A program made the translations under genes and the position numbers. A stretch of DNA of 64,000 nt, from the NCBI RefSeq assembly GCF_020085105.1, contig NC_058043.1, forward strand, positions 10,479,167-10,543,166. The letters are read 5' to 3'. The notes below the pieces were generated by a model. The model was given only the letters and a program-made list of their open reading frames with translations. It ran no database searches and was not told the DNA's origin. Source of the stretch: Siniperca chuatsi (lineage: Eukaryota; Chordata; Actinopteri; Centrarchiformes; Sinipercidae). Positions within the stretch are counted from its first letter, which is position 1, and each line of letters opens with the position of its first letter. Shown piece by piece: positions 1 through 64,000 of the stretch.

Positions 1-1226
1 GGACCAGAAAAAGCATTCAACAACCTACGTTCTGCCTTATTGTCTGTCTGGCTGTGGCTGACTTTATGGTTGGCTGCGTGGCCATACCATTGGCTGTGGT
101 GGTGGACGGACGAGTTAAGACTTCATTCTACGGCTGTCTCTTCATCAGCTGTGTGGTCATCTTGTTGACCTTGGTCTCAGTTTTGTCTCTCGCGGCTATT
201 GCAGCAGACCGATTCCTCCGGGTGTATGTCCCTCTGAGGTAAGATTTTTTTATGAAAGGTTTATTGTGCAGAGAAAAGTAAAATAGTACTAATAGGGTCA
301 GGGATTCAGTATTATCTTTTGTTAAAACTACATGCAGTCGTACTGTGTGGTGTTTCGGATAATGAAAAAATGCATATAATTGTAAGCTTTACGTTTGAAT
401 CGATTTTTATCACACCGATAAAAATGGCTTGCACTGCAAAAAGGCTTTGATCACTACACTGACAAGATAATATTTTTAGTTAGATGTTGTTGGACTACTT
501 TGATTATTCATTTTGTGACACTGTGGTCACAACACACAAGTAATACCAATAATTACTACTTTTCTCTTTAGGTACAAAAAGACTGTAACACAGAGACATT
601 CTTGGCTTGTGGTAGCAGCATGTTGGCTTGTTGCAATGCCACTGAGTTTTGCTCCCATGTTTGGATGGTCCGACCACAAAACCTTGTCTAACTCAGTCAA
701 CTCTACTATTGTCTGCCAGTTTATATCAGTGATCCCCATGTCATACCTGGTTTACTTCAACTTTTTTCTCTGCACCCTGACACCTCTGTTGTTGATGACT
801 TTATTGTACGGGTATGTCTTCTGTACTATTCGAGGAAACCTTCGAGAGAAACCAGGCAACGGTTTCCAAAAACAGTCTCAGAACTACCTAATGAAAGAGA
901 AACAGCTGGCAACATCTCTGTTTCTGGTCTTGGCTCTGTTTGCCCTGTCCTGGCTCCCTCTCCACATAATGAACTGCATTGTTTACTTTGGTGGACCGAA
1001 TGATGTACCAGTAACAGCTTTCTACATTGGCATCCTGCTTTCTCATGCTAACTCAGCTGTAAACCCAGTTGTGTATGCGTTCAAAATACAAAAGATCAAG
1101 ACAGCATACCTGAAGATCTGGAGACGGTATATTGCATGTGGAGAAGAAAATCAAGGATCTCAGACAAGCCAGACGACAGACAACAACCTCAGTAGTAACA
1201 TTAACAGTGTGGTCAAAAATAAGTGA
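1..1226 (+). CDS. adora3: Adenosine receptor A3-like GPCR, 3' part (partial at left edge)
   Basis: Class A G-protein-coupled receptor for extracellular adenosine, located in the plasma membrane. Two coding exons are visible: 1-238 (starts inside TM2, reading frame from base 3) and 572-1226 (stop TGA at 1224). The intron has a GT donor at 239 and an AG acceptor ending at 571, and splits an Arg codon just after the 'DRFLRV' motif, the usual intron position in adenosine receptors. Visible landmarks are LAVADFMVG (TM2), DRFLRV at the end of TM3, FAPMFGW in the second extracellular loop, [13 protein letters not shown] (TM6), [18 protein letters not shown] (TM7 with NPxxY) and a short Ser/Thr/Asn-rich tail. 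The CQFISV and GILLSHANS segments resemble A3 more than A1 or A2. The DRY motif reads DRF. Known family coupling of A3 is to Gi; that is not visible here. The N-terminus and TM1 lie outside the window. Confidence 0.9.
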
Positions 1227-2865
1227 AAGGAGATTTCCTTATTTGTGTGCTTCTTTGTTCTTAATGGCTATATGGCTTTGAAGGCACATTGTTGAATACA
1301 AAGATTGATACCATTTCTTGGACTCATAAGTATGTATTTTATTTAGCTGTCTAACGTTTTTATTTTAGAAATTCATTTGAAGGTCCTATTTTTTTCTGTA
1401 GTTTCAGATATGTTATTTGATACATTGTATTTTTATAGATTAGTGGTTAGCTGTGTCATAGTTGAGCCGTTGCTTTATCACTTTTAAAATCTCTGTACAA
1501 CTATATTTAGCTTTGCATATTGTTCTGTAAATATATTTTTGGTAGTGCTTAATTCCTGTCTGCCATAAACATGTATGTGTACAGTTTCCACTGCTGTCAG
1601 TCTTTAAGCTAAGCTGGGCTAAATACTGTCTGTATACTGTACTATCTCTGTATTTGACACACAAGATGACAATATTCTCATGTGTCAAGTCAAATGGTAA
1701 ACAAGTGTATTTCACAAAATGTGTTCTACTGAAGGCGTAGTTTCAAGCCTACCAGGAAGTGAAAAATTCTGTAACATTTATCTGTAATTTGAGCTTCTGC
1801 TCCTAGACTTGTTGTTGTAGCCAGAAATGATACAAAAATAATTACTTACAACTGATTTATTATCATTTTCCACTCTCACACCTGATCTCTTTAGTCTATG
1901 CTACACTGGTGCACTTTCAAGCATCTCTCAATGCAGCTTGCAACCAGCCTAAATGTGGCACAGGTATTTATTTACATGTCATCATTTGAACGGATTTAAA
2001 AAAAAGGATTTTGATAAAGTCATTACCCTTCATGACGAGGGCCACTTTGCAGAAGAAAAATTGGCACATCTGCTGGAAACATATGAAAAGGATGGATGGT
2101 GTACTATAGTAATATTTTAAATGGTTTCAGGTTTGCATTAAAAAGACAACCATCAACAGATTTGTTTAACATAGCAGATTTAATTTTTATTCTTAAATGA
2201 GGATTTGAAATCAGTACAAACATTTCTACTTGTGGCTTTCATCAGTGTACTGGTGTACAAGTTATATTATACATTCCTCTAAGTAACCTTCCCAAACCCC
2301 TGCACAGCTTCTATTTATGACCTGATTACCTACAAATGTAGTATGTATACAAACATCTACACTGTAACATTGTCAGCAGCAATAGAACAGTCAATATCAC
2401 ACTTCATCTGTATCAGCTACTGTACTTCATTGTGTGTTACATCCAAATATCAGTATTTACACAACGATCACATTAATGTCACGGGCAAAGAGACATGCAA
2501 TTAAACACCAATGCACGTTGTATATTAAACAAAAACTCTGACTGTTGCTGTCAACATCAAACATAATGTTAATGTTAATGTTAATTATTATGATATATCA
2601 TAGTAATAGCCTATGCCGTGGTGCTGCAGAGAAGAAAATGGTACAGCACCACTAACAATAGCTTCTTTTAATAAGTTGGCATTAAAGATGGTCAAATATC
2701 TTAACGTATATAAACAATTTTTCAAGAAAAGGATGGGCAATATCCCACCGTTTTCATCAATACTGACTACATGCATAATTCTAATAGACCAAGTAGTTTC
2801 ATTTGATTATAAGTCTTTAAAGTCTGACACTGTAGGTGTAAAAGTCTCACCCAATCTGAGTTGAA

Positions 2866-2960
2866 GACCTGTGGTTTGGACCAGCCGAGACACTCTGCCT
2901 GTGTCTCAAACTCCTTCAGCTCAGCAGCAGTGACAGTCTTTCTCCTACCTGGTGAAGAGG
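2866..2960 (-). other. Exon-like stretch, unidentified
   Basis: Read on the minus strand, an AG acceptor is followed by about 31 open codons containing TVTAAELKEFETQAECLGW and then a GTGAGA donor. Amino-acid composition looks protein-like and is denser in GC than the surroundings. I do not recognise a family and see no partner exon on this strand nearby, so it could be a lone exon of a gene relic or chance. Confidence 0.25.
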
Positions 2961-3223
2961 TGACACATTTGAGCTGAAAGCCTTGTGATGATATTCTACA
3001 GTATATACCAGTTTAATCCACATCACTGCAATATCACAAACTATAGTTTAAGCTAAACACTGTCTGTTAATATCCATATCTATATTTATTTAGTGAATCT
3101 TGAAAGTAACATTTAAAATTAACGTTAATCATTAATATTGGTTAATATGATTTTTACTTCATTAGGTAGTTAACTGTACAGATGTCTGGATTAGAGATTG
3201 TAGTGTTTTATAATTTCCTCCAG

Positions 3224-3527
3224 ATGGAAATCATGAATTATGAATGGTCTGAAGCCACGCAAAGGAGATTAATCTCCCTGAGACTTGGTGAGTAGTCTTC
3301 CTGCAGTGAGTATCAGTGTCATATTAAGTAAAAAAGTATGTATATCAGCATTATTGGAAATATTATTACATATTTTCTTATCATTATCTTATCATCCCTC
3401 TGTTCTCCTTACTGAAGAGCATGACAGTGTTACTGAACATATCCTGCTTTACAACAAAGCAGTCAGGACACCCAGTTTGCAGCCGCACGTTTGGTTTACC
3501 CCTTCGAGCATCTGTTGGAAACATTAG
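3224..3527 (+). other. Two possible small exons, unidentified
   Basis: An ATG at 3224 opens a reading frame containing MEIMNYEWSEATQRRLISLR, ending at a consensus GTGAGT donor after 3287. A pyrimidine-rich tract and AG acceptor at 3416-3417 then resume the same frame (a split Glu codon, then HDSVTEHILLYNKAVR) to a TAG at 3525. The first segment is reminiscent of SANT/Myb-like starts ('WS..A..RLI.LR'), but this is only a resemblance. It could be a small gene, a relic, or chance. Confidence 0.25.
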
Positions 3528-3649
3528 AGGAGTGTGGATGGTATGCTCAGAAATTATATATATATATAAAACATGAAGTGCAAATTTTTATTATTTCAAA
3601 GCCCACTAGAGGACTGAAATCTATCATAGGGTTACCACTACCTCTGTGA

Positions 3650-4178
3650 AAAAAACTTCGTCCTTCACCCTCCGCGGGTGGTTTCATCCTTCGAGCTCGG
3701 GTCCTCTACCAGAGGCCTGGGAGATGGGGGTTCTGCACAGTATTTGCTGTTCTTTGCTGTTCCTAGTACTGCACTTTTCTGGACTAAGATGTCTGGTGTT
3801 CTTCCAGGGATCTGCTGTAGCCACTCCTCCAGTTTGGGGGTCACTGCCCCGAGTGCTCCGATGACCACGGGCACCACTGTTGCCTTCACCTTCCAGGCCT
3901 TCTCCAGCTCTTCTCTGAGCCCTTGGTACTTCTCTAGTTTCTCATGTTCCTTTTTCCTGATGTTGCCATCACTTGGTATTGCCACGTCAACCACAACTGC
4001 CTTCCTCTGCTGTTTGTCCACCACCACGATGTCTGGTTGGTTCGCCATTACCATTCTGTCAGTCTGAATCTGGAAGTCCCACATGATCTTGGCTCGGTCG
4101 TTCTCTACCACCTTTGGAGGTGTTTCCCAATTTGACCTTGGGGTTTCCAGTCCATACTCCGTGCAGATGTTCCTGTAT
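3650..4178 (-). mobile_element. 5'-truncated LINE copy (3' end with REL endonuclease)
   Basis: Minus-strand copy of the same LINE as 4311-7462, keeping only the last part of the ORF and the 3' end. The translated part contains DRMVMANQPDIVVVDKQQRK and VVDVAIPSD, a PD-(D/E)XK restriction-like endonuclease core, then KLEKYQGLREELEKAW and VVPVVIGALGAVTPKLEEWL. The 5' end breaks off directly into a TATATA run at 4177-4190. The 3' end finishes in the conserved GC-rich tail followed by a T run (A run at 3649-3656 on the plus strand). Confidence 0.85.
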
Positions 4179-4310
4179 ATATATATATAAACTCAAAACA
4201 GGCAATAGCAGCACACATACAGTACCCACAACTGATGTTGTACTTGAACTAATAGTGTAATACCATCAAAGCAAAGCAAAGTGACATAGTGGTGTGATTA
4301 GTATATATAA
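4177..4310. repeat. TA array and spacer between two LINE copies
   Basis: A TATATA run (4177-4190) follows the truncated copy. Next come about 115 unassigned bases, then a short TATATA at 4302-4310 before the next copy. Bases 4187-4205 reappear in inverted orientation at 7568-7586, beyond the far end of the second copy. Confidence 0.6.
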
Positions 4311-4360
4311 CTTTGTCCTTCACCCCCCGCGGGTGGTCTCGTCCTTCGAGCTCGGGTCCT

Positions 4361-5181
4361 CTACCAGAGGCCTGGGAGCTTGAGGGTTCTGCGCAGTATC
4401 TTTGCTGTTCCCAGTACTGCGCTCTTCTGGACCGAGATGTCTGGTGTTCTTCCAGGGATCTGCTGTAGCCACTCCTCCAGTTTGGGGGTCACTGCCCCGA
4501 GTGCTCCGATGACCACGGGCACCACTGTTGCCTTCACCTTCCAGGCCTTCTCCAGCTCTTCTCTAAGCCCTTGGTACTTCTCTAGTTTCTCATGTTCCTT
4601 TTTCCTGATGTTGCCATCGCTTGGTATCGCCACATCAACCACAACGGCTTTCCTCTGTTGTTTGTCCACCACCACGATGTCAGGCTGATTCGCCATTACC
4701 ATTCTGTCAGTCTGGATCTGGAAGTCCCACAGGATCTCGGCTCGGTCGTTCTCTACCACCTTTGGAGGTGTTTCCCACTTTGACCTCGGGGTTTCCAGTC
4801 CATACTCAGTGCAGATGTTCCTGTACACTATGCCAGCTACTTGGTTATGGCGCTCCATGTATGCTTTTCCTGCCAGCATCTTACACCCTGCAGTTATGTG
4901 CTGGATTGTCTCAGGGCCTCTTTGCACAGCCTACACCTTGGGTCTTGTCTGGTGCGGTAGATCTGGGCCTCTATTGCTCTGGTGCTCAGGGCCTGCTCCT
5001 GTGCAGCCATGATGAGTGCCTCTGTGCTGTCCTTCAATCCAGCCCGCTCTAGCCATTGGTAGGACTTCTTGATATCAGCCACTTCAGTTATGTTCGGTGG
5101 TACATCCCATGTAGGGGTTTGTCCTCCCATGATGGTCCTTCCTCCAGCACGTCTTCCTCTGTTCCCCATTGCCTGAGACAT
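4361..5181 (-). pseudogene. LINE zinc knuckle and PD-(D/E)XK endonuclease (frameshifted)
   Basis: The 5181-4894 frame carries CRLCKEA; the following HITAGC completes a C-x2-C-x7-H-x4-C zinc knuckle after a frameshift in a G run near 4915. The 4927-4361 frame holds the restriction-like endonuclease, with PDIVVVDKQQRKAVVVDVAI as its PD...(D)xK-like core. In this LINE class this nuclease nicks the chromosomal target to prime reverse transcription. The ORF ends at 4361, near the 3' tail of the element. Confidence 0.85.
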
Positions 5182-6613
5182 TCACTGAGCACGTCATCTG
5201 TTGGGGCCTTATCTTTGATGTACTTGTGGATCTTGGATGTTTCATCCTGGATAGTGGCTCTCACACTCACTAGTCCACGGCCGCCTTCCCTACGGCTAGC
5301 GTACAGTCTCAGGGTGCTGGATTTGGGATGGAACCCTCCATGCATGGTGAGGAGCTTTCGCGTCTTAACGTCTGTGGTCTGTATCTCCTCCTTTGGCCAC
5401 CTTATTATTCCTGCAGGGTATCTGATCACTGGCAGGGCGTAGCTGTTTATTGCCTGGGCTTTGTTCTTGCCATTGAGCTGACTTCTTAGGACTTGCCTTA
5501 CTCGTTGAAGGTATTTGGCCGTTGCCGTCTTCCTTGTTGCCTCTTCGAGGTTGCCATTTGCCTGTGGTATTCCAAGGTACTTGTAACCATCCTCAATGTC
5601 TGCTATTGTTCCTTCTGGGAGTGAGACCCCTTCTGTGTGGACTACCTTCCCTCTCTTTGTCACCATTCGACTGCACTTCTCAAGCCCGAATGACATCCCA
5701 ATGTCAGAGCTGTAGATCCTGGTGGTGTGGATCAGTGAGTCGATGTCCCGCTCGCTCTTAGCGTATAGCTTGATGTCATCCATGTAGAGGAGGTGACTGA
5801 TGGTGGCCCCGTTCCTGAGTCGGTATCCATAGCCAGTCTTGTTGATTATTTGGCTGAGGGGTTCAGACCTATGCAGAACAGCAGTGGGGACAGAGCATCT
5901 CCTTGGTATATGCCACATTTGATGGATACTTGTGCAAGTGGCTTACCATTGGCCTCAAGGGTGGTTTTCCACAGCCTCATCGAGTTCGCAATGAAGTCCC
6001 TTAGAGTCCTGTTGATGTTGTACATCTCTAAGCATTCAGTGATCCATGTGTGCGGCATTGAGTCATATGCTTTCTTGTAATCAATCCAGGCAGTGCACAG
6101 GTTGGTGTGTCGGGCTCTGCAGTCTTGGGTGACTGTTCTGTCAACCAGGAGTTGGTGTTTGGCTCCTCTGGTTCCTCTGCCAATGCCCTTCTGTGCTTTG
6201 CTCATGTATTGATCCATGTGTCCACTTATCTTAGCCGCAATGATGCCTGACATGAGCTTCCATGTTGTGGAGAGGCAGGTTATTGGCCGATAGTTGGATG
6301 GGACTGTACCCTTTGCGGGATCCTTCAGGATCAGGATTGTGCGCCCTTCGGTAAGCCATTCAGGGTGCGTCCCATCTCTTAGCAGCTGGTTCATTTGTGC
6401 TGCTAGGCGCTCGTGGAGTGCAGTGAGCTTCTTTAGCCAGTAGGTGTGGATCCTGTCAGGGCCCGGTGCTGTCCAGTTCTTCATACCTGAGACTCTTTCT
6501 TGGATGTCTGCCGCTGTGATGGTGACTGGATTCTGTTCAGGGAGGTTGCTGTGGTCCTTTCTCAGGGCTGCCAGCCACTGTGCATCGCTGTTGTGTGATG
6601 CCTCCTTTCCCAT
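5088..6613 (-). pseudogene. LINE reverse transcriptase domain (frameshifted)
   Basis: Two overlapping frames (6613-5846 and 5918-5088) make up one RNA-dependent DNA polymerase. The palm motifs are DYKKAYDS (motif A) and YMDD (motif C, 5775-5786), with catalytic Asp residues present. Fingers motifs GPDRIHTYWLKKL and PSNYRPITCL precede them. The frames switch inside a C run just after FCIGLNP. The segment after the YMDD motif (LYAKSERDIDSLIH; GYKYLGIPQ; VIRYPAGIIRWPKEE) matches the thumb and linker of R2-type LINEs. The enzyme would carry out target-primed reverse transcription, but the frame break suggests this copy is inactive. Confidence 0.85.
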
Positions 6614-7430
6614 ATACTTTTCCAGTACTGCTCCGTTTCCAGCCTTGGTGGGTCTGCTCTGCTGTTATTACCCTGCCATTGAGCGTACACTTTCGCAGGT
6701 TGAGTTGCGAACAGCCGGTTTATTCTTCTGGCTTCATTGTCTCTCGTGTATCTCTTTAGGCGGCTGGCCAAGGCTTGGAGCCTTTGTTTGGCAGTTTCGA
6801 GTGCTTCAGGTATGGGCATCTGGTTGTACTTCTTGGGTACTTGCTTTCTCATTGCACCCCTCTCAGCCTCTGTCAGTTGGCTCACTTCTCTCCGGGCCTC
6901 CTTGATTTTTGCCTCCAACCTTCGTTTCCATGGTGGGTATTGTCTCTCATGGCTCCCATGGTTGCTCTTGTAGCCAAGCATCTCTAGGATCACTGCTGCT
7001 GAGGCGTATATCAGCTCATTGGTTTCAGTGATGGTTGTGGTAGGGATCGCTCTCAATGCTGCATTCACATCTTCTAGGAGACTTTCTGATGGTACTTCAC
7101 TTAGCCGTTGTAGTTGGCGCGGGGTTGCCTTGTATTCATCCTCGCCATGATCTTATCTTTCAGGTCAGTTGCTGCCTCGTTCAGCGTGATTTCTCTTGGG
7201 GCTTCGTACCCAATCTCTGGTTGGGGAGCTGCTGGATGCTCCCCTGACCTGTAGTCCTGGCTCCCCCTTGCCGTAGCATTTGTGTTGTACCTCGTCAATC
7301 TCAAGTTGTGATAGCAGTTGCCGCTTGTGGATGTTGGAACACTGAGCTACTAGTTGCTTCGCCGTAAGCCTCGATTGTGGGTTTCAAGTAACCATTCACC
7401 CCACATCCTGTGCATGTAACCCCTCTGACT
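6562..7430 (-). pseudogene. LINE ORF, N-terminal region (frameshifted)
   Basis: Begins upstream of 7304 with a frame containing MHRMWGEWLLETHNRGL, shifts into TAKQLVAQCSNIHKRQLL, then into further frames. The 7068-6562 segment holds a basic, probably helical region (PPWKRRLEAKIKEARREVSQ; LKRYTRDNEARRINRLF) typical of the nucleic-acid-binding part before the RT in this LINE class. It ends in EQYWKSIWE, where the frame is lost and resumes in the RT segment. No intact start codon for a complete protein can be assigned. Not a host gene. Confidence 0.7.
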
Positions 7431-7462
7431 AGGGTTACTGGAGTAGTAGCATTCCAACAGAG

Positions 7463-7527
<65 letters not shown>

Positions 7528-7530
7528 TAT
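7463..7530. repeat. (TA)n/(CA)n microsatellite
   Basis: About 50 bases of pure TA dinucleotide followed by ACACACAC. It directly abuts the 5' end of the LINE copy at 4311-7462. Confidence 0.95.
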
Positions 7531-8243
7531 ACATACAGTATATATATATATTGCTATTGCTATATTGCCATTGCCTGTTTTGAGTTTAACTGCTCTTGTA
7601 AAGTTTCTAAAGTTTTTTAAGTTTCTTAAGTTACTTATTTCTGTCCTTGTGCTGCTGTAAGACCCAAATTTCCCCTGTGGGGGATCAATAGAAGAATTAT
7701 CTTAAAAATTGAATAGAGATTAGAAGGAGCTAAGACAAAGAGACACAATTAAACACACAGTATATTAAACAAAACTCTTCTTGCTATCAACTTCAACCAT
7801 GGTGTTGTTCTCATACAAAAATGATTTGTTGAGGCAATATTCATACCGTCCAATTATTTAAAAAATATTAAACAACTATACAGATATGGTGACGTATGAT
7901 GCACAAATACTCTGACGGTGTGATGCATCTTACTTTCAAAGATTCATGCCAACAAATTAACCATTACAAGTAAAAACACTGCTTGCATTTAATCTTTTAA
8001 TAAACGTTCAGTGTGTCCGTAGAGGTAATGTCCACTGCAGTACTTGGCCAAGAACCAGAATTCAGTAATGTTGGAACCAAACAGATGTCAGTGGATAATG
8101 CTATGTAGTACCAGCTCCCAGACAACTGAAATAAAAGAAGGAATTCTTGTTTTTTTAAATAATATGCAACTTTTATTGCGAATATTTTCTTTCCCAGCAC
8201 ATTTCAGAAAAAAAGAAGCATAACAACACACAAAGTCTTCATC
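7531..8243. repeat. Intergenic DNA with SINE/L2-type tail
   Basis: Contains a tail-like segment around 7655-7700 (TTTCCCCTGTGGGGGATCAA) related to the common fish SINE/L2 ends that also form the hairpin at 56060-56175. The rest is AT-rich with no recognisable gene. Confidence 0.5.
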
Positions 8244-8358
8244 ATGGCTCTGAAGCCTCTCTGTCTGTCTCAGGTCTGTCTTCTATTGATATTACTGACC
8301 TATTATTTTTTTGCCTCATCTACCCACCCCTGTGTGAGTGGGTACAATGCAGATTACG
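8244..8358 (+). CDS. Possible signal-peptide exon of an unidentified secreted protein
   Basis: ATG at 8244 opens with MALKPLCLSQVCLLLILLTY, a good N-terminal signal peptide (short polar start, long Leu/Ile-rich core), followed by ASSTHPCVSGYNADY. A GTAAGA donor follows base 8358 and would leave a phase-1 codon, the usual phase for signal exons of secreted or immunoglobulin-type genes. The frame also stays open without splicing to 8498, giving an 84-residue ORF. No downstream exon was recognised before the NAT8-like gene, so this may be a small secreted peptide, a relic exon, or chance. Confidence 0.3.
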
Positions 8359-8639
8359 GTAAGACAAATGTTGTTACTCCACTGAATGTTATTCCGCTAA
8401 GCCTTGATGTTTGCTTTTGCAAACACATGGCTATGGAAACACAGTTCCCAAACTGGAGTAAAGGGACATCCAGAAGTCAATCACGGTTTCATGTCTAACA
8501 ACTATCTATTAACTGTATCTGTCTCAAGAAATAACTCAGAAAACTGTCTTACAGCTCACATGCACAAATTAGATAAATCTTTCAGAAACTATCAGCTGTT
8601 ATGTCTTCTATCCATATTCACAGCTGCTCGTCCTGTTTA

Positions 8640-9400
8640 GAGTTTAAGGAGGCAAATGCTTTTGGGTGGCGGACTACAATGTGAACTATAGCCACAAGCA
8701 GCAATTCCGGGTTTCAAGCCAACACAAACACACATGTGGCCTAGACATCAAAAAAGCAGTGAAATCTCCCTTTTTGGATTTTCACAAATAGAATGACGAA
8801 AACAAACAATTTCTGATTCATAGTCTGATTTGTGTTATGCCGAGCACATTTTCTGCCCTTGTAGCGCTCCCTAGCAGTTGATTTGAATGAAATTTTCAGG
8901 TATGTGGATATAACCTGTAAGTTTTGGGATGATTGGCCCAACAGTTGTTGACTTTGGTCTATTTATGTGCTGAGCCACGCCCCTTTTGAAGTTCATTGGA
9001 CAATATGTTGAAAACTAAATAAGATATGAACAAGTTTTATACAGCTTTTGATAAGCTTCGTCCAATGATGAGCCACTGAAAATTTGGTAGCAACTCTTAA
9101 GTGGAGCGGAAGCTTCAGTGGACATTTACGACATGATTTATTTGCTAAGTCTGTTTCAATTGCACTTTATCACATTTTGCTTTTATCAATCCACCAACTT
9201 TTCCACCTCAGCAAAGTGTGAAAACTTTCGGCATTTCTATCTAGCAGTTCAAACTGAAAAGGTGCATAAAAACAGGCACCACATAACTTACTGTTTGCTC
9301 AGCCCTATCCCCTCGTCACTGTTGCAACACCTCATATGCAGTTTCCAATTAAAATGGAGACAGATATAGCCTGCCTCTCAAAATTCTTAGCAATTTTGAA
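8640..9400. repeat. Interspersed repeat-like DNA
   Basis: Segment resembling a widespread fish repeat (around 8850-9110, containing GCTGAGCCACGCCCCTTTTG). There is no gene here. The assignment comes from general familiarity, not from a second copy inside this window. Confidence 0.35.
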
Positions 9401-9829
9401 ACAATGGGTCCATGACAAAACCATGACTGTTGCAACTGTTTCTGGCAGTTTTTATCAACTGTAGCTAGCAAGCTAATTAAGCAAATGTTAGCTCAATGAG
9501 TTGGTTGGAAACTGTATTTGGATGATTTTTCAATGTTTCCAGCTGTTTCAACATCCTCACCAGATGATGATCCACGCATAAGACAAGAAAACAGTTCTTT
9601 TGTGCAGAGCTTTTTAGTCCTTGTAGCATAAAAAGGATGAGGAAAACTGCAAGTGCACGAAATGATCTTTTTCCCATCAAAATCAAAATATGTAGATTTA
9701 AAGGGGTTTATCTCTGGTCGGTTTCAGTCTCAATGAATCTATTAAGTCTCCATGTTTGTCCTGTCGCTCCCCTGGTTGTCGGTGCCTCATTACAGATGTT
9801 TTGGATCTGGATCTTTGTCCTCCAGGAGA

Positions 9830-9995
9830 TTCAGCATCTCCTCTTCTCTCTCTCTGTTGTGTGGTGGGATTTGTTGGGTCTCGGTAATTAATATTATAGA
9901 GTACGGTCTAGACCTACTCTATAGGAAAAGTGCAATGAGATAACTTCTGTTATGAATTGCCGCTATATAAATAAAAATGAATTGAATTGAATTGC
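9830..9995 (+). repeat. SINE/L2-type 3' tail with (TTGAA)n end, copy 1
   Basis: Contains GAGTACGGTCTAGACC, CTATAGGAAAAGTGCAATGA, and TATATAAATAAA followed by GAATTGAATTGAATTG. The same block occurs at 60540-60735 in the same orientation. The short direct-repeat tail is typical of L2/CR1-type LINEs and of SINEs that use their machinery. Confidence 0.75.
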
Positions 9996-10094
9996 ATGTT
10001 GTCTTTCCCTCTCTCTCCCTCTGTGTGCCTGTTCTTTTTTCCAACCTGTGTGAATGGTGTGCTTGAGTTTTGCCTAATGTGTGTTTGTGTAGTC

Positions 10095-10480
10095 TGTCCT
10101 TTTCCAGGTCTCCATGGCGAAGAGGTCGTGTGGCTCAGGTTCTATCTGTCTGGCAACATCTAAAGTTGCTCAGTGTCCCCCCGGATCCATATTCTTCACA
10201 TATGTTTGCAAACTATAATTTTGTCATCCTGATTGCCCATACTGTAATTTTACAGTGTTGGTCTGTTTTGTGCACACAGCATTTACTGCAGAGGGATCCC
10301 TCCTCTGTTGCTCTTCCTGAGGTTTCTTCCATTTTTTCCTCGTTAAAGGGCTTTCCCTTATCCGAATCGAGGATCTAAGGATAGAGGGGGTCATATGCTG
10401 TACAGATCGTAAAGCCCCTTGAGGCAAATTTGTGATTTGCGACATTGGGCTACATAAATATAACTGACTTGACTTATCTC
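10095..10480 (+). repeat. L2/SINE-type 3' end repeat
   Basis: Contains TCCTCTGTTGCTCTTCCTGA, a segment ending TAAAGCCCCTTGAGGCAAAT, and a tail TAACTGACTTGACTTATC. This arrangement (pyrimidine-rich block, 'gggctacataaat', short direct-repeat tail) parallels the other tails at 9830 and 60540, although the sequence family differs. Confidence 0.55.
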
Positions 10481-11459
10481 TGCAAGTCCACTTGCAACAA
10501 AATGTGCAACTGCATCTATCTCATCCATGCTTGAGCATTTTAGTGTCCATTTTTCTATCGCTTTTACAAGGATGTAGCTACAGTATGGGTCGGAAGATGA
10601 CGTCTCCATTCTTAATCCCACCTATCAAGGTCTGATTGTTTGATTGTTTCTCCAACTGGTTGAAATAGCTGCCTCCTGAACAGGAATCCAATGAAAATGT
10701 CATTTGTCAAATGTCACCTTTGAAGGAAAGGTTTCTTACGACAGGTCAAAGACCAATATTTGACAATATTTTTGAGTTCTCTCATTTAAATAAAAAACAG
10801 TACAGTACATATTATAACTGGATTCATTATTATGTGCAATATATGTCTTTTTAACTTGTTATATCAAATCTCAGAAGTTATTGGTGAAAAACGTCTTTCT
10901 TCGACCTTTTTGGTCACTCAAAGCACCCGTACCGTAACAGCACGAATAGACGTGCAACAAAGTGCAACCCTGGCCTGACAGGGTTTTTGCAGAGGTCTGT
11001 GTTACAGTGGTTTACAGTTATTAACGTCGCTGCGCAGACTCTGCAGCGAGTGTTTTACGTTTACTTTTTCGCCGCACCTCGACATAAAAATAAAAAAGTG
11101 TCTTTAAGATCACCTCAGCGAAATGATCATGTTAACGTTTCCCCAGTAAAGTTAACTTTTAAACAAGTTTAGTGTTTGTTGTCATGTTCATAGGTTATTG
11201 TCAATCAGATGCTCGACACCGACCAGTTTTTCACAAGTTATCTGAATAACGTAAGAGAACATCAATTCTCATTTAAATGTGATATTATAATGTAGCTAGC
11301 AGACTAATAAGATTAGCAGTATTTAAGTGTGTAATGCGGCGAATTTAACTAGTAGGCTACAACGTTACAAAGAGGTTTGACACACATAAGCTAGTTAACG
11401 TTAAATTCGTTAATTTTCTTAGCCAATTAATGCGAATCCTTTATTTTATTTTCCTCTAG
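10480..11459. other. Upstream region of the NAT8-like gene
   Basis: No coding ORF recognised. Around 10920-11100 the sequence is richer in CpG than its surroundings and could hold a promoter or a 5' UTR exon. An AG acceptor at 11458-11459, preceded by a T-rich tract, lies 12 bases before the ATG of the NAT8-like ORF, suggesting at least one non-coding upstream exon that I cannot locate. Confidence 0.4.
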
Positions 11460-11471
11460 TTCCTTCTGGCC

Positions 11472-12143
11472 ATGCAGCTGGTGATCCGCCGGTACCGTCC
11501 CTCAGACAAGGACACAGTGCTCACCCTGTTCAGCGTCGGCATCCGGGAGCACATCGGCCCATGTTTTCACAATGCCATGACCAGCCCTCTCTACCTCGCC
11601 ATCACCCTGGCTCTGTGTGTTGCTGGATACTTCCTGGGCTCTGCGTTAGGGGCCGTGGTGTTGCCAGGAGTCTGGGTGGGCCTCGTCTACTACTGCTGTC
11701 ATGAGATATATGCCAGCCACGTCAGGGAGAAACTCCGGACAGACATGCAGGACATCCCTGGGAACTATCTGAGCAGACCAGATGACTGTTTCTGGGTGGC
11801 TGAGATTGAGGTTGATGGGAGGGCCCAGATCATAGGTATGGTGGCTGTAGTGGCCAAATAAAGTGGGAAAGAAAGACACGGGGAACTGTTCAGAATGATC
11901 ATCTCACCATCATGCAGAAGAATGGGCCTGGGCTTCAGGATAACTCAGACTGTGGTTGACTTCTGCAAGGAACAAGGCTTCTCCAAGGTGGTGCTGGAGA
12001 CCACCTCCATTCAGACCGCTGCTGTGGCCCTGTACAAGAAACTGGGGTTCAGCCATGTCCTCTCACACACCGAAACACAGGCTTCCTTTTGGATTGTAAC
12101 GCTGGCCAAGGTCACGGTTTTAAGAATGGAAAAACACCTGTAG
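11472..12143 (+). pseudogene. nat8: NAT8/camello-like N-acetyltransferase with one in-frame stop
   Basis: Single-exon GNAT-family acetyltransferase of the NAT8 (camello) group, membrane-anchored enzymes of the ER/Golgi that acetylate cysteine conjugates or protein lysines. The frame from ATG 11472 to TAG 12141 is 222 sense codons, near the usual family length (about 225). It begins MQLVIRRYRPSDKDTVLTLF, has a long hydrophobic segment (about residues 35-75) and CFWVAEIEVDGRAQIIGMVA. An in-frame TAA at 11859 follows VAVVAK. The same frame then continues SGKERHGELFRM and the acetyl-CoA loop CRRMGLGFRITQT, through LETTSIQTAAVALYKKLGF. Only one codon is broken, so this is a recent pseudogene, a segregating null allele, or a base error; readthrough is possible but there is no CTA context after the stop. 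Confidence 0.85.
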
Positions 12144-12308
12144 TCCTGAAATAATGTTAAATAATAATGTTCCTCTTCATCACTGGTTTAAGCTTTTGCA
12201 GCGATAAAGACATGACTGAAACCATGTGTAAGCTATGTCTCATAAATACACTCACTGTTTCAGCTATGAACAAAAAAAGTCTATGGCAGAGCAAAGAGCA
12301 AAAGCCTT

Positions 12309-13171
12309 CAGTGATGGAGGAAGTACTCAGATCCTTTACTTAAGTAAAAGTACTAATACCACACTGCAAGAATACTCTGGTACAAGTAAAAGTCCTGCAT
12401 TGAAAATGTTACTTAAGTAAATGTATGTAAATTTAATCAGGAAAATGTACTCAGAGTATTAAAGGTAAAGTACTCAATGCAGAAAAATGTCCCCTGTGAC
12501 TGTTATACTATACATATTATGTCATTTTTACTCATGCATTAATGTAAAAGCAGCATTTTACTCTTGTAGTTGGTTGAGGTGGAGCTGATTTTTAACTATT
12601 TTGCATAGGACTGCAGCTAATGATTATTTTCATTATGGATTAATCTGCTGATTATTTTCTTGATTAATCGATTGATTGTTTGGTTTGTAAAGATTCTGAA
12701 AATAGTGAGAAATATCATCACAATTAACCAGAACCCAAAGTGACACCTTCACAATGCTTGTTTTGTCCAACCAACAGTCCAAACCTCAAAATTATTAAAA
12801 ATATATCAAAATGATTAAAGTAATTAAAAGGAAAAACTGAAAATCCTCACATTTGTGAAGCTGGAACCATGAAATTCAAAACGGTTTAACGATTATCAAA
12901 ATAGTTGCCAATTCAGTTTCGGTCAATCGACTAATTAATTATTGACTAATTGTTTCAGCTGCACTTGTATAAACTGTTGGGTAGTTTAATTTATAACAAA
13001 ACATCATCTTTTCTAAGCTTTAAACTTTTGAAAAGTACAATATTTCTCTCTGAAATGTAGTGACTAGAAGTAGAAAGTGGCATAAAAAAAGACTCAAGCT
13101 AAGTACTGATACCTCAGATTTGTACTTAAGTACATTACTTGAGTAAATGTACTTAGCTACATTCCACCACT
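12309..13171. mobile_element. Tol2-like hAT MITE carrying a nested second MITE
   Basis: Starts CAGTGATGGAGGAAGTACTC and ends TACATTCCACCACT, imperfect terminal inverted repeats of the hAT type (CAGTGGTGGAA...). The interior is full of ACTTAAGTA/AGTACTT words like those of Tol2. Around 12606-12966 a different element is inserted. Confidence 0.75.
12606..12966. mobile_element. MITE of the 'GGGCTGCAACTAATGATTA' family (nested)
   Basis: Begins AGGACTGCAGCTAATGATTA and ends CTAATTGTTTCAGCTGCA, near-inverted ends, with interior TTGATTAATCGATTGATTG. Further copies lie at about 38299, 42627, 44130 and 49498. Confidence 0.7.
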
Positions 13172-13839
13172 CGAAGCCTTTAGCTTGTACTGTATGTAAA
13201 ACCAGCTTATCTGAATGTTTTAAACATGACACACTGTTGCACTTAAAAGCTTACTGGACCGAAATTCACCAACTGCTGATTGTTGTACTGTTAATATTTT
13301 TTACTACTGTGATTTTATTTCACAAATGATCAATCACATTTAACTGTTCTCATACAAAAACATGCAAGAAATAAAACCACCACCAAAAGGTTTTACTGGA
13401 TGTTTTTGATTTAACATATGGACTGCTACCTTTTAACGACCCTGTACACTCACACAGGTTGAAGCTGCTCAGGTTGAAGTTGTGCTGGAATTACATGAGG
13501 TCACCAAACTTAAACCAATAAGAATGATAAAAGTGTAACTTTTCCCACCCAGACAGATGCAACAAAACTAACGGGAGGGTCAGAGAGGTGTCAGTCAAAC
13601 AGTCTTTCACAGTCTCCCCTTCCCTTGTTCACTCATTCACTACTCCCTATATAGTGGACACTCAATAGTTTATGCAATATTAATAAGCAGTAAACTGAGA
13701 TTTCAGACACTTATCATCACTGACAACTGTTGCATAAAAGAATTTCTGGCATTTTATTTTAGAAACATTGGGGATTGTTAGCAGTGTACATGCCCTTGAC
13801 ACTATTTATTTAGTTCTATTGTGTTTTGAGAGCACTATA
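13172..13839. other. Intergenic DNA, nothing recognised
   Basis: AT-rich sequence between two repeats. I see no coding exon, RNA gene or clear element here. Confidence 0.5.
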
Positions 13840-13956
13840 TATAATATATATATAATATATATATAAAAACCTCTGCAGGTGATCTCATCCTTCGAGCTTG
13901 GGTCCTCTACCAGAGGCCTGGGAGCTTGAGGGTTCTGCGCAGTATCTTTGCTGTTG
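13840..13956 (-). mobile_element. Short 3'-end fragment of the REL-endonuclease LINE at a TA array
   Basis: TATATA-type repeats (13840-13865) followed by about 90 bases matching the 3' end of the LINE (TCGAGCTTGGGTCCTCTACC; GGGTTCTGCGCAGTATCTTT). The match stops at 13955. This is a very short 5'-truncated insertion. Confidence 0.8.
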
Positions 13957-14450
13957 TTGCTTTGCTTATGTTTTCAGTTTTGTTATCTGCAGCTAAACTA
14001 TGATAGCCCTTACTTATCTTCACACACTATCCATTAAAAGAAATTGTGGTTTATGGTGCAAACAATTTTCTCATAAAAATCAGTTTGTTCTCCGAGAGCT
14101 TTGAACAAAACAATGTTCTTCTGGAATCTTGTACAAGTCTGTCATTTTGACAAGGCATGGTCAAACATTTGTAATCAGTATCATGATGGTAAAAACACTT
14201 CTAACCACTCTTTCACAAACAGCCCTGGTTTTATTAAGAACGGTTTCAGTCACAGCAGAGGGCGCCATTTATCTAAGTAACAATGAAGCACTTGTCTCTG
14301 ATGCAAGTCAATAGTTTCTAGAGAAGTGTCTTCGAAGTATTTACAGTACAGGATTCATGACATGAGTCATTTGAAATATCTGTAATATATATGTAAATAT
14401 TCCTGTTGTGAGTATCAAAGCACTCAATGATGGTTCACTCCAAATGTACC

Positions 14451-14945
14451 AGCAGAAATGGTGGAAAGTAACTAAAGTACATTTACTCAAGTACTGTACT
14501 CAAGTACATTGTTGAGGTACTTGTGCTTCACTTAAGTATTCCACTACATTTAGTTACTAGTTACTTTGCAGATTCAGATTTTACATACAATATATATGGT
14601 CATCTTGTACTATGTGATGCAAAGTTATAGATTAAACTACCCAACAGTGTAAAGTTAAAGTGTGTTAACATTAAAAAGTTAAAATTAGCTTGACCTTGAC
14701 CAGCTACATCATTAGAATACTTCTTACACAGTAATGCATCAGTAATAATAATCCAGTAATATAATAGAACACTAGTGAGTACTTTTACTTGATACTAGTA
14801 CATTTTGCTGATAATTCTTTTGGACTTCTACTTAATAAAAATTTTGGATGCAAGACTTTTACTTGTCCTTGGGGTATTTTTACATGGTGGTACTGATCCT
14901 CAAGTAAAAGATCTCAATACTTAGCAATAGCAATACTACAGCAGT
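14451..14945. mobile_element. Tol2-like hAT MITE
   Basis: Starts near CAGAAATGGTGGAAAGTAAC with CATTTACTCAAGTACTGTAC, and ends in CTCAAGTAAAAGATCTCAAT. The internal layout matches the copies at 16366, 17268 and 27918. Confidence 0.65.
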
Positions 14946-15579
14946 AAAGCCCTGCTGGAAATAACAGCTCATAGTATTGGGTTTTTTGTTGAGATTGAGG
15001 TGGTGATTCATCGTGTTTAACTACTGAGAGTGTAGTTGCAGTGTATTTAAAGGCGCAATTTGTAGAATCCTCATGATTTTATAGCATCATTCAAATTAGT
15101 CTGATAAGTTTATGTGAAAATGGGATAATTCAAGTGGAAATTGGTGCAGTCTGTGTTGCTATCAGACCATTTATCTCAGGTTCCCCAGGTCGGATTAGTG
15201 GGAGTATGTTTACATGCACCCTAGTATGCACCCTTTGAGTCTTTTCCTGGTTTTCATCACATTAGAAATATAAGGGGTACTCTGAATACAAAGATACTTG
15301 GTAATTGGTTTCTGGTTACCTGGCCTCTGCTGCTTTTACCACTCAGCCTGATTTGGCTTCTCAATCTGATCACCATTTCACTAGCAAGGACCACACCATC
15401 AACAGATGCGTTTAAGTGATTTATTGACGTAAACGAAAGATTATGAGTGAAGCTCGAACTCTTGTACTTCTTCTGTCCATTGCTTTGTGTGGGGAGGCTT
15501 CGTGGGGAATCCTCCGTAGCACCCGGGCACGATGGACACCCCCAGGACCCTACGGAGGGTAGCAAGGAGGGAAAAAATA
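14946..15579. other. Intergenic DNA left of the tandem duplication
   Basis: No gene recognised. Near 15510-15560 is a GC-rich patch with an imperfect hairpin (CCTCCGTAG ... CTACGGAGG arms about 30 bases apart). The overlapping minus-strand ORFs in this area have no family resemblance. Confidence 0.45.
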
Positions 15580-16365
15580 GGAGAAAGAAAGGGGTGAGAG
15601 CGAGAGCAAAAAAGGAGGAGATGGTTTAGGTGGGAATTTATGGGAATGCTGGAAGCGATCCTGCTCCTGAAACCCATGCCGTTCCTAAAACAAATTCCAC
15701 AGACTCTTAAAGTGAAGTGAAGTAGCATATCTGGGTTTCTCTTGAATCAGGACATGATGTTTACATGAACAAACGCATTACCAGGATACTTCATGCAAAT
15801 GCACTCACCATGTCTGCCACAGTGTATGTGTGTGTTTTTTTATTCTACCACTGGGGGTGCCAAATGTTTGAAATCCTGAACATAGTAGTTTTAGACACTA
15901 TACCTTAAAATTAAATTTTAGGTGGACTTCTCCTCTCAAAGTTATCACTTTGTTGTGAGGCTTGGACTAGAAATTACATAACATAAACCAATATTGACGG
16001 GGAACTGGAGGCATTATGTGGGGAGATCTCATGTTCCTCCAGAGATGCGCCACGTGTTTCATCCCACAGGACATACATCTTAGGTGAATGGATGCCTGAG
16101 TGTGGACAATGTGGAGTCTGTTGCATTATCAATAGCTGTATTAGCCAAAAACATGCTCCAGCATTCCCAGGAAGAGAAAAAAACAACCCACACCTACTAG
16201 ACAATGTCAGTATATTATATGGGTACTACAGGAAGTACCATGAGTAAAAAAAAGGAAGTCTTATTTTTTATTGGGGATGTAATGAATCTTAGAGCTGTGA
16301 GAGTCAGGTTGTCTCTCAGGTTGTTCAGTTTTTATGCTTATTTTATTAGTCATCTTGCACATGGG

Positions 16366-16740
16366 CAGAGGTGGGACGTAACTACGTGCATTTAATCATG
16401 TACTGTGCTTAGTAGGTACAATTTTTAGGTACTTTACTTGAGCTCTTTCATTTTATGCCACTTTATACTTCTATTCTACTACTCAAGTTGGCGCCACCTT
16501 GACCAGCTACAGTATTCAAATGCAACACACACATCAGTAATAATATTTCAGTCACATTCACATGAGAAATTTTTCTGCTTTATGAGTACTTTCGTTACTT
16601 TAAGTACATTTTGCTGATAAAAGTTATGTACTTTCACTTAAGATTTTGAATGCAGGACTTTCACTTGTAATGGCATATTTTTACATTGTGGGATTGCTAC
16701 TTTACTTTAATAAAGGATCTGAATACTTCTTCCACCACTG
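16366..16740. mobile_element. Tol2-like hAT MITE (in unit A)
   Basis: Begins CAGAGGTGGGACGTAACTAC and ends ATACTTCTTCCACCACTG, good inverted termini of the hAT type. Interior has ACTTTACTTGAGC and AAGTACATTTTGCTGATAA. No transposase ORF. Confidence 0.75.
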
Positions 16741-17267
16741 TACATGGGCAGAATGCACCCAAAGTTTCAGAAAATGTCCAAAATTTCAGAAATAAATACA
16801 CATACAATAAAAATAATATATCGTTGGAAACAATTTTATATATAAATATGACTGCTGCCATGTCTGTTCAAGTGTTCACGTAGGAGTCACATGCACCCTA
16901 ATACTGTACACATGTGTAACATACAGTATCTCACAGACTGAAAAGATATTTGCTCCCTTTTGTATCTACGATAGTGATGTGGATTATATTCATAGTTTGT
17001 ATATAATCTACAGATCATCATATGTGCTTGACTTTGATCATTTATCCATCTCCATTTTTTACATTTTGACTTACAGAATTAGCATGCAACACTTTATATT
17101 GGGATGCATAAATCACATAATCATATATAAGTGGTTTTGGACAGCTATTTGCGTCAGTACTATACTGTTCTGAAGTTTTTTGCTGACAATACTTTAAAAG
17201 CTGTACCTTTAAAAGAAGGAGAATGGATACAATCCAAACCAAATGCTAGTAGTACATAAACGTCATT

Positions 17268-17729
17268 TTTAAGTTACTCAGTATATGACTTAAGAATTGC
17301 ACAATTTTGAGGTATTTTACTTAATCATGAGACTTTATACTTTTACTCCACTACATTTATTCAACAGCTTTAGTTACTAGTTAATTTTCAGATTAAGATT
17401 TTATTTTACAAAACATCAGTTTATAAAATATGATGCACTGTTGTAGATCAAAGTACCCAGCAGTATATAAAGCAATTCAATTTAGCCCCATCTTGTCATC
17501 TAGTTGGTCAAGTTAATGCATCAATAATAATAATAATCATCCAATAATGTAATAATTAAACTCAACAGTGAGCACTTTTACTTTTGATACTTTAAGTACA
17601 TTTTGCTGATAATACTTCTGTGCTTTTACTTAAGTGGAATTTTGAATACAGGGGTCTTACTTGAGTATTTTTATACTATAGTATTGCTACTTTTACTTAA
17701 GTAAAAGATCTGAATACTTTCCACCACTG
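17268..17729. mobile_element. Tol2-like hAT MITE (in unit A)
   Basis: Right end TGAATACTTTCCACCACTG is clear. The left end is degraded (TTAAGTTACTCAGTATATG). Interior CTTTTACTCCACTACATTTA and AAGTACATTTTGCTGATAAT match the other copies. Confidence 0.65.
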
Positions 17730-17843
17730 CACATACTCGCCAAGATTATTTTTGTAACCTTTGTAGAACATTTCCGGAATGGTTCATTTTTGGGAGAAAA
17801 CAAGTGGCCTACCTCTTAAAGTGCCCCATGGGTTCTAACTGGG

Positions 17844-17847
<4 letters not shown>

Positions 17848-17896
<49 letters not shown>
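17848..17896. repeat. (CA)n microsatellite
   Basis: About 24 uninterrupted CA units; duplicated at 21398-21447. Confidence 0.95.
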
Positions 17897-17899
<3 letters not shown>

Positions 17900-19916
17900 C
17901 TATCCCATGTGTGTTTTTGTGCTGTTAGATTCAACCAGCAGAAGACCAGTCAACAACTCACTCAGCAGGACAGATGGCTGCTGGGTCCATTGAAACAACA
18001 AAACTATGCTGCATTAACTTATTTATCACCATGTGGAAAAAACAGAAACCAAAAATCCAGTCAGCCTTTTAATAAATGTTTTATTTGCAGTTCCGAAAGT
18101 ATGAACAGTTTGGGTTATTTCACATGAGAGATTTCTGTATTTATTTTTTTCTCTGAGCTCACTGGTTTGAAGTGGGTGGTGCTTATTTGGAAGAAGGTGA
18201 TGTCACATACTTCTGTGCACCAATTAGGATTTAGCAACATTTAGTTTTGATGACAGTTTTTTACTGTTTAACTCTTAATAAATAATACTTAAAGATGTTT
18301 AGTAGCTATGATTGTTGCTTATTTAGTCATGACAATGTGAAAACAATGTGAAAGGTGTTGCTTTTAGTGATGAACCTACAGAGAATTACCACCTGAATCT
18401 GACGCTCCCCTCGGCTTTATGGAGCTTTATAATCAGTTTCAGCTGTCCGGCCCACAACTTTACTGTTTTGGTTCACTCTCACTGATGTTTTCAGCTCTAA
18501 AAACCCACTGTACACTACCTGCTCAGCACCAAACAGCAGACACAGTTAGAGACTATAGCTGGTGAACAGAGGCAGCAGCTAAAGAGCCAGAAATGTCCCT
18601 TATGAGTTGGTAGAGACCAAAAACAGAGCTAAAAGAGAGTGAATAAAAGACTTACATTCCCCAGGTGGACAGAAATGACTGGAAACGGGGAAACAGCTAG
18701 CCTGTTCAAAGGTGACAAAATCCACCTACTAGCATCTATAAATCTCATTTCACATGTTAGATTGTACAGGTGTACCTAATAAAGTGGCCACTGTGCGAAT
18801 GTACTGGCCAATCGGGTCTTCTAATTTAGTTACAAAATTTCTGCAGGAACACTCAATAAATGTCTATAAATGTCTGTATTTCAATTTTTAACTAGTTTTA
18901 TGTGTTTTATGCAAAGATTAAATGAATACAATGTTTTGGTAACTTTCTCCACAGACAGAAATCTTCACCTTCGTAAAGAGTTTGTTGATTCTTTAAGTTT
19001 AGTTTTCTCTCAGCGCATCCCTAGTCCACCTCTCTGATCTTCCAACACCCCCTTTTTCACATCATGTACCCACAAAACCAACACATGACACTTGTTTTGA
19101 GTTCATCTCTACACACATTTGAAAAGGAGGAGAAAGAAAGGGGTGAGAGCGAGAGCAAAAAAGGAGGAGATGGTTTAGGTGGGAATTTATGGGAATGCTG
19201 GAAGCGATCCTGCTCCTGAAACCCATGCCGTTCCTAAAACAAATTCCACAGACTCTTAAAGTGAAGTGAAGTAGCATATCTGGGTTTCTCTTGAATCAGG
19301 ACATGATGTTTACATGAACAAACGCATTACCAGGATACTTCATGCAAATGCACTCACCATGTCTGCCACAGTGTATGTGTGTGTTTTTTTTTATTCTACC
19401 ACTGGGGGGTGCCAAATGTTTGAAATCCTGAACATAGTAGTTTTAGACACTATACCTTAAAATTAAATTTTAGGTGGACTTCTCCTCTCAAAGTTATCAC
19501 TTTGTTGTGAGGCTTGGACTAGAAATTACATAACATAAACCAATATTGACGGGGAACTGGAGGCATTATGTGGGGAGATCTCATGTTCCTCCAGAGATGC
19601 GCCACGTGTTTCATCCCACAGGACATACATCTTAGGTGAATGGATGCCTGAGTGTGGACAATGTGGAGTCTGTTGCATTATCAATAGCTGTATTAGCCAA
19701 AAACATGCTCCAGCATTCCCAGGAAGAGAAAAAAACAACCCACACCTACTAGACAATGTCAGTATATTATATGGGTACTACAGGAAGTACCATGAGTAAA
19801 AAAAAGGAAGTCTTATTTTTATTGGGGATGTAATGAATCTTAGAGCTGTGAGAGTCAGGTTGTCTCTCAGGTTGTTCAGTTTTTATGCTTATTTTATTAG
19901 TCATCTTGCACATGGG

Positions 19917-20292
19917 CAGAGGTGGGACGTAACTCACGTGCATTTAATCATGTACTGTGCTTAGTAGGTACAATTTTTAGGTACTTTACTTGAGCTCTTT
20001 CATTTTATGCCACTTTATACTTCTATTCTACTACTCAAGTTGGCGCCACCTTGACCAGCTACAGTATTCAAATGCAACACACACATCAGTAATAATATTT
20101 CAGTCACATTCACATGAGAAATTTTTCTGCTTTATGAGTACTTTCGTTACTTTAAGTACATTTTGCTGATAAAAGTTATGTACTTTCACTTAAGATTTTG
20201 AATGCAGGACTTTCACTTGTAATGGCATATTTTTACATTGTGGGATTGCTACTTTTACTTTAATAAAGGATCTGAATACTTCTTCCACCACT
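19917..20292. mobile_element. Tol2-like hAT MITE (in unit B)
   Basis: Duplicate of the element at 16366-16740, carried by the tandem duplication, with one-base indels. Confidence 0.75.
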
Positions 20293-20815
20293 GTACATGG
20301 GCAGAATGCACCCAAAGTTTCAGAAAATGTCCAAAATTTCAGAAATAAATACACATACAATAAAAATAATATATCGTTGGAAACAATTTTATATATAAAT
20401 ATGACTGCTGCCATGTCTGTTCAAGTGTTCACGTAGGAGTCACATGCACCCTAATACTGTACACATGTGTAACATACAGTATCTCACAGACTGAAAAGAT
20501 ATTTGCTCCCTTTTGTATCTACGATAGTGATGTGGATTATATTCATAGTTTGTATATAATCTACAGATCATCATATGTGCTTGACTTTGATCATTTATCC
20601 ATCTCCATTTTTTACATTTTGACTTACAGAATTAGCATGCAACACTTTATATTGGGATGCATAAATCACATAATCATATATAAGTGGTTTTGGACAGCTA
20701 TTTGCGTCAGTACTATACTGTTCTGAAGTTTTTTGCTGACAATACTTTAAAAGCTGTACCTTTAAAAGAAGGAGAATGGATACAATCCAAACCAAATGCT
20801 AGTAGTACATAAACG

Positions 20816-21281
20816 TCATTTTTAAGTTACTCAGTATATGACTTAAGAATTGCACAATTTTGAGGTATTTTACTTAATCATGAGACTTTATACTTTTACT
20901 CCACTACATTTATTCAACAGCTTTAGTTACTAGTTAATTTTCAGATTAAGATTTTATTTTACAAAACATCAGTTTATAAAATATGATGCACTGTTGTAGA
21001 TCAAAGTACCCAGCAGTATATAAAGCAATTCAATTTAGCCCCATCTTGTCATCTAGTTGGTCAAGTTAATGCATCAATAATAATAATAATCATCCAATAA
21101 TGTAATAATTAAACTCAACAGTGAGCACTTTTACTTTTGATACTTTAAGTACATTTTGCTGATAATACTTCTGTGCTTTTACTTAAGTGGAATTTTGAAT
21201 ACAGGGGTCTTACTTGAGTATTTTTATACTATAGTATTGCTACTTTTACTTAAGTAAAAGATCTGAATACTTTCCACCACT
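20816..21281. mobile_element. Tol2-like hAT MITE (in unit B)
   Basis: Duplicate of the element at 17268-17729, carried by the tandem duplication. Confidence 0.65.
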
Positions 21282-21394
21282 GCACATACTGCCAAGATTA
21301 TTTTTGTAACCTTTGTAGAACATTTCCGGAATGGTTCATTTTGGGAGAAAACAAGTGGCCTACCTCTTAAAGTGCCCCATGGGTTCTAACTGGG

Positions 21395-21397
<3 letters not shown>

Positions 21398-21447
<50 letters not shown>
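21398..21447. repeat. (CA)n microsatellite
   Basis: Copy of the array at 17848-17896 within duplication unit B. Confidence 0.95.
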
Positions 21448-21450
<3 letters not shown>

Positions 21451-22675
21451 CTATCCCATGTGTGTTTTTGTGCTGTTAGATTCAACCAGCAGAAGACCAG
21501 TCAACAACTCACTCAGCAGGACAGATGGCTGCTGGGTCCATTGAAACAACAAAACTATGCTGCATTAACTTATTTATCACCATGTGGAAAAAAACAGAAA
21601 CCAAAAATCCAGTCAGCCTTTTAATAAATGTTTTATTTGCAGTTCCCGAAAGTATGAACAGTTTGGGTTATTTCACATGAGAGATTTCTGTATTTATTTT
21701 TTCTCTGAGCTCACTGGTTTGAAGTGGGTGGTGCTTATTTGGAAGAAGGTGATGTCACATACTTCTGTGCACCAATTAGGATTTAGCAACATTTAGTTTT
21801 GATGACAGTTTTTTACTGTTTAACTCTTAATAAATAATACTTAAAGATGTTTAGTAGCTATGATTGTTGCTTATTTAGTCATGACAATGTGAAAACAATG
21901 TGAAAGGTGTTGCTTTTAGTGATGAACCTACAGAGAATTACCACCTGAATCTGACGCTCCCCTCGGCTTTATGGAGCTTTATAATCAGTTTCAGCTGTCC
22001 GGCCCACAACTTTACTGTTTTGGTTCACTCTCACTGATGTTTTCAGCTCTAAAAACCCACTGTACACTACCTGCTCAGCACCAAACAGCAGACACAGTTA
22101 GAGACTATAGCTGGTGAACAGAGGCAGCAGCTAAAGAGCCAGAAATGTCCCTTATGAGTTGGTAGAGACCAAAAACAGAGCTAAAAGAGAGTGAATAAAA
22201 GACTTACATTCCCCAGGTGGACAGAAATGACTGGAAACGGGAAACAGCTAGCCTGTTCAAAGGTGACAAAATCCACCTACTAGCATCTATAAATCTCATT
22301 TCACATGTTAGATTGTACAGGTGTACCTAATAAAGTGGCCACTGTGCGAATGTACTGGCCAATCGGGTCTTCCTAATTTAGTTACAAAATTTCTGCAGGA
22401 ACACTCAATAAATGTCTATAAATGTCTGTATTTCAATTTTTAACTAGTTTTATGTGTTTTATGCAAAGATTAAATGAATACAATGTTTTGGTAACTTTCT
22501 CCACAGACAGAAATCTTCACCTTCGTAAAGAGTTTGTTGATTCTTTAAGTTTAGTTTTCTCTCAGCGCATCCCTAGTCCACCTCTCTGATCTTCCAACAC
22601 CCCCTTTTTCACATCATGTACCCACAAAACCAACACATGACACTTGTTTTGAGTTCATCTCTACACACATTTCAG

Positions 22676-22729
22676 GTGAACGACACTTGGCAGCTCTCCA
22701 AAGCAAAGAGTGTGATTGAGAAACCAGAG
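22676..22729 (+). other. Exon-like 54-base stretch beside the duplication breakpoint
   Basis: An AG acceptor (22674-22675) is followed by 18 open codons reading VNDTWQLSKAKSVIEKPE and then a GTACTC donor. The phase is 0/0. I do not recognise the protein and no flanking exons are convincing. Confidence 0.25.
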
Positions 22730-24114
22730 GTACTCCTGCCTGTGTTATAACACTTGGCAGTGTTTTTGTGTGCTCTATCTGTCCATCAAAGGCTTTGAGT
22801 TCAGCACTTGTGAAAAAGCCAAACAAGATGGTAATATTGAATCTGTGTCAGTCATTGAAGAGGCTGAGGGGACAAACATATCAAGGTTTGTGCTGCTAAA
22901 GGCCTTGCATGAGAGTCAACACACAGCATGTATTTAAAGAGGGGAAAACTGTTTTCACACTGTACATTTACAGATACATCTTCTGATCATTATTAATAAT
23001 AAACTATTTATATTGACCTTTTTAAAACAAAGGCTTTATGAGAAAAAAAGAGAGGATCACAGAAGAAGGATGGTTGGAGACTAGTGAGCAGCATAAACAT
23101 GTAATTATATATATTATATATGTAATGTATAAAAAGGATAAGGCTCCTCTGATCTTTATAGAGTGAGGGGGGATTGCAGAAGTGGGCTGTTGTGTCGAGT
23201 GTTTGTAAATCTTGACTCAAGAGTAAAAAAAAAGCAAAAATAGGACTTTAGGGGTGCTTTTCCATGATAAATATTATGTGTTTTGTAACAAATCCAGTAA
23301 TGTCTTCATGTCGTCATACATTTCCAAAATTACCCTTCTTCATTGGAAAGTGCTTTCTCTCTGCCTCTGTGCAGGTAATGCAGACACCCGCTGGAGACTC
23401 CTTCCTGTCTGCACTTAATGTATTACATTTATTTGAAATGGCTAGAATAAGAGAACATTTACTGTGCACAATTTTCAGAATTTTGAGGCTCTTAGGATCT
23501 AAATTTAACTCTTAAATTTAACAGCATTAGGCTGAATACAGACATGCTGAACAGAGCCACATTCAAAGCTGGGATGGTTGTAGAACTGAATAAGTACCTT
23601 TAGTATAGTGACAATGTAGAAATGAAGCCTGTTATACTGTGAGACGCATCCAAAGGCTTCCTCAGAGGGCAGATCATAGCTAAAACAGCAGTTAGAAAAG
23701 GTGAAAAATAGGGAAATCTATCAAGAAGATTCATGAAGCAAAGATATTAACAGGCAGGTCAGACAGGTAGATGAGGTAAGCAAGCAAAGCTCCACAGAGA
23801 GCTGAAGCTGCTCACTTGGTCACAATATGACTTACATGCTAAAGCCAGCTAAAACATGTGGTCTGTGGACCCAAAGTTTCACCCACCACTTTGAAGTGAA
23901 CCAAAACTTGTGTTTTGTGTCAGACACTTGAGTGGGTTTGGCAGATTTCTTCCAGGCGTCTGCAAACCCTCAACATTTTCACAAAGGGGTCCAATCTAGA
24001 GGAGAGAGACATCACATCATTTAGTCAGATGCTACATTTATTTATGCTTTTAACTGCTGAATCACAAAAGGGCTTTTCTGTAAATTCTAGTTTAATGAAT
24101 TAAAACCTCAACAA

Positions 24115-24200
24115 ATTAAGTAAAGTAAGTAAGTAAGTAAAATTTTATTTATATAGCACCTTTTAAGCCAAAGTTAAAAAGCGCTGCACAGGATACAGAT
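24115..24200 (-). repeat. SINE/L2-type tail with (TAAG)n
   Basis: TAAGTAAGTAAGTAA followed by ATTTTATTTATATAGCACC and AGCGCTGCACAGG. This is the reverse orientation of the usual fish tail 'cctgt..agcgct....tatataaataaaat'. Confidence 0.65.
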
Positions 24201-25353
24201 TCCGAAAATAAACAACATACTTATACAGCAACATACAGAAAATAGCTGTAGAAATGTAGAAATGGGTTTTGAGAATTTTTTGAGAAATAAAAATATAAGC
24301 AGAAATCAAAAAAAAAAATTCTGGCTCTCAGTACCTTTGCTGAATGGAGTGTGGATCAATAATGGTGGACCTTGCTCATGTCCATACATCTAGTCCTTCT
24401 GTGAGCAAATGGGATGTTTAGTTTCAAAGATCTTGGGTTTGGGCACTGCTGTGACATTCCTCTGTCTGTCTTGAAGATATTTGTGAAGGGTTGTGTAAAT
24501 GTGATACTTCTGAAATCTTTGAAACATTCCTACTGTGGGCCTTTTTATAGACAGACATTGTCAGATATCTACGCTAGATGACTTCAGCTAAAGAAAGACA
24601 AAGAGGAAAACACTGAATTGATTTTCATTATTCTCTTAAGACAAGACTATATAATTACATACTGATATTCATTTTATCCATATATTGCATATGTTAAATG
24701 ATCTATACTTTTGTATTTTTTATTAAATTTTTAATTTTACCTTTGGCCAGTGATAGTACAGATACAGACAGAAAAAAAGTGGAAAAAGAGGGGTGTGAAA
24801 TTGACCATAGGCCCTTGGTTGAATTTGAAGCCACTGCAGTTATATGGTGTGCATCAGAACCACTGGGTCACCAGGATGCCCGAGAGCTCAGGTTCATTTT
24901 CAATTCTCAATTGACAAGTAAAAACATCCAGTTTGACAGGATGTCCTCCTGTAAACATTTGCAGATAAATTTACTCCCCCTTGGTTTATATCATCTCCTC
25001 TTTGATGGGCAGTAAGCAGAGCAGACAGGGGCACAGTTGTTTCATCAACAGGTAGGCAGAAACCAAAAACACACAAGAAAACAATTTTGGCCTGCAGCCT
25101 CCTTCAGATGAAATTAGGAAAACGGACGGTCGAGAATTTAATTGAGTTTTTTTAGCAAAATGACCCAAATACGTATGAATCTGCTATTTTGATCAATGTC
25201 ATGCAACTCTTGCATTATCTTACACAACAGACAAACACTCGCACACACACACACACATGCCTGCACGTGTCCAACCAATGGAACATTTCACAACAAGCTA
25301 CTAGTTGCCCTGGCAAAAATCCTCCAATTGCACAAAACAGGAGGACAAACGCC

Positions 25354-25356
<3 letters not shown>

Positions 25357-25397
<41 letters not shown>
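25357..25397. repeat. (CA)n microsatellite
   Basis: About 20 CA units. Confidence 0.95.
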
Positions 25398-25400
<3 letters not shown>

Positions 25401-25967
25401 CTAACACACACTAGTAGACACACAAGCACACAGCTGCCAAAATGTGTAATAGTTATTTGATCAGGTCATGTTGACAGATTGACCCTTTAATGCTAAACAG
25501 ACGGACATCTCTGTGCTCCCCAGGAGGCGGCAGACCGCAGGGCCCTGACTTCCTCTGTTGGCCGTTAATAAAGAACACAGCTCAGGTCAAACAAATAAAC
25601 AAGCTGCTGGCGACACACAAAAACCTCCCATCTCCAAGTTTACCATTTGTTTTTTTTTACCGTAAGTGGACGGCATGAACAAAATGTTTTTCTGACCCTG
25701 TGACCCTCTGAGCCAAAAGCATGATAAGGCATTAGTCAGTTTAACAAAAAGGGCCAGTTCAACAATTTCTGACAGACACTGATTTACTGAAGGATGACAG
25801 ATGTATTCATGAAGGCACAACTTTTGGTTGTAGTTATGGTAATAGTAATAAAAATAAGTTAAGTTAATATGACCATTTCTCATTTATTCAGAGGTGATAA
25901 GAGCAGGAAAGTATTGATCTGTTAATTTTTATGCAGGGCACATGTTCAAGTATATTGATAGTTGATA

Positions 25968-26335
25968 TAGTGGCTTGGGAAAGTATTCAGACTCCTTCAC
26001 TTTGCACACTGTATTGTCTTATTGCTTTGTTTAAAAATGTATTAAATGTACTGTAACCCATAATAACAAAGCTAAAACACATTTCTAGAGTGTTTTACTA
26101 ATTTATTAAAAAATTGATTAAGTTCTAGAGATAATAAAGGATAATCAGAGTAAACACGACGCACCTGAGCTCAATTTCGAGTGCAATAACAAATTATCTG
26201 AATTCTTGTAATGTATTTGGCATTATGGGGTTGTATTTAGAATTAATTGCCAAATAAATAAATTTAGTCCATTTTAGATCACATTTTTTACCCAATAAAA
26301 CGTTGGTCTGAATACTCTCTGGAGCTACTGTATGT
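25968..26335. mobile_element. Tc1/mariner-like MITE
   Basis: Left end TAGTGGCTTGGGAAAGTATT and right end ATACTCTCTGGAGCTACTG(TA) form imperfect inverted repeats sharing AGTATTCAGAC/GTCTGAATACT, flanked by TA. About 0.37 kb, no ORF. Confidence 0.6.
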
Positions 26336-27917
26336 TTATTTAATGTACATTGTTAATTTTAATTGTTTTATCTCAATTTTAAGAGAAGAAGCAGAGCTTT
26401 ACAGATCATTGCTGACCTTGGAAGCAGCAGCTGACGAAACAATTTCAACTCAAGTTCCACTTACTTGCTTATATGTGTATTTCTATATTGTCTTGTGTTT
26501 CTTTTATATCTTGTCTTAATGCCTTTATGTCTTATGTAAATCACTTGGAATTGCCTTGTTGTTAAAAGGTTCTAGGTTTAAACGTCCTGTTTTTCTGAGC
26601 ACTTTTAGTTTAATTTTTAAGCCAACATGGACAGAATTGCTCAAAATAAAGGAACATTTGAACATCTACAGTTCCACGTCAACTGAGCAAACGCAATCTG
26701 CCGATGAAGATCATATGATACAGTCGAAAGGCCTTGAGTTGAGATTGTTTTGTCAATGAAAAATCTTCTCTGTAACCTCTCTTATTCCTGAACTCCTAGT
26801 TTTCATTTCTTCTGACCCCACATGTCTACAAAAAAGTGAACTTTTAACTCTTTAACACACTTTGTTTCGTACTGTCAGCTGCACACTATAACTGAACACA
26901 AATGACAGCATTTAAATCAGGCCCCACAGAGGCTTAACTTAATGCTAAACAGAGCCAATTAAAGTTTTACAGTGCTCTTTTGGAGAAAATTACTTCCGCT
27001 ATGGTGAAATGATATTTACCACCCAATAAACTGTCACTGATGCATTATTAAGAGTAACTACACCCCATAACTTATACAAGAAACTTTTACCAGCAGTTAA
27101 ACCGCTCTAAATATTCTTCTGATTATAGAAATCTAGGCCACAGAGATGTGAAACGCCTCCTTCCTCCAAGCAGCTTGTTTTTTCCACTTTCTGTCCACAG
27201 TTTAAAAAAAAAAAAAAGAGAGTACAACAAGTTTACGGCTACAGAGAGCAGATCAGAGTCCTCCAGTGGGAGACCTTGAGGAGGTGGTTCAGGGAGAAAT
27301 CGATACGGTTAAATGAAATACAGTAGCAAAAACAGAGTTTGGAAAGAGGTAGCGAGATGGAGAAAGACAGAGAGAGGGGCGTACAAACACAGACACACAT
27401 ATGTTGGTGTGATTACGCAGTGAGGAGTTAATGATCAAATGGGCAGCCTCATCTATGTGCAATAACATCTGTGGAAAGGTCAGAGTCACTCTGTGGCCCC
27501 ACTGGCCCCCCAAAATCATCCCACATGTACGCAGAGTGAGCCTGTAACACACAAACACCGCACACACTGTACACAGGTAGTTTATACATCAACATTTTGT
27601 TTTAATTTCTTTATTGAGGAATACAGGTTTAACAAACATCACTGAGATCCTATCACATCACCATATTCCTTGCCATACCGTTATTGTTAAAGAAACAGTT
27701 CAAAGTATTACAGAGGAAAAGGAGAAGCATAATTCCAATATTCACCCTCTTTTATTTATTTTTCAGTATCCCTACAGTTCTGTTCCTCCCCTCAGTACAT
27801 CCCCCTTACACAGTACAGAAACTCATAATGATGAATGATAAAAACAAAAAAAACAGATACAAAGGGAAAAAAAGTAAAAAATGAGATAGAAAAGAGGGAC
27901 GAGGGTAAGACCTTTAG
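26336..27917. other. Intergenic DNA, no gene recognised
   Basis: AT-rich. Contains a poly-A run near 27200 and short ORFs without family resemblance. Confidence 0.5.
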
Positions 27918-28110
27918 CAGTGGTTGAGAGTAACTACCGTAAGTACATTTACTCAAGTACTGTACTTAAGTACAATTTTGATGTACTCACATTACAGTGA
28001 CGCTTACACATTAATGCATCAATAATTACGATCCAATAATATAATATACCATATTACAAAATGGGCCATTTTGCATAATGAGTACTTTTTACTTTTGGTA
28101 CGTTAAAGGA
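27918..28110. mobile_element. Tol2-like hAT MITE fragment
   Basis: Starts CAGTGGTTGAGAGTAACTAC with CATTTACTCAAGTACTGTAC and runs to ACTTTTTACTTTTGGTACG. The right terminus is missing. A different common fish repeat (AAGGATCAGTGTGTAACATT) follows at about 28107. Confidence 0.65.
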
Positions 28111-29049
28111 TCAGTGTGTAACATTTAGGAGGATCTATTGGCAGAAATGGAATATAATATTTCTAAGTCTGTTTTCATTAATGTATAATCAGTTGATAGA
28201 TAATAATTAAAATACTACCAAAATTTAATCATGTTGCTATTATGCTGGTCCATATTTATCAAGTTGTTCAGTTGAGTTAACTGGGTGGTTTATAGTCAGT
28301 TTATCTTATCCAGACAGAATTGAACAGCCAATAAGTAAAACTTTATTTCCTGTCAGGTACTTAACTTTTTTTTTTGTCACAACCCAACAACCTTATAATC
28401 AGTAAGAGTTCATTAACTTACACCTTATAATGCAGGTACTCAAGAAAAACAACTGAGGAACTGGCAACTGAGGAAACTCAATCTGCTGATGGGGACCGTG
28501 TGATGTGGTTAAAACTCCAGATCAATCAAGTAAGTGAACCTTGAGTTGAGATTGTTTTGTCAATTGCTGTTTACAAGGTCAAGAATGAACTGTTGAGCAC
28601 AATGTTAACAATAAAGTATTCAGTGTTTTGGCTTATAATTTAACTCTGTTGACTGAAATTGATATGAAACTTAGCCGAAGCTAATCGGCCTGTTATGTAG
28701 AACTCTTTTCGAGGCTTGAGGAGGGGAAAAACACAAATAAAAAGTGCAAAATGAAAACATTTTTGATTTTTTTTGACATTATGTAGTTTATGTTGTGAAC
28801 GCAGGTGCAAATTGATGATAGGTGTCAAAATGAAACCATTATTTTGTATGATTTACCGCCTGTTATAGCTCTAAAGACTATAGACTATAGACCGATTTTT
28901 AATGAAGAAGTAAAGAGCCATTTGGATCACAGCCTTTGTTTTAAAATCCACCAGTTGCTGCAAAATAATTTAAAGACCCATTTCAGTCCTTCTGTGAACT
29001 TTTAACTTTGCAGATCCTTAAAGACTAAAGAGTCACAGAAACCCAAAGG

Positions 29050-29260
29050 ACCTGGTTCCCAACTTTGTGACTTGTGACCCCTCATTACAGATTAGCATCT
29101 TAATGTGGATGTTATAAGCAGTTCAACCTAAGAATAAATGGTTCTCCTCTGTTTCAGTTGAAGGATTTTAAAGGCCTGAAGACGTGAAAGTAGTCAGAAT
29201 TTCATAAAAAAAAGCAAAAAGAGAGAGAGAAAAGTTGTGAAAAACATAAACGTAATGTTG
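29050..29260 (+). repeat. Interspersed repeat, 'GGTTCCCAAC' family
   Basis: GGTTCCCAAC, CTTGTGACCCCTCATTACAG, TTCTCCTCTGTTTCAGTTGA and AAAGGCCTGAAGACGTGAAAG recur in the same order at about 48927-49120; the first part also recurs at 52180-52260. Confidence 0.6.
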
Positions 29261-29747
29261 TGTAAGAAAAAATATCTATAGCCTATATTTTTTAACACCT
29301 TTAATCATGTTTTGATATGTATATGTATTGTTGTTTAATATTATGTTTTGTGTGTAGCATCTGGAGTCTTAACATATTTTATTAGCTTAAAGTGCTGTAA
29401 GACCTAAGCTAGTTTGTTTATTGTGTTAGTGTGTCAATGTTGATTTAATTATTTGGTGATTTTTTGGTGGGTATGGAGAGGGTTTGGGGTGTACAGGTTT
29501 TTTTTTGCCTTTGATATAAGCAGTAATAAAATAAATGTATATAATAAAATGTATGTATAATAAAGGTAAATTTATGTATTATACGTGTGCTGTCTGAGCA
29601 TGCAACATCTACGGGAAACATGATAACGCTGACATATGTGCTCTCTCCCGGTGGGTTTATTGAGGGTAAGAGGTGTTTCAAAGCGGGAGGTACTGCATGT
29701 TATCACTGTCACATCCACGCAAATAAGTGTTGAGGCCACCATGGGCA

Positions 29748-29794
<47 letters not shown>
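29748..29794. repeat. (TG)n microsatellite
   Basis: About 22 TG units. Confidence 0.95.
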
Positions 29795-29797
<3 letters not shown>

Positions 29798-29906
29798 GGG
29801 AGTGGGGGGGATCACTTTCCACCTTGTTGGCACAGGCGAGGTCGACCGGTGCATGTTTTTTAGCTCATTCACTCATTTACTTACCACCACCACCCCTTTC
29901 ACCCCT

Positions 29907-29931
29907 TACACACACACACACACACACACCC
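29907..29931. repeat. (CA)n microsatellite
   Basis: About 11 CA units. Confidence 0.9.
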
Positions 29932-30083
29932 ATACACTGAGGTTGTAAGGGTTCAGAGCAGGGTACACAAGGACCCCTCTGAACTCAACAAGGTGGCTCC
30001 TTTCCAACGAATATCTCACCTCAGTATCACAGCTCATAACAGAGTAGAGTCTCCGTGCCCTCCTTACCTTGTGCATACACAGG

Positions 30084-30088
<5 letters not shown>

Positions 30089-30119
<31 letters not shown>
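30089..30119. repeat. (CA)n microsatellite
   Basis: About 15 CA units. Confidence 0.9.
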
Positions 30120-30123
<4 letters not shown>

Positions 30124-30149
30124 TAAAAAAGTTAATATACTGCTGTGCA

Positions 30150-30300
30150 TTCCAAAGCAGCCGGGTTAGCCCTGCCCCGGCGTACTAAACAGCATTTTAA
30201 AACCCTCTTTTGATCAGGTCGGATGACCTTGGGGCTTCGTTTCTTGGCGACGTCAACACACAGTGTCGGCACGGCCTGTACCCTGGCACCAAAGCCAGAC
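30150..30300. other. GC-rich patch, no gene recognised
   Basis: Markedly richer in G+C and CpG than its surroundings (for example GCAGCCGGGTTAGCCCTGCC and GCGACGTCAACACACAG). The minus-strand frame here is open over about 60 codons but has no family resemblance. Confidence 0.4.
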
Positions 30301-30317
30301 AGATGTTGTAATGTTGC

Positions 30318-30470
30318 CATACCATTGTTCTGATGGCCCAATATTTCGAAACCCAATAGTCCAAAAAATATCCCATTGGACCAAAAGCCCATTTGTCTGA
30401 CTGCCCGTTATCTGGAAAACAGACGCCCATTGCTCCGAAGGCTCATTACTCCGAAAATATACACTTTCCC
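30318..30470. repeat. Degenerate short repeats around 'CCCATTg.TCCGAAA'
   Basis: A series of related words about 17-22 bases apart: GGCCCAATATTTCGAAA, CCCAATAGTCCAAAAA, CCCATTGGACCAAAAG, CCCATTTGTCTGACTG, CCCGTTATCTGGAAAA, GCCCATTGCTCCGAAG, CTCATTACTCCGAAAA. It looks like an eroded minisatellite or the internal repeats of a MITE. Confidence 0.6.
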
Positions 30471-30944
30471 TGCAGGTGTTAGTTCAGTGAGTGTCAGCCC
30501 TGTCCATGGTGCTGAATCGGCTGGGGTTTTGCCCTTAGCAGGTTATCTTTCTGGCCTTACACCAAATGACATTTCAAGTGATTTTACTGTCGCAGACAAA
30601 TTTCCTGAATTTGTCTGAATGAAATCATGACAGTTTTACCTTAGTTGGTGTGCGCCCCCATCACCTGAGTCATTAGATTTAGGTTGATCAAAAACTCAGT
30701 CGGAGTTGTCTTAATAGCCTATAGTCATATTTGTCGACTTGGCTGTTCTGACAAAATCAAACATCTAACCCTAACCCAACTGCAGTGAGAGTGTCACGAA
30801 GATGACAAAAAAACAGGGACATGGAAAAAACAAGAGGAGGTTGGATGAGACCATTAAAACCACTCTAAGACCAGAACAAACCCCCCCGTAAAAAAATTAC
30901 ATCACTTGTTACTTTTACACTTAAGTTTCTGTAAAGGGTTGTCA

Positions 30945-31195
30945 AATGGGATATAACATGTTAATTAGTGAACTTTAGAGGTGCTGGTAAGCAAATTTTG
31001 TTACCTTTGGAAAGAGCCAGGCTAGTTGTTTCCCCCTGTTTCAGTCTTCATGCTAAACTAAGCTAACTGGCTGCTGGCTGTGGCTTCATATTTACTGTAC
31101 AGACATGAGAGTGATATTGATCTTCTCATCCAGCTCCCAGCAAGAAAGTAAATAAGCGTATTTCCCCCAAATGTCAAACTATTCCTTTTAGAAAG
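30945..31195. mobile_element. Foldback element, half copy
   Basis: Contains GGAAAGAGCCAGGCTAGTTG, CTAACTGGCTGCTGGCTGTG, AAATGTCAAACTATTCCTTT. This is one arm of the palindromic element seen complete at 39797-40312 and 44955-45376. Confidence 0.7.
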
Positions 31196-31538
31196 CTACA
31201 CAGCTTCAGGAAAAGCCTGGAATAGTTTAATACTAATAATAATAATAATAGTTTAAACTTTGAGAGTGTAAATGCCAATACTGGAACAGTGTTTGTATAT
31301 GTCTGCACCAAACAGAGATAACACTTTAAAAAACGCTTTTAGAAAGTTACAAACACCTACTGTACAAATACACAAGCTCTATGACTGAAACACTCCAGTC
31401 CACACTAAACACCTCCACATAATTGCCAAAGAAAATCAAAACTTGATAATACATAAAACTGTCCAATATTACTGTCACACATTTCATTGTACTCTACACA
31501 GGTGAGTTAGACAAAATTTGATAAACACACAAGGCTAA

Positions 31539-31930
31539 GTGTCTGCAGCCATGCTAGTGGTTCTGTAAGGCTGTACTTAAGTACAACAGTGCTTTGAAGT
31601 AAATGCTAACGTCAGCATGCAAACATGCTAACAATGACAATGCTAAAATGCTGATGTTAAGCAGGTTTAATGTTTACCATGTTCACCATCCAAGTTTAAC
31701 TGTTAGCATGATAACATTTACTAATTAGCACTAAGCACAAAGTACAGCAGAGGCTAACGGGAATGTCATTAGTTTTGCAGGTAGTTAGTTTTATATCATA
31801 TCAATAGCAAATAAACATTTTGACCTGATGATGGTGCTAGAGGAAAAGTTTGGAGAAGATCAAATGTATTTCATTTCATCCTGAGGGGAGCATGTCTGTA
31901 CCAAATTCATCCATCCAATCCAATTAATGG
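31539..31930 (+). repeat. Interspersed repeat rich in 'GCATGCTAAC', copy 1
   Basis: GTCTGCAGCCATGCTAGTGG, CATGCTAAC words, TAATGTTTACCATGTTCACC, CTAATTAGCACTAA and TTTTGACCTGATGATGGTGC recur in the same order at 35141-35490. Confidence 0.75.
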
Positions 31931-32190
31931 CAATCCATCCATTTAGAGACTTCAACCAACAGACTGGAATTGCCCTCCATAGAGTCACGCCGCTAGCATG
32001 ATGAAAGTATAGTATGAAAGTAAAACTGCCAGTGTGGGCTCTAGCCTTGGTGGCGCCCTAAGCAACATCTGGAAATGCAACAACCCCTCTGCGCCTGCAC
32101 TCTCTCTGCTACTAGGGGATGGAGAGGGGGGAAGGCAGGTTAACAAAGGGGGATGCATTTTGGAAATTTTGTTGACAAGGGGGGTGGCAT

Positions 32191-33001
32191 CAGGGCTGGG
32201 TATCGTTTAAAAAATTACGATACCAGTACTAATACCAGTTCCCTTAAAGTGATACTGATACCAATAGAGTACTTCATTCGATAACCATCTTGTGAATGGA
32301 AGCATTCAGTTGCGTAAAATACAACCACTCCTTCCCATCCAAATTATTTTTTACACAAATACATTTTGAAAGTCTTCTTTAATTTGTGCACACGAGATAA
32401 GTGTACAGAGCCGGCACAACAGACCAGCCTTGTTTATCAGAGTGTTGAGTAATAGGAAAGATTAATTCTGAAGGACTATAAGTTAACAGTTTGAGTCAAG
32501 CATAGAAGTTGTATTAGGCTATGTGTAGCTCTGGTTGTGTCTGTTTTACATACCAACCGCAACAAACAAACACAAAGCCAGAGGTGATGCTGATACAGCA
32601 GATTGTGAGCAGAAGTTTATCCGGTAAACACACCGATCTCTTCGGCTGTTGCAGTCCCTCTTGCTTGGCCTGCCTGCTACTCCTATACACTCCTGCAGCA
32701 AAGTGGGCTCCAGATTTACCGGCAGAGGACCAGCAGGCTGAACTGCCTACTCCGTCAAATACGCTGTGCTTGACTTCACCATCACCACCACAGACTGTAT
32801 GTAGCTGCTAGCTGTAGCTGTGTTTGTGGGTGAATCACACGTCACATTAAATCAAAGAACACTTGCAGTGTACAAATAGTAATTTTTTTCTTGATCTGGG
32901 TACAAAAAGGATTGAATGATCGAATGCAGGTATCGTTTAACCGTAGACGTTTCGATACTACTTGGTACTGGGTTATTTCAGAGTACTGATACCCAGCCCT
33001 A
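32191..33001. mobile_element. MITE-like element with 'AGGGCTGGGTATC' inverted termini
   Basis: Left end CAGGGCTGGGTATCGTTTAA, right end GATACCCAGCCCTA, a 13-base perfect inverted match. Sub-terminal regions speak the same vocabulary (TACGATACCAGTACTAATAC; TTTCGATACTACTTGGTAC). About 0.8 kb. The middle (32521-32811) contains an ORF with no known domain. No transposase seen; termini suggest the hAT superfamily. Confidence 0.75.
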
Positions 33002-35140
33002 GATAACATCCCCCCTCACCTCAAGACAGACATTGTTGGTAAGAATAAGTCATAAGCCTGTCAAAGTGAAAGTGGAGAAACTCAAGTGAAAGGATTGTTT
33101 TTCTTTTGTGATTTTGGAGTGAGAGTGTGCCTCAGCTTCACCTTCAGGTTTGAACATTGCTTTCTAGATGTTTTGAGCAGACGGAAACACAGGTAAACAT
33201 CATCTTGACAACACAGAATGCCCACACAATTAGCATGTATGGCTATGCTGTTGTTGTCTTTTGTCTCTCTCTTGCCATCTCCGTCTCCCCTAGCATTTGC
33301 TGAAATAAATACACATGCCTTGTGCAACTCATTTCTACAGCAGTAAAAGTACTTGTAATAACATGTTCTGCCTTTATCTTTGCTCATATGTAAACACCTT
33401 CCACACACAAAAAACACAAACACACTTTTCCACTAAGAGGGAGATTAGTTTGAGCTACTGCAGTGTCTCAACATGCTTGCTTTGATGGTTTTTATCCCCA
33501 TTTCCGAGTTTCTCTCCTTGTGTTTGCTAAGTCATTGAGCAATGTGGTTCTTTTCCCAATGAAACCTGATACTGTACACTCAGGAATGCTTTTCACCCGG
33601 TGAGTAACAGGGTGTTTTCACATCTCTTTGCCTGTTCTTGAAAAGCCTCAGTTTGAGGCTCCACTATTTGCTCACTCTCTCTTTATGAATGAGAAGTAAC
33701 ACATGTCACATGTCAGGCAAAAATGGACGCACCTGGAAGTGTGCCTGAGGGCTCTTCTCTGCAACCCAGTGCTCTGGTCATTATTGTAACAGTTGTTAAA
33801 TGAGTGCAAAACTGTCCGTCATTCTGTAGTAAACAACATGGAGGTGTTATGCTCTTATCCTTTACACCATTTCATCTCTTAACACACTCACTCTAAATAA
33901 AGAACGATAACCAAAGTGGTTACTCTCATGGTTATGTTTAGGCACTCACAGCAGGTGGTTAAGGTTGGGTAAAGATCATGTTTTTGGTCGACTGAAGCAG
34001 GAGACATGACGTGTTAACTTTATTAACATTTATATGAAACCATGATCTTTTCTATAGCTTTATCAGAGTGCTTATAGTGCTTTGCACACTAGAAAAAATG
34101 TTTCCCTGCCAGAGAACATAATCCAGGTAGCAATTATGTTTCCCTACAAAACATATTGGAAAAACAAATTAGTACTATATAAATATAATGTCTAGGAGAC
34201 AGGGTTATAGCTTCCAAAGTGCAAACAAGTGTGGAAATCACTGGCCTATTGAATACATTTATTGAACATACAAATGAATTTGGACTCTTTTTAATAGTAA
34301 TAACACTGATTAATTTACAGTGAAATTCACTTTCTGTTGTCCTCCTAGAGGTTGAGATTCAGACTCAGCTACAGAACAAATAGTTTGTGGAGCTCTTGTA
34401 GGTTTGTTATTTTGCTCAGTGGCAATAAGGGCCAGCTGAAGGATGGTTTCTTTGTTCACGCACCACCATGAAATAATTTGAGACTGGACTCTTGGTGTGA
34501 ATGTTGTTGTGCAAACCTATCTATGTTCTGCTTTGCACGGCCTCCTTTGAATGCCCACCAGCAGGCAGGCTGACAGGAGATCGGTGCATGATGACATCCA
34601 CCCAGAGCTTCTGTTTATAATGATAAGATAACAAGCAGGGCGATGAGTTGATGGGGCCATAGGGCTACACTGTATCTGAAAACTTCAACAAATTTACTTC
34701 TGAGGCTCAGGTCAGTGGAGAGGTAAAAGTGTACCAGTGTGCCAGCAATGTAATCAACGAGTTAATGTGGGGCCATGGCATTGTTGGTGACATAGCTATA
34801 GCAGAGTAATTATAGTCTAATATTTATGTTTGATCACTTAGATTTATTATTATTGTTTGTGGAGCACAAAAAATGCAGCTTTTCTATTTTAATAACTTTA
34901 AATAAACTGAGATTAAGATGACATTACAGCATGTTCATAATCTCAATGTAGGACTTTACTGAATTGGTCATATTGTTGAACATGACAACAAAATTGCTTC
35001 ATAGTAAACACTGACCTAGTCAAATACTACTGCACTTGCTGCACTCCTTCACTAACTGGCCTTTAAATTCTACAGGCATTGATACCTGTTAACCTATTGG
35101 CTCATTTCATTCATTTTTTTCAGCTATCTTCAAACAAGAC
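33002..35140. other. Intergenic DNA, no gene recognised
   Basis: No convincing exon, RNA gene or repeat array seen. Several short ORFs on both strands have no family resemblance. Confidence 0.5.
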
Positions 35141-35700
35141 AAAGTGTCTACAGCCATGCTAGCGGCTCTTGTAAGGTTGTACTTATGCACAGCTAAATGC
35201 CAACATCAGCATGCTAACATGCAGATGTTTAGCAGGTATAATGTTTACCATGTTCACTATCTCAGTTTAGTGCGTTAACATGGTGGCATTTGCTAATTAG
35301 CACTAAATACAGGTGAGGCTGATGGGAATATCATTAGTTTTGGAGGTATTTGGTCATAAATAATGGACAAATTTAAATTTTGACCTGATGATGGCGCTAG
35401 ATAAAAATCTAGGAGATCATCAACGTTTTTACAATTCATTTGGAGGGGAACATAAATCTCTTTCATGGCAATCCATCTAATAGTTGTGACATTTCACTCA
35501 AAGCTGCAAATGTCAACCTCATGGTGGTGGTAGAGGAAAAATCTGGTGATCACTAAATTCACCAGCCTCATCTGGTCACCATGGATATCTGTATCTAATG
35601 TTGTGCCAATCCATCTTGTAAAAGTTGAGATAACTTTGACCTGCTGGTTGTGCTCGAGGAAACGTCAAGGGATCACCAATGCCAGTAGGATTCATCCTCT
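35141..35700 (+). repeat. Interspersed repeat rich in 'GCATGCTAAC', copy 2
   Basis: Begins GTGTCTACAGCCATGCTAGC and follows copy 1 through TTTTGACCTGATGATGGCGC. The following TGGTGGTAGAGGAAAAATCT and ATCCATCTTGTAAAAGTTGA suggest internal sub-repeats extending to about 35700. Confidence 0.7.
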
Positions 35701-38298
35701 GACTGGCTCTGAATGTCTGTTCAAAATATAATGGAAAACCCCCTATTAAACCCCCCCCTGTTAAACATGCTGTATTATATTGCTCAATACAGGAGTAGGT
35801 CTATGGGAGGTTTAATGTATCTTTGAAGACACAAGAAGACTGGGACTTCCAGAAGGTCTGTCAAACTGACAGGAGGACAGACAAAGGTAGCTTCTGAATG
35901 TCGCGATTTCACTTTTCATGGACATAGATATTATTAAATTCCATAGAAATGATCCTTTAAGCCATTGATAACATTTATCAAGATAGCACAATATTTATTT
36001 TGTTGCTATGCTATTTTACTATGGAGTGCTACCATGAGTGTTCCAGGACACGTAGTTCACTTAGTTCACAGACATTTGTTAACTGTACTCTCTCAGTGAC
36101 CTCTGCATCTCTGGATCTGTGCTCACTAACAGCATTTCACCTCAGTCACCCCTGCCTCAACTAACTCATCTCTTCAAAATGAATGGTACAGTACTAAAAT
36201 CACTGACACACAACATTTTGGCAGAACTCTATGATCAACAATGACGGTTGTTGTGAGGAAACATTTTACTCTAACACATTTGTGACCCTACATATATGAC
36301 TTCTTTGTCTTTTGACATTTCCCCTTTCCGAGGTACAAACCTATGGCCTCACTTCTACCCCAATGCCTTTCATTCCTTCATCTTGTTGCTGTCAGAGATT
36401 AGGGAGGTGGGCCCATGCAGGGAATCCTGACCCAGTTGCTGAGCCAGCCTTCCCCTCCACAGCCAGGGAGCAACAACAGCCTCAGCGTACAGGAGGTCAA
36501 CAAGTTCACCAAGATCTCCTTCCTTACCAGCTCTGGCTCCAGCCCTTCCCCATCATCTTTATCTATAGGAATGACCTACTTTCTGGCTAAAGTCAATGAT
36601 CTATAGGCTATTGTGAGATCCATCAAATAAATACAACCCTTGTTTGTCAGCATCACAAAATCTTTCATGACATTAACATGTCAGAAATTTTAATGCTCAA
36701 TCAAGGCCCACACTGAATGTGCAACAAATCGGGACGCATTGTAAACTGAATGACAGATAAAGTTGTTAAACAGTGAGACTTGAAATCTTTTCTCCTGCAC
36801 TGTCGACACTATTTGGGGAAAGGGGCTCCTCGCATTCTAGGTCAGTAGCATTATGTGACCACTTAGGCTGATGTGACTATACAAAGCATTTCCAGCTCTT
36901 CTATGGATCCCAACTAATCTCCTCCTCTGCTGCATTATTTTTCCAGGAGCACGGTGGTCTCTCACTGCTCACTTTCATGTATGAATGTGCATCTTTGTGT
37001 GCCTGTGTTTCTCCTTTCGCATGTCCCTGCACCCCTGCATACAGAGTAGCCTCCACTTCAAACCCAATCACTGAACTCACTGACCTGTCAGTCAATTTGG
37101 ACATGAGTGAGTTTGAGTCATCAGGTTTGCCTGCCCTGTGTGCTGATGACTGAGAAGGTCAGCTGGCCCCTATCTCAGTTCATCACTTATCTCTCTGCCT
37201 GCTCATGTCCCGACTACAGAGCCCTCGCTGACTGGAGCGTAAGAAACAGAGAAAATTGAGTCTCACAGTAATCAAAGTGATATCTAGCAGACAAGATGAT
37301 GAGATGAGAGCTGAGTGTCCAGTGGGTCAAGAATCAGGATTTCAATTGGAGGCATTCAGTCTGTTCAGGAGGCTTCAGTTTAAACAAATCATCTAGCCAG
37401 CACTGAAGAGAACAGTATATTTAACACCAGAGAAGTGAATTTGTTTTCTTTTTTCATGTTTGAAACACACAATAATAACTTGATAATGCTTTCAATTTTA
37501 TGCATTTGTTTTGTTTACATATTTATTCTTTCTTTTCTGCAGCCAATGAGTATTGATATAGAGCATAAGGTTTTTTGTTGTTATTTAATATTTTATAAAG
37601 ACCAAAGACAGATATGTTAATATATCTTGTCTGTGTTTTAGATGCATTTAATTATGGTGTCTCTGTTCCCTGACTGAGTACATTCAATCTCTTTTGTGTG
37701 TTATGTTCCTGAACCCTCACCAAACCAGATGGGGAAAATGTTCATTATTTGTTCATGCAAACCAAAAGCAACAGAGCTTGTGCTTGTATTTCAGCTGATA
37801 TTTAACATGAAATTACAGAAAGTATTGTGACAGATAATGATTTAGTACCTTTGATGAGCAATTAGCACAAATCCATAACACATTTACTATGGTACAAACA
37901 TTTTTAGTCACTTATTCTACACAAGGTCAAAGAGGAGGGTATTGCATATTGCTATTTGCCTACAGAGAACATCACGAGAAAACATGCTGTCTCTATGACT
38001 TGCACGCTGCGCAGTGCCAGCTGTCAGTGACACTGCCATTGTTACCTCGTGTTCACTATGCCAGTACAGACCGGGACACTGCGAGGTTGAAGTCCTGAGG
38101 TAAAGCCTTGCTCAACAACCTGTTGCTCTCGCTCTTTGCTGTTTAAGTAATAACAGGAATGACACTGAGAAAATTGATGTTTTTATTCTGTAATTGTCTC
38201 CAAATAAATGCTAGCTTTAGTAATATTAAATACTCATATTTCCATTGATTTTTCAGTTTTGTAAGTAGTGTACTTCAATGCTATTTTTTGCAATGATA
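35701..38298. other. Intergenic DNA with one coding-like fragment
   Basis: No complete gene. At 36415-36606 there is a Ser/Pro-rich open frame beginning MQGILTQLLSQPSPPQPGSN with a stop shortly upstream. Composition resembles a fragment of a regulatory protein, but I do not recognise it. Confidence 0.4.
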
Positions 38299-38590
38299 TA
38301 GGGCTGTGTATAACTATTATTGTCATTATTTTTTTCTATAAAATGTCAGAAAATAGTCAAATGTACCCTTTGTAATTTTTCAGAGCCCAAATTGACATCT
38401 TCAATTTACTTGTTTTGTCCAAGCAGCAGTCCCAAACCCCACAGTTTACTATTACACTATACACATGACAAAGGAAAACAGCCTCACATTTAAGAAGCTG
38501 GAACCAGAGAACATTTGGCCTTATTGCTTTAACAGAAACAATTAATCCTTCATTAAAAAATGCTCTGTCCATCATCATTTCAGCTCTACC
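38299..38590. mobile_element. MITE of the 'GGGCTGCAACTAATGATTA' family
   Basis: TAGGGCTGTGTATAACTATT, ATAAAATGTCAGAAAATAGT, GAAGCTGGAACCAGAGAA and end ATCATTTCAGCTCTA. Confidence 0.65.
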
Positions 38591-39796
38591 CTGTGGTTAA
38601 TCAGTTTAATCAATGCAATAGTGAAAAACAAAACTGCATCATTTTTTGTCATTTTGGTATAATTTACCTCTACTAAACTCCTGCATTTCAGGTAAAGACC
38701 CAAAGTGTACAGTACTTGGAAACAGAAGATATGTTTAAAGGGGCACATTACTTGTCTTGGGAAGTGCTACTCAGCTTCTGAACACCGTTCTTTAATTTCC
38801 TCTGTGGCTGTAGAGGAGCTTTTTAAAGAGAAAATTACCCTAGTGATGTCATCAGGGGTTAGTTCAGCTTGTGCTTGAGACATTTTTAACAGACATCCTG
38901 TTACAAACTGGGCACCTGAAGCTTGAAAGACTTGGATGTTTACCAGGCAGTAAGAGTCTAATGAAATATTGCTTTTGAGCTGCATTATTCAACAAGTCCT
39001 CCAAATTAAATGACAAAATTTGTTGTTTGTCCATTTTGTCGATGCCCTTTAGAACGACACAGGGAGGTGTTTTCTGATATGACGTGCCTAACGGCAGGAC
39101 GACATCATTTGTCTGTGCTTTCCAAAACTGTTACAAATCACTGTTGAAAAATGAATCTGTTACATCACTGTGGTTAAGGTTTGGTTAGGTTTAGGCACAA
39201 AAATGAGTTTGGTCAGGTTTAAGGAAACATTGTGGTTTGGGTTAAAATGACTACTTTGTTTAGGTTAGGGGACCTTCATCGTCATGGTTACAATGATAAA
39301 CACATGGTTAATGTTCAGGAACTATTTTGGTCATTTGAGAAAACAACCTTGTCTGTGGGTTGGAAACAGGAAACGAACAGCTGTTTCTCATGTTAAAGTC
39401 TGAGGTCGAGGTTGATCCATCCATCCACCCCGACCTCGTCCCTATATGGACTTTGTTGCTATATAATGACGTCACCTGATTTCTTCCTTTGAGGACTTTG
39501 ACACTTCAACGTAAACATGCTGTTTTTGGGCTCTGCCTGAAACAACTGACGCTGTCATTCTTCTTGGGAGGACAATCTCGCAATTTGAGAACTGTAGGAT
39601 CCAGTGTGTTTGTGCAGTGTGTAGTCGGAAAGACTAGAAAGGCACTATATAAGTAGTCCATACATTTACCATTCAAGTTTGACCGGTAATAAGGACTAAT
39701 ACTAAAGATATTTTAGCCTCTGCCTCATCAGTTTTGGTCAGACATATAGTCTCCCCACTTTATAGAGGTGCACTACCAAATTACCAGAGTACCCTG
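38591..39796. other. Intergenic DNA with small repeat tails
   Basis: Contains a GTTTGGTTAGGTTTAGGCAC block (about 39175-39260) and a SINE-type tail near 39635-39675 (AAGGCACTATATAAGTAGTC, CATTTACCATT). No gene seen. Confidence 0.45.
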
Positions 39797-40312
39797 AAAA
39801 TAATAGTTAGACATTTTGGGAAATATGCTTATTTGCTTTCTTACCGAATGTTAGATGCATACGGTAAATATGAAGCTACCACCAGCAGCCAGTTAGCTTA
39901 ACTTAGCATAAAGACTAGAAACAGGGGGAAACAGTTAGCCTGGCTCTGTTCAAAGGTAACAAAATCTGCCTACCTGCACCTGTAAAGCTCACTAATCAAT
40001 ACTTTATGTCTTGTTTGTTTAATCTGCACAAAAACCGAAAGAAGTCACAGAAAAAATTGTCCTGCACACAACTTGCATAAAACTGCAACTTTTTTGTTTT
40101 TTCGGCTTTTGTACGAATTAAACAAACAAAAGTTGTTAGTTAACATTGTAGGTGGATTTAGTTACCTTTGGACAGAACCAGGCTAGCTGTTTCCTTATGT
40201 TGTCTGGACTGGCTGCTGGCTTCATGAAAGAGGCATTGATCTTCTCATCTAACTCTTGGCAAGACAACAAATAAGTGTATTTCCCCAAATGTTGCACTAT
40301 TCCTCTAATGAT
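39797..40312. mobile_element. Foldback (palindromic) element, full copy
   Basis: Left arm: AATAGTTAGACATTTTGGGA, TTAGCATAAAGACTAGAAAC, TAGCCTGGCTCTGTTCAAAG. Right arm carries the same words reversed and complemented: TTTGGACAGAACCAGGCTAG, TCTAACTCTTGGCAAGA, TGCACTATTCCTC. No ORF. The long arms could pair as a hairpin. Confidence 0.75.
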
Positions 40313-40652
40313 AAAGTGAGTGAAACTGTACTTTTTCAACAGGCTGTGTATGATATTAATAATAAATTCACAAAAAATACAAATTGCCAAAGTTGCCTGA
40401 AATCATGTGATGCCATATGTTGAACAGCATGATCTGAATCTGAGAGAGAGCAAATGAACAAATGTGTGTGTGGATGTTTTTTCCTTTTTTTGGAGGGTGG
40501 GAAGGGGGGGAGGGCAACAAACATCAGTGAAGGTTCAAGGTTGTTCTGATGCCACCTGAGAGACAGTGAATGAGCACTTTTACAGGGTAACAACAGGGGG
40601 CCCCTGCACATGTTATTTAAGTCATGCCAGCTCTGAGGGGGCGGTGTGTGTA

Positions 40653-40653
<1 letters not shown>

Positions 40654-40683
<30 letters not shown>
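40654..40683. repeat. (TG)n microsatellite
   Basis: About 15 TG units. Confidence 0.9.
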
Positions 40684-40685
<2 letters not shown>

Positions 40686-41249
40686 AGAGCAGGGAGAGAG
40701 TGATATCCAAGCGGTGTTTCACCTAAGGTAAACCCATTAACTCATCTAAAGAAAAGCCTTATCAAACAGCTGATTAACAAAATTGATCAAATGATAAATT
40801 TAACAGCGTTTCTATTCATGTTCTATACCTGCTTGCTTTGTGTTACGTGCACTTATTAGAATTTCTTTAATGTTGCAAGAGCTGGAATAGTTTGGAAAAT
40901 CCAAATTAGATTTTAACATTAGAGGTGACATGGAAAGACCTGGAAACCTTTGAACTGAATGACATGTTTCTGAGGGTTGTTTAACTAATTCTGTATTTTA
41001 GATGTTTTTTAATAGGCTTAGATGTGAAATTATAATAAACTTTCAAAAGGACAATTGCATTGAAAGTGCCCAGTTACTACCCTTCACCTCTCTACAAAGA
41101 ACACACACTCCAAAACACAAACAAAGTAAACAAACACACACACAACCTGCAATCTGTCAAATATTTGTCCACGGTGCAGAAGTGTGGCAGTAGTATTTGC
41201 CAAAGTTTAGGTTCTTCCAATCGCGGGTCACTCTGAAACACGGTTCAAG

Positions 41250-41264
41250 CGAACCGCGTCACCT
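41250..41264 (-). promoter_or_regulatory. cyp24a1: Candidate vitamin D response element (DR3) of cyp24a1
   Basis: On the minus strand the sequence is AGGTGA CGC GGTTCG: two nuclear-receptor half sites in direct repeat with exactly three bases between them, the VDR/RXR arrangement. A further GGTTCA half site (41242-41247) and a GGGTCA (41225-41230) lie alongside. It sits about 175 bases upstream of the TATA box; the mammalian CYP24A1 promoter carries VDREs at similar distances. Binding is inferred, not shown. Confidence 0.6.
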
Positions 41265-41397
41265 CCGATGTGGCCTGTGTGTTTATTTAGAAAGCGGGGG
41301 GCACTTCCTCGGTCTTTCTGGGGTCATACGATCCTCCCAACGTTGATCCATAAATGAATAGTGGGCTCGACGGCCACACCATGCAGGACCGGTCCCT

Positions 41398-41444
41398 GAT
41401 TGGTTCTGTGCACGGCAGGAATACACACTCGCAGGGTATATATT
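41398..41444 (+). promoter_or_regulatory. cyp24a1: Core promoter of cyp24a1: inverted CCAAT box and TATA box
   Basis: TGATTGGTT (inverted CCAAT, about 41398-41405) and TATATATT at 41437-41444. The coding ATG follows at 41568, leaving room for a 5' UTR of about 100 bases. Confidence 0.6.
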
Positions 41445-41567
41445 GGTGTGAAGGTGTGACACTTCCAAGAAACAAGAAACTCCCAAGCTAATAAAGAAGA
41501 GCTGCTGTTAAACATAAGGCCTAGGTTATTCCGCTTTTTAAAAAACAACAAATCTACCAATTTGAGG

Positions 41568-44500
41568 ATGAGGTCGCAGATCCAAAAAGTTCCTCAGATT
41601 GTTGAGTTGCTGAAAAAGAAGTCTGTAGGACTGCAGCACTTCAAACCAACATCCTCAGTGTGCGTCCTGGAGGAGAAGGATGCTGTGGAGGCTGCGCGGT
41701 GCCCTCACGCTGCCTCCAGAGCGCACAGTCTGGACTCGATTCCCGGACCCACCAACTGGCCCCTCGTCGGCAGTCTGGTTGAACTTCTCCGGAAAGGAGG
41801 TCTGACAAGACAACACGAGGCACTGGTACAGTAAAATTACTAACTTTTTCTCTAGTTGTCTATTTTTTCTAAGGGATTGCAGAATTTTTTTTTAAGTCTG
41901 AAGCAACGACAGTGTTTTTAAACGAATAAAAAAAGCACGTTCTCTGACTGAATAATGACTCTTTAAATCTATTATAGGTTGATTATCACAAGAAATTCGG
42001 CAAGATTTTCCGGCTGAAGCTCGGCTCTTTTGAGTCGGTGCACATTGGCTCACCTTGCTTGCTGGAGGCGCTGTATAGGAAGGAGGGCAGTTACCCTCAG
42101 AGACTGGCGATCAAACCCTGGACAGCATACAGAGACATGAGAGACGAGGCGTACGGACTCCTCATTCTGTAAGTAGGCGTTTGATTTCTCCTTTATTCAT
42201 ATAGGAAATGTCCATAACTCGTCAGGGCGCAGCTCGGAGCGCAAGTAGAGGCACAACTGTTTTATGTGAAAGCGCACTGAAGGGGGAATCCAAACTTTTG
42301 ATTTGCAGGGAGGGGAAGGACTGGCAGAGAGTGAGGAGCGCTTTTCAGCAGAAACTCATGAAGCCGACAGAGGTGGTGAAGCTTGATCGCAAAATAAATC
42401 AGGTAAGGTTGAGATACTTAAAATTACTCAGCTACTGTTTACAACGATTTATATTTGGTTGTTTGTGATCGATGACTGACAGCTTCTGTCCGTAAATACA
42501 GGTGTTGGTAGACTTCGTTGGCAGAATTGGACAAGTGAACGTCAATGGAAAGATTGAAGACTTGTACTTCGAACTGAATAAATGGTCGTTTGAGAGTAAG
42601 TTCAACTATTTTTGTTCAGATATTCATTAGGGCTGCAAGTAAGGATTATTCTCATTAATGTGCGAATTAGTTGTTTAGACTGTAAAATGGCGAAAAATGG
42701 CATCACAATTGTCTTCAAATGTCCAAAACCCAAAAATATTCAATTTGCTTTCACATAAGACAAAACAGAAAAACAAGGGAATGTTTGGCATCATTTGTGA
42801 TATATCTACAATCATATAGGTAGAAACATTAAATCAAAAATGAGATTACCCTTTTTAAATTCCATTTAAATGAAATGTCTTCCTGAACCATAAATTTAGC
42901 TCTGACTCTCATTCTTTGCTTGTCTTTGTCATTCAGCCATTTGCCTCATCCTCTATGACAAGAGGTTTGGCCTGCTGCAAGAGAAAGTCAACGAGGAAGC
43001 CATGAACTTCATCACAGCTGTGAAAACAGTGAGTACCTCTGTTGTTATTCCACTCATAGCAGAAATGTGTAACTGTAGAAGAGGACACTTGGGATGATCT
43101 GTGAGACACTGAGACTGAAACATTGTAGTTCATCAGGTTCGTCAGCTGAACTGCAGACTGTGATGCAGCAGTTTGGTGTGTGGCTGTATTTAGTGGGATT
43201 TACTGGGACAAGCCACTATCATCCACAGTCAAGAGATGATAAGTGAAGGCTCACAAAGGTCTCACAGGGCAGTGGGTGCAAGAACAAAAGACCTCGAAAA
43301 GGATTGCATCAAAGATTTTCAGTGTGGGTGACGATGATTAGATTTAACACCCTCTTTGTCTTTCTCTGTAGATGATGAGCACATTTGGCATGATGATGGT
43401 CACACCGGTGGAGCTCCACAAGAGCTTCAACACCAAAACATGGCAGGACCACACTGCAGCATGGGACCGCATTTTCAGCACAGGTAAAAAAAAAAAAGAA
43501 AAAAAAGAATACTACACTACAAAATGGCACAAATACAACCCTCATTCCTCTCATTTCACAAAGTTCTAGGACAGCTTGTCTCCACTACCGCCGTACAAAC
43601 CAGTTTGAACTCAGTTCCAGCCAGACGATAGATAGAGAAGTCCAGAGGGTGGGCGGGTTTGAACTGGGTGCCTCAGTGTTTTTTGTGTACTTGGCACTCT
43701 GCGTAAATGGTGGTCAGAGTTGTAGTAAACCGCATGACCTAAGAGGGAGAAATCTGCCAAATATTTGTAGTAGCGGGGGTGGGGGTGGGAGGGTAGCGGG
43801 GGAATAAGATGATGCTGTTTGTGCTGTTTATTTGGATGTAGCTTGTTACAACCTCTCACTCAAAAAACATGCATATAAACATACACTTTCCCGACATTTG
43901 TTGGCAAACTTCACAAGAAAAAAGTAGCTGTGTAAGAGCGAGTGAGGTAGTTTTATTATTTGTTTGGAGTATTTTTAATAGCAGCGGACTGTCAGTCAGA
44001 CTGGGTTTTTTTTCATGAATTTTAAACATTGCAACTAGCCATGCTCACGTACACTCTAATGCTCAAATCATACAGGGCATAGACAACCCAAAGAAGAGGA
44101 CTTTAACTTAATCCAGATTACAAACACTGCAACATAGGTTGGATGTATTATTTCTATCATATTATCTGAAAATGTCTGAAAATAGTCCAAAAAATGCCCA
44201 TAACAATTTCCCAGAGCCCAAGCTAAAGGCTTAAAATGTCTTTTTTTTCGGACCAACAGTCAAAACTCAAAGATATTCTTATTCTTTACGATAATGTAAA
44301 GCAGATAAAAGCACTGAATCCTCACATTGGGGAAGCTGGACCCACCAAATGTTTTGGCATATTTACTTGACAGCGATTCATCAATCATATAAATTGATGC
44401 AGATTAATATTTTGTCAATCAACTAATCAATTAATCAACTCATTGTTTCAGCTCTAGTCTGAAAATCAAGGCTTTGTTATGTGAGATTTTAAAGCAACAT

Positions 44501-47483
44501 GAGACCTAACAGAGCTCCAAACAAACCAAATGATCAGAATCCTCAATGCAGGTGCATCAGTAAAAAATGTAATATTTAAGTGTCAGAGAAAACTCTGTGT
44601 TTGGCAAATATTGTCATGAATTTCCAGACTAACTGCACTGAGAAAGAGGAACAGCGGTCAGGAACATCACAGATACACACTGAATACAGTTTAGAAAAAT
44701 ACTGCTAACTGGCATAGAACTTAATATGTATGCATGATTACATCTTTACTGCTTTGTGTTTCCTCAGCCAAAGTCTACATAGACAAGAAGCTGAAGAGGA
44801 ACGCCGCCAGAGCTCCTGATGACTTAATCGGTGACATCTTACACCACAGTTGTCTCTCTAAGAAGGAGCTGTATGCAGCCATCACAGAGTTACAGATTGG
44901 AGGAGTTGAGACGGTGAGCAAAAATTTTGTACTGCAAAAATACATGTTTAGTTTACAGGAATAGTTGGACATTTTGGGAAAAACGCTAAATAGCTTTCTT
45001 GCTGAGAGTTAGCTAAGATGATCGATACCACTCTCATATAGGTCCCTTCAATATGAAGCTACAGCCAGCAGCCAGTTATTTTAGCTTAGCATAAAAAACT
45101 GGAAATGGGGGGAAACAACTAGCCTGCCTCTGTCCAAAGGAATGGATTAAACAAGTGAGATATAACATGTTAATTAGTGAGCTTTACCTTCGGACAGAGC
45201 CAGGCTAGTTGTTTCCCCTTGTTTCCAGGGTTTATGCTAAGCTAAGCTAACTGGCTGCTGGCTGTAGTCTAATACTTAATGGACAGATAATGTATGAGAG
45301 TGGTATCAATCATCTCATCTAACTCTCGGCAAGATAGCAAAACGTATTTCTCCAAATGTCAAACTATTCCTTTGAAGCTATTTCTGATTATTCCAGCTTT
45401 TTGCTCTTTATCACATAGCTGCAGCGCACACCCATACAGTTATGAACGCAGGTTAACCTTTTAAATATTTTACCTTTCGCCTATTTTCCTTCGAGTAGGG
45501 AAAGAAAAAAAACAGTTCAGCTTCTAAAAAACAAACCAGTGCTGTAGTTACACTGCTTCAAAGCGGAAAATTAATGTGGTGTGAATGTAACTGAGGAGCC
45601 TTTGAGGAACCCCAAACATTCCTCAGCTCCTTTCAGGACCCCACTGAGGAATGCACTTAGAGTAGCTGCCTCACCAAGTGACACCTCCTCTCTGACTCTT
45701 TCCCTCTTTTTCTCTCTCTTTTTCCATCTCTCTCTCTCTCTCTCTCGCTATGTTTACGTTTCTCAGACCGCCAACAGTATGCTGTGGGCTATTTTCAACC
45801 TGTCACGTAACCCCAGCGCCCAGAGGAAGCTGCTGGAGGAGATTAGAGAGGTGGTGCCTCCCGAAAAGGACCCATGTGGAGAGCACATCAAGAGCATGCC
45901 CTACCTCAAGGCCTGCCTCAAGGAGTCTATGAGGTACAGTAAAACAGGGTTATGGTGGGGGGAAAAATTACAGAAACTCCTGGCTGCTACTAGAGTTCAT
46001 GAGAAATAATCAGCAATAAATGAGACTGCAGTGACTTTCAAAAGCAGTGTATGTCCAGTTATACAGCTCATGATCAAGTTAAAAATGGTTGTAGCTGTAC
46101 ATGACATGACATAACATCTACCGATAAATTAGAATTTTCTAAACAGTCTGCAGTTTCAAATCAGACTCACTGGCTGCATCATGATTTCACCCAGTACCAC
46201 AGAGAATAAGAGGCAAAACTCACACACCCATGACTGCCTCAAAAACAAGCTTCATGAGATATGGTGGCATGACCAGCAACAAACAGTGGTCCCAGCTTAA
46301 AATCTACCGTGTGGTCACATTCAAATCACTTCCTAACCCCTTATGCGGTCCACTTTCTCTCATCGTCTCGTGTAGTCACAAGTTGTCTAACATGTTATTT
46401 AAGGCTAATACCATAACTACATCACGCAGGGAATGTATATGAGCTCTGACTGGAGATTATATCTCACCTCATCTTGCACTCTGAAAAACATCGGACTATG
46501 TTTAGCTTCCGTTAAACAGCTTAGATATGTGTGTCATGCTATAATATAGCTTCACTTAGGCCATATTCCCATACTTTTTTTTTTCAAATTCTTACAGGTT
46601 ATCGCCATCAGTCCCTTTCACCAGCAGGACCCTGGACAAAGACACTGTGTTGGGAGATTATGCAATTCCCAAAGGAGTAAGTGGCTTACCTGACATGAGC
46701 AGATTACATTCTTGCATTCATTTACATTTGACTGATGTCTGAATGAAACGTGTTGCAAAAACCTATAAACCTATAAAACATTTACTGTACAAAGTCTAAA
46801 GGGAGCAACTCTAATAGCATGCGCAACTGCATGGAAGGATCAGATTTACAGTAACAGGGTCTTTATTGGACTTTACTCTTGTAATCTACTGTACTATATA
46901 TTTCATTTCTCTTTAGCAAGTATTGGAAATTCAGCTCCAAAAAAAAAACCCTATTGCTTTAATTGTTATTTTCATTAATTTACAGACAGTTTTAATGATA
47001 AACAGCCACGCACTGGGCTCCAATGAGGAGTACTTCGATGACGGGAAGCAGTTCAAACCTGAGCGCTGGCTGCGGGAGAATGGCACCATCAACCCCTTTG
47101 CCCACGTTCCCTTCGGCATCGGAAAGAGGATGTGCATTGGCCGACGGCTGGCAGAGCTGCAGCTGCAGCTGGCCATGTGCTGGGTAAGAGCAGACAAAGT
47201 TCAGTTCAGTTTATCAACTCAATCAAATAGAATTATCAGTCACATGAAAGCATTGTAAAGGTGGGTAGTTTCAAACTGGAACTACCGACTGATTCTTTCT
47301 GATTTTTCTGTCACATGACTCTTGAAGCTTGAATTGACTGATCAAATCCAACTCTGCTTGTCTTTCTCACAGTTGGTCAGAGACTATGAGATTGTGGCAA
47401 CAGATAATGAGCCACTCGACGTCATCCATTCAGGACTTCTGGTTCCAAACAGAGAACTGCCTGTTGCCTTCATCAAGAGATGA
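41568..47483 (+). CDS. cyp24a1: 1,25-dihydroxyvitamin D3 24-hydroxylase, mitochondrial (CYP24A1)
   Basis: Mitochondrial inner-membrane cytochrome P450 that inactivates calcitriol by 24-hydroxylation, using electrons from adrenodoxin. Coding exons: 41568-41825, 41978-42168, 42309-42402, 42502-42595, 42937-43028, 43372-43483, 44768-44913, 45767-45933, 46598-46676, 46986-47183, 47373-47483. All introns are GT-AG and all phases fit, giving 513 residues (human 514). The ATG at 41568 is chosen as the first in frame; the N-terminus is basic and poorly conserved, as expected for a mitochondrial presequence. Landmarks: [11 protein letters not shown] near residue 65, [20 protein letters not shown], oxygen-binding I-helix GGVETTANS (across the exon 7/8 junction), K-helix KESMR (ExxR), and the haem loop [12 protein letters not shown] with the Cys ligand in exon 10. 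The promoter has a DR3 VDRE candidate, consistent with induction by vitamin D. Introns 4, 6 and 7 hold MITEs. Confidence 0.97.
42627..42850. mobile_element. MITE of the 'GGGCTGCAACTAATGATTA' family in cyp24a1 intron 4
   Basis: TAGGGCTGCAAGTAAGGATT, ACTGTAAAATGGCGAAAAAT and TCTTCAAATGTCCAAAACCC. The right end is degraded. Confidence 0.6.
44130..44458. mobile_element. MITE of the 'GGGCTGCAACTAATGATTA' family in cyp24a1 intron 6
   Basis: AAAATGTCTGAAAATAGTCC, GAAGCTGGACCCACCAAATG, and right end CAACTCATTGTTTCAGCTCT. The left terminus is not clear. Confidence 0.6.
44955..45376. mobile_element. Foldback element in cyp24a1 intron 7
   Basis: Left end GGAATAGTTGGACATTTTGG, right end AAACTATTCCTTTG. 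Arms share CCAGCAGCCAGTTA/TAACTGGCTGCTGG and CTAGCCTG/CAGGCTAG words in inverted order. Confidence 0.75.
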
Positions 47484-47484
47484 G

Positions 47485-48331
47485 GTGAGAAGAAAACTTG
47501 GATCTCCATTTTTGCTTTTTCAAAACAAAAGTTTGACATTTTGGGAAATGTGCTTATTCTCTTTCTTGCCGAGAGTTAGATGTGAAGACTGATACCATGT
47601 CTGTACAGTACATATGTAGCTGGAGCAAGCAGCTGGTTAGCTTAGTTTTGCACAAACACTGGAAACAGAGGGAAACGGCTAGACTGGGTCTGTCAAATGG
47701 TAACAAAATCCACCTACCAGCAACTCTAAAGCTAAACTAATTAACACATTATACACACAACACGTTTATTTGCTCGTCTGTACAAAAAACGAAATTTAGA
47801 AAAGAGAATTCACCCTTTTTTGGGGGGGTTATGTGTCTGACTATTTCTCGGCTCTGAGCAGTTGCCAGGCAACCAGCAGAGAATCCAGGAAGTTACTGGT
47901 CGCAAGAAAAAGTCTGGTACATAACCTCTGGCGAATTGCTTTTGTTTTTGTTTTTTTTGGGGAGGGGGGGTTACACTTACATGAGATACATATGCTAATT
48001 AGTGAGCAACCATTGGAACCATCGGCCAGAGCCAGGCTAGGTGTTCCCCCTGTTTCCAGTCTTTGTGCTAAGCTAAACTAACCAGCTGCTGGCTGTAGCT
48101 TCATATTTACCGTACAGACATGAGAGTGGTATCAGTCTTCTTATCTCAATCTCCACCAGAAAGAAAATGTCCATATCACCCAAAGTGTCAAACTATTACT
48201 TCAAGTCTCATATTTCTTTTGTTGGGAAATTTGAGTTTAATCTAGCTTTCTCATTCATTGTAACTACAAAACGACACCAAGATGGTTGCATTCACACAAA
48301 TGAATTATTTCTTCTTTCCTTTCCCCCTCAG
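47485..48331 (+). other. cyp24a1: Probable 3' UTR intron of cyp24a1
   Basis: The stop codon TGA (47481-47483) is followed by G and then GTGAGA, a good donor. A pyrimidine-rich tract and AG at 48330-48331 form a good acceptor. A final non-coding exon is also my recollection of the mammalian gene. A foldback element (about 47527-48200) fills most of this intron. Confidence 0.6.
47527..48200. mobile_element. Foldback element downstream of the cyp24a1 stop
   Basis: Left AAGTTTGACATTTTGGGAAA, CTTTCTTGCCGAGAGTTAGA; right arm AGAGCCAGGCTAGGTGTTCC, AACTAACCAGCTGCTGGCTG, AAAGTGTCAAACTATTACTT. Longer than the other copies because of extra central sequence. Confidence 0.7.
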
Positions 48332-48785
48332 GCTCAATATTTAACTCTTCCGGACGTAGTGACAGAAAGATGATACCTCTGTTGCCATGGCCCGATGGTC
48401 CAGTGACTCCCTGTATTGCTGCTGTGTAAATAGAAAGAAAAAGACACAGAAATTATTATACATGTAATCATACCATAAATACCTCAAACTTATTTAAAAC
48501 TATTACTTATGACTGTTAATGACTGACCAAAATACCAGTTGTTATGTACAAATTGAATGTTGTACCAAGGCAGCTGTCCTCAAATCTTAATGTAATGTCC
48601 TCACCTCAGACATGTGTATGTAAATGTCAAACTATTACTTTGTTATATACAGTATATATAGGCTACGCAAATGTTTATTGTTCATTGTGTATATAAAGTG
48701 CGATTGTAATATTGTACATTGTTTTATGTAGAGACATATTTTATTCACTGAGACAAACAATAATAAATGTATTAAAGCCATGCCT
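48332..48785 (+). other. cyp24a1: Probable final 3' UTR exon of cyp24a1 with polyadenylation signal
   Basis: Non-coding sequence after the proposed 3' UTR intron. AATAAA at 48762-48767 is followed by a GTGTTTATTTTT stretch that would suit a downstream element. Confidence 0.5.
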
Positions 48786-49497
48786 GTGTTTATTTTTCAA
48801 ACTGGTGCATTGTCAATAATATAATAAATATAAATCCTTTTCAGAGGAGGAAAAGCTTTTGATGAAATATTTTCAAACAAAGCTGAATGGTCACGTGTTT
48901 AGCATAATGTATTTTCTGTGTAGATAAGGGGTTCCCAACCTTGTTGGCTTATGACTCCTTAAAATGAAGAGACGTCTGCTTGTGAATCCCTCATCACAGG
49001 TTCTGGCTTCAGTGTGGACGTGAATTATGAGTTCTTCTCCTCAGACTGTTTCATTTGAAGGCCTGAAGAGCTGAAAGTATCCAGTATTTGACAAGAAGAA
49101 GAGCAGAATAAAAAAGAGTGTTTCTTATCCCTTTAGTCAACCCTGTTAAAATGTCTCCATCATATTGAGTCATTTCTGTCTTTGACTAAATGCTGAAAAC
49201 TTGATTGACTTAAAACGTGAACAAATCTGCAGGTACAGTCAGAATTGAAATCCTTTTCCAACTGAATTCAACTTGTTTCAGGAATTTTCTAGAAAAGAGT
49301 GTCTGTGTCTTGAAACAAGAAAGAAGAAAAAATAAACATCATTTTAGATCAATCAGTCTGTTTGAATGCCAGTTCCTCCTGTCGACGTGTCCTTGGGCAA
49401 GACACAAGAATGTGTGAAAATTGTAAAGTGCTTCGGATAAAAGTGCTGTAAAAATGCAGCCATTTACATTTTTTTTTTTTACAATTTACATTGAAAA
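48786..49497. repeat. Intergenic DNA with two repeat fragments
   Basis: About 48927-49120 repeats the family at 29050-29260 (GGTTCCCAACC, CATTTGAAGGCCTGAAGAGC). About 49375-49475 is a SINE-type 3' region (GTGTCCTTGGGCAAGACACA, TGCTTCGGATAAAAGTGCTG, CATTTAC tail). Confidence 0.6.
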
Positions 49498-49815
49498 TAG
49501 GGCTGCAACTAATGATTATTTTCATTACAGATTGATCCATCTTTTATTTTCCTCGACTAATAAATTATTTTGTTTATAAAGTGCCAGAAAGTAGTGAAAA
49601 ATGCTCATTATAATTTCCAAGAGCAGAAGGTGACGTCTTCAAATTGCTTGTTTTATCAGACCAACAGACCAAAAGCAAAAGATATCAAGTTTACCATCAC
49701 TCGTGACAAAGAAAAATCCTCACGTTTGAGAAGCTGAAACTTGAAATATTACTTCAATAATTGGTCGATCATCAAAATAGTTGCAGATTAATTTTCAGCA
49801 ATCAACAATCAGCTA
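49498..49815. mobile_element. MITE of the 'GGGCTGCAACTAATGATTA' family
   Basis: Starts TAGGGCTGCAACTAATGATT, the best preserved left end in the window; interior CTTGTTTTATCAGACCAACA, TGAGAAGCTGAAAC, ATCAAAATAGTTGCAGATTA. Confidence 0.75.
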
Positions 49816-49895
49816 AAACATTAAAATACTGCTTACACAATAATGCATCAGTAATAATAATCCAATGCTATACAGTAATATAACATTGTTACATA

Positions 49896-49898
<3 letters not shown>

Positions 49899-49948
<50 letters not shown>

Positions 49949-49951
49949 AAA
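49899..49951. repeat. (AT)n microsatellite plus A run
   Basis: About 20 AT units then nine A, at the 3' end of the LINE copy that follows. Confidence 0.95.
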
Positions 49952-50907
49952 CTTTGTCCTTCACCCTCCGCGGGTGGTCTCATCCTTCGAGCTCGGGTCC
50001 TCTACCAGAGGCCTGGGAGCTTGAGGGTTCTGCGCAGTATCTTTGCTGTTCCCAGTACTGCACTCTTCTGGACCGAGATGTCTGGTGTTCTTCCAGGGAT
50101 CTGCTGTAGCCACTCCTCCAGTTTGGGGTCACTGCCCCGAGTGCTCCGATGACCACGGGCACCACTGTTGCCTTCACCTTCCAGGCCTTCTCCAGCTCTT
50201 CTCTGAGCCCTTGGTACTTCTCTAGTTTCTCATGTTCCTTTTTCCTGATGTTGCCATCGCTTGGTATCGCCACGCCAACCACAACGGCTTTCCTCTGCTG
50301 TTTGTCAACCACCACGATGTCTGGTTGGTTCGCCATTACCATTCTGTCAGTCTGGATCTGGAAGTCCCACAGGATCTTGGCTCGGTCATTCTCTACCACC
50401 TTTGGAGGTGTTTCCCACTTTGACCTCGGGTTTCCAGTCCATACTCAGTGCAGATGTTCCTGTACACTATGCCAGCTACTTGGTTATGGCGCTCCATGTA
50501 TGCTTTTCCTGCCAGCATCTTACACCCTGCAGTTATGTGCTGGATTGTCTCAGGGGCCTCTTTGCACAGCCTACACCTTGGGTCTTGTCTGGTGTGGTAG
50601 ATCTGGGCCTCTATTGCTCTGGTGCTCAGGGCCTGCTCCTGTGCAGCCATGATGAGTGCCTCTGTGCTGTCCTTCAGTCCGGCCCGCTCTAGCCATTGGT
50701 AGGACTTCTTGATATCAGCCACTTCAGTTGTTCCGGTGGTACATCCCGTGTTGGGGTTTGTCCTCCCATGATGGTCCTTCCTCCAGCACGTCTTCCTCTG
50801 TTCCCCATTGCCTGAGACATTCCCTGAGCACGTCATCTGTTGGGGCCTTATCTTGGATGTACTTGTGGATCTTGGATGTTTCATCCTGGATAGTGGCTCT
50901 CATCTCA
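49943..50907 (-). mobile_element. 5'-truncated LINE copy with zinc knuckle and REL endonuclease
   Basis: Minus-strand copy of the 4311-7462 element. Read in order it has ATIQDETSKIHKYIQDKAPT, CRLCKEAPETIQHITAGC (intact C-x2-C-x7-H-x4-C knuckle), then PDIVVVDKQQRKAVVVGVAI of the endonuclease. A Gly replaces the Asp found in the other two copies (VVDVAIP there). Frameshifts lie in short G runs near 50128 and 50430 and near 50730. TA arrays touch both sides (49899-49942 and 50909-50966). Confidence 0.9.
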
Positions 50908-50908
<1 letters not shown>

Positions 50909-50953
<45 letters not shown>

Positions 50954-50966
50954 TATACATATATAT
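50909..50966. repeat. (TA)n microsatellite
   Basis: Interrupted TA array directly abutting the truncated 5' end of the LINE copy. Confidence 0.95.
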
Positions 50967-51004
50967 AAAAAAATTTAGTAAGTAAAAGACTCAAGTAAAA
51001 TCAG

Positions 51005-51225
51005 GAAAGGCTCTCTGATAAAATCATGTTTTAAGAAAGGACGGTACGCGTACAGTACTAAGAGGTCAGAGATATAGCAGGGAGCGAGGCCATGAAGTGC
51101 CTTAAACATAATCAGTAAAATCTTAAGTTCTAGTGTAAAGAGGCTAAAACAGGAATTATGTGATCACGTTTCTTGGTTCTGTTTAAAAGCCTGGCAGCTG
51201 AGTTCTGTACAGTCTGGAGTCGATC
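51005..51225. repeat. Fish L2/SINE-type repeat fragment
   Basis: Contains GGGAGCGAGGCCATGAAGTG, CCTTAAACATAATCAGTAAA and CAGCTGAGTTCTGTACAGTC, wording I recognise from a widespread teleost repeat 3' region. No second copy in this window. Confidence 0.5.
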
Positions 51226-53589
51226 AATAGATTTTTAGTTCATTCAAGAAAAAAGGCTGTTCTAGGCGTGATGATGACACAAACCTATTTAAGGACACAG
51301 GAAGTGCTGCAGGGAGCAAATCTTCCTTTATCAACATTTGTTCTCTGTGTTTCGTGCAATCGTGTGATAAAGTGTAATAACTCTGTGTAATCTACTGACG
51401 ATGATTGCTCAATATTGTCAATAATATCCATAGATTAGATTAAACCATGTTGCACATGTTGCCTGTACTATACTTCAGATGGGTGAAGATGACAAATGAG
51501 GAGATATATGCTATACAGTATTTGTGGATCCATGTGAGCTCTTCCAGGCCAATGTATTTAAATCAGTCTCAGTGTGTTTTAAACCATATTTAATCTATTA
51601 CTCTTGGTTCATAATCAGTGTGTGTCTTACTATACTGACCTAATCCTACAATCTCAAAATCATGTTACACAATATCATTGTCTACTGTTACTGTATGCTT
51701 CAGTTAACAGGGTTACTTATGTTAAGAAAGTGAGTTATGAGGTGAGGAGCTTATACGTCATGTTAATATATTTGGAATGGAAAGTATAACTAAACTAAAA
51801 ATTAAAAGAGAAACAGAAGGGGAATTGTGAAAACAGATAAGCACTGAATTTTACTATTCCTCTTCAACAATTCATATAATTTAAAAATAAATGTAAAATA
51901 TGAAAATGTAAAAAACCCTGCCAAGAGCAGAACAATGATACATATGCTACAAGTTACACACAAACCTTCACACCAGAGAGACAACAACCGCTGAACAAGC
52001 ATGTGGCCCGACATTTGTGAGTCAATTCTAAGGTCAAGACTAATACAAACTACTTCATTGGATTTATTTGACAGGTGTAGTTACTAATTACTTTTAATAT
52101 TAAGATTCTACGAAAAACAACACATGATACAAAATACAATGCTTTGTTACATGCAGTATATACATATATTAAACAAGTGCTTCCCAACCTTTTTGTCTTG
52201 TGACTCCTTACCAAAAAAAACTGTGTCTGGTTGGGGCCCTTTCTCACATGATGAGTTGTTAGCAGTTTCACCAAAGACTGATGATTCCCCCCCAACTTCT
52301 CAGGTGGTTCCATTTAAATAAAGATTTGAGAGATATGGTGGCCCTGGCGCTGCAATTTAAGAAAACACATAAGACAAATAGACAAAACACAAGCAAATTA
52401 CAAAAATGTCTTCACTAATTTGACAGCGCAGCATTTACGATAAAAAAATGCAAAATGCGACAACACAACCAAATACAGAAATGGCGAGGACACACTTGTT
52501 GTTGCCATGGTTTGTGACTCATGAGGTTATTGAAGTTGGCTATCCATAAGTGGTGTTGGAAAATGAGCTAAAATTTTAGTTTTTTTTGGTGGGATAACAG
52601 GCGTGTCCCGGTTGATGCATCGATGTTACCAATCTATTAATGTACTGTATGAGACTATAAAGGAGCTTCCACTTCCACTAAGCTTCTCCCATTTGTTGTC
52701 CTAACATCCCCCCTCCCTGGCAGTTTCACACCAATTCACACCTTGATTCATGCAACTCTGATGACTCTCACATGACTGCCATGTGACCTAAAGACTCACA
52801 TGTGACCTCAGATGACATCAACATGTGAACCAGTCAGAGGAGGTTAAAATGCCTCTGCTTCACAGTCAAGTCCAAGAGGCTTCACCAGTCAGGAGAAATG
52901 ATGGAGCCTCTTGGATGAAAGGAAAAACATCTGAAAAAAATATTCAGACAAGTAAACCAAAGTTTTTCATGTTTACATCAGTGACACAAGTAATATAGGT
53001 CAATTTTTTCATTAATGGTATTCAAGTATATAAGCAAATAAAACTGTAATGTTACTGACAATTCAAGAGTGCACGTATGAATGGGAATAACCTTTTTGTC
53101 AATGCAAATTCTAAGGGCCTGTAATTATTGTCCAACCAAATCACAAAAAAAATATTTTTCACGTACCTCTAGTGGTATAACCATGCAGATAGTTACATGA
53201 CATGACAGTCATTTTGGACAAAAGCAACTTACAATAAGTGCATTCAACTTTGAGTTTAGTTTATGGTTTTATTTGCTTAAGTTTGCTTTCATTAGAACTA
53301 CTTTCCTCTAAAGAAATAGTCCTTGTGAAAGCTGTTCACAGTGAGGTCTGTCGATTACACAGAGTAACAGGGACACTCTGTATGGAAACAGAGGCTACTG
53401 TTGATTTTTTCAAAGGTGTTTTTTCAGTGCTGTGAGGAGCACACACTTAATTCCATTCAGCTGATTTGTACTCAACACAGTTGGGAAACCTTGAGTGGAA
53501 AGTCAGGCCCTATTGATCTTCTGACCCCTCAGATTTATCTTGGGGCCCCCTGGGAAATGCTGGGAAACCACTACTGTAGGTGATAAATT
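51226..53589. other. Intergenic DNA, no gene recognised
   Basis: Contains a copy of the 'CTTCCCAACCTTTTTGTCTT' repeat at about 52180-52260. The rest shows no convincing coding sequence. Confidence 0.5.
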
Positions 53590-53945
53590 GTGTCTGGGAA
53601 GTAAAGTTCATTTACTCAAATACTGTAGCAGTACTTGAACATTTCCATTCTGTGGTACTTTTTAGTTATACTCCACCACACTTCAGAGGAAATATTGTAC
53701 TTTTAACTCCACCACATTTATTTGGCTTTTTTATTTGTTATAGTTACTTTGTTACTTTGAGGATCAAGATTTTACAAAACTTAACTAGCTGAACTACCCA
53801 ACAATATATAAAATTATAGTATTTAAAATTAGCTGCACGTTAATCGGCGAAAACATTAACGCATCAGTAAAAAATATCCAATGAGACACACTAACATAGA
53901 GTTCCAAATTATTATGTACTTTTACTGTATTAGAGGTATAGTATA
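53590..53945. mobile_element. Tol2-like hAT MITE, degraded
   Basis: TTCATTTACTCAAATACTGT, TATACTCCACCACACTTCAG, ACTCCACCACATTTATTTG and TAGCTGAACTACCCAACAAT follow the order of the better copies. Both ends are eroded. Confidence 0.6.
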
Positions 53946-54053
53946 AACACTTAATATGAATTCACTTGCCCTTGTAAAGGAGATGCCAAAGTGCTGCAAA
54001 TTTGAGACATTACAAATACCAGAACAGTGGATGTTCTCAAATTTAGGAATGTT

Positions 54054-54126
54054 AGGCCCTAGTGAGGATCGAACTCACGACCACTGGTTTACAAGACCAG
54101 TGCTCTAACCACTGAGCTATAGAGCC
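54054..54126 (-). tRNA. tRNA-Thr (anticodon TGT)
   Basis: Complete 73-base cloverleaf on the minus strand. The acceptor stem GGCTCTA pairs with TAGGGCC (one G-U), the A box region is TAGCTCAGTGG, the anticodon stem CTGGT/ACCAG encloses loop CTTGTAA, and the B box is GTTCGATCC. No CCA is encoded and there is no intron. I see no TTTT terminator in the next 60 bases, so transcription is uncertain. Confidence 0.9.
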
Positions 54127-55383
54127 ACAGTAACCAATTAGTTATTTGCATCTTAGGCTCAGATGTACTTGAGTAAAGATACAGTATCACCATAATAAGA
54201 TCTCAGTATTGCGGAAGAAATCATTCTGTTATGGGAAAATAAATTAAACGCATTTAATGACTTTACTGAAATATTGTTTCAAATATTATAACAACGTGGA
54301 AAGTACGAATGTGAAATCACCTAATGGGGTGGAGGAAGAGATCTCTAAAGCACAAGTATAGTTTCTGGATGGCTAGATACCACAAGAAGGGAGTGAGAAA
54401 AATATATACAGTATGTGTATTTTTAATTTGGAACCATTTAACCATTTAAATAACAGCAACTGAGCTCGTGTGCAGATGAGAATTGTACAATACTGCCACT
54501 CAGTGGCCAAAAGCTGCTTTCACTTTCACATTATTTTCATTTTGTTTTATTTTATCTTTTTATTTATTCATTTAATTATTGTGAGTGCAAACAAGTGTGT
54601 TGAGTTATGTTTTTGAAGGCCATATTCTATATTTTAAATAGATTTTGTTGAGGCACAAATTAAGAAGTAAGTCTATGTGTTACTTAACGTGCTATTTCAT
54701 CATTCATCATTGTCAAATATAAATCTGTACGCTATATATAGATCTATACATGTATATGTATACGTGTACACAACCACCAACTTCATGCATACATTACCCA
54801 CTCAATATTTATTCCTTTGCACTATTTCTTTACAATTTACAGAAACACTTGTATATAGACATTGTATGTTGTTGGTCATTGGTGATATATATATATATAT
54901 ATAGTTTATTTTACCTGTCTTTGTTTAGCTTTATTGTCCTTGTTTTTAGCTGTATGTCTTATTTCTAAATGTATAGCTGACCCTACAGGAATTCAATTCA
55001 ATTCAGTATAACTTCATTTGTTCCTGTAACGGCATTTGTATGAAGCAGCTCACCGCTCACGTCAACAAATACACAGACAATAGAGACAGTAGAAGAACAG
55101 TGTTAATCACAAAGCTTAAAAACAATAAAAGGCTATAAACTTATAAAATTATAATTGGAAATTATTACAACGTGACCTGCGCGCATTTTGATATCCTTAT
55201 AATGTTATTACCACAGAGAACAGACTGCTGTAGCTTATTGCTTCCCTTTATATTTCATATTAGGTAGGCTGTACTGTGACTCACACAGGAGGAAATGAGG
55301 CCTATGTTTGGAGGCTGTGTGGAGTATGAGCTGCACTCTCAGCTCACACGTACGCACACACACATAGTCGTGTTTCCATCACT
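54127..55383. other. Intergenic DNA, no gene recognised
   Basis: AT-rich, with an AT run at 54883-54902. No coding exon seen. Confidence 0.5.
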
Positions 55384-55530
55384 TTCGGGGACATTACCTA
55401 ACCCTTACCCTAAACCTAAACCTAAACCTTAACCAAGTTTTCAGCCTAAAATTTTATTTACGTTATGGGGACATGCATTTTGTCCCCAAAAAGAAGGCGA
55501 GTCCCCACAATGTGACTGTGTATAAACAAA
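55384..55530. repeat. Repeat with telomere-like CCTAAA units
   Basis: ACCTAACCCTTACCCTAAAC followed by CTAAACCTAAACC units, then GTTATGGGGACATGCATTTT and GTCCCCAAAAAGAAGGCGAG. The combination of 'ggggaca' blocks with a CTAA-rich core is a common fish dispersed repeat, not a true telomere. Confidence 0.55.
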
Positions 55531-55838
55531 TTTATGGCCCCACAACATCGGTAATACCCGCCCACACACACTCAGAGGCAGGTCCGCATCTCCTGTCTGC
55601 TTGTCCCCATCAGCAGTGACAGGAAGCGACTGTCGCCGCTCGTTTTTTTCAAGTCGCGGTGTTGCATGTTTGATTTGAGCAGCTGCCAATGTTTTAATCT
55701 TATCTTAGAAAAATAAAACTGTTTCGGTTTCTTTAATTATTTAACTTATGCATATAGCTTAATTTAGTTGGCGAGTTTGAAAGTTATTATAAAAGATACA
55801 TTTGTCGAAAGAAGGAATTTAAATATTCAGAGCTGGAG

Positions 55839-58800
55839 ATGACTTCTGGTGGTTTGGGGCTCACCGGGGGTTTGGGTCAAGACATAAGCCAGGAGGAGCT
55901 GGACTTTTCCGACCTGTTTCTGTATAATCCACCAGGAGAAGATTTTCCTGTCGGCTGTGATAAAGGTGTGTATGCAGTAGTTATTCTGAGACTATCTCCA
56001 GAATATCTCCTTTCAATTACATCCTGTTCTTTTCTTAGTATTGTATTATTAGCCTATAAAGAATCAGAATAAGAATCAGAACTACTTTATTGATCCCCGA
56101 GGGGAAACTCTGAGCAGCTGTAACTAAAGAGTTTCCCTCGGGGATCAATAAAGTATTTCTGATTCTGATTCTGATAAAGATGGTGGCTTTGTGTTGAGTT
56201 TGTATTTAGCAGCATTAAAGTGGCTTTGGGATATCCATCAGTAAGTACTTAGCTGTCAGGTACTGATGTTATACTGATCACCCTCTTTCACTGTCATTAA
56301 GTAGGAAATCACCTAGAGTCTTCTTTCTGTTGCAGAACTATAGAACCATAGAAAAATAAGTAGGCCTATTTGCTGTCTTTGTCAGTTTAGTGGAGTTAAA
56401 ATGTTAAAAATGGGTTTTTCTTCTTGTTATTTCACTTGGATGTTTGAGCTTCATTGTGCAGAATGATGAATGTGCAGATTTTGACACATTCATCTGCTGA
56501 AGGAGGAAAGTTTCTCTGTGCTCACCTTAAATCTGAGTTTAACACATGGACGTACAAGCGGATTTAGTGACATCAGAATCATTTTTTTTGCCATGTAGGT
56601 TTTCAGATACAAAGATACAAGGGATTTGCCTTTGTATTTTGGTGCATAACAATAAACATAGTAAGAGAAAAGAAAAAAAAAAAACAAGTACCACAAAAGT
56701 CAGGAATCATTAAAAAAAAAGTAAAAATTTACAATTAAAAAATGTGAAAAAATATGAGTCAGATGTGATCTTTACGTTAAGTGTCCATGGGGCGGATAAG
56801 AGTCATTGTCAGTGGGGGTCCTTGTTGGTGAGGCCAGCTGCAGTTGGGAAGAAACTCTTCTCGAGGCATGAGGTTCAAAACACATCATAACTAGTTTGGA
56901 GCCAATCGCTGATGCAGTATGTAACTTACAGAAGTATGATGTGGAAGCTTCCAGTGCACATACTCTGAGAATGGACTTTTCGGTGAAGTAGGATACATCT
57001 TGTGTCCAGCAGTTAAACTTTTAAAATTAATAATATTTCCATTTTCATAGAGGGTGAAGTCGAAGATGTAATTTTAAGAATTTTTAATGAGCTAAACCAT
57101 TTCAGACACAAATTATTATTACATGCAGAGTATTTTTAAAACATGTCTGGAGGGTCTCTAAGTTATCTCAGGGTAGTAGTAGAAGTCAGGTAGTCAGGTA
57201 CTTTGGTCTTGTGTGCACAGATTAATCCTCACTTTGGTTATTGACAGATGCCTCAGGTGCTCTCCTTCAGAACGGCAACCAGCCTCCTCTGCTGGTGGTC
57301 GACCATCAGACTGCGTACATCTCCAGCTCCAACCAGCCACACTCCAGTCAGGACCCGTCCTCTCACAGCCCAACCACAGAACACCTGTCAGGGGCAGCGT
57401 TTGACTCCCTGGGGCTGGCATCAAGACCAGGGAACATCCCTGCTTCCAGCCCCAGGATTGAGATCACTCCGTCTGGTGACTCTCTCAGCTCTCAGACCCT
57501 GGAGCCAAGCCCTCGCACCAAAGCTCTGGGAGCCTACAGGGAGTGTGTGAGCCCTGCCAGCAGTAACTCCTCCACAGGCTGGCCTGTAGAGGCATACTCT
57601 CCCTTGGCTTCACCGTGCGTCTCCCCTTCTAATGGCGCCAGCTGTGGCATGGGGTTGTCCGGCTTAGACCTCTCCTCGGGCCTCCAGGGCATCCACACTT
57701 CTTCTGCCCACTCCTCTCCAGGAGCCTCACCTCACAACAGCGTCACGGACGAGACCTTTCTCCTGCCCCAGCACCAACGCACCACCTCATCGCTTCCCCA
57801 CCAGCGCTCCCGCTCTGCTTCGCCACATGGAAAGCGCTGCTATGACCAGGCCCACTCCTGTCAGGGAGGCACTCCCATCAAGCAGCGCTCCCGGAGCCCC
57901 AGCCCCATCCCCTCGCCCCATGAGCAGCAGGGGTCCTACTACCTCCCCCAATACCAGACCCAAGTTGAGTTCCAACCCCAAGCTCAGACCTCCTCCCCGG
58001 GCCTGGAGGAGATGCTGAGCAGCCTCAGCTCCAGTCTGCCTTCTGCAGTGGTGCGAGATGCACATGGGCAGGCCCAGAGACAGGACTGTGTGTATAGAGA
58101 GGGGTATGACTGGGCCACTGAGCAGGAGAGGATGGGCAGGGCAGGAGCAGAAGTCAAGTCTGAAACCTTCTACATGCTCCCAGCTGTGTGGTCTCCTCCT
58201 CATCCAGTCCACCACGCAGCATTTGGGTGTGTTGTTTGTCCTTTCTTATTACTTACAGAGAATATATGTCTTTCTAATGAGCTCAGATCTGAGCATAAAT
58301 GACCAGTTATGAAGTACACCATTTAATTCACTATGAAATGAAATATGATATGGTACAAGTTTTTGACATTTTAGAACATATTTTTCATATTGTCTTTCTC
58401 TCTCTTGTCTTTTCCTCAGTGGTCTCTCCGTGGCTCCGCTTCCGTCTTTAGAGTGGCCGTTGCCCAGCAAGTCCGGTCAGTACGAGCTTCTTATCCAGCA
58501 ACAGCCCAGATCTCACCACAGAGCTCACTATGAGACCGAGGGCAGCCGCGGAGCTGTAAAGACATCTAACGGAGGGCATCCAGAAGTTCAGGTGCTATTT
58601 TTTATTTTTTTTTCGTGCCTATAGGGTGTGGAAAGAAGGAAAAGCAAGCAAGAAAGAAAGATCAATCTCACAATGAAGTAACTGATGTTGAAAATGTTGT
58701 AAATAAAGGATGGTATTTCCCGGATTATGTTGTGTTTATATATAGCCAACAGCCATGCAAATGAATGAAAGAGCCTCACGTCACTACTCCCACAAGGACA

Positions 58801-61800
58801 TGCACTGTTTCAATGTGCTACAAAATACACTAATAGTTATAAATCAAGTATATTGACATATCATACATTGGTACATGGGTCTGCTTTATTCACTGCTCTG
58901 GTGGGTTAATTAATAAGCCGTTACTGTTGGTTTTCCTGGCACTGTTGTGGACTATGCAAAGCAGTGTTCTTGCTATACCAGTTAGATAGTGACCTGTGAA
59001 ATCATCCCCACAGGGAAAAGAAATGTATTGTGCAATGTAAATTTGTTCTCTGCAGTCATGGACATTAATGGTATTACAGTGAGTTTAATTCAGTGTGAAG
59101 CATGCATTAAATCACCTTTGTTTCCCTTATTAGCTCTGCGGGTACCAAGGCACAGCTCCACTGGGGCTGCAGATCTTCATAGGAACAGCAGACGAGAGGC
59201 TCCTGAAACCCCACGCCTTCTACCAGGTCCACCGCATCACCGGGAAGACCGTCACCACACCCAGCATGGAGAGGATGATCAATGGGACCAAAGTGTTGGA
59301 GATCCCTCTGGAGCCAAAGAACCACATGAGAGTGGTGTGAGTAGCACAGAGACACGTGTGTGTGTGTGGGATACATGTTAACCAAAAATGTCACACATAA
59401 ATCACAGATGCTTTGAATATGTGGCAACATCCATCACTACTATTTGCCTGTGACCTCATGCCTATTAAGTATCTGCAGTCACTACTGTGATGTTTTTGTG
59501 CTTCATCTCACAGAGTTAGATGCAAAGATACACTAAACTGAGTCATCAGTACTGTGCCATCTGTTTTCTTTGGATTTTTTATTGATAAAGTTTGAGTTTC
59601 TGTGCTAATTTCTCTTTCCTTTCTATCCTCAACCATGGTGTTGTCTTTTTTGCTCCCAACAAGTTTCTGTTGCTGCTGATGGAAACATTAAATGCATCAC
59701 TTCCTGTGTGCCAGATAGTTTTTCCAAGAAAGACCTACGAGACACTAGTTGTTTACAGCAGCAAATGCTTTGATGAACTTGACGTGTGTCGACTCACTGA
59801 AAAATAGTAGTAATGTAATTTCTTATCAAAATATCACAGAACAAAACTAGGTTGAGGTTATGTGACTAATTGAAACAGACACAGATTATATCAGGTAACT
59901 ATAGTTTGACTGCGACTGTGTGTGAACCGAAAAAGTCTTTAAGACAGATTTTAAAGAAAAACTAAGTGACAACGTTCCTAGCGGAGCATTTATGCATTAT
60001 TTCAGAACACTTTTTAATCGTATCTGTCTTTTCTTACATTTCACAGGATTGACTGTGTAGGAATCCTGAAGTTGAGAAATGCCGACATCGAACTGAGGAA
60101 CGGTGAGACGGACATTGGACGAAAAAACACACGTGTGCGTTTGGTGTTTCGTGTCCACATTCCTCAGCCTGGAGGCCAGCTCCTGTCTCTTCAAGTTGCC
60201 TCCGATGCCATTGAATGCTGTAAGGAGTGTTTGCTTCCCGATGAGCTGAATTTTGCTTCCTGTCGCTGGGTCATGACATCTAGTATTGTAGAACCTGCAG
60301 TTTTATATTTATTTATTCATACTACTATTTATATCTGTATGTGTAAACTTAAGGGACAGTTCACCCCAAAATCAAAAATAGATATTTTTCCTCTTACCTG
60401 TAGTGTTATTTATCCATCTAGATTGTTTTGGTGTGAGTTGCAAAGCTTTGGAGATATCGGCCGTAGAGATGTCTGCCTTTTTTGAATATAATGGAACTAT
60501 ATGGCAGCGGTGGATGGCCACCCACCTTTGGGTCTGGTTCTGCTTGAGGTTTCTGCCTCTTAAAGGAAGTTTTTCCTTGCCACTGTTGCCAAGTGCTTGC
60601 TCATGGTGGGATTTGTTGGGTCTCTGTAAATAATATTATAAAGAGTACGGTCTAGACCCGCTCTATAGGAAAAGTGCAATGAGATAACTTCTGTTATGAA
60701 TTGACGTTATATAAATAAAATTGAGTTGAATTGAATATGGCACTCAAGATGATCCACAGATTTGTTGTTTCAGTGTCATGTAGTAACGTGACAGTTTGCA
60801 TGTATTTTCTTTCTACTGATAGTTCCTACATGAAACTGCTCATGGTAGAGGAAAGATGTGTATTTTTGATTTTGGGGTGAAATATGCCTTTAATGCCTTT
60901 TCAAACTACTTAAAAGTATGTATATATCTTCCTCCTACAAATGAAAAATTAAATTCATAAGTAATAAAACCGCTAAAGCTCTACTTGATCTGGTATGACC
61001 AGTAGCTTATGGTGATTAATGTTTGCAAACTTTAAATAGCTATTGCTGTGTTGCTGAGTTTACTAACTTTATGACTCTGCAACTGTTTTATCCTTCAACA
61101 TTATCACATAATTGTCACTTGTGGCCAAAAGTTCCATTTATACTTGATGTTTTTTTTACCTCTGTGTGGTCTTTCATACAGCTGTGTCTTCCTGTTTCCT
61201 CAGCCCAGCGCTCTGCTCAGGAGCTCCCTGCAGTCGAGAGGCAGGACCTGGACCAATGCTCAGTACTTGGTGGTCAACAAATGGTCCTTACTGGACAGAA
61301 TTTCACATCTGACTCCAAAGTGATATTCTCAGAGAAGACACAAGGTGAGGAAGAGATGTTTTTGCTTAGTAATCTAATTGTCTGGTCATTTTAACTATCT
61401 CCGTACCTCTGATTAGAGGTACTAAAGATAAGCCACAACAAATAATAATATTGCACTTAAAAGAAGTAGGCAGATTGTGTTACCATCGGACAGAGCCAGG
61501 CAAGCAGTTTCCCCCTGTTTCCAGTCTTTATGCTAAGCTAAGCTAACCAGCTCCTGACGGTATCTTCATATACAAACATGAGTGTTATCAATCTTCTCAT
61601 TTAATTCTCAGCAACAAAGTGAATAACTGTATTTCCCAAAATGTTGAACTATTCCTTTAATACATTATGCTGTATACCTTGTTATTATGAAAACTCTTGA
61701 TGTGTGTGTTATATTGACCTGTGATTATTATGTGTGTATATCTGGACTCCAACCAGGTTTCTATGATTAAAATAGACTAATATTTTGTGCAACACCCAGA

Positions 61801-63217
61801 TACATCTGTGGCCTCTCAACATCGTGTTCGAACGAATCCACCTACTCATTTAGTATTTGTATTTTCAGATTATTTTCATATCACCCGGGCAACATCAACT
61901 TTTCAGTGACGCACATCTTCCTTCAGCCCCCTCTTTTAACTTAGTTGAAACGTTACTGTTTTACTGGAGGTGACAACTTTTATTTATTTCTACATGGAAA
62001 TTTCGCACCTCGTTATTGCTCCTTCTGCCTACACAAAATTGTTGGGTTACATGGTTTGAGAGCAGGAAGGGTACAGTTGGCTGCATGTAAAGCCTCCCTG
62101 TTGCTTGGTGTGGGGTTTTATGCAACAGGATGTGGTTAGACAGACTGATAAAGATTCAGACCCAGAGCAGCGGCTTTGTTTTCAAAGCGTGGGTAGAAAA
62201 CAGAAACAGCAGGTAAAAACTGAGGTGGGAATGAAACACTAAACGAGACATGTCTAGAAATATAATCACATACTGTACTGAAATTAAAAAAAAGATTGGC
62301 ATCATCTGATTTCCTACAAATTCATAATTTTTCTTCAAATTCTTTTTTTCACCCTATCAAACATACTTTTTAAAAGCAATAGTTCAACATTATGGGAAAT
62401 TCCCTTATTTGCTTTCTTCCCGAGAGTTAGATAAGAAGATCAATACCACTCACATTTATGCCCGGCAAATATAAGGCTACAGCCAGTTAGCTTAGTTTAG
62501 CACAAAAAACTGGAAACAGCCTGCCAAAGGTAACAAAATCTGTCTATCCACACCTCTAAAGCCCAGAAAGAGTTCAGCATATAACTCTCAGTAAAACCCC
62601 AACTTGTTGTTTTTACACTTTGTTTTTTGTATGAACCAGGCCAGCTGTTTCCCCGTCTCCAGTTTTTATGCTAAGCTAAGCTAACTGGCTGCTGTCTGCA
62701 GCTTCATATTTCAGACCTAAGCATGGTATCAATCGTCTCATCTAACTCTCGTCAAGAAAGCAAATAAGCATATTTCCAAAAATGCCAAACAACTGCTTTA
62801 AACTTACAGTGCTTTAATGCCTATACACTGTATTCCCTCTTCTTTCAGATGGGCAGCAAATCTGGGAGGTGGAGGCCACTGTGGACAGAGACAAAACACA
62901 AACTGTGAGTTAACTTCCACGTATCTGTACTGACACATGCATTAAGGCATCATTTTACAGAACCAATTACTTTGATCTGAAACACACAAGCGAAAGATTT
63001 GGGGTAGCTTATGCCTCTCTGTTTCAACATGACAGTTTGTCTGAAGCATGATCTTTTTTCTGCTGTGTCGCAATCCCCGTCTAGAACATGCTGTTTGTTG
63101 AAGTCCCTCCATATCGAGAGCGGACCATTCCCCACCCAGCCAAAGTCAACTTCTACGTCATCAACGGGAAGAAGAAACGCAGTCAGCCTCAGCACTTCAT
63201 CTACACTCCTGTGACAG
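55839..63217 (+). CDS. nfatc2: Nuclear factor of activated T cells, cytoplasmic 2 (NFATc2), 5' part
   Basis: Calcium-regulated transcription factor: dephosphorylated by calcineurin, it enters the nucleus and binds DNA, often with AP-1. Coding exons: 55839-55965, 57248-58226, 58420-58591, 59134-59336, 60047-60219, 61204-61344, 62849-62904, 63085-63217, all GT-AG with matching phases, 661 codons so far. N-terminal acidic stretch [10 protein letters not shown] resembles NFATc2 (QDELDFSILF in human). The calcineurin-docking PxIxIT site is PRIEIT at residues 111-116 (57451-57468), next to Ser-Pro repeats ([25 protein letters not shown]). The Rel-homology domain starts in exon 3 with LEWPL and the DNA-contact loop [14 protein letters not shown], followed by [16 protein letters not shown] and, in the IPT part, [12 protein letters not shown] and [19 protein letters not shown]. 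Remaining C-terminal exons lie beyond the right edge. Fish may have two paralogues; I cannot say which this is. Confidence 0.96.
56060..56175. repeat. Perfect-looking inverted repeat of a SINE/L2 tail (nfatc2 intron 1)
   Basis: Left arm ACTTTATTGATCCCCGAGGG and right arm CCCTCGGGGATCAATAAAGT, extending through (GATTCT)n on both outer sides. Arms are about 48 bases with an 18-base loop. Made of two head-to-head copies of the GGGGATCAATAAAGTATTTC tail. Confidence 0.85.
56555..56890. repeat. LINE/SINE 3' fragment in nfatc2 intron 1
   Basis: TTTTTGCCATGTAGGTTTTC, ATACAAGGGATTTGCCTTTG and TTGGGAAGAAACTCTTCTCG match wording of common teleost L2-type repeats. Confidence 0.5.
60515..60735 (+). repeat. 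SINE/L2-type 3' tail, copy 2 (nfatc2 intron 5)
   Basis: GGTTTCTGCCTCTTAAAGGA, GAGTACGGTCTAGACC, CTATAGGAAAAGTGCAATGA and a TTGAGTTGAATTGAA tail. Same family and orientation as 9830-9995, but a longer copy. Confidence 0.8.
61440..61662. mobile_element. Foldback element, half copy (nfatc2 intron 6)
   Basis: CATCGGACAGAGCCAGGCAA, TTTATGCTAAGCTAAGCTAA, AAAATGTTGAACTATTCCTT. One arm only. Confidence 0.7.
62375..62805. mobile_element. Foldback element (nfatc2 intron 6)
   Basis: Left end AATAGTTCAACATTATGGGA; right arm TTATGCTAAGCTAAGCTAAC, TCTAACTCTCGTCAAGAAAG, AAATGCCAAACAACTGCTTT. Ends 44 bases before nfatc2 exon 7. Confidence 0.7.
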
Positions 63218-64000
63218 GTATATATCTATATTTCAGGTATAATATATATTACAGGAGGAGGAGGGGTACCTTGAATGTTTGAGGTTTGGGAAGGTGACTG
63301 GAAGGTCAATAGTTCCCACCCAAGAGTCAGCAGGGAAAGTCAAGGCTGGGGACGTGAGGAAATAATAAAAACAAACATTAAACAGGTTATGATTTTTCTA
63401 ATGAGGCAAATGTGTGAACAAAGTCACAAATCTCTTGATTAAGTCAGATTTAGAGAATACAGGAAATAGCAACACTTTAATCTAAGATCTTAGATCTTAG
63501 ATCTAAGTGCTATACAATTAAAGGAACATTTCAACCTGAAGACAGTTTAACACAGTTAAAAGCCACTTCTAGCTACAAGGAGCGTCTTTCTATGATCCTC
63601 ATTTACACTGACAAGAAATCAATCAGTCAGTAGCTGTTAGCAATGAACTGCAGCCACAACAAAGGTTTTTGTGTAGGGGGACAACTCTCACTTGCTCTAA
63701 AAGGGGAAAAAGTCATTCCACTATTGTTTTCACTAATGCTTATTCCACCTACATGTAATACCCACAACTGAAATGTAGACTCACACTTTAACTCATGTTG
63801 ATAAGCATTTTAAGAAACAAAGGACAGCTAACAGAAGTAGAAAGTGAAAGAAATGTGAATTACAATGCTTCAACATGAGATATATTGGTGGAATTTTCCT
63901 TAAATTACCCAGTCGTTGTAACATCTTAGGAGTCAGTGAAATTTTTTAGCCGTGTTAGCAGCATGGCTCTATGGATGGCAATGACGGTCTGTCGGTTGGT
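63218..64000 (+). other. nfatc2: Intron 8 of nfatc2 (incomplete), nothing further recognised
   Basis: Follows the GTATAT donor after exon 8. Contains a short self-complementary run near 63481-63506 (CTAAGATCTTAG overlapping CTTAGATCTAAG). No exon or repeat is recognised up to the edge. Confidence 0.6.

Follow-up and report, generated by a model that had tools for sequence, protein, structure and literature searches.

Rex6, a teleost LINE that very probably targets (TA)n arrays and may be transcribed by RNA polymerase III

Rex6 is a non-LTR element of teleosts, assigned to the R4 family (Volff et al. 2001, via PMC3728117), which a review links to rRNA genes (PMC6274825). The R4/Dong clade consists of LINEs with a restriction-enzyme-like endonuclease (RLE) that reside in rDNA or microsatellites; in the majority of insects, molluscs, and cnidarians, Dong inserts into (TAA)n (PMC7998251). 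Elsewhere among RLE LINEs, the NeSL-related fish element Togen is (TG)n-specific and some HERO families target microsatellites (PMC4640811). TA microsatellites harbor the mobile elements MuTAnT, Micron, and TAFT (PMC4486113), which are plant DNA transposons and do not use reverse transcription. LINEs are described as transcribed by RNA polymerase II (pol II) and SINEs by RNA polymerase III (pol III), the processivity of which is considered weak; a tRNA-derived promoter with box A and box B is described for tRNA-derived SINEs and for Helenus, a group of tRNA-like LTR elements (PMC10886601).

The Rex6 copies of Siniperca chuatsi share the microsatellite location of the R4/Dong clade, with (TA)n in place of (TAA)n or rDNA. 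They resemble Togen and some HERO families in having a dinucleotide or other microsatellite target, but differ from them in clade and repeat, and they have the TA microsatellite in common with the plant transposons. Unlike the non-autonomous SINEs and Helenus, they encode their own reverse transcriptase (RT) and endonuclease. Compared with the published Rex6, the primer sites are identical or near identical, and the RT, the CCHC motif, and the PD...D motif are shared; the available text of the published account states neither a (TA)n target nor a tRNA-like 5′ end. Among the matches listed from the open-licence PMC literature, the text available contains no statement of (TA)n targeting by Rex6 and describes no LINE that has a promoter of the tRNA type.

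The window, the whole 64-kb stretch analysed here, contains four Rex6 fragments (c1–c4) detected by blastn. Each lies on the minus strand, so the low coordinate is the 3′ end of the element. The fragments and their features are as follows.

3656..4177, minus strand: c1, 3′ fragment, 5′-truncated (blastn and junction comparison; ~93% identity to c2)
3700-3721: Rex6 primer site of c1
4311..7463, minus strand: c2, the longest window copy of Rex6, with disrupted frames (blastn)
4355-4376: Rex6 primer site of c2
4361..4930, minus strand: c2 frame that includes the C-terminus and the PD...D endonuclease motif (motif)
5088..5942, minus strand: c2 frame, second RT part (RVT_1, E 1.1e-5, below the Pfam cut-off)
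5846..6664, minus strand: c2 frame, first RT part (RVT_1, E 1.1e-15)
13875..13955, minus strand: c3, short 3′ fragment, non-TA on its 5′ side (blastn)
13901-13922: Rex6 primer site of c3
49952..50902, minus strand: c4, 5′-truncated copy with the CCHC motif (97% identity to c2)
49996-50017: Rex6 primer site of c4

The published reverse primer (sequences from PMC3728117) matches at 22 of 22 positions in all four window copies, and the forward primer at 20 of 22 in the two copies that extend to its site. These matches identify the element as Rex6, one of the RLE LINEs. Exact primer scans of a viral contig collection and a genome contig collection return 0 and 0 matches. Rex6 copies contain CCHC and PD...D motifs, the latter with a D to G change in c4, and profile matches below the Pfam cut-offs are obtained for zf-RVT (E 6.5e-4) and BsuBI/PstI (E 0.1). 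The PD-(D/E)XK nuclease named in the original prediction is consistent with the two motifs and a weak profile match, but gains no support from folding: the single-sequence fold of the endonuclease frame has a pLDDT of 36, and a search of solved structures with this frame gives 0 matches. The nearest solved RT chains are R2 proteins, in a set not known to include R4 chains. R4/Dong elements carry a divergent Myb/SANT domain at the N-terminus. Two N-terminal reading frames of Rex6 have no match in a Pfam search, Myb/SANT included; the paper on this domain in Dong/R4 needed HHpred to detect it (PMC7998251).

The real 5′ end of the element is absent from every window copy, and c2 lacks the first 386 nt. 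Between different loci, apart from the stretch where the flanks of c1 and c2 overlap, no similarity in the 600-nt flanks goes beyond TA-type matches and an inverted match of 23 bp. Because the flanks are unrelated, one duplicated locus is rejected as the source of the window copies.

TA runs are located at six of the eight ends of these fragments (no strand assigned).

4176..4189: TA run of 14 nt at the 5′ end of c1
4302..4309: TA run of 8 nt at the 3′ end of c2
7464..7513: TA run of 50 nt on the 5′ side of c2
13836..13865: TA array with interruptions, adjoining the 3′ end of c3
49899..49943: TA run of 45 nt on the 3′ side of c4
50910..50947: TA run of 38 nt on the 5′ side of c4, beyond a 7-nt filler

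The two ends without TA are the 3′ end of c1, where the nearest run is 80 nt off, and the 5′ end of c3. On the 3′ side of c4, A9 (T9 in the sense of the element) precedes the TA run. The six ends listed are those named in the original prediction; its word "exactly" for the 5′ ends is slightly off for c4, the homology of which stops 7 nt (50903-50909) short of its 5′-side run. With TA runs of at least 8 nt counted no more than 12 nt from an end, ~0.5% of window positions qualify, and the binomial p for six of eight ends is ~8e-13, assuming that the ends are independent. When the positions are shifted circularly, 6 of the 63,999 possible offsets reach six hits, and these offsets probably amount to a few bases each. 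Uninterrupted TA runs of at least 20 nt number three in the window, every one at a Rex6 end.

The same association is observed across the assembly. From 1418 candidates, 40 were scored and 30 make up a set of young copies (L003 is c2 of the window), a choice that biases this set to the youngest copies. In 28 of the 30, a TA run lies no more than 60 nt from the 3′ end; by the same measure at 480–1400 nt, this holds for 0–1 of the 30. On the 5′ side, 23 of 25 readable ends (19/21 and 4/4) have a TA run of at least 8 nt within 60 nt, whereas TA is found in 0–1 copies at 480 nt or more. L031–L050 are L001, L002, and L004–L021 viewed from the 5′ side. The larger group started from 23 copies, 2 of which are set aside because their 5′ flanks contain assembly gaps. 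The smaller group comprises 4 of 15 stretches, 10 of the others being without Rex6 and one running past the end of the sequence. The two 5′ exceptions are L030, with no TA upstream, and L045, with TA 80 nt away. In a second sample (20 of the 39 full-length matches other than c1, 19 of them counted), TA is present on the 3′ side of 14 of 19 copies, weaker than in the young set; L060, which lacks the anchor, is outside this count and has TA. As a control, 20 kb of arbitrary sequence (20 stretches of 1 kb at round coordinates, not randomly drawn) was scanned in 60-nt windows, and TA runs of 8 or more are absent from all of them.

In five copies, with truncation points ranging from 365 to 2794 of the element, 42–65 nt of TA lie directly upstream. 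TA thus precedes copies truncated at scattered points, whatever the base at which they start, indicating that the arrays are the target and not part of the element. For the same reason, a reading of TA as the tail of the element only is rejected, and the refuting condition set with the original prediction, TA belonging to the element, fails. The original prediction, which had this LINE family inserting into (TA)n arrays and called for its junctions to be compared with background, is supported in the sampled copies genome-wide, and Rex6 very probably targets (TA)n arrays for insertion.

Two other accounts of the TA association were weighed. The element could itself produce the arrays, its 3′ tail expanding after insertion. 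Such microsatellite seeding has been proposed for Rex elements in Ctenoluciidae from chromosome staining (PMC11138015), and all 30 young 3′ ends go into T and then into AT of variable length, which a slipping tail could yield. However, TA also stands on the 5′ side of the copies counted above, truncated ones included, and L017/L046 and L025 have few TA bases at the 3′ side yet 50–65 nt at the 5′ side, leaving this account extremely improbable. Alternatively, insertion could be loosely AT-biased, with copies merely retained in TA-rich spacer and no sequence-specific targeting. Arrays that are interrupted or mixed with CA/TG (L012, L022, and L041) are consistent with this, as is the lack of 3′ TA in 5 of the 19 second-sample copies. 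Against it, TA drops to the background level over ~500 nt on either side of the element and runs of 8 or more are missing from the arbitrary stretches, and we regard a loose AT bias as very unlikely.

A complete Rex6 copy is ~3.5 kb long and starts with one or two tRNA-like units, in which box A lies at nt 10 and box B at nt 52–53, as for a pol III promoter. Scoring used the box A and box B consensus sequences with their order and spacing. Each of the 12 copies with a 5′ end has at least one perfect box B, and box A is at nt 10 in 11 of these 12. A strict pair of both boxes is present in 6 of 11 copies; it is found nowhere else in 64 kb, nowhere in other LINE loci totalling 49 kb, and in none of 2000 shuffles (0/2000). 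The head is fused to the body at one position in 12 copies and begins the complete copies, most of which have a uniform 5′ end. Within the 326 kb examined, it is restricted to Rex6 loci; at L061 it stands behind the 3′ end. A stretch following the tRNA-like units is reminiscent of the central domains of SINEs. ARAGORN at default settings reports 0 tRNA genes in 8 loci and 12 sequences, with only low-scoring matches among the 12 sequences at a relaxed threshold, and Rfam gives no tRNA match; by these searches, the units are not intact tRNAs. An HDV-like ribozyme at the 5′ end is rejected, Rfam giving no HDV-type match when searched with L047 and L044 (5′ end of each), L038, and window positions 6900-7700.

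Complete copies end in ...ACAAAG, usually followed by a T run and then TA. The T run is of 4 or more directly after ACAAAG in 24 of the 30 young copies. Internal TTTT is absent from 10 of the 11 full-length copies, and the first TTTT is the exact 3′ end in 8 of the 11. Absence of TTTT was rejected as sufficient proof on its own, since dinucleotide shuffles already give an expectation of 0.34. TTT occurs 1–2 times per copy, compared with 13–14 expected. One copy has no TTT at all, compared with 4.6 expected with protein and codon usage fixed, and 2 of 500 permutations are as low; in this copy Phe accounts for 8 of 1023 residues (0.8%), and the AAA count of 50 is close to the 58.9 expected. All 16 control RT frames, which are unmatched in base content and clade, contain TTTT and have 2.5–5.2% Phe. 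These controls are the 8 best-match loci plus 8 chosen from the other 142 rows by hit and ORF length; the loci are without family assignment, and L075 lacks the FADD/YADD motif.

These features can be assembled into a model. Pol III would transcribe the whole element from the internal tRNA-like promoter and terminate in the T run of the 3′ end, and the resulting RNA, with its U tail, would be the template. A nick inside a (TA)n array followed by target-primed reverse transcription would leave TA on both sides, and the upstream array may provide each new copy with a TATA-like site. A nearly T-run-free sense strand is a requirement of such a pol III transcript. We consider it reasonably probable that Rex6 is an autonomous LINE that targets (TA)n and is transcribed by pol III. 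The fuller proposal, of a coding LINE of ~3.5 kb transcribed by pol III end to end, with a tRNA-derived promoter inside its 5′ end and a T-run terminator for its 3′ end, purged of T runs on the coding strand, nearly devoid of Phe, and possibly drawing its TATA source from (TA)n, has in our judgment about an even chance of being correct.

Several observations count against pol III transcription. The strict pair of box A and box B is kept in just 6 of 11 copies, and 6 of the 30 young copies have no terminal T run of 4 or more. In the TTT-free copy, A runs of 4 or more are depleted as well (5 vs 14.9 expected), and the control RT frames are not matched to Rex6. The failure of the tRNA-like units with default ARAGORN and with Rfam belongs here too, as does the published view of LINEs as pol II-transcribed and of pol III as weakly processive (PMC10886601).

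Two readings dispense with a pol III promoter or its function. In one, the head is a site for RNase P or RNase Z, which would free the RNA end from a read-through transcript. There is a parallel in R4 and Dong, the 5′ self-cleaving ribozymes of which cut at the 5′ end of the element (PMC3774820); as no HDV-like ribozyme is matched in the Rex6 sequences searched, another device may replace it, and the uniform 5′ end of most complete copies is in line with processing. However, the units do not score as tRNAs, the substrate required by a processing enzyme, whereas boxes A and B are retained; the avoidance of T runs is also left unexplained. We regard processing as rather unlikely. In the other reading, the head is a captured SINE without function and T-run avoidance serves a different end, such as keeping U runs from priming internally in reverse transcription, or is part of a general avoidance of A/T homopolymers. 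The likeness to SINE central domains and the depletion of A runs favor it, whereas AAA stays near expectation while TTT is absent, and the head joins the body at a single site and starts the complete copies. This reading, too, seems fairly improbable.

The targeting of dinucleotide arrays is relevant when retrotransposon enzymes are to be selected for inserting DNA where it does no harm. If the pol III model is true, a full-length LINE that has a pol III promoter and a coding strand free of terminators would cut across the division of LINEs and SINEs between pol II and pol III. It would show how a microsatellite-targeting element escapes dependence on co-transcription with the host, and would provide an example of polymerase termination remodelling a protein.

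A single LINE, Rex6, is represented four times in the window (39.5% GC), with every copy on the minus strand and the 3′ end of the element at the low coordinate:

3656–4177, minus strand, Rex6 copy (c1)
4311–7463, minus strand, Rex6 copy, the longest in the window (c2)
13875–13955, minus strand, Rex6 copy (c3)
49952–50902, minus strand, Rex6 copy (c4)

All four copies carry the published Rex6 reverse-primer sequence (PMC3728117) with zero mismatches, and the forward primer has two mismatches in each of the two copies that reach its site. Rex6 is described as teleost-genome-specific (PMC6274825). Its reverse transcriptase (RT) is recognised by Pfam, and the best solved relatives are R2 proteins. 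In the endonuclease region, a CCHC motif is present in c4 and the PD...D motif in c1 and c2, while c4 carries D to G there. In a related copy, Pfam matches below threshold point to zf-RVT (E 6.5e-4) and to a restriction-enzyme domain (E 0.1), and the predicted fold of this region has a pLDDT of only 36. Reading frames are broken in the window copies, and c2 misses 386 nt of the element.

According to the original prediction, the ends of these copies contact TA runs, and they do so at six of the eight ends of c1–c4, two ends being without. By two simple tests, chance is very unlikely as the source of this TA, and the window has three TA runs that extend for 20 nt or more without interruption, each of them at a Rex6 copy. 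A 14-nt TA run (3555–3568) is separated from the 3′ end of c1 by an 80-nt stretch (3569–3649), which could be a putative read-through (3′ transduced) tail, in which case c1 too would lie between TA runs. The flanks of the window copies show no relatedness to each other beyond two cases: those of c1 and c2 overlap, and a 23-bp inverted match (96%) has one part on each side of c2 (4188–4210 and 7566–7588). The window also holds a tandem pair of ~3.55-kb units (15573–22672; 98–100% identical where compared), reflecting either a recent duplication event or a sequence duplicated in the assembly, and a short MITE-like family with inverted arms (about 31.0, 39.9, 45.0, 47.5–48.2, 61.5, and 62.4–62.8 kb), at whose copies the window list of TA runs has none of 10 nt or more.

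Across the genome, TA lies on both sides of most sampled Rex6 copies. A probe of 300 bases from the 3′ end, run against the 718.8-Mb assembly, returned 1418 candidate copies; the 40 that were scored are 99–100% identical, which suggests recent activity. The element ends in ...ACAAAGTT in 30 of 30 fetched copies, with further Ts in 26, and alternating AT follows in nearly all. The junction count against background bears the prediction out: 28 of 30 3′ flanks have a TA run of at least 6 nt inside their first 60 nt, versus 0/30, 1/30, and 0/30 at 480, 960, and 1400 nt. On the 5′ side, readable in 21 of 23 copies, a run of at least 8 nt lies within 60 nt in 19 (within 10 nt in 15), the misses being L045, with TA 80 nt off, and L030, without any; four of four additional readable 5′ ends have TA (total 23/25). 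At upstream distances of 480–1800 nt, runs reaching just 6 nt are seen in 0 or 1 copy. In 60-nt windows taken across 20 kb of arbitrary sequence, TA runs of at least 8 nt are absent, and runs of at least 6 nt occur in 2.9%. A second sample, comprising the matches closest to the more diverged c1, is weaker (14/19 3′ flanks in the first 60 nt versus 2/19 at 90–150 nt; L053, L057, L059, L063, and L070 lack TA on this side). At locus L061, two like-oriented Rex6 elements share a TA array, which separates the 3′ end of the first from the 5′ head of the next, as expected if the same array was hit twice. Runs of N (assembly gaps) start exactly at the 5′ ends of L035 and L040, perhaps because long TA arrays interrupt assembly there.

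The possibility that the TA belongs to the element does not survive inspection of truncated copies. Five copies starting at element positions 365, 1662, 1834, 2215, and 2794 are each preceded, at most 23 nt upstream, by 42–65 nt of TA; since element-borne sequence could not track the truncation point, the TA is target, not tail. L017/L046 (one copy) and L025 have few TA bases 3′, yet 50 and 65 nt 5′. Some 5′ ends (L023, L026) carry inverted element pieces, which are known from target-primed reverse transcription.

The 5′ end is largely uniform and tRNA-like. Of 12 copies with a 5′ end, ten start with GCGGCTGGATAGCTC (L033 and L049 deviate in the first bases), 11 have box A (TAGCTCAATTGG) at nt 10, and all have a perfect box B (GGTTCGAATCC) at least once, at nt 52–53 where unit 1 is intact, and six of them twice, as scored against the box consensus. 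A strict A+B pair is present in six of 11 full-length copies and in 0 of 2000 shuffles, with none elsewhere in the 64-kb window or in 49 kb of other LINE loci. An intact tRNA as the 5′ unit was rejected. Behind the units, a stretch GGGTCCTTAGGCAAGACCCTTCAC (L047, reverse strand) is reminiscent of SINE central domains, which would fit capture of a SINE as a possible origin of the 5′ end.

T runs terminate pol III, and the Rex6 coding strand looks adapted to this polymerase. Most 3′ ends carry a T run: the first sense-strand TTTT falls exactly at the 3′ end in eight of 11 full-length copies, farther downstream in two without a T run at their own 3′ end (L031, L042), and within an insertion in one (L043). 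Internal runs of four or more Ts are absent from all eight copies of 3.15–3.57 kb. TTT is strongly avoided, with 1–2 per copy versus 13–14 expected from T content (seven copies). In the 1023 codons of L044, all eight Phe codons are TTC and five of 87 Leu codons are TTA or TTG; TTT runs number 0, against an expectation of 4.6 when protein and codon usage are kept constant (2/500 permutations as low) and of 10.4 under a third-base model (0/500). Sixteen other RT frames of the genome all contain TTTT (0.8–12.6 per kb) and have 2.5–5.2% Phe; their TTT counts agree with what permutation predicts in all but L075, where TTT is low.

We propose that pol III would initiate at or near the first G of the element and continue to the 3′ T run, and that the U-tailed RNA would template target-primed reverse transcription from a nick within (TA)n. 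The upstream array could serve as a TATA-like site; in 11/11 full-length copies there is a TATA hexamer 15–45 nt upstream, as any TA array would provide. The main alternatives are that the tRNA-like end has a processing role and that T-run avoidance protects from internal priming. Three points count against a pure T effect: runs of four or more As are depleted too (5 versus 14.9 expected; AAA is nearer expectation, 50 versus 58.9), the absence of TTTT by itself is already predicted by dinucleotide content, and the 16 control RT frames are unmatched to Rex6 in base content. Transcription by pol III yields uncapped RNA, and R2 RNA, co-made with rRNA, meets the same translation problem.

Microsatellite targeting is known in the R4/Dong clade, with Dong using (TAA)n (PMC7998251), fish Togen targets (TG)n (PMC4640811), plant DNA transposons target TA (PMC4486113), and Kojima 2024 gives a rule for LINEs opposite to pol III transcription (PMC10886601). 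The open-licence papers among the matches listed contain no statement that Rex6 targets (TA)n, nor any description of a tRNA-type promoter on a LINE. Rex6 is thus a known element whose target specificity seems new, as does its putative mode of transcription.
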